Assembly (NCBI GenBank): GCA_003024175.1
Contig: MDYQ01000207.1
Coordinates: 298,930-362,929 of the forward strand
Reading direction: 5' to 3'
Length of the DNA: 64,000 nucleotides
Source of the DNA: Planoprotostelium fungivorum
Lineage: Eukaryota > Evosea > Variosea > Cavosteliida > Cavosteliaceae
Below are positions 1 to 64,000 of this stretch, one piece after another. Made by a program: the position numbers and the translations under genes. The notes under the pieces are model-generated. The model saw only the letters and a program-made list of their open reading frames with translations. It did not search any database and was not told the DNA's origin. Each line of letters begins with the position of its first letter. Positions within the stretch are counted from its first letter, which is position 1.

Positions 1-245
1 TCAGGTACGGAGAGACCCTGTGAGATGGTCACTTTATGATGGACGAACATCATGATACACACCGCTCTTTCCAGTTGAGGGACATGTAAGTCGGGGGAAT
101 GCACCATCTCAGCTGTTGTGATCAGATGCATTCCCCTCTGAACGAGTGCTTCATTCAGAGATTCTCTGTGTAACACTGCCTGTTTCGATGTGATGGCGGG
201 AGCACTGCGATGTCGCTCAGGTTTGAAGATCCACGCGGACCACAT
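1..245 (-). CDS. Unrecognised protein, 3' part cut off by window edge
   Basis: The minus strand is open from an ATG at 243-245 to the window edge: 81 codons with no stop and no obvious intron. The peptide begins MWSAWIFKPERHR and contains ALVQRGMHLITTAEMVH. I do not recognise a family, and there is no signal peptide or membrane segment in the visible part. The 175 bp to the start of the plus-strand gene at 421 would serve as a shared divergent promoter. The frame is supported only by its length and even composition, so the start could be wrong. Confidence 0.45.
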   Translation of the reverse strand, partial: MWSAWIFKPERHRSAPAITSKQAVLHRESLNEALVQRGMHLITTAEMVHSPDLHVPQLERAVCIMMFVHHKVTISQGLSVP

Positions 246-420
246 GGAACTGTTTATTGTGGAACAGCCTGAAACCAGGCTTCACTAGTCTCTGTAGAGG
301 TTTCGGGAGATGATGTGATGTCGCGAACGAGGCGGATTAGCGCATTCCTTCGCATTCGCGAGGTCTAGACGCTTAATTTTCCGGAAAAATCCGACACACC
401 AAACACATAATCACAACGCG

Positions 421-683
421 ATGTTGATGCTGTTCTTCGTCTTTCTTCTATTGGTATCGATTGTATTCGGTTACCAATATAGAGAGAAGATTTCAAGTTT
501 CATACGAGGGACGACGGCTGAAGATGCAATCCAGACGCGTGACTTAGAGACGGCCATTGGTGAGCGAGCATCAAAATGAACGATACAATTGACATGTTAG
601 AACGAGACGAAGGGCGGAGAATCTCTATTATCAATTATCAGAGCGAGCTCGATGCGAAAATCGCCACGATGTCTAGGAAGTGA
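421..683 (+). CDS. Small single-pass membrane or secreted protein, 73 aa
   Basis: Two exons, 421-559 and 601-683, are joined across a 41-nt GTGAGC...TTAG intron in phase 1, giving a 73-residue protein. It starts MLMLFFVFLLLVSIVFGYQY, a strongly hydrophobic N-terminal helix that is either a signal anchor or a signal peptide. The remaining 50 or so residues are charged, with a likely amphipathic helix near the C-terminus (INYQSELDAKIATM). The layout suggests a small organelle or ER membrane protein with a cytosolic or lumenal helical tail. No family recognised. Support comes from the canonical splice sites, exact phase match and stop at 681-683. Too short for a simple ORF list. Confidence 0.5.
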
Positions 684-1157
684 TGTCACCTCAATCCTCA
701 CCTGCCTGTATAACTCTCATCCTCCAAGTTACGATCTCCAGGGCATGGAGGAGGTGTCGAATCCCTGTCTGAGGACAAGCCGTCTAACAATAAAGGCAGG
801 CGGTTCTTCTGTGAAACGACTGTTGACTCGGGTGTGTCGCTCGATGAGGGATATCGTCTGTCATCGTTCAGCGCGCAATGAAGTCCGCTCACACTTATCT
901 TCTCTCCGCTTACACCTGATCTTACTCTAGAAACATCGGGCAGCATGCCGTGATAAGAAGTAGCATAGAGCAGCAAAACGGAGAAGGGTGGCTGTGTCTT
1001 TGTCCTGCATACGCGTGTTGTCGACAGGATTTGCGGTATGACAGTACAACCGAAATGTTTCCGCTCTTTTCTGTGAGGATCCGTGCTCGTTCAGCGTGAT
1101 GTCAAACGTCAGGTCCTTGTAAGGGAAGAGCAACATTTCCAAAGGCAGGCGCATCCG
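684..1157 (+). other. Intergenic region, presumed promoter of the receptor kinase
   Basis: No gene could be supported here. There are open frames of about 90 codons on both strands, but they overlap each other, lack recognisable motifs and have no convincing start or splice context. The stretch probably holds the 3' end of the small gene before it and the promoter and 5' UTR of the receptor kinase after it. Confidence 0.4.
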
Positions 1158-4100
1158 ATGATGTTCGATAGAAGGTGGACGATTCTGTGCCTCTTCTGCC
1201 TGTTCTTGTCGGGGGTTTCTGCACAAGTAGGTGCATGCCCCGGTGGAACGTGTGCAGATGCGTCCATGTGTTGCTCACAATATGGATAGTGAGGAGCAGA
1301 TTATATATTCTGATAGATTCTGAGGCATTTTAGTTGTGGAAATACCTCAGAGTATTGTGGAACGGGCTGCCAATCTGGACCATGTTCTAAACTGAATACG
1401 ACCGCCCTCTGTTCGCCCACCAATAATTACTGTACTCCTGCTTATGGAGGTTACTGTTGCTCTAGCGCGGGATAGTGAGCGATGATGAACTCCATTAATC
1501 GATCTCTAAATCCATCCAGCTGTGGTTCTACGGACGCCTACTGTGGTGCTGGCTGTCAGGCCGGATGTAGTGGAACGGCTGCGACCTCCACAATGAGCTC
1601 TACCACCACAAGGACCACCTCGGTAGCCCCCACGTCTACCAATTCGGTGACTCCAACGTCTACCAACTCTACAGGCCAAGATACCAGTGCTTCGAATGAT
1701 TGCAGAATCAATCTCAATTACTGCAGCGGTAGTATCTCGGGGCCATGCTGCTCGACGAGCGGATTGTGAGCCCTGCGACATCTGCACATCCATCTGAGAA
1801 CATGCAGTTGTGGAAGCACCGATGATTACTGCCTGGGAAAAAACTGCTTCAGCGGCTGCTCAGCTGGACCGACTCCTCCAATCTTTACCACCACACCGAG
1901 TCCAAACGTCAACAACAGGACTTATCTCACCTACATCCCCTCTTCTCTTGGCACGAGGTCGTCCCCTTGTCTAATCACACCCGAATGTGAGATCCATCAC
2001 CTCGCATTCGATCTCATTTGGACTTGACATGGTCTGAAACGAAGACAGGGGTGGATCCCGCCTTGTATACTCACATCGTGGTGCCAAGCGCGATAGTCAA
2101 CCCCTCCTCATTTGCAGTCTCACCCACCAACAATGACGATCAGTCGAGCAATGGAAGCCCCAGCCATTACGATTTGATCTACAACATGAAGCAGCACAAT
2201 CCGAATCTGAAGACACTCGTGAGTTTCATCACATCACTCGTCATCTGACGCCCTCCAGATTGGCATTGGCCCAGTAGATGGTTTTGTCGAGGTAGCTACC
2301 AGTGATGGTATCTTTACTACTATGGTTTCTAATCCCACGAACTTGAAGACGTTCGCATACAACGCCGTGCGTTTTGCCAGATCGTAAGAGGAGAAATTAT
2401 TTTAAATCGTTTTAATCTTTTCCAGGCACAAATTTGACGGTATAGACATCTGGTGGACGGTCCACTCGCCGTCGATCAACACGACGAATCCGGATTACAA
2501 GTTATACTCTGCATTGCGTAGCGCCATTAAGAATGAGAGCCTCTCTGCCGGGGTGAGATGAGATGATGTCCATCACCGCACGACTCATCATGGACAGATG
2601 AGCAGACTGCTTCTCACGACCACCCAACAATTTAGCACGGGTGAAGTCCAATCCTATTGGTCCGCTCCTTCTGCTCAGTATCGTGAGTTCAAAGATTAAA
2701 TTCGATTTCAAATTGATATGAAACGGTCAAAATTGGGACGCTCACGCTTTGCAGTGGATCTTTTCTCTCTCCACACGTACGAAATCAACGGAGGAGGCTA
2801 CAGCTCCATGTCTGATGGAAGCTCCAACTGGAACGGCACTTGGAGTAAAGGTCTCACCTCACTCGTGGGCATCCAGGCTTATGCGAAACAAGGCTTTCCC
2901 TCGAACAAGGTCCTCCATCGTGATCACGATCATCATCATCACGATCATCATCATCACGATCATCATATCATCATCACGATCATCTCATCTGACGATCATC
3001 TCAGATGACGTTGTCCATCTACACTTATGGTCTCAGCTTCACGATCATCACGAAAGGACTCGACCCGAGCCAATACTCCAGCTTGGGAAATCCAAACAAC
3101 GTCAGCGCCCACCAGTACGTCGGTGCCTGTCTACCGACTTCCACCGGAAAATTAACGCAGAGCGACATCATCACGTTCGCTACGTCGGGATCCACGAAGA
3201 CACTGTGGGACACGAAGACTTCCACCCCATTCGGTGAACGCTCCGTACGTACCGTACGTACTGACCCCCTCAGTCGTCTCGAACGATGGAGTCACCCTCG
3301 TCTCTTTCGAGAATCAGAGACTGGCTGACATCAAGATTGATTACGCCATCGTAAACGGTTACGCTGGTATCTCACTGTGGGTGCCAGACAGATTTTCCGC
3401 TCTGCAAGACCACGGCTCCAGCCGTGTCCTGGGAACAGAGACGAGGCTGAGCGTCTTAGCTCAGTACCCTCCCTCGGGCGGTGCGGTAGATTTCACCGAA
3501 ATTTCGATTGAAATTTCGCGTAGGTACCATCAAGATGCAGGCTTCTTCCGCTTCTTACGTGTCTGGTGTGACTTCCTTTACGTTCAATACGTCTTGGACT
3601 AGTTACGCCCTGCCGCTCACTTACGTCTTCTCTTACTCCCCCACCAACTCCGCTGATGACGTCATCACTTTCTCTTCCGGCTCCAGCTCCACGTCGGGTT
3701 GCATCGTCATGGTAACGTCGAATCCCTCGGTGGTCGTTACCGTTACGGCAACCGATGCCAATCAGAGGAGCGCGAGTCTATCTGTCCCCATCGGAATATC
3801 TCAGCCCACCGTCGCTCTCTCTACCTCCGACCTGGCGGCCAACCTTCAGGTGAGAAATTTCCGCGAAATTTCACGGAAATATCTGACGCTTCCAGTGTGG
3901 TACCGTCAGCACGAATCCCTCTTCGGCGAGTGGTTACATGCAGGGTCTCACGTTTCTCCTCGGTCAGAATTCCACGAACACAGTGGACCGCACGAAGATA
4001 ACCGATCAACTGGTCAGCGTGCTACAGAACACTTCTACTCAAGTCATCACGAGCGTCGACGCCACGAGCAGGGCACAAATCATTGGAACTCTGTGCACCG

Positions 4101-6490
4101 ACAGCAGCTGCCCCGCCCTCTCTTCTCTCCTCACTACCTTTGCCAACATGATGAACAGTAACCAGGGACAGGTGCGTAACGTAACGTAATCGAACGTGAC
4201 ACGGTCCAGAGTTACGACGCGAATTTCGCTCGAGCCGCCGTCAGTGCATTGTCCTCTATGATTACGGCTTCTACATCTTCTCGAAAGAGAGCCGCACAGA
4301 ACGTAAACGAGATCCGCAGCGTGAGCCACCGTTACATCACGTGACGTCATCCACTGACGACGTCGACAGATTGTCGACTTGATCATGAACAATCTACTGA
4401 ACAACTTGACCAGTTTCTCGCCCGTAACAGCATCTGGAAAGACCATCGGAATCAGTGTGATGACTACACTCAACGCACAGCAAGACGTAACGATGTCTTC
4501 CGGTCAAGCTTCTGCTGTCATCCCGGTGGCAGTGTTATCTGGAAGCGGTACGTACCTCACCCCACCCGTTACGCACCAGTTCTTACGTACGTAGGTCAAC
4601 GCAGTATCCGTTACGTCTATTACTCGGACGGTTCTTCCTCGAATTCTTCCGCTTCGATCACTTCGCTGAGCGTCAGCCCTGGTACGTACAGCGATCTACA
4701 ATCAGCCATTCAGATCAATTTCCCCACGCCCAGTGCTTCCGGTCCGTTCTTTTGTGCCTCGAGACAGACCTACACCGACTCGTTCGCCTCGGATTCTGGC
4801 TGTACGATCGTAACCAGTAGCAACGGAGTCTCTTGCCGCTGCAATCACATGACAGAGTACACGGTCTACCAGGCCGGGCCCAATTCCGGGAACACGAATT
4901 CTCCGGGAAATTTCCCCCTCTGGGCCATCGCAGTCATCGTCGTGGCCGCCGTTCTCATCATCGCGATCATCATCATCGTGATCGTCATGAAGATGAGAGG
5001 AGGAAAGAAGAAGGTTCCTCAGAACAACGTGGGCATGGTGGTCGCTCCCATCAACCCCAACAGCATGTCACCTCTTCAAGCCATCTCGAACATCTCTTCC
5101 AAGCACAAATTGCAGATGAACGAGTTCAGTGACCTCAGGCAAATCGGACAAGGTGCATTCGGAGTCGTATTCAGGTGAAATTTCGATTTCTCACATCTGA
5201 TCATCTCGTGCTGGAGGGGACGTGTATTGGCGCGTTGTAGATGGAGGGACTGATGAGGAGACAGTGCAAAGTGGAGAGAATTGCACGTTGCGATGAAGCA
5301 GTTGAAGAACATTCACGCTTCAGAGAAGGAGCTGAAAGAATTTGTCGCCGAAGTCGAAATCTTGCAGGTGAAGTGGAGGATGAAGAGAGAAACTGATGAA
5401 ATTTCAGCAATTGAGACCACATCCCAATGTCATCTTGTTCATCGGGATGTGCCTGCCTCCCGATCCCATCTCTATCGTCACGTGAGTCCCAAATTTCCAG
5501 TCCCAAATTTCAACTCTTAACCCCCGCAGTGAGTACTGCGAGTGTGGTTCCATGTACAGTTATCTGAGAACGTACAACTGTGATTTAGACCTCAAATATT
5601 CCTTTGTCACCGGTATTGCCAGGGGAATGCTCCATCTACACAAGGAGAACGTGAGATGCTCCATCGATTCGTGGAGCTGACAGATCTGTAGATCATTCAC
5701 AGAGATCTTGCCGTACGTAACATCCTCCTGACTGGCTCTCTGGTGCGTCGCTCTTGTACAACACGAATTGACTCGTTGTAGATTCCAAAAGTCTCCGATT
5801 TCGGATTGTCCAGGACGAACACAGAGCAGGACGGTGCCGCACAGACCCAGACGGACGTTGGACCCAGTGAGAATTTGATCATTTATTCGAATTGATTTGA
5901 ATTTATTCTCCGTGTCCTCACCTTCTCACAGTCAAGTGGATGAGTCCTGAGGCCATTCTCAACCGAGAATATTCCAGGAAATCTGATGTCTGGTCTTTCG
6001 GGTAAATCTCGTCGAAATTACACCTCGGCTGATGCGTCTACAGAGTTGTAGTCTGGGAGATTCTGACCGTATCTGAGCCGTTCCCTGGCATCAATCCAGT
6101 GGAAGCCGCCATCATGATCATCCAACAGGGTGTACGACCCGAAATGCCCCAGGACACTCCAGAGGACCTCTACTCCATCATGAACAGTGAGTTCCATCAC
6201 ATCATCGCATCATCGCATCATCTCGATCATGATGAACGTCGACTCATCGTGTGACAGACTGCTGGGCCTTCGATCCCGCCTACCGCCCGGATTTCTCTCA
6301 GATCATACAGACTCTGGTGCCTGAGAACAAGCCCAACAGCTCCACTGCCAACTCTCCCACTCACTCTCCTATGCACTCTCCTCCTGGTACAGGACAAGAC
6401 CGATACGCCAACGGTGGCAACCACAGCAACCAGAGTGCAAAGAAGTACACCGTGGAAACTCACTACAGCTCCATCAGGGGTCAGGAATAG
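1158..6490 (+). CDS. Receptor tyrosine kinase with chitin-binding, inactive GH18 and GPS ectodomain
   Basis: About 24 exons give a protein of roughly 1,380 residues. Order: signal peptide (1-22); two hevein-type CBM18 modules (about 26-115, eight-cysteine spacing with CCSQYGYCG and [10 protein letters not shown]); Ser/Thr-rich linker; a third CBM18 (about 165-205, [15 protein letters not shown]); GH18 fold (about 215-565); REJ/GAIN-like region; GPS motif [12 protein letters not shown]; one transmembrane helix (about 1002-1026, DNA 4917-4990); tyrosine kinase (about 1060-1330). The kinase is intact: GQGAFGVVF loop, VAMKQL lysine, [18 protein letters not shown]. The GH18 catalytic motif is not: [10 protein letters not shown] where DxxDxDWE is expected, so both the last Asp and the Glu are lost. 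It probably binds chitin or chito-oligomers at the surface and signals through tyrosine phosphorylation. All exons keep frame from signal peptide to stop, which argues against two separate genes. Start is the first ATG before the signal peptide (a second follows at 1161). Confidence 0.8.
2910..3004 (+). repeat. GATCAT-rich simple repeat inside a receptor kinase intron
   Basis: A 95-nt intron (GTCCTCC...CATCTCAG) is mostly repeated GATCAT/CATCATCAC units. It must be spliced at GTCC for the GH18 frame to continue (GFPSNK joined to MTLSIYTYG). Read through, it would give a meaningless His/Asp run. Confidence 0.6.
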
Positions 6491-6732
6491 AGGAAGATGA
6501 GCCTTGTAACAAATAGAATAAAAAGATAGGAAGTCGTCACAGTTGTGGGATGAAAAACATCGATTGAAGAGGTTGGATTCGGACTTCTTCTTCTCTTGTT
6601 TGTGCGTTGTGATGAACAGGAGGACATAATTAAAATTAAAACCATACTAGGATGGATTTATTTCTGGGACATTGAATTGCAAATCAAAAAGCATGACCAC
6701 CGTTCAAAACACATCCTAAAGAGGCTCTTCCG

Positions 6733-8921
6733 ATGATCGATACATTTGGACAACAAGATGCGAATCTCATCCTCTTATTCTCCTACCTCGATGTACAGTC
6801 ATTATGTCGAATATCACGAACGTGCAGAAGATGGCACCACCTCATTACGAGTTCTGATTTTCTGTGGGAGGCACGAGCTCGCAGTCTGAACATGGAAGAT
6901 TACAAATATGAAGATCAGACTTGGCTAGAATGCATCCGTGACCTCTATAGCTCTCAACTGCTGGATAGTAGAGAGCCAGAGTGTTCACCTCTGGTATGTA
7001 TCGATCCGTTATCTGCAACATGATTGAGATAACGCAGCGCACCTGCGTCTCTTGTGTCCGTCAAGTACACGGTCTAAAGAAGAGACCCACGAATACGATT
7101 CAGCTGAGAGATGACGAAACATCCAGAACATCTTTTGGTACCAACTACGAAGATGCAATCGTCACGGGTGATGATCTTCATTCCCTCAGCTGCTCAATTT
7201 CTTTGTTGACTCTTTACAGAGTCATCTATAGAACCTGAAAATAATAATCAGCCTCTCGATCAGCAGCCAGAGAAGAAGTTTTGTACCGTCGATTACATTG
7301 TGTGCCATCATCGTGCAAAGATGTTCTGCACATCTTGTGGACATCCAGAAAGGTGAGGCGATGTCATCTTTGGTCCATACTCAAGAGATGTACGTGATGC
7401 ACATGAATCCGCTCACCATCATGTAGAGATCATTGCACACATCTTTTGTATAGAGAAGCACAATTCAACCATTACACACAAGCTCTCCATCACCGTAATT
7501 TCGAGGAGATGATCCGAAGGACATCAGCCATCGCTCGAGTGTCTAAAGGTGATCTCATCATCATCATCGTCAACTCATCATCATGTCACCGTGATGCCAA
7601 AATTGACAAAAAACAAAGGTGCATTGCGTCTACAAGAGAAGAATCTCCTATCCTCTTCCTTTTACCTCTACGTGAACAGCCTCCGTTCAGATTGGATCAC
7701 AGCGAGGGAGAAGAAGAAACAAGGAAGTGAGAGGAGAGATCAATTGTCCAGAGACATCGTTCGGGTCAGCGTCACACTCTTGAAGTTATTGGACGAGAAG
7801 GTATTTCCGTACGCGTATCTAGATACTATATTATGTTGGATTCGATTGTGAGTGTATCATTTCATCATCGCGTTTGATATCATCGTTGCATCACCATCGC
7901 CTCTCATCACATGCAACATGACGATCATGGACGTGATCATCGTGGATCTGATGTGGAGTTAGGAAGATGAGATTTCAAGAATTCATCATGCTCGTCACAC
8001 AACCGAATTATGTGGAAGATCCATCCATCCATTCGGACATTTATTCAGACATACGAAAGGTGACCCTCGTAGAATTACAACACTTGAGAATTGTATTAGA
8101 AGAGGTGAGACACGTTCATCATCATCACACTTCTCATCATCACATTTGTCATCATCCCACGATCACATCGTGATCATGATCGACATGCTAGCTGATGACA
8201 CATCGAGGTGAACACACACCACGAGATATTAGACATCGTAGATCAGACCCAATGGATTCACCCCGCAGTGACGAACGGCCACGTCATCCTACCCAACGAT
8301 CCCATTCTTCTCCGGGCCGCCGTTGCGTACGGTACTTACTGTGACGAAGTATAACGTCATCACACGTCATCGACTCATCTGGTCAGGTCATTCACAATCC
8401 AATGAGATCGTGGAGGATCATGACTACAGCCCTATCAGAAGCAGAAGAGACAGAAGACATGGATGGTTCCTGTCGATTGTCCTTACTGAGAGACAAGATA
8501 CAAGCGGTATGGTTTCATTTGAGTGAAAACTGATGGAATCAGGTAGAGAAGAGAGGGGTTTTGAATGCGATGAGACCCAGCAGTGTAGTCAAGCAGGGAT
8601 ACCTGAGAAGCAAGACGGAAGAGGAGGAAGAACTGTCTCTACCCCTTTGGATCGTGTTCGGTTACTGGGACCACCACACGTGCCTCTATGTCTATCACGA
8701 CGCACAGGTGACGTCTCTCCATTATCAGATCTCATCTCATGATGACGCAGTCGGAGAGAGCGAACCATGTGAAGGTGATGATGGAGGGAAGACAGAGAAA
8801 CATCCGGTGCGAAGGTGTTCGGTTCAAGATAGAAGGAGAGGAGAGGTGGTGGTACTGTGCAAATGCAAAGGAGGCTGAAGAGTGGCATCGAATGATACGA
8901 AATACGCCCAGCAGGAGATAA
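6733..8921 (+). CDS. F-box and PH domain protein
   Basis: A multi-exon gene of about 560 codons. The N-terminus is an F-box (about residues 8-50: LILLFSYLDVQSLCRISRTCRRWHHL), which in this family docks on Skp1 in SCF ubiquitin ligases. The C-terminal 100 or so residues form a pleckstrin homology domain: VKQGYLRSK opening, then ERWWYCANAKEAEEWHRMI, with the conserved Trp of the final helix. Between them is a helical region with no family I can name, plus a small Cys/His cluster (CHHRAKMFCTSCGH) that may bind zinc. The pairing suggests a substrate receptor recruited to a phosphoinositide-bearing membrane; that is inference. Its stop lies 50 bp from the stop of the convergent neighbour. Confidence 0.65.
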
Positions 8922-8970
8922 ATGAAGAGTCTATCTTTCTTTATGTACACATGTAAATCGACTATTTGTC

Positions 8971-11801
8971 TTATTCCCTGGCGTTGAGTTTCTTCTTCTT
9001 CTCTTCTAACGCTGCAGCCTGCTGAATCGTGTTCTGTTCTTCTTTGAGATAATTCGTGTGGTCCTTATTGAAATCGTTAAACTCTTGTACCACCGAAGAA
9101 GAGATCTGATCTCTCTTTTTCTCCCAATTCTATCTCGTCGTTATTATCTCACAACGCATTCCTCTCACACCTTTCTCATGCCCGAGATAGCCGTCTTGCG
9201 GCTGATTTCGTTCTCGTTTTCGATCATAGCGTCAGGAGAGCTAGAAGGTGGTGTTCCACCTGACTTCTGATTGTATTGGTAGACGAGCAGATACTCCTAT
9301 TCGTTTTCAATCGGCTGCATCAGTTCATTCGTGTGACTCACGGGCAAGATGTGGGCGGGCTTCAGCATGAGGTATTCTCTCTGTCGCTTGATGTAGATGC
9401 AATCGTAATCTCGTAAGTCTTGTGGCTTTAAGTCTTCTGGTCGGCTGATCGTCTTCATCTATTGGGTGTGAATGGATGCTGATGAAGTTGGTGATCACAT
9501 TTCGGATCAACACGCGGCACCAAAAGAGGAAGTGGAAACTGTAAGGCTTATCTTTCAGATTATTCTTATCGGTCTCCAGCGTGCTGTGAACGGAGAACGC
9601 CTGAGGCAATCGTGGTGACGATTTCTCCTTCAGTAGTTGCCTCGTCTTAAATTCGTCTGAATTGCTGATACTCAATCAGAATGATACAGATAAGAGGTCT
9701 CACCGACTGATGGACCAGAATGTGTCGAACAGACGCTCTAAGATGTTATCCGGCAGACTCGGATGAAAACCGAACGTACTGATCCATTGGATGTTTGCCC
9801 TCTGTGTGTTACAGAAGAGATATTTCGTCTCTACTTTCGGTTCTTTCTTTAATTCTCCCTCGAATAGTTGGTCTAAGATGTCGTTATCTACCTGCATATC
9901 TGGTCAACTCGTTTGAAATTACGAATCATCTTTCACCTTGAATGCTTCCAATAATTTGATGGAGCCATACGGTGTGTCCGTAAAATAATCCGATTTCATT
10001 GATTTCCACAGAGCCATCTTGCACTGGGTTTGTGATCAGAATCAACTTCTTACTGACATCTCACGTTATTCCAATGCATAGTTTTCGGTTCGAGCCTTCT
10101 CAACATGACTCTGCCTGTGGTCTCCCACTCCAAAAGTGCCGCAAACTTGTTCAATTTGAAGATAAATTTGGATAACGCGATCTGCTTGCTGTACTTGAGG
10201 TCCAATAGCCTGAGGTAATGCATGTGGACTTCTCTCTCTTCTTCTAACGTTTGGAGGTGGTGCAACACCAGGGCGCTGATCTCTTCTTCCATGTCTAAAT
10301 TCCGAGACCAGAACCATTCTTCGTAGCTGTTCATCAAATAATCCAATCTCTGTAACTCTTGTCCCAGGAGAACATTCTACACATCATCAGCCGATCGCGA
10401 TCGCGATGATGTTCACTCACCTTCATCTCACTTTTCTTCGACTTCAAAGCTTCGATCTTGAGATCTCTCAACTTTCTCGTCAGCTTGTTCGCCCTGTTCA
10501 CGTCTCTCATCTGTCATCACGTTGACCTTCGATCGTCCATCATTCATCACCTCCTGCTGATTCTCCGCCACGATGCGGGCGCGCGTCATGTGGCTGGTGA
10601 GAAACTGAAAGAGAGGACCAGAAGATGTGACGTTACGGTCTAATATCTGTGTCCAATCGACGGCCTTGCGAAAATAGAGCTCGGCATCCATGATGGATTC
10701 AAATTCGGGAGAGTGGTTGGCTCTCTCTGAAGATGCAATCAACGTGATTGAAATGATGACACACAACGAAGAAGGTGAGACTCACCTTTCATTTTGAATA
10801 ACAACGGAACGATGCTCTTATTCGAAGCGAATTTGGAACTCTCAACGGGGGTGGAGCGTAAGTTGGTCAACTTACGTCTGTGAATGGCCTCAGATAATTC
10901 ATCCATCCGGTGGTGCAGTCGTGGCGATTTATAATCCCAACTGTCGTCGGCTGAGTCTTCTTCTTCTTCCTGTGAAGAATACTGGAGCTCTTAGACATCG
11001 TCAGCTTTCCTTGACCCGCGAACACCTCGAATTCACCTTTCTTGGCTGATGTACCCACTTGAATGTCCACGAGTGTGTTGTTCTTGTGTAACGCTGCCGT
11101 GAGGGCTCTGATACCTTGCTCGTTGATGTCACAACCTTCGAGATAGAGTCCTCTCAGTGACTTGTTCGCTTCGAAGCATCTTTGATGATCAGACGGGTGA
11201 TGTAGGACGCACACACCTGCTGAGGTGCTCGGCTCCTATGTTTCCTAGCCTGGGGTTGAATGAAAGATCTAGAAAGCGAAGTGACGTGTTGTTCCTCAAC
11301 GAATGCGACAGATGCTCTAAGATGATGATGTTAGGGTGGGGAAATAATTGTCTTCTCACCTGCACCCTCGGCCGTGATGTCGTTCCTGGCTAATGAGAGA
11401 TACTCCATCCTCTGGCTATTCTCCAAGATCTTCGCTGCCGTCTTCGCACTCTGTCTTCGTCAACCTCGACGATGCAGATATACCATCGCGAGCCGATTCA
11501 CCTCATCTCCCAATTGAACATTGTAAAGGTCCAGCCTCCAAAGCTTCGGAAGTTGTCTCAGCGGCTCCAACAGGAGGGCCGTCACATTATCACCCATGAT
11601 CACTTCTCTGACGCTGAGCTCTTCGATCTTTGAATTAATTCCAGCCGCCGCAGATACCGCTGCTCCGTCTTCTTCATCTAAGATTGACTCGATGCCATCA
11701 CCGAATAGAAAGACGTAGGGAGCATCACGAGACAGCTTCTCGAGGAATTTCTCTTTCGTCCATGGTTGTCTTTTAGAAGGTAGTTCATGTGTTGAGCCCA
11801 T
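8971..11801 (-). CDS. Leucine-rich-repeat and coiled-coil protein
   Basis: Several minus-strand exons join in frame. The N-terminal half carries RNase-inhibitor-type leucine-rich repeats: LPKLWRLDLYNVQLGDE, MEYLSLARNDITAEGA, LRFLDLSFNPRLGNIGAEHL and LRGLYLEGCDINEQGIRAL. The C-terminal half is charged and helical (EREVHMHYLRLLDLKYSKQ; last exon ending AAALEEKKKKLNARE before TAA at 8971-8973). The repeats are usually a protein-binding scaffold; partner and pathway are unknown. The start is uncertain. I used the in-frame ATG at 11799-11801 (MGSTHELPSK), but an open minus-strand frame at 11802-11938 could be an upstream exon. It diverges from the WW/SH3 gene and shares a short promoter with it. 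Confidence 0.6.
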
Positions 11802-11969
11802 GTGGCAGCTGACGGGTCCGTGGAGAGAATATTTGTTGTAGTTGAGCCGCGCATTTCGATTGGTGATCTCAAACGAGAGAGGAGGTCAAAGAGGGCAGAG
11901 AATCTGTTGGCAATCGGCCCACACACATCCGGTCCCACAAGAGACTATTCTGTCATACATTGAGATGAT

Positions 11970-14900
11970 ATGAATCGTCAATACAGGCTTTCGAGTGAGT
12001 CACCCCTCCTACCATCTCTTCTCTCCTCCTTGAGTATAGTCCATCCCATCTCATTCGAAGCAGTGAGTCCGACTTCTGAAGGGTCTCCCACCCGATCGTC
12101 CAATGAGAGGAGAGGCACCGTCGCTGCGACCCACAGTTTCAATTTGAAGCAGCTCACACCTGTTAATTCCGGATCAAGCCCCATCATGGTCTCTGGGGTG
12201 CTGCTTCCATCCTCGACGCCCATCAAACATTACTGATCGGTCACAGACGAGAGCACAGTCCCTCCATCAGAGGAGTCACAGCGTGGGTGGGCTCGATTTC
12301 TCCGACATTCCAGGTGGGTTCACAATCCAAAAGGATCTATTCCATCCTCTTCATCTGAACACCCTCTTCAGGTGAGAGAAAGTCCATGGGTGTCATCCTT
12401 CCATCGGCACCCCATATCACCGACATCGACACCACCTCTGAATCGGGCTCTCCAATCATGGCTTCACCCGCATCGACTCTCAGAGGTTATCACAGCAAGA
12501 TCATGACACCTCTTCCACCCGGTTGGGAGGTCGCATACAACTCGAGTGAGCTCATCGTGAAAAGGTTTGAGACTGACATCAAACAGAGGGAAGAGCTTAC
12601 TTTATCGATCACAACACACAGAGAACTACCTTTGAGGACCCCAGACTGACTTACACCGAGGAAGAAGAGGAGGTCGGTTTCCAGCCCGATTTTTCTCCGA
12701 TCATTCTGACCCATCCAGGAACGAGCACCCCACGAGCTTCCAATGGACGATTCCGACACCTTCGAGGTCTCTCGGAATACTACAACGGGCCTGAGAATGA
12801 CGGAGCAAGATAAGAGAAAGAACAAAGACGCAACTTTTCTCACGCTCAAAGCTCAACGAAGCGAGTTGAGACGGAGCCACAAGACAAATCGGTGAATATT
12901 CTCACACTCTTCCTGGAAATTTCTCGTCGCTTTTCACGGAAATTTCTGACGCGGACAGCCTGGCGGGATTGAAGCAGAAGGAACAGAGAGAGAAGACACT
13001 CTTATCCAAGCACGGAGTCGATTTAAAGACATTTGAATCTGGACATCAAGCGGATGCGAAGCAGCAGCTGAAAGAGCTCGATCTGAAACAGAAGGAATAT
13101 CACAAGAAGATGAAGGTGAGACGCGAGTTGTAGACGAGATTTTGAGAGTTATAGATCATATGGAAACACGAGACGAAGCAAGAAGAAGCGAGGCTGTCTG
13201 TTTCTGCCGAGTTTGTATCCAAAGACGTTCTATCGAAACAGGTGAGATTTTCTCGTCTACAACGTGCCATCTTCTCATCAGACGTCTTCTATTTTCATTT
13301 TTATCTCTTCTTCTCAACGATGACAGGCCCTCCTTGTTCGTACGGAGAAGGAGAGGAATTTTTTGGATGGACTTGGATTAGAACAGATGGAGCTGTCACA
13401 TTCCATCGCGTTGACCATCAAGAAATTGGTTGTAGAAGAGAAGATGAGGCAGCTGAGAGAGTGGATCGAAACGGACGTGGACAGTATCGTCAAGCTGCAC
13501 CACCAAGACAGGTTTGAAATTTGAATGTGGCGGGAATGACGGTTGCAGGGAGAGTCAGAGGAAGTACCACGAGTACACCATCAAGATGATGCAGCGCTCG
13601 CACGTCGTCGACAGGTTTGAAATTTGAATCCAGGAGATGGCGGGAAATAACGGTGAACAGAGTCGAAGTGGAGGAGCAACACAAGAAAGAGATGGAACAC
13701 TTGCAGGCTGCTCTCTCTCAACAGACAAAGATCAGGTGACCCCTACTTCCATCCGTTATTCCTAGAAATTTCTTCGGAATTTCTACGTAAAATTCTGAGA
13801 ACGTAATTGACACACTGTAGGACGAAAGAGTTCAAGTTCCAAGAGAAGCAGAGGATCAAAGACCAAGAGAGAGACCTCAAGCTTCAAATGAAGACGGCAC
13901 GCACAATCAACAAGAAGGACGTTCAACAGCAGCAGAAGGTGGACGACCTCTCATCCATCGTAGATTGAAATCTTGAATAGGAAACGAACGACAACTTGTG
14001 GAAACAATTTCAATCGGGGCTGGTCCAACAGCAGAGAGACGAAGAGAGTAAGCTGCTGGCTCGACAGAAAGAACAATTCGAAGAGATGAAAACCGGTCAA
14101 TATCAGGTGATTTATTTCTCCATCTACAACCCGCCATTTCCACGCGTTGTAGATTGATCGTCTCACTCCCTTTCAGTTTGAGCAGAAGAAGATAGAGGAA
14201 TTTATGAAATACGATTTAGACTCGATCGAATTATTTTCTCAGAGGCTGCAAGATCAAATCGAAAAGTCAAGAAGGGTGGCACAAGACATGCTCTTGGGAG
14301 AATACGAGAAGATCATTTCCGTTCCGCAGTCGCAGTTTTTAGAGCTATCGCAGAGACGAGAGACGGTCAAGGATGAATTGAAGGCGTTGGTATCAAATCA
14401 TTGCAGTAAATTGTTATCCCAGCACCAGAAAGAAGTGAGTGACAACCATTCAATTTTCCACATTCATTCTCTTCGCATGATACAAAGCACACGATTACAC
14501 ATGTATAGATTGAGAATGATTCTATGATCAAGATCACATCATAAACGAATCTTATTTTCCTCTGAAATATCTTTAGGTGGACAGAGACAACAACGCGACC
14601 ATCAAGAGGGAGAGGAAGACACTGAGAGAGAAGAGGAGACTGATGAAAGATCCAGCAGAAGTAGAGAAGGAGATCGAAGCCATGATCACGGAGATGGACA
14701 CACTCAAGCAGAGAAAGATATTCGATCAGAGAAGATGGGAGTGCAACATCAAACTGTACTCCATCTCCAGGGTAACCACACGAGACGAGATGAAAAACTG
14801 ATGAAATGTCAGGGATATGCCCACGAATTATCACTGTTGGAGTACAGGAAGAAATTGTTGTTGAACAAACAGCAACAGGAATTGGACGTTTTAGTGGAAA

Positions 14901-16801
14901 CTTATTACGGACAAGAGGATATTCTCGAGGAATTCTTCTTCCGTATCATCAACGGTCACATCCAATTGAAGCAGCAGGAGCACTATGACGTCATCTCTTT
15001 CTACCAGAAGTATCTAGACCACTCCATTCAGATCGATATACCGTCTCAGGTGACCTCCGTCTACACCGTTGTAGATGGAATATTCACGATCATACAGACG
15101 GAGAGGATAGCCGAGGTGCACGAACAGAACAGAACGGACCAAGCTCAAGCTTTCGAATCTTCCAAGCAGACTCTATTGGATCAACACAGGGAAGAGTTAC
15201 GTATCATCGACGAGAGGATCAAGAACATGCAGGAGTTCAATCAGACCGAAGAGGTATTTATTCTGTTTTATTGTTCGTCTACAATGGGTGGTGTTGATGC
15301 GGTGCAGGAACGCGTGAGGAGAAATTACGACGAACACTTGGCGCCTTATGCGAACGGTCAACCTCTCCTCTCTACAACCAGCCAAGATGTCACCAGTGAC
15401 GATCTATCCCAAGTCGACACCGCACCAGAAGAAACGGTATTTATATCTCCATCTACAACGTTGTAATCCGTCCCAGGGAGGAACATCCACACCCTCAGAG
15501 ATGGAAGACAAGATGGACGACACCCGCCTGGCCCTCTCTGACCTCATGACTTCTTTCGGAGAAATACATTTACCCGAGGAAGCTCCGCGGGATCTCATCA
15601 TCGCCGAGGACATCGATTTCCCCCTCGGAGAACCCGAGGAAGAAAAGTTTGAGGAAGAAGGAGAACAAGTGATCGCCCTCTACAACTTCACCGCGAGGAA
15701 GCCAAACCAACTCGAGCTGAAGAAAGGTGGGAGAATTTTCTGCGAATCTTCCATCTACAACGAGATGATGACGTCAATGCAGGAGAGAGAGTGACCGTGG
15801 TGTCTTCATCAGAGACCGGATGGTGGAAGGGTAGGACGGCTGACGGCCGTGTGGGGAAATTTCCGTCGAATTTCTGCAAGCCAGTGGGCAACGAGGCTTC
15901 GTCGGAGGAGGGCCAATCAAATGAGACCGAAGAGGAAGAAGAGGATGCGGTGGTCACCCCGGTGGACCAAAACATTGAGCCGGAAGAGAAGGAAGAGGAG
16001 GTGTTTGGTGAAGTCGTCGCACTGTACGACTACGCCGCGGCCAACGTGGGGGAGCTCAGTATGAACAAGGGAGAACGCATAGAGATATTGAAAGAGGTGA
16101 GAAAGGTTCGGTTCGGCGGGAGATTCAAAATTCAAAGGATAACGGTAACATGTGGACGGGACGATTGAGAGGAAACGTGGGATTATTTCCGATCAATTAC
16201 TGCACCATCGCCAATACGGCCGTTGTAGACGTGACTCCACCCTATTACGAGCCCACCAAAGTCGAAGAATTCGATTTCACTTCGGACGAGGACAAGAGCG
16301 AAGAAGAAAAGGTAACGTACGTACAGTACGTACCCGCACTCACCCCACTCACAGGAGGAAGAAGAAGAACCGAAGACGAGCATCTCTCAATTGAAAGACC
16401 TCCTCGCAGGTTTAGAGGTACCCGCTTACGAGAACAGCAACGAAGACTTCAAATCTGAATTCCTCTCTGTCTTGGACGACATCAAGATGCCCAACGAAGA
16501 AGAAGAAGAGGAGTCTTTCTTCTCTGAAGAAGAGAGCGAAGAGGAAGAAGTAGAGGAAGAGCAGGTGCCTCCTCCTAATTCGATCATCATCAGTGAACAA
16601 GTGGAGAGGGAGGATGAGAAGGTGAAGGAGGTGTGGTGTCTGTGTGGCTCACACGAGGCAGGAGAGCTACTTCAATTACAAGAAGCAATTGGACTTGTTA
16701 CCCCCGAGTTATACGGTGGCCACGAAGAAATTGAGCGAGAACGAATATCTAGACAAGATCAAGGCGATGTTGGATGGAGAAGACGATGACGATGAGGACT
16801 A
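11970..16801 (+). CDS. WW, coiled-coil and double SH3 domain scaffold protein
   Basis: Many small exons encode roughly 1,200 residues. After a Ser/Pro-rich N-terminus there is one clean WW domain (PLPPGWEVAYNS joined across an intron to GRAYFIDHNTQRTTFEDPRL), which binds proline-rich ligands. A long coiled coil rich in Lys, Glu and Gln follows, similar in character to the PKK-type coils of SLK/LOK kinases but with no kinase domain. Two SH3 domains sit near the C-terminus: VIALYNFTARKPNQLEL...GWWKGR...GKFPSNFC and VVALYDYAAANVGELSM...MWTGRLRG...GLFPINYC. The tail is very acidic and ends GEDDDDED. Several adjacent introns resemble one another (see findings). Likely a cytoskeletal or signalling adaptor; partners unknown. 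TAA at 16799-16801. Confidence 0.7.
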
Positions 16802-16933
16802 AGAGGTGATCTCATCATCATCCACATCGTGTCGCTGATGATGGATAGAGGTGTAACTGAGAGGGAGATTTGAATTCACCGCCTGTCGCGGTCGGAAATA
16901 AAAGCAGAAATGAAACAGTGACTTTCGTTGTAT

Positions 16934-19662
16934 TTAAAACCAAGGACGGAAGGACATGGTGGCCTCTTTAAAACTGGGCTCTGGATCTCTCTCTACGAGC
17001 TCTTCCAGTCGCTTCTGTTCTTTGTATAGAGTTTGCTTGGCAATGTCCAAGTCGAACATGTCTGCTATCTCTGCCTCCGTCAATATAGCAATCTTTCCTT
17101 GCAGGGCAGCAGAGAGAGATACCTTACGATGGATGTCAGTGGTGTGAGACGAGATCACATCATCATCTGCACCTGCATGCGAGAGAGGAAGCCATCGTAA
17201 ATCTTCAGAGAACAGTTCCGCGTGATTCTCTGTTGTTGCTTCTGAAACGAATCGGATGCCAGTCTCTCGACGCTGTCTGATGCGAGATTCTTCTGCATGT
17301 TCAGAGATGCACTGTGCCTCGCTGTCTGTCTCTCGTATCTGACGATGAACGTCAATTCACATGCTTCTTCCTCCTTCGCTCACTCGTTGATGCTGGAGGG
17401 GTCCATCCAGCACACCATCTTCGTGCATTGTAGTTCCTCGGCACACTTTTGTCTGATGATGGCTGCGGTATCGTCCACCACTTGCTCGAAGCTGTCGTGA
17501 ACGAACCACACGAACTTCCTGCAGTCCTTGATGTACGTATCGTACGTGTTCTGATCTGTGGCAGAGGCGTAGATGCCAGTCCTGTGACCCTTCTTCGTCT
17601 CCATGATCCTCTGTACTGCGTGAATCTGTCTCTTGACGATGTAAATCGCTCTCGCGATCAATTGATCTACGAGGGGTCCCAACAGCATTCTGCACTTTTG
17701 TTGCACAATGTCCGACGCCTGCAGAGAATTTCGATGAGGAGAAGATAAAGAATCGTTTGACGCACCGCCCAGATACGATTGCAGACCATCTGAGGTCCAC
17801 TTAGAGATATGGCATTGACCAGCTCGTCTTCCACGGTGTCCTCCATGATGATGCGATCGGTGATCATCTTGAATTCGGCCAGAAGTCTCTCCAGCTGATT
17901 TCCTCCGGACAGACGAGTGTTCCAATTGGGAAGATCTTCCGCCGACACACCCATCAATTGATACATGTTTCTACCATCATGATCCATCCAATCCGCTGCA
18001 CATCATCGGTTCACGTTCGAACACAGAGACTCACCCGTCTCTATCTTCTCTTCTTCTAACGTCTGACCGAAAGAAGACAGCTGCCTCTCGACCGATTCCA
18101 CGGTACCCAACAGGAGCGCCACTTGGTATCTACAGAAATCGGAGACGTAGCTGGTCGCCTGGACTCTCAATTTGCTCAGATCGAGCGTTCTCGCTTGGTT
18201 TCGGACGTATTCTAACATGTCGGTGTGGTTTGTTTTTGTCACGCGGAGTTGTTTCTGTAATTCGGGGAGGGCTTCTTGGTATCTCTTTCCCACGACTTCG
18301 ATCAGATGTCTCCTGAAGGCCTGGGCACCGAATCCAGGCTCATACCTATCCTTTTCGTCAGCTTCTCTACAATCGAGTGGAGAAAGAGGACTTCACCGTG
18401 GATCGATCTTGTGCTTTCTCATGATGTCGGCGTCTCTCTGTTGTGACTGCTCGATGCGAGCTTTGAATTTGTCTCTGTCACCCTCCACGGCTCTCTTTGT
18501 TGCCGATGAAAAAGTGGAAACCCAGAATGCTTTCTGTGAGGCCGGTTTACCACTGAAGTAATTCTGTAGCTCTCTCGCTGACGTCACGGTGTTGAGCAGG
18601 AGGTGGAAGTTGGTGTAGACCGTGAAGCTTCGAATTCCTCTCGGATCGAATCTTTTCACGATGTCGTCGTTCACATCTTCCCATGCTTTTGCCTCTTGTA
18701 CAAAGATGATGGTACCATTCTCCGAAGCCTTCAAGGCCTTATTGACGATGTTATCACGAAACGAAGCGTCTTCTGCGGTCATAGAGTCACCCAGCCAATT
18801 TTCCTTCATGGTCGTCATCAGGTGAGGCTTTAGAGTTCTCTCACTTCGTATAGCCCCGGTAGATCGATGACTGTGAAGTCGAATGTGTTGCACCACTCGT
18901 AACGAATGGAAAGAGGCACCTCCGTCAGCATGTTTCTCTTACGAATGTGCGAGCCCAATTGTGTGATGTCCGTCGTGACATCATGACCATCGGCGTCTAA
19001 GATGTCTCTCTTCACGGTGATCTTGGGCTGTGCGGCTTCGGGGTTGTTGGTGAACAAGAAGTGAATCGGTCTCTTTGTCTCCATATCTGCAATTCAATCT
19101 ATCCAAACTCTTCGCTTCGATGTATCACACCTCCACCGAGGCTGTGACCTAACAAGATCTCGAGGCATGTCGTCTTTCCACTGCGATGGGCTCCGACCAA
19201 GAGAAGTTCGGGCGTCGCCCACAGCTTATCTGTGTGAAAACTGTTTTCGTTCAGTGTGTGATGGAAGGTGTGACTCACTCTCGGGTGATAGATGTGATCT
19301 TGTGGAAGCTGTCGAATGTCTTGGCGGAGAGGTTCGAGTAAGAACATCCGGGTTCTATCGATGAGATGTTGTCCAATTCAGCGCTATCGTCTATCTCTTT
19401 CTGTACACGGTGTCCGTATCGAGCATGATTGCGATGTGATTCTGAATCATCTTACCTGTTCTCTCCTCTCCTGCTCTTCCTTTTGTTTCTTCCTGGCGGC
19501 TTCTTCAGCTTTCTCCCTACTGATGGCCTCCGACTCTCTCCTTAAGAGATCTCGTCGGCTGCCCTCTCTTCCCAAGTACTCTTCAGCTTGACTACCAACT
19601 GTTGATCCCTGTTGAACCTCTTCACCTTCGGCGGCCGTGATCGATACCGTCGGTGTGTTCAT
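16934..19662 (-). CDS. Atypical dynamin-superfamily GTPase
   Basis: About 790 codons over roughly nine exons. The GTPase domain has a clear P-loop (LLLVGAHRSGKTTCLEILLG, dynamin G1) and the dynamin G3 signature (FTVIDLPGLYEV), with the expected segment downstream (NGTIIFVQEAKAWEDVN, then FDPRGIRSFTVYTN). Helical middle and stalk-like regions follow, with a GED-like C-terminal helix (AALQGKIAILTEAEIADMFDLDIAKQTLY). Dynamins use GTP hydrolysis to remodel membranes. The expected G4 (TKxD) reads TNFH, so base specificity may be altered. The N-terminus is a charged helix (SREKAEEAARKKQKEEQERRE). Start taken at the ATG at 19660-19662 (MNTPTVSITAAEGEE); an upstream in-frame start at 19797 is less likely. 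Which membrane it acts on cannot be told. Confidence 0.7.
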
Positions 19663-19865
19663 CGTCAAAGAGTTGAGGCTCTTGTTGTATGACACACCTT
19701 TACGTAAATGCAAAAAAAAGATCAAGCTTGTATTTATTGTGAACTCAGCCCATGAGGAAGCTCTTTCCTCCCAAACATAAAACCAAACCGAGACCACAAG
19801 CGTTGCAGTGCGATGCTGTGATGAGATGCTTTCTGTACAAAGGATGGTGGATATTACATCTGTAG

Positions 19866-20663
19866 TTACAGACCGGGTGCTGAAGAGAGGAACTCCATCA
19901 TGGCGTCTTCTCCAAGGGCAGTGGCGAGGTCCATGGGTGTCTCTTCGTCCTCATTGATGATGTCCACGCTGAGTCCAGCTCGGTTGACGAGATACTTCAA
20001 TGCCTCCATGTGGCCACCCCTCACAGTATAATGCAGAAGTGAATCTCCAAAGTCGTCCGTCACGGTCATGTAGGCAGAATAGCGGTTGAAGACCTTCAAG
20101 ATGTCGCTGCGACCGATGGAGGCTGCCATGTGCATGGGTGAGGCGCCGTTGAGATCGCAGATGTTGGGATTGGCCGTATTCAAGAGAAGGAGATCGACCA
20201 TCTGGATGTGTCCGCGACCGGCGGCGAGGAATAAAGCCGTCTCTCCATTGTAATTCTGTGCGTTGATATTACATCCTTGATCGATGAGAGCCTCTGCGAT
20301 GTCGAATCGACCTTCTGAGGCCGCCCAGATGAGTGGTGTGTTGCCGTTGTGATCTTTCTGATTGATCATAGCCGTCGTGGCGGTCTCTATGATGGAAGCC
20401 AACTCTACGACATCCGTGTCGGTGAAAGAGCATGCGTGAAGATCATTGTAAGAGGATGCTTCTTGTTGGGCTTCCATAGCCGCTTCATATTCGGATGAAA
20501 CGTCGCAACCGCTGAGTTTGATATCCATAGCTTCTTTCCATAGATAGTACGTTGTGGGTGATGCACCGGTGATATGCATCGGTTCACAAAGTGTTTTTGG
20601 AGTACACATTGCAGTCGTCATGATTATGTTTGTCGTATCTTTTTTCCAAATCCTCTGTACCAT
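19866..20663 (-). CDS. Ankyrin repeat protein, single exon
   Basis: One uninterrupted frame of 265 codons, unusual in this intron-rich region. From about residue 100 there are five ankyrin repeats: GNTPLIWAASEGRFDIAEALI, GETALFLAAGRGHIQMVDLLL, GASPMHMAASIGRSDILKVF, GDSLLHYTVRGGHMEALKYLV and a final ETPMDLATALGEDAMMEFL. Ankyrin repeats mediate protein contacts, and no other domain is present to suggest a role. The first 40 residues may be non-coding, since several Met codons follow the one used. The lack of introns could reflect a retrocopy, but no poly(A) tract or target-site duplication was looked for systematically. Confidence 0.75.
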   Translation of the reverse strand: MVQRIWKKDTTNIIMTTAMCTPKTLCEPMHITGASPTTYYLWKEAMDIKLSGCDVSSEYEAAMEAQQEASSYNDLHACSFTDTDVVELASIIETATTAMINQKDHNGNTPLIWAASEGRFDIAEALIDQGCNINAQNYNGETALFLAAGRGHIQMVDLLLLNTANPNICDLNGASPMHMAASIGRSDILKVFNRYSAYMTVTDDFGDSLLHYTVRGGHMEALKYLVNRAGLSVDIINEDEETPMDLATALGEDAMMEFLSSAPGL

Positions 20664-21089
20664 ATCAGTCTCTACATCTCATTTCCATTCCAATCACAAA
20701 CCTCGATTTCTTCGATGAGAAGGACAGACCTCGAACAAAATGCTATGAAGGGATCGTTTTTGAATGGGATAAGGGTCGCGACGATGATGCCAGCGACTCC
20801 GATAACCAAATGTGAGATGGAAGGAAGAGAACTCGCTGTCTACGTTGTTTCGAAGGATTTCCCGCGCCACCGGAGTTCTGTGGTTGTTCTCAACGGAGAG
20901 GAGGGAAATTCAGAAAACATGAGAAAATGTAGACATACCTGGAAATGTGAGCGATACTGATAAAGACGAGAAAACGACAATACCGTATGTTACAGCTTGT
21001 GATATTTGACTAGGGAGTGACGAGCTGGATGTGTTGTTGACTCGCTGTGTGCCAATCCAGTTCCTGTGGGCGTTTTGTGAGAGCTCTTC
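20664..21089 (+). other. Intergenic stretch, no gene supported
   Basis: A short plus-strand frame (20630-20815, containing KCYEGIVFEWDKGRDDDASDSDNQ) has a protein-like acidic composition and is followed by a GTGAG donor, but I could not find a frame-preserving acceptor. The rest shows nothing clear. It probably contains the promoters of the flanking divergent genes. Confidence 0.3.
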
Positions 21090-22677
21090 ATGCATCACCT
21101 TCATCGTATAGAGGATACTACATTGCCACTGTGGCTTCTTGGATTTTATTTCAACATGGGTCTCCTGCTCCGCAGATATTTCTTCATTGATCGTTTTGAT
21201 CACCGTAGTGACGTTAAGTCCTCGATTGATTTGGGCCCAAATAATTTCCTAGATTGGTCCACTATTTTGGGCGTGCCCAGACCAAAACGAAGCTCGCGGT
21301 CCGAAATCAACGTTATAAACAAGCACACTACGAAGCAGGTGGAACCGAATTCCAAAAACTACGCTACCCATTCCAAAGATGAAGGTGAGGGGACGTTCCG
21401 CTTCACTGTACTCACCGTTTCAGTTTCACTATCCACGATATGTGTTCATCTCCGCAGATCTGCTCTGCATCAATGGACATCCTTTGGAGGATCCAATCGT
21501 CCTGAAGTGTGCCAACATGGTCTGCCGAGTTTGTGTGAATATTGACCTCTGTCCGTGCTGCAATGAGAGGGGATGCGAGGCTTCCACCGATCAAATTCTC
21601 GCCCCCATGCTGAAACGCTTGGACTCTCTCATCGTCGAGTGCGACCTGTGCAACTGCAAGATGGAGAGACAGAAGTTTAACGATCACCCAGACTGTAGAA
21701 TCGGTGAGGACATACCCACGACGAACGATGAATCATACCGTCTCTGACCGTTGTAGATTGTCCACTGTGTAAAGAGAAGTTCGCTCCCAATGCTGAAGTC
21801 CGCCACAGACAAGAATGTCTGGGGGTGGAGGTGCAGTGTCCCGGTAAAAAGTTTCTCTGTCCTTGGAAGGGACGCCGAAGACAGCTGGAGGAGCACGAGA
21901 AGATCTGCAAGCACCTCCAAACGAGCTCTCCCATTGAACAAGTGATGAAGAAAATCTCCCGCTTGGAGAGATTGGATCAGTATCGCCGGAGGGAACTGTG
22001 GCTTCACAAGCTGGAACTGGAGAAGGAGAGGACTCTGCGTGAACTATTGGAGGAGAGGGTCTCTGCATTGGAGAACGAGCTCAGGCAGCGATGTTATGCC
22101 ATGGTGAGTGTCTCTTCTATATTAGATCGCTCACGTGGATGTAGGAGTCGAACATGACAGAGATGTTCGAGCAACATACAACTACCCTCGTACAACTTGA
22201 TCAGGTGGTGACGGGCTTAGCAGAAAGGGTTCAGCAGCAGGAGGCCTCCATCATCGTAAGTAGCATCGATCTGATAGCATCGGTATCTTTACACCATCAC
22301 AGGCCGGGGAGACACTGCCAGAAAGCGCGGGGAGGTTTAGATTGTACGTTGATAATATATGGAAAATCGTTCAAGGCCTCATTGAAAGGCAGAACAGAAT
22401 ATGCATTGTCCCATCCTGCGTGAGTCTCACGCAAGTGACGTTCGAGGTCTGACGGAATCTTCAGAAGGGAATCGAAGGTCATTTCAACATCAGACAGGGA
22501 CATCACTACTGGAATGTGGCACCTATTCACTGTCACTGTGGATACGTCTTTAAAACAGAAGAGTTCTGTAGGAACTGCAGGATCTTCAAGAACAACGTGG
22601 TATGTCCCGGAGCTGGATGTGGTCTTGTCCATGGCAAGTCCACTGAGGACTGCAGACATGTCCACATGTTTATATAA
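21090..22677 (+). CDS. RING/TRAF-type zinc-finger protein with coiled coil
   Basis: A multi-exon gene of about 420 codons. After a first exon of unclear start (ATG at 21090 or about 21156), a RING-like finger (LLCINGHPLEDPIVLKC...CRVCV...LCPCC) leads into TRAF-type zinc fingers (VECDLCNCKMERQKFNDHPDC; CPLCKEKFAPNAEVRHRQEC; FLCPWKGRRRQLEEHEKIC). A coiled coil (RLDQYRRRELWLHKLELEKER; VSALENELRQRC) follows. The last exon, joined across a 45-nt intron, carries a Cys-rich tail (CHCGYVFKTEEFCRNCRIF; CPGAGCGLVHGKSTEDC) that is probably another zinc-binding unit in place of a MATH domain. TRAF-like proteins are usually ubiquitin ligases or adaptors. TAA at 22675-22677. Confidence 0.7.
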
Positions 22678-22995
22678 TAGATATATGTGATCTCCATTTC
22701 TTGTGTCATGAATTTGACCATTTTCTTCCTCTTTGAACTCATCGGCTTACTTTTGCTGTCTCAAAGTGGCCAGATTCCACTTGAGGCGGTGATGATTGTT
22801 GTCACTTCGTCGATGCAATACCTCCTGCTTCACATGTCGTTGTAGACGAACGAAATGGACTGTCTTAGAGGCGAATCTTCGATCAAAACATAAGGTGAGG
22901 ATCTCAAGCATTCATCTGAAGTTACCAATTGGCATGTACAAAGATCTGGCCGTATGAGGTTCGATCCTGTCCCTCTCTACTTGAATAATTGTACG

Positions 22996-23130
22996 TAATA
23001 GAGAGTGAGTCACACTTTTATTCTTCGACTGACGATGAAATAGACGGAGAAGATAAATTATTTGACGTCGTTCACTATCTGATCAAGTGTGGAGGCCTCA
23101 TCCGACAGATCGTTGAGATGTGGGGGAGAT
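22996..23130 (+). pseudogene. Fragment of the hybrid histidine kinase gene, decayed
   Basis: This stretch closely copies 32934-33060 of the intact histidine kinase gene. It includes the 39-nt intron GTGAGTCA...AATAG and the exon for EDKLFDVVHYLIKCGGLIRQIVEM, against EDKLFDVVHHLIKSGGLIQQIDEM in the intact gene. By eye identity is close to 90 percent over about 125 bp and falls off abruptly on both sides. Because the intron is copied, this was a DNA-level duplication, not a retrocopy. Too short to function. Confidence 0.75.
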
Positions 23131-23379
23131 CTGTAAGACCTCAGCTGCTCGAACAGCAGATGAATGTTACGTGACAGGATCGTAGTACATCGTTCAATAC
23201 GATGCCAATACATGGGCATTCGAGAGGTCGATACTAGCTCCTCATTCCTATGGACTGGACAACAGATTGATCGAAAGCTCATGTTTGCCAGCCTGAGAGC
23301 TCACAAATTGATCTTCCTCTTCGATCTGGAGGCTTTCACTCTCGACACCACAAATTTTAACACCTGATCCTCATCTAGG

Positions 23380-24260
23380 TCAGATCCTGTATGTTGGAAT
23401 GAAAAGTGGAACGAATGGACCTGCCATCCTGCAGATCATCGACCTCACAGCCACATACCGCTCAAGCGACGGCGTTCCAGTTCTCATCAGTCAGGTCGTT
23501 CTGACCAACACCCCTCTATCTTGAACGTGTGAGTGGCCCATACACCCCTCCATCCACCTTCATCTTCTGCAGACCATTTTCACTGAAGATGAGTCATCTC
23601 TCTCATCTCATCCTCTCTCAGCTCTCTTCGTCGATACCGCCGGAGAACAAGCCTTCGAACACAACTAGGGTGGCACTTGTGAGTATCATCCATCGTCTCA
23701 ATAGCTCATCTGACTTCATCACAGTGACAGCATGTCGATCAACGGGAACATTGGACGCCTCCACCTCTCACTACTACAGTGCCAGATTTTACCGTGCTGT
23801 CCTCACCACGTCCAATTCTTCTATTTCACCTCTTATTCTGTGCATCGAGCGTCACCTTCGATAGTGTGAGCGTTACCGTACAGTGTCCCGTGAATCTACT
23901 GGCTAGCTCGATCACTTTTTTGCCCAACAGCGCCCTTGGGATGGATTCGACCTCGTTCAATCTCGTTTCCATCAATGCCTCTTCAGCTGACGCCACCTTG
24001 TCTTCTGCTCTTGATCACGCATATGCAATAAACAGTCTCAACGTTTACGCTTCTCTATTGTCATACCTAGAACGCTCGTCACGCTTCCACACCTCTATCG
24101 CTACCGACATCAAACGTAGATCCGCAATCGAAGTGTCCTTGTCCATCTTCACTCTCTTGATTTCCTTCTTACTTTTGTATAAAAAGTGCAGTGAACGTCA
24201 CATCTTCCTCTCACAATCAAACCATTCTCGTATCGTTCTACAACTCTGTATACAGATAAT
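23380..24260 (+). pseudogene. Decayed copy of the secreted repeat-protein gene
   Basis: Pieces match the intact minus-strand gene at 37800-39506: SHYYSARFYRAVLTTSNSS against SHYYSPRSSSAVLTTSNTS, then VTFDSVSVTVQCPVNLLASSITF against VTFDTVNVTVRSPVNLLASSITF, then DSTSFNLVSINASSADATLSS. The two matching pieces lie in different frames here because bases are missing where the intact gene reads through LWNTASY, so the frame is broken. The 3' end is unrelated or eroded. Together with the kinase fragment just upstream it forms a small graveyard of duplicated gene parts. Confidence 0.7.
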
Positions 24261-24274
24261 CTTTTATTGTGGAT

Positions 24275-25429
24275 TCATCTGATTGAACGTTGCACCGAAC
24301 GCTTTCCTCCACGTTTCAGCTCTGCCTGCGGCAGTGCCGGCTGCCACTTCGTCCAAACCTGTTTCGATTTTAAAAAGAATGGAATTTCATCGAGCGCTTC
24401 ACCTTTGTCCCATCCGGCCTCGATGTCGGCGATGAACTCATCTTGGGTCAGAGCGTAAGGCATCTTCTCCTGACGTACGTCATTCGACTGAAGGCGATGG
24501 TGACTGTGCGATGAGATGGACATGTGATGCATGGGTGATGTTCGTTGATTTGTGAAAAAGTAGAGAGGTGATGTGATGATGATCGTTTCACCTTTGTGAA
24601 GTCATCAGCATTGGAATGGTCTCTGTGTAAATTGGATTCAACGAGAGGAGGGATGATCTCGATGATCTGTTCCAACGATGAGTCACCACACATCATCGCG
24701 ATCATCACCTTCACGTTCGATTTACGCAGCTGATGTCTAAGAGTGAGCGTGAAAGAATGAACGAAAGCCTTCGTGGCACAATAGACCGGACAACCTTGAA
24801 TGGGAACGAAAGCTAAGCCAGAGCTGACGTTCTGAACGCAAGTTGGCCTGTTTGACCTGCAGGCGTTAAGACGTGCAACATGGGACATGTTCCATCGTAC
24901 TTTGTAAAGTGCTTGAGGAAAGCGGTGGTGAGTGAGACCAATCCGGTGATGTTCGTGTTGATCTGAACGGATGCATGAGTCCAATTGATGAATGAACATT
25001 TACCTCGGACAGAACGTCGCTGTCTTTGACACTGTCGGGCTCGGCGAAGTTGAGAGGCTTCTGCACTCCTGCATTGTTGATGAGACAATCGATCTGGTGA
25101 GGCGTAAATCGTCATCCTCTAAACAGCGTCTGACAAGCACTGACCTCGGGGTGCTTATCAAAGAGGCGCTCGACGGAAGAGGAGATGGTATCCAGTTGAG
25201 ATACGTCCAACACGTGATGATCCACTGCACCGATCTCCTTGGCCGTCTCGATTAGATTCGCCTCCGTTCTTCCCATCAATATGACTTTCTATCACATCAC
25301 ATCAGAAGGTGAACACACGTCAGACAGCACCTTTCCCTTCTTTATGAGTGATTTGGCCAGAGCTTTTCCGAGGCCACCACCGCCACCAGTGATGACGGCG
25401 ACATTCCAGTCGTAACAGCCTTTAGACAT
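24275..25429 (-). CDS. Short-chain dehydrogenase/reductase (DltE-like)
   Basis: About six minus-strand exons give some 260 residues with the classical SDR layout. The Rossmann NAD(P)-binding motif is AVITGGGGGLGKALA (TGxxxGxG), then LMGRTEANL, VLDVSQ, the NNAG structural motif (LINNAGVQKPLNF), a Ser in NVSSGLAFVP and the catalytic YxxxK as PVYCATKAF. The C-terminus (PPLVESNLHRD; ALTQDEFIADIEAGW) resembles the bacterial DltE/YbbO-like branch of soluble oxidoreductases. Substrate cannot be predicted. Start is the ATG at 25427-25429 (MSKGCYDWNVAVITG), TGA at 24275. Its start faces the MLH1 start 174 bp away. Confidence 0.8.
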
Positions 25430-25603
25430 GATGTTGAATGATGATGTGCGAACTCTGAGGGTTGTTGTGGTATCTACCACAGACGTCATCCATTCTACAA
25501 CTTGCCACGGATATATCGATTCAGTAAAAACGCAGTTTGTAGATTACAAATTCGAGGAATTTTGAATTGACACCGAGCACAACCATCATCAACATCATCT
25601 GAC
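25430..25603. promoter_or_regulatory. Divergent promoter between SDR and MLH1
   Basis: The 174 bp between two outward-facing start codons must hold both core promoters and 5' UTRs. I see no clear TATA box. It includes a TTGTAGATTACAAATTC stretch with a local inverted repeat. Confidence 0.4.
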
Positions 25604-28363
25604 GATGAGCGCAAAGGTCGTTGGAGGGCGAAAGGTTGTGAAACTCTCCGAAGAGGTTGCCAATCGTATAGCAGCAGGAGAGGTCATAGAGCGACCTGCC
25701 TGTGCAGTCAAAGAACTTCTAGAGAATTCTATGGATGCTGGTGCAACTACTATCCAGTTCACTTTCAAAGGTGTTTGATCTAATCAATGTCGAAAGCGAA
25801 TGATTGAATCTAGATGGTGGAATGAAGCTGATGCAGATTCAAGACGACGGAGACGGTATATTGAGAGACGATCTGCATTGTGTGTGCGAGAGACACACTA
25901 CGAGTAAATTGAAAAATTGGGAGGACCTCAAAGAGATCGCCACCTTCGGTTTCAGAGGAGAAGCTCTCGCCAGGTGGCAATCTTTCTCTTCGAAGACGTG
26001 CTTCTCACACCGACAGTATGAGCCACGTCGCCCATGTCTCCATACAAAGCATGCCACAAGGACAACCTTGTGCCTTCAAGTGAGCGTCGTCTATTTCACG
26101 TACATCGATGTCTGAAGGACGTGAAGATGTCAATACCAAGATGGAAAGGCTCTCGGAGCTCCGAAGCCCATCGCAGGAAGGAAAGGAACGACCATCACGA
26201 TCGAGGACCTCTTCTACAATGTCCCCACCAAACGAAAATCGATCACCAACGTGAACGATGAAGGAAAGAAGATCGTTGAAGTGTTGAAGCATTACGCCAT
26301 AGACAATCCAAAGATCTCCTTCTCTTGTAAAAAGGTGAGTCTCCATCGTGATGCATCAGATGTCACATGATGATCATGTCCATGATCGTAACACAAATCA
26401 GTTTGGGGAGAGTTTGTCCGAATTCTCTACACCAAAGGGAGGAGACGTTATCAGCGTAGTGAGGACTCTCAACATCGAATCCTCCGCCGCAGAGTCTCTC
26501 CTGCCCGTAGAGAGACAGAGCGACGCATTGGATTACACCATGTCCGGATACGCTTCCAATAACGAGTTCAGCGGTACGAAGCGCCGCTTCGTGTTGTTCA
26601 TCAACAGTGAGAGCGTTGTAGATGAAAATCACGTGACTTGTAACAGAGAGGCTGGTCGCGTGCAGCTCACTGAAGAGGGCGATCGCGGAGGCTTACACCG
26701 TGAACGGATCCAAATTGAATTTCTTCGTCTATTTGAGTCTCAAAATCAAACCGCAGAACGTGGATGTCAACGTGGATCCAAAGAAAGCAACGGTGAGATG
26801 ACGTGGAATGACGTGGAATGACGTCATAGGTGGCCTTTTTAAACGAAGATAAGATCATACGTGAGATCGTCGACGCCATCGTCTCTGTCGTCCAACCGAA
26901 AGGAGGTGAGTGAATCATGATTTGCATTCACTTTCACCCTGACACAGAGAGAACAGCGATGCACAAGAGTCATAACATGAGCGACATCAGAGATTATTCT
27001 ACAGCGGCCGATTTTAACCCCGGAGGTCCCAAGAGGACAAGTACGATGAATAACACGTTCGTCGATGACGAAGGAGACGATGCTTCTCAGCGACAGTCGA
27101 CTTCGAATACCTTCCATTCGAATCATTCTCCCTTCTCCTTGAAACAATCGACACCCACAAACAAGACACAAAAGAAGCAGAGTCAGGTGCAATCTTATCC
27201 TTCGCAGAAGGTGATCGAAATAAGATGAAAATCGACTGAGCGAAATAGAATACGCCACACAAGAGTATGTTAGACGATGACATGGACGTAGCGGCGAGAG
27301 ACGAAGATTTCCAAGCGAAGAAAGAAGCCACGAGAAAGAAGAGAAACGCTGAAAATCCACTCGAGTGAGAGGAAGATGAGATAACGTATCGATTGAAAGT
27401 GGAACAGGAGTGACTTCACACCGAAGAGAAAGAAGAAGGATAACAATTCAGATTTAGAGTTGACGAGTATACAGAACCTCATCACAAGTGTATCGAGAGA
27501 GGAAGATCAGAGTGAGAGATGAATCGTGAGACGAGAGAGACTGACGAGAGGATAGAATTAGTCAACATCTTGTGTTGTCATCGATACGTTGGAATGTTGG
27601 ACGGTGAACACTGTATGATTCAGCACGATTCAGGGCTTTACATCATCAACATCGTTTCCATCAGGTATGTATTCCTCTCCTTCATCCATCTGATGGTGTA
27701 CAGCAAGGAATACATGTACCTCGTGTCTCTTCTCAACTTTGGTAAATTCAGATCGTACTCACTGTCTCCAAATCCTTCGGTGATGATTCAAGAGATAGAG
27801 GAGAATTATTAATTTCATTCAGATGTTCGCTTTGATCATGATATCGTTAGATAGCTCAGAAGCTGGATGGGCACCCGAAGACGGAGACAAAGGAGATATC
27901 GCCAGAGTGAGTTTGTAAATCGAATGATAGGAGTCTGAAATTCTTTTCACAACTCATCATCACAGGCCATGCTGGATCTATTATTGCAGAAGAGAGAGAT
28001 GCTGCGAGAGTATTTCATGATCGATTTCAGCGAGCACGGCGAGCTCTGCCGTCTGCCCCTCTTATTAGAAGGTTACTTACCTCCAATGCATCGCCTTCCC
28101 TCCTTCTTATTCAACATGGCATCCATGGTGATCTTATCACTGACTCACACGAAACTCAAACTGATCAGGTCAATTGGGACGAAGAACAAGAATGCTTCGA
28201 TGGTGTGTGTCGTTGCCTGGCGAGCTTGAATGCCATGGGAACCGATCGAGAAGAAGATGTGACGGCTCCATCACAATCGATCCAGACTCCGATGATCACC
28301 ACTGCGAGTACTCCGACAAAGGAAGTACAGACTCAAGTCAAATATCCACAGACCTTCCAGTGA
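25604..28363 (+). CDS. MLH1: DNA mismatch repair protein MLH1
   Basis: MutL homologue acting in nuclear mismatch repair with a PMS partner. The N-terminal GHKL ATPase is complete: [27 protein letters not shown] (catalytic Glu, Mg-binding Asn), [26 protein letters not shown], and the transducer region ending [12 protein letters not shown] low-complexity linker leads to the C-terminal dimerisation domain: [49 protein letters not shown] and [10 protein letters not shown]. The usual last 45-50 residues, ending in the family's FERC tail, are not found. An in-frame TGA lies at 28361-28363, but a GTGAGT donor at 28360, a CTGAC branch-like site and an AG 65 nt on could remove that stop and join the frame to the primase downstream. 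Start at 25604 ([26 protein letters not shown], written here only as landmarks: MSAKVV and KLSEEV). Confidence 0.85.
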
Positions 28364-28452
28364 GTCTTCGTGATGATGATGATGAAGATGATGATGATGA
28401 TGATGATGATGAGCTGACGGTGAGAAGGAAGAGAGATAAGGAAGATCATCCG

Positions 28453-29737
28453 ATGAATCGGGCCTTGGAGTTCTCTGTGGTTCACCCTGAAGCTTATCTG
28501 TGGGCGAAGCCGTACGGTACGTTCGGTAGCGCCAGGTATTACATCGCTCAACCGGTGAGGTACAATCGAGAGGAGAGAAGATGACGTAGGCAGGTGCAAG
28601 ACTTCTACCAAGATTATTTAGACATGGTGGCCGCCGATCGACAATATCACGATATCGTCCGGGAGAGTTATCCCGTCAAGCTCTACATCGATGTAGAATG
28701 GGATCCGAAAAAGTGAGAAAAATTATGATTTACACATTTTTGACGTTGCTATTAGACACGAGACGAACGACAGGGAAGAAGAAGTGGACGATATGATGTC
28801 CGCACTGAAGGGGTGAGATCTTGGGAAGATGAAGCATAACGTACGTAGGTACGTGGGAAAACAGTGGGAAGAGGACACGGGGCTGACGTACCCCCGGGAG
28901 AGATGGATCGAATACGACGCTTCTCTGAAGGGAAAGAAAGTATCTCGTCACCTGCACAACGACGGAATGGTCTTCTACGATAGCATTCACCTCTACACTT
29001 TTATGAAGAGGTTGATCAAGACAATATCAACCCAAGTTAGAAACGATGTAGAGGATGCGAAGAAACTCATCATCTATCGGTGAGTCCTCCACTCATCATC
29101 ACATGATCCATCATCATCATCAATCCATCCATCTCCAAAACAAATCGACGGAAAGAGATCCTCATCAATTCTCTCAGACCGAGCGGCAAGGATGGAAACG
29201 TTCGAAAAGAACTCGTCATGGACATGAAAGTTTACAACCGAAACAATTGCCTGCGTCTTCCGGGCTCAGTCACGGGGGGAGATGTGATGCGTCCTCTCTA
29301 TCTCGTAGAGGACAACGGTGTCATCCGTAGGGACATGGCCGTACCCGACTTCGACACCTTCATCAGGACGCTCTCTACTTACTGGCCGAAGGGAACTCCA
29401 CCGGTGGAGCCTCACAAGTATCCGAACGAGTTGCTGGAAGAAAGGTAAGTTGTCGATTCTCACGATGATGATGCATCGTGTAGTGTGTGAGATGATCGGC
29501 TGATGATGTATGTGTAGGAAGGGAGCTCTACCGATTTCCGTGTTATCACCGCAGAGGAGATTAGACATCGAGAAGACGACGTATCAGCTCATAGTGGAGG
29601 GCTGCTTCTTCGCGGAGCTGAGGAAAGAAGTACAACCTTCGAAGGAGTTGGCCGGCTCTGTCATTCCCGTTGAATTGGAGGGAGAACTGGGGACCTGTGG
29701 AGATCGCAGCGCGGCCAAGAAGTTGCAGTTTTCTTGA
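28453..29737 (+). CDS. PRIMPOL: PrimPol-type primase-polymerase
   Basis: Archaeo-eukaryotic primase superfamily, PrimPol branch, which reprimes stalled replication forks. The three catalytic motifs are visible: motif I DxE in VKLYIDVEWDP, motif II SxH in SRHLHNDG, and motif III Asp in LVMDMKVYNRNNCLRL, like the VYTRNRNFRL of animal PrimPol. Family-like flanks include HPEAYLWAKPYGTFGSARYY and FMKRLIKTI. Six or so exons give about 330 codons, ending TGA at 29735-29737. The C-terminal UL52-like zinc knuckle of most PrimPols is not seen before the stop. The first in-frame Met is at 28453, only about 90 bp past the MLH1 stop, and the frame stays open upstream through an acidic run, so this may be the C-terminal half of an MLH1-PrimPol fusion. 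If separate, its promoter would lie inside MLH1. Confidence 0.75.
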
Positions 29738-30141
29738 GTAAAGAGGCACTCTACGCCGGAGGTTTTTATAGCTGTTCTTCTCACGGCTCCTTAAATGAGC
29801 TTACTTGTGCGACCCTGGATTTTACACCACAACAACAGCTCCGGGGCACGACGGCCACACATGGAGGGTTTAGTTGGGGGAAGCAGACTTACCCTATTAA
29901 TACACCACGTGTGTTATATAGTACCTCGTAAGTTTTCCATCTCCACACGGTTTATTCCACCTAATTGTCATTCTTCGGTCACTTCTCAAAAAAGGGCAGA
30001 TTCATCTACGACTGTTGCTGGGGTGCCCTTTTTTTTTTCTAGTTTGCGATATTAAGTATTAGATCTCCTTGGTGTTTCGTCACAGGATAGTTACAGGATC
30101 GTTCTTCCCAAGGAGGTCACGGCGCATGAGAATCCATCAAC
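29738..30141 (+). other. Intergenic region with hairpin and T-run
   Basis: No coding gene seen. It contains a perfect 11-bp inverted repeat (29988-29998 with 30024-30034) followed by ten T residues. The remainder carries TATATAG near 29922 and is presumably the 3' end of the primase gene and the promoter of the histidine kinase. I looked for and did not find convincing tRNA, U1, U2, U4 or U5 signatures. Confidence 0.4.
29988..30038 (+). repeat. Perfect 11-bp inverted repeat followed by T10
   Basis: AAAAAAGGGCA pairs with TGCCCTTTTTT across a 25-nt loop, and the T-run continues to ten. On the plus strand this looks like an RNA polymerase III style stop or a structured transcript end. No small RNA gene was recognised upstream, so its role is open. 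Confidence 0.5.
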
Positions 30142-33100
30142 ATGATGCGGAAGAGTGCTGAAAAGCTAGTCACGAGCGAGTATCTTGTGGAGAGTAAACT
30201 ATACCAAGGAAACAGGAGTCAGGTGTTTGCTGTGAGAGCAAAAGAGGGGAAACAGGTAAGAGGGGAAGAATAAGAGCGAGGATTTGACAGAGGTATCCTG
30301 AATGGCCACAGATGGTGGTGAAGGTACCGTTCAAGATCAGCAAGAGCATCATTGAAAAATATTCGAAAGAGGTAGAGTTTGACAACAAATTGAAACAGAA
30401 TGTATATCTATGCAAAGACATGAAGGTACCCGTTTTTTTGCGATGATCATCATCATAATCTTGGCTGACATCACACCAGCTGCAAGACAAAAAGATTTTG
30501 GTCATGAACAGATTTTGTGGTCAATCAATTCAAGATTTGCTAGAACATGTGATATCACCATCCTTATCTCTTCTGTCACTCATTTATTCAGACGAGCCAC
30601 TTCTCACTCACCGAATTTCTCCACGTGGCCCTCCTCATCGTCAAAGTGCTATCTTCTCTGCATCAGAGCAACATATTCCATCAACAGCTGCATCCGTCGC
30701 ACGTTCTCTACAGTCGAACGGAAAAGAAGGTCACTTTCGTGGACTTCTCTCTCGCCACCACCTTAAATCGTATCCAAGCGAATCGTGTCAGCGCCAGTGC
30801 CTTCTCTGGCTCATACCATTATATCTCTCCCGGTACGTGACATTTTCAAATTTAAATTCTCATATCTATGCAGAGCAGACTGGACGCATCAATCGAGATG
30901 TGGACTACAGAACGGATTATTATTCTTTAGGTGTATTATTCTATCAGATGTTATCTGGTTCACTACCTTTCGATGAACAAGATCAAGCCAAATTACTGTA
31001 CGATCACATCGCCAGGTGACTGTTCATCAAGGGATATTGAACGTGGGACGGATGCAGCTGCTGATGGAATATGTATCGATATCAAAATCCATCAACTGGT
31101 TCAGATATAAACCTTAAGGTTATACTGAATCGTACAACAGAGAGGCGACACCACTCCACGGAATTTCGGCTCAGATTCCAAAAGGCTTGTCCGACATCGT
31201 CTCCAAATTGTTGGCAAAATCGCCCGACGACCGCTATCAGAGTTGTCACGGAATTCGAATGGACTTGGAGTTCTGTGTGGAACAATTGAAGGAGGGTAAT
31301 ACCTCAGCTGCCACATTCATCGTGGGGCAACACGATTTTCGTCCAGTTTTCCAGGTACTTTCCATCGATTCTACGGAAGGAATGACTCGTTGTAGATACC
31401 CAGAAAGATTTACGGAAGAGAGAAGGAGAAGAATCTCCTGACGGAATTATTTGAAGAAGTGACATCGAAGAAAGTAAATAGCCACGTCATCGTGATATCA
31501 GGTGAGCGATCACGATGACATTTTTCGAAGACGTGAGAACACTTTGATGAGATGAGATAGGATTGAGTGGGACCGGTAAGACTCTATTGATCAACGAAGT
31601 ACAGAAGCCACTCTCTCGTTGTGCGGGTTATTTCATCTCTGGAAAGGTGATGTCTTGAATTCGATTCTCATTCCACTCAAACATTGTAGATGGATCAATT
31701 CGGTAAGCAGGCACCTTACACAGCAGTCATCCAAGCCTTTCAACAGTTGATTCACTGCATCTTGACCGTAAGTTTATTCTGACATCGTTGTGTGACGTCA
31801 CCTCAGGAGAATGAAGAACGCATCGATTGGTGGAGGGGTAAGTTGATATCAGGTTTGAGAGGAAGAGGGAGGTTGATGGTAGATGCCATACCAGATCGTG
31901 AGCGTGGATCGTCTGCGATCAACTGACACACACAGTCGTTCACATCATCGGTAGTCAGCCACAGCTGCCCACTCTGGGACCAGTGGAGAATCAGACGAGA
32001 TTTCGTTCCGTTTTCTTCGATTTTGTCACCGTCTTCGCCTGTGTCGAACATCCTCTCGTCTTATTGCTAGAAGACATCCAAGTGAGTCGAATGTCTGAAC
32101 CACGGGACTCAAATCGCACAGTGGATGGATCTATCAACCATCACACTGTTAGACTCTCTCATGAATCATCCTCAATTGAGAAACATCTTCATCGTCACCA
32201 CCGTTCGAAGCGACGAGATATCGAACAACCAACCGTTGGTCGATCTGTTAGACAAGCACGACGAGGTGAGAGATTCGAATTTCAAATGTGGCGGGAGACT
32301 GAATGAAACGAGGGTTTCACGAGAATTCATCTATCCGAACTGACGAAAGAGAACGTGACGGAGATGTTGGCTGATGCCCTGGAATGTTCAAGAGAGAAGA
32401 CTCTGTCTCTAGCGGAGATCGCCATCATGAGAACGAAGGGGAACCCGTTCTTCCTTCACATCTACTTGGACACACTCGCCACCCACAATTACATCACGAG
32501 GGATACCGACTCCGGAAAGTCAGTGAAATCTCATCTCACGTACGTACTGACGCGTTGTAGATGGACTTGGGACGTCGAGAAGATCTTGGGAATGAACACG
32601 TCGACCGACGTGGTGACGGCATTGACTGAAAGATACAAGAAGATGTCTCTGACTCTGAGGGAGATCTTATCCAAGGCCGCCTGCGTTGGGAACCTCTTCA
32701 CTCTAGACTATCTGTCCGCTGTCACTTGTCTCTCCGTCACTGAATTATCAGAGACGTTGGTACCCTGCGTGAGAGATAACATTTTGTTGGTCGACAGCGA
32801 CATCACCACCGGGAAAATCGATGGAGATTTCCAGTTACGCTTCGCCCACGATCGGATACAGCAGGCAGCCTACGAAGCCATGCCAGAAGAATTGAGAATT
32901 CTCATGCATTTAGAGATGGCAAAATTACTCATGAGAGAGAGTGAGTCACCCTCTTATTCTTCGATTGACGATGAAATAGACGCAGAAGATAAATTATTCG
33001 ACGTCGTTCACCATCTCATCAAGAGTGGAGGTCTCATTCAACAGATCGACGAGATGTGAGGAAGATTTCATCGAAATACCGAGATGACAGTCCACAGAGA

Positions 33101-36100
33101 AGAGATTCCAGAATTATGTCTGAGAGCGGGAGAGAGAGCAAAGACGGCTTCTTCATTCAGCCACGGCTTGGAGGCCGCAAAATTGGGACTCCAAACTTTG
33201 AAACCTTCCGATTGGGACCAACGCTACCGGCTCGCCTTCGATCTACACATGGTAATATCTGCACATTACGTTAGATCTGACACTACTTGACAGCTGGAAG
33301 CCGAGTGTACTTTCATGTGTAACGGTAATGCCTCTGCCGATGACATGTTCAAAGCACTGCTCCCCCGCAGCCAGAATTCGATCGACACGGCATCCATCTA
33401 TTTCGCCTGGGCTGTTCGTTACGAATGGCAGCAGATGCATCCAGAGTGTGTTGATGTCTTGAGGCAGTTTCTCAATACAATGGGCATCCAATTCCCCGAC
33501 CACAGTTCACCGAACGAAGATTACATGACCCACGCCGCTCAGGTGAGTGGATCGTGTGAGGTTACGTCTCAATCCGTTCAGGCGTACGAAAGAGTGAAGG
33601 AGTCACTGAAGGGGAGGGAGCTGAACGATCTCATCGACGTACCGTACGTATCGAGTGTGGACGAAGAGAATTGTATGAGAGCGTTCGCCCTGATGTGGTC
33701 TTCCTTGTATTTACTCGCCAAGCCATTTTACATGACACTGGTCACTCTGCTGGGTCAGTCGACTCAATATGCTCCATCTCACATGTTGTAGGAGTACAGT
33801 ACGCCATCGAACACGGTAACAGTGCTTATTCTGGCATGTTATACCTCAACTACACCTCCAATTTCATCTTAATGACGGAGGACCTCTCCTGGGTCAGCCA
33901 GGTGCGTCACGCTTTACAAACGGCCACTGAATCAGACAGATATCCGAAGTAGGATTCACCATATCTGAGAGATACGTAGAGAAGAGGATGAGATGCAGAG
34001 CACTCTTCGGTTACAGCTGGCCCTCCTGGAAGACCAAGTCCATTCGTCTGGCCCTTCCTTATCTGTCCGAATCTTATCACTCTGCAGACGACCACGGAGA
34101 CATACCCTTCGCCGTCTACGCATGTGAGAAGATGCAGATGACTTATCACTCATCATCGCACAGCATCGAACATCCCCCTCTTCAGTTGGTACGCAGGAGT
34201 CTCTCTCGATGCCGTACGTTCTTTACAATTTCATCTGATGATCTGACATCAGACAGCAATGGAACACTTACCTTCAAATCGAGGAATATCTCCTGACGAA
34301 CAACGTGATGATCCACAAGCACACACAAGGATTGATGTACTGCGTGAGAGAACACATCCGACAGAACGATCGCTTCGCAAAGCAGGAGGCCCAGTGGCTG
34401 TCTGAGAATTCTGCAAACTTTTTCGTGATGGCGGGATATGCTATGGGGAAGCTGCTCCACACCTTCTGGCAGCCGTCGACGCATCTGCAGATCACAGAGG
34501 CCATCGATCGTTATTTATTGTACAGGATCATATTGGGTGGATATTACGCCTACACAGAGTGTAATTTTGTGTGTCACCTCCTCCTCTTGTCCCTCAAAAG
34601 ATCGGGCTCGTTGGACTTTGTCGATGCGGCCAAGCTTCAGACGTATCGTCAGCTGATGGAAGATAATCTCAAGTCGTTGGAAAAAGCCGCCGAGTGGTCT
34701 CCCGCTAATAATCTTCACAAGTTACACATTCTCCAGGGTGAAGTGAGTCACTCCACAGAGAGAAATGTCGTTCAACGATTTACGGCGTTCAGATTGCCAG
34801 GACGAATCACAATATGATGGAAGCTTGTAGACAGTACAGTATGGCCTCCGCTTCTGCAAAAGAATACGGTTTCGTTCAATACCAAGCCATGGCTAACGAA
34901 CTCACGGCCATCGTACTCAAAGAACAAGGTGGGATCTACCCTACGTAGTATCTTACGTCGCTAGGCATCCATGCGGCGGTCTCTGGGCCCGCCAGGGAAG
35001 CTTTTCGGTTGTACAAACACTGGGGATCCATCACTCGATCAGAAATGATGTCTGAGTTGTTTCAAGAACACAACGTCGAGATATATATAGAGAGCCCATC
35101 ACATGTATCTTGGGAGGAACAGATCAACAATCAAACGGATGCACTGGATCATCAGACCATGCAGAGGGTATCGGAGGCTATTACGATGGACATGTCACAA
35201 GAACAACTCTTATCTACCATGATGAAGGAGGTGAAATCGATTGTTATTCTAACCCTCGTCTGACGTGTACAGATCATCATCAATTCGGGAGCGGAGAGGG
35301 GGATCTTCCTGATGAATTTACCTGAAGGTCTCGTCATGGTGTGCGAAGGCTCACACGATCGAGTGAAGGTATCTCCTCTCTTTCATTCCAAACGATTTAC
35401 ACGAGCGAAGGTATCTACGGGTGGTGACAAGATTCCAGACAGTTATCCGCAGTGCGTAATCAACTTTGTCAACCGAACGAGGGCTCCACTCTTATCCAGA
35501 GACATCCGAGACCACATCGAATTCACCTGTGAGACATCACATCGAGTCCATCATACGAAACTGATCGATATTCAGCCGATCCCTCGTTATCCGAAGGGAA
35601 GATCGTCTCTGTCCTCTGTGCTCCCGTTCTAAAGAAAGATGGAGTGAAAGCAATCATCTACTTGGAGAATAATCTCTCTACGGGGATCTTCACACCCAAG
35701 AGACTGAAGGTGAGATGACGTGTGATGACATCATCTGACGTCACCAGGTGATATTACCATTCACGGTGCAGATGGCGGTACATCTGGAGAGCTTCCGATT
35801 TACGCAGATGTTGGAGAAGGAGACTTCAGAGTTGAGGATCACCAGGGCCTCCATGGAAGAATTTGTGGACATGTTGTGTCACGAGTTGCGTAATCCACTC
35901 AATGGTATATTCGGTAGCAAGCAGGTGTCATCATCACATTCATCACTTCATCACAATCGAAATGTTCGACATCTCACCACCTCGTTCAGTTGATGGAAGA
36001 AGAGTTAAGTCACCTCAAGGACCTTCTGACCCAAAATAACTTCAACGTAAACGAGGCAACGAAGAGCATCGAAGAACAGACCGAATTAGTCAAAGCCATC

Positions 36101-37498
36101 TCGATATCGGCAGATCACTTGAAGAACGTGGTGGATACTGTCCTCACCGTATCCGCTCTCGAGAGAACGGGCGTCAGTTTGGAATCCGTTGCATTCGATC
36201 CCGCCGATATCATCGAGAAGGTGAGTTGAAACTCGATTCGTGGACTGAAGGAAGACAGTTGGAACTCATGTTCAAGGCAAGGATGACGGGAATGGGGCTG
36301 ATGGCTACTCGTGACGTTCCGAAAGAGAAATGTATCGTGATGGGTGACCCACACAGATTGCTACAGGTACAGTTATCGATCATTTTTCATTCCATGATTC
36401 TCTGCTCTGGTCTCTAGTTCGTGTCTGACGTCTCAATTCAGGTACTGGTTAATGTTTATTCGAATTCGATCAAATTCGTGGAGAGAGGGGGGATCCACAT
36501 TCAGTACACCTACGAGCCATCGACGGATAACCAAGTGACTCTACACTTCGACATCAGAGACACTGGAATCGGCATGACACCAGATGAGTTGAAGAAGGTG
36601 AGAGAGAGGAGAGAGAAACGCTGAAGGATGCAGTTATTTAAGCCGTTTTCCCAAGCCAACGATGACATCGGGAGGAAATATGGAGGAACTGGTCTGGGCC
36701 TGAGTATCGTCAAGGAATTAGTGCACGTGATGAACGGTGTCATCAAGATCGAGAGTGAAAAGGGTGAATCATTTATATTCTGTTCTTCTCACAATGACTG
36801 AATGTCCGTAGATGTGGGAACCAGCTGCCACATTGCGATTAAATGTTCAAGAGCCTCTTCTTCCAATAAGAGGAAGAACGAAGATGCAGAGGTGAAGAGA
36901 GAGAAGACATGCCATTCTGAATACTAGTAGAGTACGGAAGAACATCCCAACAAGGTGGTCCGCACTACATCCTCCCCTGATTTAGGCATGATTCTCGTTG
37001 TGGACGACAGTGCCATCAACGTCAAGTTGATGCAGAGGATCTTGAATAGCGAAGGATTGTCCTCCGAGACGGCAGACAACGGTAAAGAAGCTTTCGACAA
37101 AGTTTCCAAGTGAGTCGAATGATCCCTCCATTTGTAACATCTGACATGGAAACAGATCACTATCTGAAGGGAAACCATTTTAAGTGTTGTTGATCGATAT
37201 CGAGATGCCCATCATGAATGGATACGAGGCCACCAAGAGGATCAGACAGATGGAAAAAGAGCTGAAGGTCAATCGACCTCTCCGCATCATCGGTGAGAAA
37301 GAGATGACAAGAAGGTTCTGAAGACCCTGCAGGGGTGTCAGCCAATTCGAGAGACACGTACATGAACAAGGCCATGCAAGTTGGAATGGATGGATACATA
37401 AGGAAGCCGTTTCAGAAAACGGAAGGTAAGTGAAACGGAAGAGAGGAAGGACTGATTTCCGTTCAGTGATGGAGGCTGTTTTTGGAAGGACAGGATGA
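30142..37498 (+). CDS. Hybrid histidine kinase with kinase-like, AAA, GAF and receiver domains
   Basis: A very large multi-exon gene, about 2,000 residues, with the layout of the fungal Chk1/Mak-type hybrid kinases. Order: Ser/Thr-kinase-like domain (MVVKVPF lysine; FSGSYHYISPEQTGR; DYYSLGVLFYQMLSG); AAA/STAND ATPase (Walker A GLSGTGKTLL, Walker B LVLLLEDIQW); a TPR-like helical stretch (FAHDRIQQAAYEAMPEE; DKLFDVVHHLIKSGG); GAF; HisKA with phospho-acceptor His in MLCHELRNPLNG; HATPase (N box LVNVYSNSIKF, G1 DTGIGM, G2 YGGTGLGLSIV); and a C-terminal receiver (LVVDDSAINV, phospho-Asp in LLIDIEMPIMNG, Lys in IRKPFQ). The kinase-like domain lacks the catalytic Asp (HQQLHPSH for HRDxKxxN) and has DFS for DFG, so it is probably a pseudokinase. 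Cytosolic; no membrane segment. Phosphate would pass His to Asp and on to an HPt protein elsewhere. Confidence 0.85.
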
Positions 37499-37799
37499 TG
37501 AAGTACAGAAGTCATCGTTTTGTCAGGGATGGGTGTGACAAAACACCAATTCATAATTATGCGCAGTTCATCTATTCAATTGAATATCCTACGGATTCGG
37601 ATTGTATTCGGTCTGCACAAAACGTTCAGGACAGCCCAAACGAAAATTTTCCGGCATAAATTTCCGTATTTCAATGTTTTCTTGTAAAGTTTGTATGTGA
37701 GTACCATCTTTCTTGACGGTACACATTATAGCTCTATCCAATGCTGTGCGGATTACAAGGAAAAAGAAGGGGCTGTTGTGGACTGCTTTATGTGCATGG

Positions 37800-39506
37800 T
37801 CAAGATACGAGGAACAGTGCAATAACAATCAAAACAACACCTACGCTGACCACTGCATTCGATTCAGCATCTGAGAGGGACATGATATCATTTCACCTGC
37901 ATTGGAGGCACTGCAGGTGAAGTACGTGTAATCGCTGGCGTTATACGATCGTCCATCCATATTGGTATAGGTGTAGTTCAGCCTGTATTTACCGTTGTCT
38001 ATTGGTACAAATATGGTGATGCGGAATTCAACCTGGCGGTTATTTCCTGAGAAGCTTGCATTCTGCGAGTCGCCCAGCTGATTGATAAATGTGTATCTTT
38101 CCTGTCGCAACATCAACTAGAGCATCGAAAGGCTCTCTCTCACGGAGGGAACGAAGCGAATGCAGGGATCGCTGATGCGTGTAAACGTGGCGTGGTATGA
38201 CTGAGGATATCCTTTGCGGAGTTCAAAGTATTCAATAGGAGGGGGTGCATACGGATGGATGATTAAGCTCAGCACCTTATCGTACGATTCTGAAAATCGA
38301 TGAGATCAGAGTGAACAAGATGTAAATGCTTCACTGCTGATCAAAGGTGAACCCTGGCACTGCTTATCAATCAATGTGTTCTGTGAGACAGTGATGGGCT
38401 TTGTATAGTTGATGCTGTTTGCTTGGATGAGAACTCGCTCATCTGTTGCCTCTCAGTCACAACCATCATCCATCTACACTCACTCTCTAGATAAGGATCG
38501 GTATCCGACAGATTGATCGTGACAGAAGACAAGGTGACGTCAGCTGAAGAGGCATTGATGGAAGCGAGATTGAACGAGGTCGAATTCATCGTAAGGGTGC
38601 TGTTGGGCGAAAAAGTGATCGAGCTAGCCAGAAGATTGACGGGAGACCGTACGGTAACGTTGACGGTATCGAAGGTGACGTACGATGCAGTGTTCCACAG
38701 GGTAAGAGGTGAAACAGAAGTGTTGGACGTGGTGAGGACAGCAGAGGAAGATCTGGGACTGTAATAGTGAGAGATGGAAGCAGAGTCCACGATATCCCCG
38801 TTGATCGACATGCTGTCACTGTGATGAAATCAGCTGAGATGATGAGACGATAGATGGTACTCACAAGTGCCACCCGAGTTGTGTTCGGGCTTTTGTCGAT
38901 GAAGAGATGGACAAACCGCTGCCTTGAACGGCTACAGAGTGACAGTAGAGGTCGAATGTCTCGTGCATGGCGATGTAGAGTGATGCGTTAGAAAAGGTGA
39001 GCTGGTCGACGGACAGACGACTATTCAATGGCACGAGAGAAGAGCCGCCAGAGAGGGAGATGGAGGATGAAGAAGAAGAATCGGTCTGATAGGAGAGCTG
39101 AGCCTCGTTGATGAGCGTGATGGAAGAGATCTGGTGGAGCGTGTCAGTGTTGGTGCACGGAGATGAACTCCTACATTGGTTTCGCTGGATGAGATGGTGA
39201 CGTGAGAGCCATCGATGGTCAGCTGAGAAAGAGATACGTTGGTATCGATCTCGATGCCATAAGAGGTAGTACCCAGAGAGATGACGGCTGTGTCGCCTGT
39301 AGAAGGAACCTGGAACAAGTCACGAACGAGTCGGGTCGAATACACACCACTCCAGAGTCCCAGCAGTAAGAAGTGTTGAAGGCGACGTTGCCTCCGTGAG
39401 CATAGCAGCCGTACGTGTTTCGCCAGGACATCGTGGCCGCATGAGCGATGCTGAGACCCAGAAGGATGCAGAAGAGCAGGTTGTACTGTCTCATGTTGGA
39501 GGCCAA
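37800..39506 (-). CDS. Secreted or single-pass surface protein with beta-helix-like Asn/Ser repeats
   Basis: Minus-strand multi-exon gene. It starts MASNMRQYNLLFCILLGLSIAHA, a clear signal peptide. The mature part is rich in Ser, Thr, Asn and Val with regularly spaced strands (TAVISLGTTSYGIEI, VSLSQLTIDGSHVTISS, NVTVRSPVNLLASSITFSP, TMNSTSFNLASINASSADVTLSS), typical of right-handed beta-helix surface proteins, with many N-glycosylation sites. The last exon would add a C-terminal hydrophobic segment (NAVVSVGVVLIVIALFLVS) ending in TGA at 37800. Reaching it in frame requires a 26-nt intron at 37871-37896; otherwise the protein stops at 37841 without an anchor. Likely an adhesion or recognition protein, family not named. 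A decayed copy lies at 23380-24260. Confidence 0.6.
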
Positions 39507-39950
39507 AGAAGAATGATCGTCAGCGACGGAGAGAGAACGTGTGCAGATCTATCTGTGCCCACACACTTAGATCTGGAACCAATCCGGAAGGGTCAGAATT
39601 GATACGAAGATCTTTTGTTCACACCGCTATGGAGTGTCCTACTCAGCTCACAATCAAGAATGTGAAGAAAGGATCTCAGCCCACCTTTGAAAGGAAGACT
39701 CGATAGTGCATTCCGACTGATTTTCCTGTGCCAGTCGCGTATTCATGCCGAGGCCGCAGGCTGCTGTAGTCCTACTTGACGTTTTCATTCCAAACCCTGT
39801 TCACACGAGAATTGAACAGACAACGATGCCGTGAATCTGAACGGTGCAGTCAGATCGGCTGGGAGCATCTTAAAAGAAAGCCTACGATCTGTTGATGTCA
39901 CCAACCAAGAGCCGTATAAAAATGATAAGGAGAAGCGAAGTTCATTGTGA
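39507..39950 (+). other. Region upstream of the transposase remnant, no gene supported
   Basis: No convincing coding frame on either strand. It probably contains the promoter of the secreted repeat protein and perhaps the eroded left end of the piggyBac-like element. I did not find clear terminal inverted repeats. Confidence 0.35.
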
Positions 39951-40610
39951 GTGTCTGGCGTCGAGGCATCGCATCATCAAAATCCTGATGATCTCAATTT
40001 CTTTAAAAGGATGTTATCTCCGAACATACTGGAGGAAATTTGCCGAGGCTCTAGGCAGAGATACCCGATCGTCGCTAAGACTGGAAAACGTGAAAACATC
40101 CAGCTGGACAGCAGCCACTATCTCAAATTTGCCGTCGCACAATTGTCCGAAATGGTCACCTTTCACAAGTCCCAAAAGGAGCTTCGGGACATGTTCAGCG
40201 GGACATCTCTCAGCATCAACAAGTACAATCAGATAGCCTCATATCTGCATCCACCATGGGAGACCATTTGGCCGATGGTGAACCGCAACTTTGAGACGTG
40301 CATCATTCCCGGTGGTTACGCAACGCTCGATGAGACGATGTGGGCACGGCAGAGAGAAGATCCGCGAATTGTCTGTATCCAGCGAAAGCCCGATAGGATT
40401 GGATGGAAATGTATCACAATGGCAGTGAAAATGCCCACACAGGCCGGCCGTATATGCTTTTACTTCGTCCGGAGGGAGCTCTTCTTAAACCTATGCCGTG
40501 CCAGAGTAACCAATTCGCAAGGCGAAATATTTCGGACGCGCTGGATGACAGCTGGTTAAGAGGAAGACAAACAGACGCATTCATTCTTCAAATACGGCGC
40601 ACCGATCAGC
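39951..40610 (+). mobile_element. piggyBac-like (DDE_Tnp_1_7) transposase remnant
   Basis: An intronless frame resembles part of a piggyBac-family transposase: LNFFKRMLSPNILEEICRGS, KSQKELRDMFSG...INKYNQIASYLHPPW, then the catalytic-region signature YATLDETMW followed by QRKPDRIGWKCITMAV, the usual DE(S/T)M and KP-x-x-GxK pattern. The first catalytic Asp is visible in LDET. Near 40430 the likely frame shifts by one base (AGRPYMLLLRPEGALLKP continues in the next frame), and the protein is much shorter than the 550-600 residues of an active enzyme. The start lacks an ATG. A dead fragment is the best reading; domestication is possible but not supported. Confidence 0.55.
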
Positions 40611-40611
40611 C

Positions 40612-41821
<1,210 letters not shown>

Positions 41822-42432
41822 GGAATGAAATGTGTAGAATAAATCTCATTTTACACACAAGTCCTTCATACGTTTCACCGTGGTGGGAATGTAGAATTCT
41901 TTTTCCGATTAGGAGGATCTGAAGATGTCAGGGGCATTTTGCTTTGGCTTACGTTCATATTATTCACGGGACTTATCATCGATCATCTGGCTGAGGCATC
42001 GATTCAGGCTTGGATCACTGTCACAGTCGAAGTACAGCTCACATGGATATCAAAAAATCACACTGTTCGACTTTGGCCTGGCCGTGGAGATCATTCATAC
42101 TGCGATCAGTTTCTAGGCTCGTCGCCCCCGAGATGTGGAGAGGTATAACTTGTGTAAAATATATCATGAGATAAAAGCAAGATTTTGATCGTGTGAATAA
42201 ATCAATTGAAGAATAATTCTACGGAAATGATGATGATTATTGTATTTACTGGAATTTCGCATCTCTCTACAACGAAATTTGGGGAACAAAGCTCATCTTT
42301 CTTTTTCATCAGATCCATCATGCCAGGGTGAGAATCCTTCAGACGAAATATATTTAAAGATCATACAGAAAACGTCGCATGCACGCAGTTCTGTCTGGAA
42401 AAACAAGTCCAAGGAAGAAGATGTCATCAGTC
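41822..42432 (+). other. Intergenic or 5' region, no gene defined
   Basis: Open frames here are short. One reads QKITLFDFGLAVEI, which superficially resembles a protein kinase DFG segment but has no kinase context on either side. Another, ENPSDEIYLKIIQKTSHARSSVWKNKSKEEDVISLEDA (42330-42450, shown only in part: ENPSDEIYLKI), may be the real 5' exon of the coiled-coil gene that follows, but I could not join the frames. Confidence 0.35.
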
Positions 42433-43104
42433 TGGAAGATGCAGTCTTTTATTAGATCCAACTCATCATGCAACTGAAGCATACGCTAACTTGTTTCTCT
42501 CCGAGGTCGATGTTTACGGTAAGTGGCTTCATTGAAGAGAATCCTACGTCGTCTGATAAAATGTTCAGAAGAGAACCTCTCTATCACTGGTTTAGAAGGC
42601 CAGATCAATAGACTTCAGGGAGAACTCAGGGCACAGGACATCCTCAGCGTTGACCAGATGGCTCAAATCGAAAGGGAAAATGAAGAGCTCAAGACGAAGA
42701 ACGACCAACTCGAAAGACAGAATCGCCTTAGCGAGAATAAGATTGCAGTCATCGAGAGAGAGAACGAAGCTTCCAAGGCATCGACCGAGAATCTCAAGGC
42801 AGAGAACGAAGCTCTCAAGGCATCGACCGAAGCTCTCAAGGCAGAGAACGAAGCTCTCAAGGCATCGACCGAGAATCTCAAGGCAGAGAACGAGACTCTC
42901 AAGGCATCGACCGAAGCTCTCAAGGCAGAGAACGAAGCTCTCAAAGAACAGATGCAGATCGTCAAGAACCTTCATGCAGAGATCGAGCTCCTCTCTAGGT
43001 AGAGAGACTATATGGTTATAATCGCAATCCAGCTGAATCATATGTACAGGAAGGCGCAAGACGTTATACAGACGATGGAACAGAGTGCTCAGCAGAATGC
43101 ATAA
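42433..43104 (+). CDS. Coiled-coil protein with 14-residue tandem repeats (5' end unresolved)
   Basis: From LDPTHHATEAYANLFLSEVDVY a 43-nt or so intron (GTAAGTGG...TGTTCAG) leads in frame to ENLSITGLEGQINRLQGELR, then a continuous coiled coil and four copies of a 14-residue unit, KASTE(N/A)LKAENE(A/T)L. A last short exon gives KAQDVIQTMEQSAQQNA and TAA at 43102-43104. Heptad-compatible Leu and Ala positions predict a long parallel coil; no catalytic domain. The 5' exon or exons remain unsettled, so the protein as listed is N-terminally incomplete. Function unknown; a structural or tethering role would be a guess. Confidence 0.55.
42775..42942 (+). repeat. Four 42-bp in-frame tandem repeats, alternating A/N variants
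   Basis: Each unit encodes KASTExLKAENExL. The variant residue alternates Asn, Ala, Asn, Ala, so the array is really two copies of an 84-bp unit, which points to recent unequal exchange. Because 42 is a multiple of both 3 and 7, each unit adds exactly two heptads. Confidence 0.9.
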
Positions 43105-43296
43105 ATTGGTTTCGTTTCCATTGTAAATAAATGTGGTTTGAAAGAGAGGGATTCATTTGCAATGGAAATCGATGTAGAGTTGAAAGCAGAGGAAGAAAGA
43201 GGCATCGTGAGAGCGATCTACAATCAACCACGATATAACGTACCGCGATATTTACTGTAAGAAAAGACAAATGTAATATGGTTTATGTTTGTATTA

Positions 43297-46200
43297 CTAC
43301 GTCAAGAGAGACGAAGGGAGAAGACAGGACAAATCGTTCACGGCCTCCTTGAGAAGATGTCTGATCAACGGGTGTAATGTTTCGTCTGAACTTATCAACT
43401 CCATTGAGGGTAAAAAGAGCCTACCTTCTACAGTTGATTCAATTTCTCCTCTGCTCAAGCTTCGCACGACGGCAGAGCGATAGAGAGGAAGGAAGAAGTC
43501 TGGGTGAAACGAGACGTCATTCGACCAGAAGGCAGAAGCTCGTATGGCATCCTGCAACGTTTAGACGAGCACCTTGCGTTCTAACTGACCTTATGCATAG
43601 ACAGCTGAGTGTACATCTCTTTCAGATTGGCTCTAAACGGTTCAGTCATCTCCCTCACTCTGTTCTCGAGCGATTGATCTCGGTTCATCAACGAGTGGAG
43701 GTGATGCAGGCGAAGTTGGATCATGATGACTGCCTCCTCGTAGTTATTGTCTTCTTCCTTCTCAAACAGTCGCCTGCTGTCTTCCAACACTCGGAACACT
43801 GTCTTTGTTCATCCTTAATTCTCCCTTGTCTTCTCACCTTCCGCTGGGTCTTGAGGCTGAGTTAAATCCTTCGTGAGATAGCCTCGGTAGATCTGACTGT
43901 CTGGGTAGTGTCGTGATAGTAGATTCATCAACATCATCTGGGCCTGTGGTGGCCTCACGTTCAGTACGGACTGCTAAGGGTCATCTTCCTCCATTCGCTT
44001 TGTCTCACCCTCTCGTCGCCGCTCATCCTCTGCTGCACAAGAGACACGAATTCGGCCGCTTCGTCTCTCACTTGATCGTCCTCGTCTTCTAAGAGAGACA
44101 ATAAGACTAACCAAGCCCTCACGATGTAAGGCTCTACGTTCGGATTGACCTTATCCTTCGGTCAGCGTACCACCTTTTACTCATAACTCACCCCTCTAAA
44201 TTGTGTAACAGAATCGGGGCGAGTGTGATAGCGAAGTGCGGAACTGATGGAGCATCCCACCGCTCTCCTCAGATCTACCAACTGATCTGAGGTAGAGTAT
44301 TCCTCCACCAATTGAATCCACTCTCCCGCCAGACGAGGCAAAGCATCTCTGCATCCTTCTTCATCGAACGCCTGCGTTGGTCAGGTGGGTGAGAGAAAGA
44401 AGCATACCGTGGAGATGCAATAGCCCAGGAAGGATAAGATGTCGGCCTTGGCGGGGCTGTTGAGGTGCTTCATGGCGAGGGACCACGTGTCCGCGAGATC
44501 TTTCGAAGCATCACGAGATGAAGTGGGGATGAGAGGAATTCGGATCCTCCTGCAGAGTCGATAGAGCTTCTTCCTGCACGATTGATGGGTCTCCGATTTC
44601 ATCATCTGTAAGATGCAATCTTGAACTCTTCCCTCTCTCAATCTGTCTTCGTGTTATGTCTACATCATCGTGATGCTCTCACTGCTCGTCTGACATCTTC
44701 TTCATCCTCTTCAAGGCTAAGTTGCGAACCTTGGATTGTGTCAGGTGAGATGCATCATTTCTATGTGAAATGGAATCATTCGAATAGACGATACCTCGTA
44801 ATCAGAATGTTGCAACAGAAAGACGATGAGAGAGATGATTTGTGTGTCCTCTACGGAATCCATGCACAGAGAGGCACTCTGTTCGTTCGACACACTCTTC
44901 ATGATGTAGATCTCCTTCTCGTTCTGTTTTCATCAGCATTACGACGGATATCTCCCTCACTCCTTGGTGGCTCAATCCTTCGAGGCAGATCTGCGTAGCC
45001 ATCTTTCTTATCTTGTGATCTACAGAACGTCAGAATCTACATTCAACATGGCACACTACCTCTGTCCAAGAAAGAATGAATGATGATCATCAGTTCTGCA
45101 CTGATCGCCCTGACTGGATTCTTCTTCGCATCGAGGTACCACAATCTCGTCTCGAACTGATTGAAGATCTCACTGAGAGCTGTTCTTCGTCAGATCAAAG
45201 AAAGAGAAAGTCAGCTCACCGGACAACAGTTGAGTGGTGAGTAGAGATTGAGAGATGTGACCGTGCATGAGATAACGGATCTGTGATAGGCTTCCGTGGA
45301 TCTTGTTATAGTTCTTCTCTCCTTCTCCTTCCTCAGGAATGCTCTTGATCAATCGATCGATGAATTGAGGTAGATCAGAGGACGGTACCAGAGGAACTAA
45401 GGCCATGGCAGACATCTTTCTCACCTGAAATCATGAGATGATGATCGAGTGGAGGATCTCACCATGAAATCAGGGATGGAGGAACATCTGGAGATGATGG
45501 GAATGAATGGAGAGGCACCCAGAGGATCGTTGGGATTCTCGTGAGAAGAGGGGAGCAGTTTAGATAACAGGACCACTGCCGCGAAGACGTTCGTCTGCTG
45601 AACGCTGTCCTTTGCTTCTTCCGGGAGACATCTGAATTCTTCAGTGAACGTGTCAGAAGGTACGATGGGTGTACTGACATGTGTAGGTGGTCTAATAGGA
45701 AGGGATGGAGTGAAGGATTACGTCCAAAAAATTCTCTGAAAGTGACACCGTTACGCTCTCCCTGGTGATGCTCCTCTCTCGTCTTCTTCGAGCCGATCGA
45801 TCGATCTACAACGACAGAGAACATCATGCTGCACGAGTTTCGTACGGCCCAACTGCGATGGATGAGTGGATGTTTGTCTCCATTGAATCACCTGGGAGAA
45901 TGATATCCATTCATCACCATCACAATGACGGGTGATAGGTATTGCTCCACATCAGATGCGATGTCGTGGTCTAAGAAGATGTGTCTCAAGATGTTGATGG
46001 CGTGAACCTTTCATTCAAATGAACAAAAAGGATGAAATGATGGATGAGAGTGAAATGATGGTATGAGTAATGAGAAATGAAATGAATGAGATGATGTGAG
46101 AGTGAAGTACCTGTCTCTGATGTCTGTCGTGAATTGAAGCGTCATCTTCCCAGCGATCAGTGGCCAGACGTAGCAGATGTTCCATGGCAGAAGGTAACAA

Positions 46201-49200
46201 GACTTTGGCCGATTTCTGATGAAGGATCTCCGCCCTCAAAATGGCACAGACACCAAATGGAAGTCCAGCACTTCTCCTCGTCGTTGCCGTGGTCACCCGA
46301 ATCATCTCGAGGAAGTTCTGCAGCCACAAGGAAGGCAGATTGAACAGCACCTCGTTCTTCGAGTGGAAGAGAGACTCGCACAGGACTTGATATCCCGTCG
46401 CTGTCTTGTCGATGGCACCTGCGTGTCTCGACTGACTGAGCACCGTGATGAACATCTTTCCAATCCTCTCGATCTGTCCTTCACTGATGATGTTCTTCTC
46501 TCCACTTCCCTTCTCTGGAAAGGGCAGACGGTTGACCATGGTTCCCAACAAGAGGGCTACCTCCTTGACGGAAAGCCAGCTGGCCACGGTGATCATCTGT
46601 CCGATGGCTCCGGTGTAAGCTGGATTGGTCGAGCAATCGTAAGATCCAGTCGAAGTGTAACCCTCTGGAGCCACGTCTGCCACGACGAGCAGAGAGATCT
46701 CGTTGACGCGTTGGATGACGTTCAGTATCCGCTCCATCATGTCTTTCCACTCTCTCAATCGATTCTCCTCCCTCTTCTCGTCCTCTGGGTGCGATGAGCT
46801 CTCCTTCCTCTGTCTCTCACTCACCGATCCTAGTGTTACCAAACAGATAGCGTAAGGTGATGATGTAACCGTGCATGGGTGAATCGGAGCAGGCCTTCTG
46901 CATGTCCACGCTGGCAATGCCCACGTGTCCTTCTAACAGTCGTAGGACCTCTTGGAAGATCGATAATAGAGCTGATCGATTCAGTCTTTCTCTGGTAGAA
47001 TCCTCACCTTTGTCCTTGTCCTCGATCTTGATGGTCTTCAACTGTCCCTCTTGGAAGGAGAACGTGTAACCGAACGGGAGGACGTACTTTTTGAGTGCCA
47101 GCACGAACAGTTGAGCACCCGAATCACATTCTCTCGCCCTGGGAGACTGAACGAGACGTAAGGCACAATCGATGACGTTGTAGAACTCTCGATCGGGTTC
47201 GTTGGTGAGGGGGAAGAGGGATAAGATCTCAAAGGAAAGAGTGCGACACACGTCAAAGTGATCCCACAGGCAGTGGAAGAGAATCTGGTGGTGCTGTGCG
47301 ATATGAAATGGAGATCAGATGGAGAGGACTCACATCTCTGTGAAACAGATTCATCATGCCCCGAGATGCGTCACTGATCTCACGCCAAGTTTCCACGAAG
47401 AAACGGTACAGTTGCAGTGCAGTGCAGGTCCTCGAGAAAGGTGAACCGGGATAGAGAGAGAAGACGAGGAGAGAAATGATCTCGTTCATCATATCGAAAC
47501 TCTTCTTGGCGGCCTTGACGTCCTCTGCATCGATTTAATCTCATTCAAAAAAGCAAGGATCTCACTCTTGATGATCTTTTTCGTGCAATCTCTCAGACGA
47601 ACGAAAAACTTTTTGAGACGAGTGAGGGCCTCCTGTCTGAATCCGTGTCTCGATGTCTTCAAATTCTCCTTGAGGAAGAGGAGGACCATGTCACACTCGA
47701 ATTGACTGGGCTCTTCTGTGTCCTTTGAGCTGATGCACACCAACTCTAACGCATCGATGCACAGGTCATCACTCTGACTGCAGATGGCCCGGCTGACGAT
47801 GTCGGCCACACGATATTGTTCGTCTGTTCTCGTTCATTCTCGCTGTGATTCCCTTCTGCTCACCTCGTACGACATCACACAGACTGACACCGGCGATCAT
47901 CTTCATCTTTCTTCCGATCTTCATGACAGACAAGAGAGCCTTGATGCTGTTCTCACGGCTGCCTCCGTACTCTTCCGTGTGAGACGTGATGAAAGAGATG
48001 AGCTCTTGGAACGAATCAGGGAAGATCTTGAAGATGGCAGGTATGGCGTGGGTGATCAGCCCTCGGTTGAATGTGTATCCCACTTTCATCGAATTGAGTG
48101 CTCTCATCAATCCGGGGAAGATCAACTTGTAGCTCTCTTCCACTTTCTCCTTGTCATCGTCAGAATGTCTCAAAGTGCGTGACGACTCACTCCTCGCTCG
48201 ATGCATTCCTTTTTGTGTGACATCAAGAACGTCTCCAACATGGAAGTGGCAGGACTGCTGATGACGGGGTCTCTGTTGATCAATCAGATGCATGAGAGAA
48301 TGGATGATGGAGGGAATCACTTCATGGCCATCAAGAGGGAATCGATGAAAGAGGGATCCATGGAGAGGACAGAATGAGCACCCAGAGGATGGAATAAGAC
48401 CAAGAGGAGGTGGTACTTGCTCTTCCTGTGCCAGTCCAGAGACAGACACTTTGTGATCAGGTTGCGTATGAAGCTAGAATCCTTCTGTGGTATCACTTTG
48501 GACGTCATCTCGTAGATCTCTACGCTCGTCTTGAAGATCAATTTAGTCTGTCATCATTCGTCAGCTTCATCCTCTTACAACACAGAATCACCTGATCCAC
48601 GATGGATTCAAACTTGTGCTCGGAATTCTTCCAGACAAAGTCCATGATGTCTTCGAAGAGTAGATCCATGCTCTCTTCCATCGTCTTGTACATCTGGCTT
48701 TGACTCCACTCTCCCTTGGACATCTCCTGCACTGCCTCTTTCATCTTGATCAGGCAGTCGTGTAGACACTGGAGGGCCAACGTGCGAGTGTATCTCTCAG
48801 TGAACTTGTGGCAGAGTTGCGATATGGTTGGCAATAGAACATCCAATAATACGGTACCCTTCTCTCTGTATGGTTTCATTCAAATGACTCGTTGTAGACC
48901 GACTCACCCGCATCGATCGATATCGCAAGTGAGTACGGCGAGAGGAAAAGCCAAGAGGATTCCACGGTACATCATCAGCTTCGACAGATCTGGATATTCT
49001 CTCTCAAATTGTTCTTCGATCTTCATCTCTCTCATTCTATCGGTCCATTGCTTCTCCTGGCTGGTACTCACGATTTGGATGTGAGGAAAGAAAGTGATGA
49101 TCAGCTGGAGTTGTCAGCAACGGGTAAGATGTCTCTCCTTCACCTGCTCTGCGAGATCACGTGGTGAACCGGATACGTGCATGGCATTGATTAAAATGCT

Positions 49201-50261
49201 CAAGGCGAGACCGCTGGCACAGACGATCTCTCTCTTCCATTTGTCCGAACTCAACATATCACTCAACACTTGAGTGAGAACAGACACTGGATGTCCCTCT
49301 CTCTTCGTCTCCAGGCACTGATGCACCTGTCTCTCTTCAACATCCGGATCATCACTCTCATTCTATGAATGAGAGCTGATCACCTGTTTCACGATGACCA
49401 ATTTGAGACGATCTTGCAGTACCACAAATTTCTTCAGCGTCTCTTCTGTCTCGTAGATCTATATCAAGTGAGAATGGCTCGACAGATCTATCATCACCTT
49501 ATCTTGAACGTTTCTCGTGCCATAATCTCGCTTGTAGTTCTCACACAGGAGAGACAGTCGATTGGAGAAGAAGGAGAGGATGGACTCGATGTGATCTTCG
49601 ATCGTTGTCAATGCCCCCTGCACTTCACTCAATTGTTCCAAGATGTAGATGTCCGAGTGCATGCCTCCTGCGATGGGTTCATCTTAGATCATCTTGTCAC
49701 TCGGATACGTACCATTGTTCAGATCTTGCACAAATTTTTGAAAGAAAGGTGACAATTCTTCGGCGAGGATGTTCTGATAGGACTGAGTGGTTTTGATGGT
49801 GATGATATGTTCACCTGGCGATTGGGAAAGAACTTGAGAGCCGTGCCGATCTCCTCTGTCAGATCGTTCCTTCTTCCTTGTTCCTCTTCTTCCTCCCTCT
49901 TTTTCTCCGCACCCTTCCTTCTCTTCTCATCGAACAACAGTGACAGTAATGTGTGAGCTCCGAAGCGTAATCGATCCTCCTCCTCTACGGTTCCGCTTCT
50001 ATTGAGCTGAAGGTAAAAGTGGGCCAACTTCTTCATCTGGATCTCCTGCTGAGACATGGAAGTTTGTGTGAACAGACGTTCGATCAGTTGTATCTGTTCG
50101 GGTAACTGAGAGGTCTGTTGTTTGTATTGGTCTAGGGTAGAGACGACATTCGTGGAGGGCAGCACGGGTGGCTGCAATGATTTCTCCTTCTTTTTCTGCC
50201 GATTGTTGGCAGTGATGTTGTACTCATAGCTCATGTTAGAGGAGCGGAAGATGATCATCAC
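43297..50261 (-). CDS. THADA: THADA/Trm732-like HEAT-repeat protein
   Basis: A giant minus-strand gene of some 25 or more small exons, roughly 1,900 codons, about the size of human THADA. Helical HEAT-type repeats throughout. The DUF2428 core is diagnostic: SWLSVKEVALLLGTMVNRLPFP (near 46550) and TTRRSAGLPFGVCAILRAE (near 46270). Another family-like stretch is SRHGFRQEALTRLKKFFVRLRDC (near 47620). In yeast Trm732 partners the methyltransferase Trm7/FTSJ1 for 2'-O-methylation of tRNA position 32. The N-terminus is rich in Lys and Glu (EKKREEEEEQGRR). The C-terminal exons (REMTEPFRANLKEMYTQLSMHK joined across a 38-nt intron to DAIRASAFW) end at 43297. Start at 50259-50261, or the Met at 50234 (MSYEYNITANN). 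Confidence 0.75.
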
Positions 50262-50404
50262 CGTCTCATCTCATTTTTCAACTTGAAAAAATCAAGATCA
50301 CATCATCACCCGAAGAACTCGATTATCTCCCTGCCGATAGTGTGCGTGATTCTAATTATTGTCACGCCTCAACCATTGATTTGAAAGCAGGAACATATAT
50401 ACAG
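50262..50404. promoter_or_regulatory. Divergent promoter between THADA-like and MYND genes
   Basis: 143 bp between outward-facing start codons must drive both genes. No clear TATA box or repeated motif seen; a TATATACAG lies immediately before the MYND-gene ATG. Confidence 0.35.
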
Positions 50405-52896
50405 ATGGCCTCGAATACAAACACAACGCTACCTCCTCCTGATCCCAACAAGAGAACGTTACTGTTGGAACATCTGCCAGACTTTGATTGGATGGACAGC
50501 GATAACGGTTGTCTTCTGATCGTTTTGGCAGACGGATCGACATATCTCTATCCTCTCTTTGCAGAAAATATGGGTGAAAGGCCTAATGAGAGTGAGTTAT
50601 ACTTAATGGATTCATTCGTATCATAATCTTATACATCGCCTGCATGCTCCCAACTACCTACAAAATTAAACAAGTACAGACGCCAGAATGTTGACGAATG
50701 ACGCCACATTGAAGAAGTTAGCTCCCAAAGGTGAGATGATCGCTCGGACGATGCATCCGAGACTGATGTCGAACAGACTACAGAAGGTCAGGTGTGGCCT
50801 ATGCGGAAGAGAAGGAAGACCGTTACTTCGTCTACGATGACCCTTGCAATTTGCATCCATCTCACCTCATTCACACCTTCCCCTTTCCCTTGATGGAGTC
50901 CACGGGGTAATGTCTCCTTCTTCCTTCTTCTCATGGCTTTCAGGTTGTACAGACAACCGAAGAAGGTTCTCCTCAATGGAACCAAGCAGCATCTTCTCCT
51001 CTTCGGTGTGATGCACGAGGGACAATACTGTTTGGCTGTGTGAGTCTTCTATAGAAAGTCATATCATCATGTGGTATGGTTCGCCTCACATCACACATTC
51101 ACATTGTGTGATGTGATTGTACGTGATTCGATGAGGAATGGCTCGAATCATGCACTCACGCTATTCATCGTCTGACACACCTTCAGCTTCGAACTCATCG
51201 GAGTCTCTAAACCTACATTCCGCCCAGTTTTCTTCGATCTGTCTCAATCTTTCATCGACGCTTGTTTCTCTCCCGACTCTGAGTGTGAGTGCAACCTCCT
51301 TCTCTTCTCATCGATTAAGGTATCACCGTTCTCACGCGAAAGATTCCTTATCTCCTCTTCATCGTCTCTCTACCGGACGATGACTGCGACCTGTCTCCCG
51401 AGCAACACCATCACGACACCATTCTATCCCCTCCCTCAGTTTTCAATCGCTCCGTATCTAAGTTCAGTGTCTTTGGTCCCGCCTATACAGTGTACGGGAC
51501 ACCTTTTCTGATGGAGCACATCGCAGCGAATCCCCTTACCTACATGGGAGAAGATCGATACGAGTACGTAACATGGAACAACGGAGGGATGGGAGAGTAC
51601 TGCTTGTGGAGGTTCTCTATTCACGATGGAGGTTTGAAGAGGGCAGAATATTATCCAAGGTTATCTGTTCCCAGGCTCATCGCTGATGCCAACGAGGTGA
51701 ATCATCGTGATCGGATATCTTCTATCATCTCTATCATCACGTATCATCTCTATCATCTCTATCATCACGTATCATCTCTATCATCTCTATCATCACGTAT
51801 CATCACATCACGATGGAGAGCACCGAGTGATGGAGGGAATAGGAGGACGGAGGACCGAAGAACTACATACAAGACATACAATTCTCGACGAAAGAGAACA
51901 AGATGGCCCTGCTGATACAGAGAGACAATTACATTCGAAAGACAGATAACGGTCTGGGTGTCCAGATGGTCAATCTAGATTGGGTCATGCTACCCACCAG
52001 CTCCCCCCTGCATCCATCCAATGGAACTACCAAGGAAGTGAAGGACGAGATGCTCAAGCACTTGACTGAGATCTATTGGTATCAAGTCTGCGAACAAGAT
52101 CTACAGAACGCATGTTTGTGCATGAAGTGGACGAGCACTCTGTTACTCGGCACTCTTCCTGCCATCGGTCTCATCATCAAGGTGCACAGCTCATCGTTCT
52201 CCTCTCACTCTCCCAGGGGAAGGGTATGTTTGAATTGGTCAACTTCAATAACTGCTCCACCTTTCAACAATTGTACGATCAATTCAACAGTGAAGCGTGC
52301 AATTTCGTTCAGATCGATCGATTTCGTCGATTCTGGATCTCTCACTCGGGGCAACTGAGAGTCATCGTGGTGAGTCCATACACGTCTATCAACTACACGA
52401 GAGACTGAAGGTGCTCAGGCTCAACCGGAGACGACACCGACACATCATCCAGAGTGGCCAGAGTTACTCCCCACGAATCATGGTAACGTTACTTCTCTCA
52501 TGGCCATTCGACATCTGGGAAGTCGAATCGGCTATTACATCAATCCAGTGGAGAAAGGTCAGTGCCAACATGTCTTTGGCTATCTTTCTCTGACCAGTAC
52601 AGATGTGAAGACGCTGGATCAGTTCCAAAAAGGAGCGTTTAAAACGGCGAAGAAAGAACCCACGGTAGAGAGCATATCCATCACCAAGAGTGCACCCACA
52701 GAAATCTTGTCTGGTCTTCATCTCTTCACGTGCCATCACTGTGACACTCCCCTCCTCAAACCTCTACAGTGCTCACGCTGTCGATCTGCCTTTTATTGTA
52801 GCAAGGTGAGCCGCCTCACTGTGCCGTGACTGAAGTAGACAGCAATGTCAGCAATCTCATTGGACGAGTCACTCCCCTTACTGTTTCTCGAATTAA
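50405..52896 (+). CDS. MYND-type zinc-finger protein
   Basis: About 650 codons over a dozen exons. Most of the protein (MASNTNTTLPPPDPNKRTLL start) is a soluble domain I do not recognise, with stretches such as RYFVYDDPCNLHPSHLIHTFPFP and ALLIQRDNYIRKTDNGLGVQM. The C-terminus is a clear MYND finger: CHHCDTPLLKPLQCSRCRSAFYCSK joined across a 38-nt intron to QCQQSHWTSHSPYC, matching C-x2-C, C-x2-C, YCSxxCQ, W-x2-H, C. MYND fingers bind short Pro-rich motifs and occur in transcriptional and chromatin factors and in many amoebal proteins of unknown role. TAA at 52894-52896, 52 bp from the convergent stop of the beta-ureidopropionase gene. Confidence 0.7.
51715..51809 (+). repeat. 28-bp tandem repeat in an intron
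   Basis: Units of ATCATCACGT plus ATCATCTCTATCATCTCT repeat two full times and more inside an intron of the MYND-finger gene, making it longer than its neighbours. Low-complexity expansion, no coding sense. Confidence 0.7.
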
Positions 52897-52948
52897 ATGT
52901 GCTTCACGTATTCATCTCTCTTGTAACATCCCCATCGTTCTATTTGTT

Positions 52949-54670
52949 TCATTTACCCAGTCCGGGGTCTCGGATCAACTGGGGCTGATAGTCTGGCTCT
53001 TTGTACTCTCTCAAGAAATCTGCGTACATGGGATATCTAGCCGTCATCTGGTATCCCCACTTGTCTCTGACCTACTTCTCTCAGTCTCTTCCTCTCTTCT
53101 CCCTCTCACCTGTCGATTCAAATTGAGATCGACTTCTGCCACCATCAATCCTTCCTTCGTTCGAGACAGACCGGGAGTCCTCGAGGCATCCGGACCTCCA
53201 AAGTAAGATGAACCGTAAAAGTGTCCAAAGTCCTTCGTTCGTCACACTCTGAAGATTTCTCTCTCTTCACCTTGTGTGCGGGTTTACCATCGGCCGAAGT
53301 GAATTCGTTGGGAAATGATTCAGTGCCCACTCGGTTGATGCATCCCACAAAGTAAGAGTTGGCAATGGAGGCGTTCCTTCCCTCGATGGCCCACAGTGGC
53401 TCACTCAGTGCACCTGATGGAGTCACGTTCAGAGAGGAAGGGTGACTTACCGACGGTGGCAGACGGGTTGAAGACGATCTCGGCTCCGTTCAGACCGTAA
53501 GCCATCCAATTGAGAGGATGATGTCTGCCGTAGCAGATGTTGACAGCGATCTTACCTACACTTGTTTCAGTCGATCCCCTCCATCGAATCATTTACCGAA
53601 GGCCGTCTCGAAGACTCTGTGTCCGGTGTCACCCTCCATGTAATAAGTCGATTCGTTAAAGTCTCCCACTCTGGGGATGTGGTTCTTTCTCGTCTTTCCG
53701 ATATAGTTTCCTTGGTTTCCGATGATCACTCGTCACGTCAGCGATCGTCCTTCGTGTCTTCTCTTCACCTGCCGTGTTCCATATGACATCACCGTGGGTG
53801 GCGTCTCTCTCCAGAATGGGAGACACGATCACCATGTTGTGCTTCTTGGCCATCTGTCATCATCAGCTCATCCGATGGATCGTTTGGACACATGGTCGAT
53901 CGAGCGTCGATGGATGAAGACAATCACCCTCTGGCAGAATCGTGTGGCGAGACCGGTTTCAGCGTCCATCGCGAATTCCAGCCATCTGAGGTTCGTAAGT
54001 ATATCTCGTCAACAATTCATCTGGCTCACGGCTGCTTCTCTCTGGTACAGAAGGCGAAGGGCATGGCTGTAGGAGGGTGAGAACACGTTCTGAACAGGAC
54101 GTAATACACACTCCAAGCTTCTTGCAGGCACACCACGTTCACTCCCATCTCTGCGGCCGCATCGATGAGTGTCTCGATTCTCCTTTCGATTGCCGCATAC
54201 TAGATCCCGTTAGTGGATACTCTCGACTGATGGATCCTCTTTCTCTCACTTGTGTGGCAACCGGATCGGTAGTCTTTGCGTGGATGGAATTCTGGATGAG
54301 ACCGAGTCGAACGATGCGTGGCTCTCTCAATTGCTCTTTTGCAGCTGGAACCGCGTGAGAAGATACGATTTAAGTGGAGGTGACCTGTGAATCGGTAGGC
54401 TTGGATGTCGAAATCCTCCGACTGGGCAAGGAGCAGAAGTTTCTGTGGAATAGAAATGGATTGAACAGGCGATCCACAATTGTAACCATAAAGAACACCT
54501 TCCAACTGAACCATCGTCAAATGAGTCCATCTTCTTACGTACGACCCACCTCTTTGAATTTATCTTCAGGGAGATGTTCCTTCAATGTTTTATCTAGCGT
54601 ATTCAGTGGTGTGATTGTTTGTCAGAAACAGATCCTCACAGACATCATCGACAGCGAGGGAGTTGCTCAT
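52949..54670 (-). CDS. UPB1: Beta-ureidopropionase
   Basis: Nitrilase-superfamily enzyme of pyrimidine breakdown, converting N-carbamoyl-beta-alanine (or the beta-aminoisobutyrate analogue) to beta-alanine, CO2 and ammonia in the cytosol. The catalytic triad is visible: Glu in VVCLQEAWS, Lys in GKTRKNHIP, Cys in [14 protein letters not shown]. Other hallmark stretches are [44 protein letters not shown] and [15 protein letters not shown]. The typical N-terminal extension is present ([31 protein letters not shown]), so it is the eukaryotic UPB1 type of about 400 residues, not a generic nitrilase. Exon 1 starts at the ATG at 54668-54670 ([10 protein letters not shown]) and joins across a 46-nt intron. 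TGA at 52949-52951. Confidence 0.9.
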
Positions 54671-54756
54671 GTTTCCCGAAGTTTGTAATTTCTCCTTTCC
54701 AGGTTGTGGTTACACAACGAGCCACCACGAATAAATCCACCAATACTGCTCTATAG

Positions 54757-54963
54757 AATGAAAGCATTCGCTCTGACAAGTCCAACAAGGATCACTGGCA
54801 GTTGCAGGACGAGGACTTGTGTCTTTTGTATGATTTTGAGTGTATAGATTTCCACCCAGACTGCATAAAGCGAGTACAGAGCGCACAAACGCTTACAAAT
54901 GTTTTGCAGAGGATTACCAAACAGAACACAGGAGACAAGCATTCAGTGCGAGGAGAGTTGTAG
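54757..54963 (+). other. Unassigned 68-codon open frame between genes
   Basis: The gap 54671-55109 holds one frame that looks protein-like: it follows a TAG acceptor-like site and reads HWQLQDEDLCLLYDFECIDF, then HPDCIKRVQSAQTLTNVLQRI, before TAG at 54961-54963. I could not find a first exon or start codon upstream, since the UPB1 start lies only 87 bp away. It may be a fragment of a lost gene. The rest of the gap shows nothing. Confidence 0.25.
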
Positions 54964-55109
54964 AGAAATGGACTATAATATTCCCTTTCACTATGATGGG
55001 AGGAGACGAGTCGGAACGGCAGTGCGCAAACAACAACACATCCCCTGTATGTATTCGTTTGTGATGCATTATATTGAGTGCTTCATATTGAAACCAATTG
55101 TCTGAGAAT

Positions 55110-56282
55110 TTATCTCGCAAGATCCATCTTCTTATTGAACTGCAGTGGGTGAATACAGAGCAGAGAGGAGTGACTCACATCAACCAGATAGTATTCCAAT
55201 ATCCGCGAGGAAAAGGCGGGATCAGTTGGAGAGTATCTGAATCGAGGGAATGCCTCTCGCAATCTCAATGCCCAGCACCGGATTTGTGAATAATCAGCCC
55301 TCTTTGAATAATGTTCCAAGAAGGACACGAAAACCTATCCTTCATCAATGATGAAGATCACAGAAGCAATACCTCTGGTGTTTGTGGTTCTGACAGAAAG
55401 AGCTGGATGGCCTCTTCTAGTTTGCCCTCTGCCAACAAGAAAGTAATGAGATGTTCTAGACCGTACGTGCTGAACAATAGGTCAGTCATGATGACGAGAG
55501 ACATAACACCTCTTGTCTTTGAAGATCTTCTTCCATTGCAGGTAAGCACTGTGTGCTTTGTCATATCGCGACAGCTCGCAATAGCTGGACACGATGAGAT
55601 TGGCCAGAGGACTCCACTTCTCTTCCGTCACTTTCTCGACCAATGCATCTACGTACTGAATGTTGTTCAATTGGACGTGGGCACGGAGCAGAGCTTTCCG
55701 AAACTGAACATATCAGTCTCTCCTCTGAACAATAGCTCACCAGGTGCATATCTTTGCCGTTATACAGTTGAACCGCCACCTGATCCACTGTAGACTCATC
55801 CACTCGCCCGTGGACCATTCCGATGACGGCCCTCTCTCAAGGTCTTTAGAATCGAAGAGATCCACTCATTCACCTGCGATGGTTTCGGATATGTTCATGT
55901 TCCTGTGAATACATTGAGCTGCAACCCAGGGAGCGAGTTCAATACATTCAGAGAGCTTTTCCATCACAAAATTGTCAGGATCTATTCGCTCCAGCATCAT
56001 CGCGTTACAACTACAGAGCATCAGTTAAAAGGTCTCCTGAAAATCTTACACATTAAGTAGACGAATTGGTAAGCTATCATTGTTCTTCGTGAATTCTGAC
56101 ATGATATTTTCCTTTGCATTATCTAATCGATACCTGCCAAGTTGTTTCATGATCACGAGCATTCGACGAAGTACACACTCTGCGGTCCCTGATGTTCCAG
56201 TCCAACGAAAAGGTTTCATAGGAACATATGTTTGAATCAATGGTTTTGTCTGATTGGCGAGGCGTAGCAGGTTCGAGGACAT
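55110..56282 (-). CDS. PPR/TPR-like helical repeat protein
   Basis: Six or so exons keep frame from MSSNLLRLANQTKPLIQTY to the last exon FNKKMDLAR and TAA at 55110. About 290 residues, all helical. Segments such as SPLANLIVSSYCELSRYDKAHSAY (a 35-residue PPR-like helix pair) and GKLEEAIQLFLS look like pentatricopeptide or TPR units. The basic, acidic-poor N-terminus could be a mitochondrial targeting sequence, which would suit a PPR protein acting on organelle RNA, but this is inference. It diverges from the acidic TPR-like gene with 113 bp between start codons. Confidence 0.5.
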
Positions 56283-56395
56283 CGTGGGCTAACGATGATC
56301 ATCAAGAAATTGACAATTCGTCAAACAACGCTCGAGTCGCAATAAATTGTGCCAACTCCTGAGAACCAGATTAGAAGAAACATCAGAGCTTCAAC

Positions 56396-57972
56396 ATGCC
56401 CAAGGAGCAGAAACTCGTGAACGTTGACCCACAAGAGGAGGAGGAGGAACATCAGGAGGAAGAAGAACGAGAGGAGGATGACGATGAACTTGAACTCGAT
56501 CCTGAACAAGAAGAAGAGATAAGAAGACTCACTGTCGAGATCACCAAGATGGAGAAGGCAGGAAACAAGGAAGCTTTGGCAGATCTTCTTCGTCAATTGA
56601 GCGCCGTGCAATCGGACTCTGTGAGTGGTTGAAAGAGTTTCATCATTAACTTCCACAGGAACAAACTCTCCCTAGTGCCATAGAGAATTTGGAAAAAGAG
56701 GTGAGTGAACCTCTGTGCTCTCCCTGACGATTACAGATAAAACTGCGACAAGAGCTGAAACAGAAAGAAGAATTGAGCAAAGTCCGGAAAAATCTGTTCG
56801 TTTTGAGACAAGCCATCTTAGATTGGGAGGGTGCCGTCGCTGTGATGGAAGAAGGTGAGTGGAAGAGTTGATATGAAGGTGACACACTTTAGCTGCCCAA
56901 GAAGCAACCAAGAACAAAGACTTTGCTGAGGAGGCCGACGCATATTCTGAACTGGCCACAGCCTTCCTTGCCAAGTTTGAGATGGACAAGGAGATGCAGG
57001 ACGAAGACGAAGACGAAGAAGACGAAGAAGTATCAGAGGATGTGGCCAAGGCCATGAGCTACGCAGAGAAAGCCCTCAAGATCTGTTACGACAAGAACAC
57101 AGATGACAAGTTGATGGAAAGCGTCGTTGCTCTCAGGGCCAACCACGCCATCGCAGAGGTATTGTACATCGTCATCCAATCCCTCACTCCACCAGGCTTA
57201 CATGCACCTCGGTCAGTTTGATAAGGCCATTCCACACTGGGATCAGGTCAGTATCCATCTCTCGTCTTTCTCATCCATTTCTATTATTCATGTGTCTCTA
57301 TCCTTCATGTGTCTCTATCCTTCATGTGTCTCTATCATTCATCCATCTCACTTGATCTGTACGTCTCTTTTCTATTGCACTTCTGATGTTCTGTAGGTGT
57401 TGGAGTTGACCAGAGGCATAGACGAGGAGGTGTCGGTCAAGTTTGATTCGTTCACATCGGCATCGAAAGCCTTCTACGCCTACGCAGAGGCTCTGATCGC
57501 CTCGGAAGAGGTGAGGCATCAAAAACGGTTGAACTGAAGATATCAGCCCGACGAAGCCAAGTCGAAGGAGTTTGCTGAGAAGGCTCTGGGGCTGTTCAAG
57601 GAGTCGAGAGGTCTACTGGAAGCAGAGGATTACGAGAACCACATTGTCGCTGTGTCCGGTCTCGTCTCTTGCTACGATCTGTTGAAGCAGAAGAAGGAGT
57701 GCATCGAGGCACAGAGAGAGATCTACGATATGGAGGTCAAATTGGACAACGAAGAGCAGCAGATCGAGGCCCTGATGACGCTGGTGGACATGTACAATGA
57801 GAACGACCAGAAGGAGGAGGCATTGCAGGAGATCGAGAAGGCGAAGAAGCTGGCCGAGTCACTGGAACTCTCTGACGTGGTGGATCAGCTGAATGAGATG
57901 AAGGAGGAGATTCAGCCAAAGAAGAGGAAGGGTGGAGAAGAGAAGCGCAACCCAAAGAAGCAAAAGAAATAG
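56396..57972 (+). CDS. Acidic TPR-like protein with basic C-terminal tail
   Basis: Seven or so exons, about 420 codons. The N-terminus is strongly acidic (EEEEEHQEEEEREEDDDELEL) and a second acidic run interrupts the repeats (DEDEDEEDEEVSED). In between and after are helix pairs of TPR style: EADAYSELATAFLAKFEM, NHAIAEAYMHLGQFDKAIPHWDQVL, AVSGLVSCYDLLKQKKECIEAQREIY, ALMTLVDMYNENDQKEEALQEIEKAKKL. The tail KKRKGGEEKRNPKKQKK is a likely nuclear localisation signal. An acidic loop within TPRs plus a nuclear signal recalls NASP-type histone chaperones, but the SHNi-TPR signature is not clear, so I leave the function open. Start ATG 56396, TAG at 57970-57972. Confidence 0.65.
57287..57337 (+). repeat. 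Three 17-bp tandem repeats in an intron
   Basis: TTCATGTGTCTCTATCC is repeated three times (last copy one base different) in the longest intron of the TPR-like gene. Confidence 0.8.
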
Positions 57973-58060
57973 AATAGATGATCATGTCGACGAGATTGTC
58001 CACTGCTGTCATCTCTCCTTTTTTCGAGGAGACAAAAATCAAAACGAAAATCTTGGCAGC

Positions 58061-59430
58061 ATGCAGTTCACGATCACGGCGAGAAACGAGTGGAGGATCC
58101 AATCCATATTCAGTCGATCATCACTCAAAAGGATCAATCGAGACAGATTTCAAGCGCGTAATCTACATCAAGTACCCATCTTAGATGCAACGGAATTCAG
58201 GGGCGACTCTCGCGATCGTTTTGCCAAGAAAGTCCTGGAGGCATTTCAAGTAAGCGATGTCCAATCATACTTTCTCAATCTGACCTTCAGACATCGGGGT
58301 TTCTGTACCTTCGAAATGCACCTCTGTCTGCAGACGGTCAGAACCGAGCGATTACCGCCACAAGACATTTCTTCGATTCAACAGAACAATCGAAGAGGAT
58401 CCTTCACACAACAAAAGACAACCCCAGAGGGTATTATTCATATCACGGTGTCGCTGAAGGAGAGTCACCAGGAGGGGCGGAGATCGAAGGTAAGCGACGA
58501 TGATGGCTCTATAGATTGACTTCACAGCGTTTCTAATGGGAAATGAGATACCTGCCATACAGTTACGAAGGAAATACTTTGAAGACATGGGAATGGAAGA
58601 GAAATACTGGAAGCCGATGACTCTGCAGCAGAAGAACGTATGGCCCAGAGAGGATCTAACATTCCGAGAGGTGCTCCCTCTCTGATCATCCATGGATTGA
58701 CTCCCGTAGATTATGACATCCACTTTCACCACTTGTACAGAAACGTCTAGACTCATCCTATCTGCTATCGCTATCGCTACTGGACGAGATGAAGAGGCTA
58801 TCTTAGGAGGTGGGTCTCTGTTCTCATCCAATTCACATGATCTGTGAATGTGTGTGCATCAGATCCCCTGTCTCACGAATTGATGATACACGATAGAAGT
58901 GAAAGAATCCTCTAATGTAGAACAGTCCATTCGCAAGCTGACTCCACGATGGAGATCAAGCACTACCCTCCTGGAGGCTCTCGAAAGACCATTCGAGAGG
59001 AGTACCAATCCAACATATCCATGACATCCAATGGCTCCTCCTCGGACATTCCCCTGAGAGTGAAAGCCCACTCCGATCTCAGCAGCGTCACCCTCCTCCT
59101 GCAGAATGAGATTACAGGCTTCGAGATCCTGAGAGGGGATTCCACTTGGGTGCCCTTAGAGAGAGTGGAGGGTGCTGTACTGGTCAACACAGGTGGATGA
59201 GGTGCAGTGATCATGGAGAATGAAGGACTGCAGGAGACTGCATGGAGAGGTGGAGTGGAGGGAAGATCAGGTCCACGAAGCATCGTGTCGTGGCCAATTC
59301 AGACAACGAGAAGAAGTCTAGGTACTCACTGGTGTACTTCTGTATGCCCAATTGGGATACCTCTGTCAATCAATGGGATCACTCAATGGATAACCCTGAT
59401 AAATTTGGGGATATTGTCCCCTTCCATTAG
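58061..59430 (+). CDS. 2-oxoglutarate/Fe(II)-dependent oxygenase (isopenicillin N synthase-like)
   Basis: About 370 codons in roughly six exons. N-terminal DIOX_N domain: VPILDATEFRGD, then across an intron TSGFLYLRNAPL, FFDSTEQSKR and GYYSYHGVAEGE. C-terminal 2OG-FeII oxygenase core: HYPPG, iron ligands His and Asp in AHSDLSSVTLLLQ, then VNTGD, SGGKIRSTKHRVV with the third iron ligand His, and the 2OG-binding Arg-x-Ser in SRYSLVYFCMPNWDT. All cofactor residues are present, so it should be active. Substrate is unknown; relatives in plants, fungi and bacteria act on small metabolites. Start ATG 58061 (MQFTITARNEW); TAG at 59428-59430. Confidence 0.8.
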
Positions 59431-59647
59431 ATCTTTACTCTTCTTATGATCTGTACACGGGGTTGACATTGAATGAATGAATTTCATCGTCTTGCACATA
59501 CATCTATATTTGTCCTGTTCAAGTGCTGTAATTTCCACAAAAATCGAGCTGGGCAGCACATCAGGTTGAGTTGTAGATAAATCCGCTATTAAATCCTTTT
59601 TTATATGATGCATCACATCACCATCGCGTCAGCAGAGAATCATCATC

Positions 59648-60052
59648 ATGTCCACAAGTGAAGAGCTGATAGCGAACCTGCAGAAAGAATACGGGGAGAT
59701 ACAAAAGCAGGTAGATCTGATCGATGATGCCATTACGAAGGAACAAGAACCATACATCCGGTAAACTAAATACTTCAGAGACGCATTGACAAAAAACAGC
59801 GCAAGAAAGAAGAAGGAGAAGGCAGTACTGGAAGAACAATTAGAGAAGAAGAGTGAGAGGGGTGTTTTACGACGAAGTTGAAGTACAATAGAACGCGAGA
59901 TTAAAAGCATCCGATGGGAAAATACGAAGAGAGCATTGCTGTCAGTATTGATCTTGGTCGTTTTGGCAGTGATCGCTGATTCTTTGGGCATGATCGATTT
60001 GAGCAAGATCATACACGACATTTTATACCCTCAGACGCATAGGAGGATATAA
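59648..60052 (+). CDS. CCDC167-like small tail-anchored coiled-coil protein
   Basis: Three exons give about 110 residues: a coiled coil (SEELIANLQKEYGEIQKQVDLIDD; ARKKKEKAVLEEQLEKK) running into EIKSIRWENTKRALLSVLILVVLAVIADS, which closely parallels the [23 protein letters not shown] end of animal CCDC167. One C-terminal membrane helix, so probably a tail-anchored ER or organelle protein of unknown role. Exon 1 and exon 2 join in phase only if 59761-59778, just 18 nt (GTAAACTAAATACTTCAG), is an intron; it contains an in-frame TAA. The second intron is 43 nt. TAA at 60050-60052 lies 25 bp from the stop of the convergent gene. Confidence 0.65.
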
Positions 60053-60077
60053 AGTCTTCGCTTCTACATTTTCTTTA

Positions 60078-60469
60078 TCAGAAAGGCATTCCCTGGTAGG
60101 GACGGTTGTAGATGTCGTAGGGGGTGACGTAACCTAGGATCAATGAATAAAAGTCTCCCGAGATTCCAGTCACCTTCATCCGTGCCATAAGGGTAGAATC
60201 CAGGGTGGAAGGGAGACCCCCTCTTGTATCTGTACTTAGTGTCTCTGTGTGCCAAGGGCGTGGCGATGAATTTAGCTGGAGCTTGTACAATGTAGTTGGG
60301 GTAGCTGTTGAGTTCAGAGGAGAAGAACGATCGAAACCCACCCAGAGTAGAAGATTCCATTGGGTAGACCAGTGTTGGCGGGAGGAGGCTGCGCGAAAGT
60401 GTAGTACTGAGCGTTGACTGCTAAAGCTACGCCTAATAATACTATGAGTGTGGTTATCTTGTTCATCAT
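60078..60469 (-). CDS. Small secreted Tyr/Pro-rich protein
   Basis: Three exons, about 105 residues. MMNKITTLIVLLGVALAVNA is a clear signal peptide. The mature protein is rich in Tyr, Pro and Gly (QYYTFAQPPPANTGLPNG, YPNYIVQAPAKFIATPLAHRD, KYRYKRGSPFHPGFYPYGTDE, then across a 44-nt intron GYVTPYDIYNRPYQGMPF). No cysteines in the mature part and no known fold. Composition suggests an extracellular matrix, cyst-wall or stalk component, which is inference. Start ATG 60467-60469, TGA at 60078-60080. Confidence 0.6.
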
Positions 60470-60781
60470 CTTTGCTTGTTTATGACTACACAAGGTGCCT
60501 TTCCATTCAATGGAGGATGTGCGTCCGCCCTCCACGTGCCAGCGTCTGGATGTCAGCTTCTGTGACATAGCTTCCACTCTTGCTCCCTTTATGTGAAATC
60601 ACGACGATTACTGCCCTTGAGGAAGTATGTTACGTTGGTGGACCTAAATTGTGATCGTCACATTTTCAGAAACAGTCTCACCAGTAGATTTCTCACAAAA
60701 AGAGTGATTTCGTTGGCGATCTTATGTTACATAGAAGTTCTAGTTCATGAGCTTTGTCGCCAGCAGAGATAGGCGAAATCG

Positions 60782-60823
60782 GAGGAGACAATGAAATAAA
60801 ACGTTTTATTTCATTGTCTCCTC
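60782..60823. repeat. Perfect 42-bp palindrome in a divergent promoter region
   Basis: GAGGAGACAATGAAATAAAA, the central CG, and the exact reverse complement form a 42-bp palindrome with no spacer. It lies between the secreted-protein start at 60469 and the PEP carboxylase start at 60906. The stretch contains AATAAA on both strands. The rest of the 436-bp gap shows no gene. Confidence 0.9.
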
Positions 60824-60905
60824 AAAATTTCCAGGACTAGTTCGCAGGTTCCTCGGAATTGTACCGACCTGCAGGCTTCGTCATTAATCCAACAACACGA
60901 GCAAC

Positions 60906-63900
60906 ATGTCTAAAAAACGTGGCGAATCCTTTTCAATGCTGCAGTCGATCGATGAATCGCTGGTGCCAGACTCTTACGACTTTCTCTCTATGGGAGATAT
61001 CCTCAAACCAAAACCAATCGCCTCTCTCACCTCTCTGTGGTCAGATATGTTCCCAGGAGCTGCCAAATCTTCTCCTACTCTGAAGAAGAAGTATGAGCTT
61101 CTCCTGGAGCAAGCTAAGGTCGCCATCGATCACACAGACGAGGTGAAGATGAAAATTGATTTGTGAATAGAACTGACACACGAAGACCTCACTGTTGGAC
61201 AACATCATTAACGACTCCTCTGACGACGAATTACTGTTCATAATCCGCAGTCTGCACCTGAAGATCCACTTGGCAGAGATTGACACCCACGTACACGACA
61301 TAGAGGTGAAGCATGCATCAAGTGACGTGTTCACACGATCAGGTACCTACAGATCGAAGCACAAGGAAAGCACCCGACATCTTGGATGCACAGTTCATCC
61401 TCCAAAGCTTCCTGGATTACATCAAGAAAGAGGGACCAGACAACTTTGAGAACTTTGTCAACCAGTCCTTCTTACGTCTGGTCTCCACAGTTCATCCGAA
61501 TGAGACCGAGAGAACCACCAATCTGATGCACTACACCAGCATCCAAGAGAAGTACAACGTATGGAAGAAGGATTTCGATTCCCTCAAGAGTGGGTCATCC
61601 CATCATCATCATCGTTTCTCATCCATCTCTCATGCATCTTCTGGCGTTCGTGACAACAACAGGTCTGCAGATCAATGCATCTGAGTACAGAATCCGAAGA
61701 GAGGGACTGAACACGCTGAGGAGAGAGATCAAGGCGGAGATAGAAGGCATCTGGCAGAGCAACCAACTGAGAATGGGTGCCATCCAAGTCCAGAACGAGG
61801 CCAGACGCATTCTCGATCGCTACAAAGTCATCTTCAAGGTATAGGGTACACATCGATAGAGAATGAAGAGACACAGGCCTATCCTACCTTCCTCAAGTTT
61901 GTGAAGCATCTGGCGGGTGAGGCTTTCTGGAGGTACCACGCACATCGCTACAGCACATCTGCCGATTGGAGGAAGATGTACACGAAGATCTCCCACGGGC
62001 CCTCTAGAGAGGACACATTGGCTGCCATCAAACAGACCTTCGCTGCCCTGGGTGTTCGATTGAACCCTCCCAAGATCGTCACCCCTGTCATTCACTTTGG
62101 TACCTGGAAGGGTGGTGACCGTGATGGTAACCCTTTCGTCATCGCTTCCTTCTCCAATCAGGTCTCCCTCTTTTCCTCTCTTTTCTTTCCTCTCCTCTCT
62201 CTTCTCTCTTCTCTCGTTCTCTCTTCTTCATTTCTTCTTCGTTTCTTCTACTTCTGATGTATGTCGACAGACATTCATCGAGCAGAAGGAGTTTGTGCTA
62301 TCTCAATACACAGAGATGGCGAGGACTCTGGTGGATAAGCTGACCATCTCCACACGCTACGTCTCTGTCACGGAGGATCTGAGACAGAGTCTCTTGGCGG
62401 ATCAAAAGTTGTTCCCCTACATCAACAACATCAAACCCTCTGAGCCCTACCGAGCCAAGGTCCGGTACATACTGGAGAAGTTGGACAACACTCTCACCAG
62501 AACGAGAGAAGTCCTCAAGCAGGCCGGTGAGACTGTCAAGCCTCTCTTGGGTCTCTCTCAGCCAGGTCAGTCGTCTCTGTCTTATTCTTCTCCTCCCTTC
62601 TATTCTTTTCCTCTACCCCTCTTCTGTTCTTCTTCTGCCCTATTCTTCTCCTCTACCCCTCTTCTATTCTTCCTCTCTACCTGATTCTCCTCTCTTCTCT
62701 TCTCTCTTCTCTCCTCTCTTCTCTTCGCTGAATGATTGATTAGGACCCACGGGATATAACTCTCTGAGTCAACTGCAGAGCGATGTCAACACGTTGTACG
62801 CCTCCCTCCTGGCCAACGACAGCAAAGCCCAAGCCAGGTGAGAGGATGGAAGAGATAAAGTGACACCAGACAGGTCCATGCTACAAGACTTTCAGATCCT
62901 GGTGGATACCTTTGGCCTTCACATGGCTGCCATCGACTTCAGACAGACATCAGAGAAGAACAAGACGGCCGTCATCGAATACCTCAAGGCTATCGAGCAC
63001 GAGCAAGCCCCTTCTTTCCAGGTGAGAGATCACAAGAGGAGAAGAGTGACCGGAGCAGAGCTTCGGAGAGAAGGAGAGAATCAAGTTGTTGATGGAGTTG
63101 ATCCTGACGGACGATTCTGAGCTGACACCATGGACTCTGGGTCAGTTGTCCAAGACATCCAGAGACACCTTCGAGACTCTCGTCATCTTCGCGGATGCTG
63201 CCACCACTGACCCCAAGGCCGTCGGAAAATTCATCATCAGTGAGTATCATCCATCTCATCCATCGTTTCACTCGTGGTGTGAGATTTGTATCGAATAGGA
63301 TGCTGAGATGGAGTACAGGTATGTGTCAGAACGCATCGGATATCTTGGTGGTGTTGCTGTTGATGAAGTTGAATGGAATGTTGAAGAGCAAGGGAGGAAA
63401 GATCGTTCACTGCCCATTCGATGTCACCGGTCTGTTTGAGACCATCGAGGATCTGAAGGTGAGAAGAGTCAATGGGCTCATCTGTAAGGAGTCAATGGGC
63501 TCATCTGTAAGGAGTCAATGGGCTCATCTGTAAGGAGTCAATGGACTCATCCTCTGTAGGCTGCCCCTCGCATTGTCACGGAACTCCTCAGCATCCAACC
63601 CATCAGGAACTACATCACAGAGCACAGGAACAACAAGCTCACCATCATGCTCGGTTATTCTGATTCAGTCAGAGACGGTTCCTCCTTCGCCAGTGACTCT
63701 CAGATCGCTCGAACCACCATCATCCTCAAGGTATCCCCTCCTTCTCTCTTTTATACTTCAAATTAACCAATCCTCAGCAATTGGAGGCTGAACTCAACCG
63801 AGGCCAAGCACCGGTTCAATTTGTCTTCTACCGTGGAAGAGGAGACACACTACCCAGAGGTGAGAAGAGAGAGAAGAAGAGAGTTGAAGGGAGATAGGAT

Positions 63901-64000
63901 TCGGAGGATCAGTGACGAAGGCCATGATGTCACAGATGAACACGACATCTGAAGAGGACCACACCGAGCAGAACCGATATCTGAGACGTTACGCCACCGT
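60906..64000 (+). CDS. Phosphoenolpyruvate carboxylase, 3' end beyond window
   Basis: Carboxylates phosphoenolpyruvate to oxaloacetate to refill the TCA cycle. Ten or more exons are visible, covering perhaps two thirds of the usual 900-residue enzyme. Family motifs in order: LVSTVHPNETERTTN (catalytic His of the TAHPTE site), FGTWKGGDRDGNPFV, MAAIDFRQTSEKN, IMLGYSDSVRDGSSF and VFYRGRGDTLPRGFGG. At the last two motifs the expected residues (Lys in SDSxKD, His in FHGRGG) are Arg here, so activity should not be assumed. Long pyrimidine-rich introns (62163-62268, 62573-62740) and a 23-bp repeat intron make this gene looser than its neighbours. Start ATG 60906 (MSKKRGESFSMLQSIDES). The last codons read LRRYAT at the window edge. 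Confidence 0.8.
63467..63558 (+). repeat. 23-bp tandem repeat in a PEP carboxylase intron
   Basis: AGTCAATGGGCTCATCTGTAAGG is repeated three times exactly, with a fourth diverged copy, filling an intron that runs from the GTGAG donor at 63459 to the acceptor at 63559. Each copy carries its own TGTAAG, so internal donor-like sites are repeated. Confidence 0.85.

Follow-up and report, generated by a model that had tools for sequence, protein, structure and literature searches.

A candidate chitin-sensing receptor tyrosine kinase with a degenerate chitinase-like domain in a fungus-eating amoeba

To our knowledge, how fungus-eating amoebae recognize their fungal prey is an open question. For melanin, part of the published text on one such predator states that no counterpart of the mammalian lectin receptor is on record in Amoebozoa, which may use receptors yet to be identified (PMC7251208). 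A gene of the amoeba Planoprotostelium fungivorum, within a stretch of 64,000 nucleotides of contig MDYQ01000207.1 (the window), raises the question of whether chitin binding and tyrosine phosphorylation could be joined in one protein. A preliminary description of the locus had proposed a receptor-type tyrosine kinase, equipped with modules for chitin binding and with a chitinase-like domain, in an amoeba that feeds on fungi, and our domain scans support this. Read from sequence, the ectodomain is secreted and membrane-anchored, comprising three CBM18 modules, a degenerate GH18 domain, a REJ/GAIN-like stalk and a GPS directly before the membrane, with the kinase predicted to lie inside.

The whole gene occupies positions 1158..6490 (plus strand, as do all features below). 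Our hand-built spliced model, which predates any view of the paralogues, has 24 exons and 23 introns and encodes 1381 aa; the start ATG at 1158 and the stop at 6490 both fit, and the translation contains a single stop. All 23 introns are GT-AG and 38-95 nt long. Left unspliced, 18 of the introns introduce a stop and the remaining five shift the frame, so that the gene, described earlier as frame-continuous, forms one frame once spliced while the unspliced DNA is broken. The coordinates and domain order given in that description were right, with Pfam and hydropathy in agreement. Apart from 19 helix residues, the protein equals the deposited PROFUN_01038 (1362 aa; database copy P0001). The locus prefix PROFUN stands for P. 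aurantium var. fungivorum. Rfam has no match in positions 1-12000 of the window, and NCBIfam matches are all far below its cut-offs.

Three hevein-type modules had been proposed, and in a Pfam scan of the full protein PF00187 matches in three stretches (64.0 bits, cut-off 27.8). These CBM18 modules lie at 1230..1385, 1410..1568 and 1701..1859, each with an intron inside (1289-1333, 1475-1519 and 1766-1807, respectively). By our own reading, with the positions presumed, modules 2 and 3 are without one aromatic residue usual in hevein-type sites. The GH18 domain follows at 1914..3461 (residues 209-592; Pfam envelope 229-565), and its fold, likewise proposed earlier, is recognized by PF00704 at 124.0 bits in the full protein (cut-off 29.6). 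Its best solved relative in a PDB search is the chitinase 5wvf (E 9e-29), with Ym1 and chitinase-3-like proteins also among the matches.

The stalk includes a region (3477..3798) that tblastn aligns to the relative C225, over the C-terminal portion of its REJ. REJ has a Pfam match of 30.5 bits in C225, whose model is unreliable upstream of REJ, where the guide used for fitting was unsuitable; the full-length Pfam scan of the window protein itself has no REJ match. A GAIN-like region comes next (3826..4872), delimited by position and a four-member alignment and ending in the GPS; run as a profile against the PDB, the stalk has a single match (E 1.4), to a protein that is not a GAIN protein. The GPS motif (4753..4869, from GPS profiles) has four Cys and CNHMT, with predicted cleavage between Met and Thr (HMT at 4846-4854). 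It is weak by Pfam and without the usual tryptophans, barely passing in an excised 391-aa region (22.7 bits, cut-off 22.5) and listed neither in the full-protein Pfam scan nor at the window locus in the genome scan. The Cys pattern and H-[LM]-[ST] are found in both the excised-region scan and an own-genome GPS profile (13 other sequences); under this profile the window protein reaches 26.5 bits, against at most 5.7 in 300 shuffles, and paralogue C75 stays under the HMMER inclusion line. A GPS match at E up to 1 occurs in all four family members. Of the GPS/GAIN-like region in the preliminary description, the GPS is supported by both scores, and the GAIN fold has no PDB sequence match. The genome holds many GPS sites, some ahead of kinase domains, which bear on self-cleaving receptors outside animals; one genome scan behind this placement scored 134 of 1388 candidates, making its counts floors, and the window's own kinase is not among the matches listed.

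Hydropathy shows both the signal peptide and the one membrane helix claimed at the outset, with peaks at residues 7-28 and 998-1034. The signal peptide covers residues 1-22 (1158..1223; the cleavage site is our reading) and the helix, with basic residues after it, lies at 4915..4998; the single-helix result presupposes that 57 nt within it and just beyond (4951..5007), removed in the deposited model, are coding. The tyrosine kinase domain (residues 1073-1325; 5125..6319) matches PF07714 at 257.2 bits over residues 1077-1324 in the full protein, and the best 60 of 2723 PDB matches are all tyrosine kinases (EGFR, an Src/Abl ancestor, ABL1, FGFR1-4, Eph). Present are the catalytic Lys (K1100), HRD and DFG, the catalytic loop reading HRDLAVRN in the spliced translation (5698..5721), together with HRDLAxRN and P-x-K-W, which we take to be tyrosine-kinase-type marks. 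The preliminary description had likewise read the kinase as complete. In the spliced model a C-terminal tail (6320..6487) carries tyrosines that are putative phosphorylation sites, and the genome has phosphotyrosine machinery, with 79 SH2 and 43 tyrosine-phosphatase exon-level matches.

The full architecture is repeated, in the same domain order, by two paralogues that lie on other contigs, C44 (= PROFUN_10402) and C75 (whose sequence was read from DNA, guided by P0002). This bears on the possibility that two adjoining genes, one coding for a kinase and the other for a chitinase-like protein that is secreted, were wrongly fused or that the assembly is chimeric, a suspicion fed by our model having been built from DNA rather than transcripts and by seven of the 23 introns that have no counterpart in C44. 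Against it, the other 16 agree with C44 in place and phase, from residue 44 in the first chitin-binding module to residue 1305 in the kinase, whereas 2000 random draws gave a mean of 0.1 coincidences and a maximum of 2; one exon (4595-5174) carries the GPS, the membrane helix and the kinase start together; and the single AATAAA in 1001-7000 is at position 6517. Since full-architecture paralogues lie on other contigs and share most introns in one case, misassembly or two separate genes is very unlikely, with a chance close to nil, and we reject it on exon structure, paralogue architecture and intron conservation. The gene is real and single, as first proposed. A separate doubt attaches to the 57-nt stretch: should the deposited model be right, or represent a real isoform, an intron at 4951..5007 would delete most of the helix and the product would not be an ordinary receptor. 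Its donor, GTTCTC, is outscored by every one of the 46 donors in the window gene and C44, its acceptor AAG is used by one of those 46 introns, C44 and C75 keep the helix uninterrupted with no intron at this place, and a signal peptide and kinase without a helix would hardly be sensible. The NCBI protein does omit these residues, the stretch is bounded by GT and AG and its removal preserves the frame, and the conserved intron 2910-3004 likewise has a poor donor, GTCCTC; even so, we hold the helix-less form to be improbable. With hydropathy and weak splice sites both pointing to a coding stretch, the loss of most of the helix is likely an annotation error, because of which the receptor could be missed.

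The window protein shares 71-72% identity with its paralogues in the kinase and 36-40% in the GH18 domain and stalk, the pattern to be expected of fixed signalling and diverging ligand parts. Beside the three full copies stands C299, a GH18-kinase gene that has neither CBM18 nor GPS and whose model from GH18 to kinase is uncertain, with a helix in one model and none in the other. In a tree of nine GH18 domains the three full receptors group together (99/98) and the placement of C299, on a long branch, is unsure (73/92); the tree used nine of 12 sequences, leaving out C66, C134b and the C44 chitinase, and stop signs were deleted from the C134a and C65c models. The stalk as protein-search query retrieved only P0001, as did a profile of the three paralogues from GH18 to the kinase start, for which P0002 was beyond the length limit; in all three protein searches only the roughly 7,990 candidates with the most shared words were scored, which does not establish absence elsewhere.

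We consider it fairly probable that the gene encodes a single-pass, lectin-type receptor tyrosine kinase signalling chitin contact by tyrosine phosphorylation, its ligand and activity being what we infer from its domains. The GH18 domain could instead still be active, as a membrane-tethered chitinase whose activity the kinase reports; its good score and the catalytic Glu kept in C75, though not the Asp, speak in that direction. However, where DxxDxDxE, or more narrowly DGxDxDWE, is expected the window protein has DGIDIWWT (2436..2459; spliced translation, motif comparison), with the last Asp replaced by Trp and the Glu by Thr, and the same positions are Phe and Ser in C44 and Phe and Thr in C299. 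Each of the four GH18 domains found linked to a kinase has an aromatic residue in place of the catalytic Asp. At 11 other GH18 places in the genome this Asp is intact in nine, and two give no match to the motif pattern; the 1.5-kb flanks of these places show no kinase, a reach at which the window's own locus (L068) is equally blank, and outside the motif the models for C66, C134b and the C44 chitinase are of low quality. An active chitinase is accordingly highly improbable and we reject it: by its motif the domain is chitinase-like, not a chitinase, and catalytically degenerate, and because the motif is lost it would grip rather than digest. The receptor's ligand might instead be GlcNAc-bearing material other than fungal prey: self glycans, peptidoglycan of bacteria, or the wall of the amoeba's own cyst, spore or stalk. 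Binding by hevein-type modules and GH18-like lectins can extend beyond chitin to other GlcNAc polymers. Moreover, for tobacco CHRK1, the nearest known design, one account gives links not only with pathogen response but also with development and cytokinin balance (PMC10573068), so chitin sensing is not assured. Against a non-prey ligand, Chitin_synth_2 has no match in the genome, which is not proof of absence but favours foreign chitin; of the prey or cyst-wall sensor suggested earlier, the cyst-wall half thereby becomes less likely. A genome search with PF01644, with no match anywhere, was uninformative and is not counted. Protostelium aurantium eats yeasts, hyphae and swelling conidia and is termed a specialised mycophagous predator in the portion of the source consulted (PMC7251208). 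Taken together, we regard a non-prey ligand as unlikely, if still plausible.

If the protein is a receptor for prey chitin, its CBM18 modules, together with the catalytically dead GH18 cleft, would attach to the chitin or GlcNAc chains that fungal walls expose. A number of receptors could line up on one polymer and cluster, the clustered kinases would phosphorylate one another and the tail, and SH2 proteins might dock on the phosphorylated receptor, leading to uptake or attack. The stalk would cut itself at HM|T with the chitin-gripping part staying held non-covalently, and pull on bound chitin may shift or release the cut ectodomain. An extension of this scheme, which we find quite doubtful, is a force-sensitive prey receptor, in which pulling on the wall-held, GAIN/GPS-cut ectodomain frees the stalk and turns the tyrosine kinase on, a small clade with diverging ectodomains distinguishing fungal prey. 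If true, a unicellular predator would combine the principle of adhesion GPCRs with a receptor tyrosine kinase. On its predicted domains, the gene is a good candidate for prey sensing by a fungus-eating amoeba, and together with the two full copies it provides named, testable candidates for chitin recognition.

In the literature, the genome's own paper aside, we found no description of this domain combination, in keeping with the earlier remark that no described receptor is known to have such an architecture. Animal chitinase-like lectins (YKL-40/CHI3L1, Ym1), which bind rather than cut and are secreted and soluble, with neither membrane part nor kinase, keep the GH18 fold and have lost the catalytic residues, as in the window protein. 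Adhesion GPCRs and proteins of the polycystin-1 type likewise have a GPS just before the membrane, and REJ occurs in the relative C225; they have seven or more helices, whereas here one helix is followed by a tyrosine kinase, which does not fit an adhesion GPCR. Plant LysM receptors of the CERK1 type couple chitin sensing to a kinase; a receptor of this type was rejected, the Pfam scan of the full protein having no LysM. Plant GH18 receptor kinases carry a kinase domain of the receptor-like Ser/Thr type, unlike the window kinase with its tyrosine-kinase motifs and matches, CHRK1 being compared by type only. Two further plant sequences, A0A176WS68 and A0A176WDS5, are presumably liverwort proteins.

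Tyrosine kinases with a membrane helix, as in the window protein, are known from other amoebozoans: the parts of the reports consulted give seven PTKs in Acanthamoeba for which helices are predicted (PMC4053784) and three in Physarum (PMC4758236), and the words "chitin" and "GPS" are absent from that main text on Acanthamoeba, as is "GPS" from that on Physarum. For plants, the preliminary description had named LysM domains only, overlooking CHRK1, about 91 plant GH18-kinase sequences and CBM18-kinases. Passages on CHRK1 place it in the plasma membrane, with a kinase domain and a GH18-family ectodomain said to be inactive for want of the Glu, and report its induction by a fungal pathogen and a virus (PMC10573068); as a design only, the inactive GH18, membrane pass and kinase are common to it and the window protein. 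The roughly 91 plant sequences combine an extracellular GH18 with an intracellular kinase, and in the relevant sections their ectodomain is predicted to be active (PMC5485988), contrary to the account of CHRK1 (PMC10573068). Those sections do not mention CBM18 or a GPS stalk for the plant GH18 kinases (PMC10573068, PMC5485988), nor GH18 or GPS for A0A176WS68 and A0A176WDS5, which have one or four CBM18 modules and a kinase (PMC5485988); the window protein has all of these. Inactive-GH18 receptor kinases are thus already known in plants, the combination of CBM18, GPS and tyrosine kinase differs, and common descent with the plant GH18 receptor kinases seems unlikely. If confirmed, catalytically dead chitinases would have become kinase-linked sensors in amoebae as in plants, joined to a tyrosine kinase in the one and to a plant-type kinase in the other.

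By placing GT-AG introns by hand, we resolved the gene at 1158-6490 (+) into 24 exons encoding a single 1,381-residue frame whose sole stop is terminal. Its introns are 38-95 nt long, with GTG or GTA donors in 22 of 23 (GTCCTC in the remaining one) and CAG or TAG acceptors in all 23. Pfam identifies three CBM18 stretches, a GH18 domain (residues 229-565) and a kinase domain (residues 1077-1324) in the full protein, and hydropathy places a signal peptide and a single membrane helix (998-1034). The spliced model, Pfam and hydropathy thus bear out the preliminary description of these parts in one gene. An F-box domain (39.9 bits) at 6733-6993 is the start of the next gene downstream.

The same order of parts recurs in the paralogue PROFUN_10402 (P0002) on the 89,797-base contig C44, called a chitinase in one source, which carries five CBM18 stretches by Pfam and six by visual reading. 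A second paralogue on contig C75, read from the DNA with P0002 as guide, comprises five CBM18 stretches (Pfam), GH18, stalk, helix and kinase, with a signal-peptide-like start found upstream; 14 of the 23 introns of the window gene agree with it in place and phase, or 16 of 23 if up to 4 columns are allowed. With C44, 16 of 23 are common and 7 unshared, against a random mean of 0.1 and maximum of 2 (2000 draws), and the shared introns span residues 44 to 1305 of the window protein. Together with the common order and the C44 introns, a single exon holding GPS, helix and kinase start and an AATAAA at 6517, past the stop codon and the only copy within 1001-7000, argue that the CBM18/GH18 and kinase parts form one gene. 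The deposited start of PROFUN_10402 may itself lie too far upstream: by visual reading, Met67 opens a signal-peptide-like stretch (MRWSTVFLVFCFF), unflagged in the hydropathy scan, placing residues 1-66 in question. Elsewhere in the assembly, the paired matches C12:261202/C13:73998 and C65:45315/C65:16637 are equal in score and length, suggesting recent copies or uncollapsed haplotypes.

A protein search with the window protein retrieved PROFUN_01038 (P0001), a hypothetical Planoprotostelium fungivorum protein of 1,362 residues, identical to our model apart from 19 absent membrane-helix residues. This gap corresponds to 57 nt (window 4951-5007) beginning GTTCTC and ending AAG. On a donor matrix built from the 46 introns of the window gene and its C44 paralogue, this donor scores -3.8, below even the weakest of the 46 (-2.2, the GTCCTC donor), and an AAG acceptor is used by one of them. 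In both full paralogues (C44, C75) the helix is uninterrupted by an intron. Judged from these sequences, the deposited intron is likely an annotation error; hydropathy finds no helix other than the signal peptide in PROFUN_01038 as deposited, and the 57-nt intron masks its receptor character.

At the GH18 catalytic motif the window gene has DGIDIWWT, the C44 receptor DGIDIFWS, the C75 receptor DGIDIYWE and a gene on contig C299 DGIDIFWT, so that an aromatic residue replaces the motif Asp at the same position in all four known kinase-linked GH18 domains. The 15 GH18 loci of the genome search represent 12 places, the window being one. An intact DGxDxD is found in 9 of the 11 others (eight directly, one more after gene modelling), and L065 and L070 gave no match to this pattern; in the C44 chitinase the Glu of the motif lies beyond an intron. 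No kinase was found within 1.5-kb flanks of these 11 places, a reach at which the window's own locus is equally negative. The Trp near the barrel end is retained. The window GH18 domain is predicted to be catalytically dead, and the lost Asp with the kept Trp is, at the sequence level, the pattern of a lectin derived from a chitinase.

In the GH18 tree the three full receptors cluster together (99/98); we are unsure whether the C299 domain shares their origin. The C299 gene (L084, G000:C299:1001-7000) is shorter, pairing its degenerate GH18 with a tyrosine-kinase-family domain without CBM18 or GPS, and the two are probably joined via a membrane helix, present in one of two gene models. PROFUN_10402 has a GH18 gene as its neighbour, on the opposite strand and oriented away from it (the pair lies at G000:C44:15268-21290 (-) and C44:22487-23248 (+), loci L082 and L061). 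This neighbour keeps an intact DGIDIDWE motif, and one of its introns interrupts the Trp codon that is also interrupted in the C44 and C75 receptors, which hints at an origin of the receptor part from such a chitinase.

About 400 residues of stalk separate GH18 from the membrane. A relative on contig C225 has the same stalk, helix and kinase and a REJ domain (Pfam, 30.5 bits), with no GH18 match in the genome GH18 search or the Pfam scan of its model. The window stalk ends in four Cys and CNHMT. Pfam called no GPS in the full-length protein or at the window locus in the genome scan, barely accepted one in the excised stalk region, and matched GPS in all four family members at E up to 1. A profile of 13 other GPS sequences from the same genome gave 26.5 bits for the window, 18.8 for P0002, 13.6 for C225 and 10.4 for C75 (below its inclusion line), the best of 300 shuffles reaching 5.7. 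These matches support the proposed GPS; the region before it is GAIN-like, and the PDB profile search with the stalk gave one match at E 1.4, to a protein other than a GAIN protein. At least 150 GPS matches occur across the 36.9 Mb genome; among those listed, read by eye, at least 8 of 150 are followed on their own strand by a PF07714 match, no more than 0.8 kb away in seven cases and at 2.0 kb in one. Some GPS sites, such as L019 and L083, precede a helix and kinase-family domain, GPS then helix being directly readable at L019.

The best 60 of 2,723 PDB matches to the window kinase are all tyrosine kinases, and it contains HRDLAVRN and PIKWMSPE, motifs of tyrosine-kinase type. With the Pfam match, these agree with the complete tyrosine kinase first described. 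Identity to the paralogues is 71-72% in the kinase, 49-50% in the CBM18 N-terminal part and 36-40% in GH18 and stalk. Exon-level matches in the genome number 79 for SH2 and 43 for tyrosine phosphatase, suggesting a cell equipped to read and erase phosphotyrosine. From its domain anatomy, the receptor would most likely hold fungal-wall chitin by its CBM18 modules, and perhaps also the GH18 cleft; the polymer would bring several receptors together, their kinases would phosphorylate one another, and SH2 proteins would then dock. Prey would be a likelier source of this chitin than the amoeba's own wall, because a profile search of the genome gave no match to Chitin_synth_2; PF01644 matched nowhere and carries no weight either way. 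PMC10445921 assigns PROFUN to Protostelium aurantium var. fungivorum, and PMC7251208 describes a P. aurantium diet of yeasts, hyphae and swelling conidia, with germination uncovering chitin and glucan.

Among the 63 protein matches listed, only P0001 and P0002 combine GH18 or CBM18 with a kinase in the Pfam domains as listed, which are truncated for five matches, and three others carry CBM18 without one. Our literature search, in the text accessible to it, found no paper describing a GH18/CBM18-tyrosine kinase combination. The preliminary description knew of no receptor with this architecture and named only LysM domains for plant chitin receptors. An inactive GH18 with a kinase is already known from tobacco CHRK1 (PMC10573068), and about 91 plant GH18-kinase sequences, as well as CBM18-kinases, are on record (PMC5485988). 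Compared with these, what is new in the window receptor is the tyrosine kinase, the union of CBM18 and GH18 in one protein, the GPS stalk and the amoeban host.
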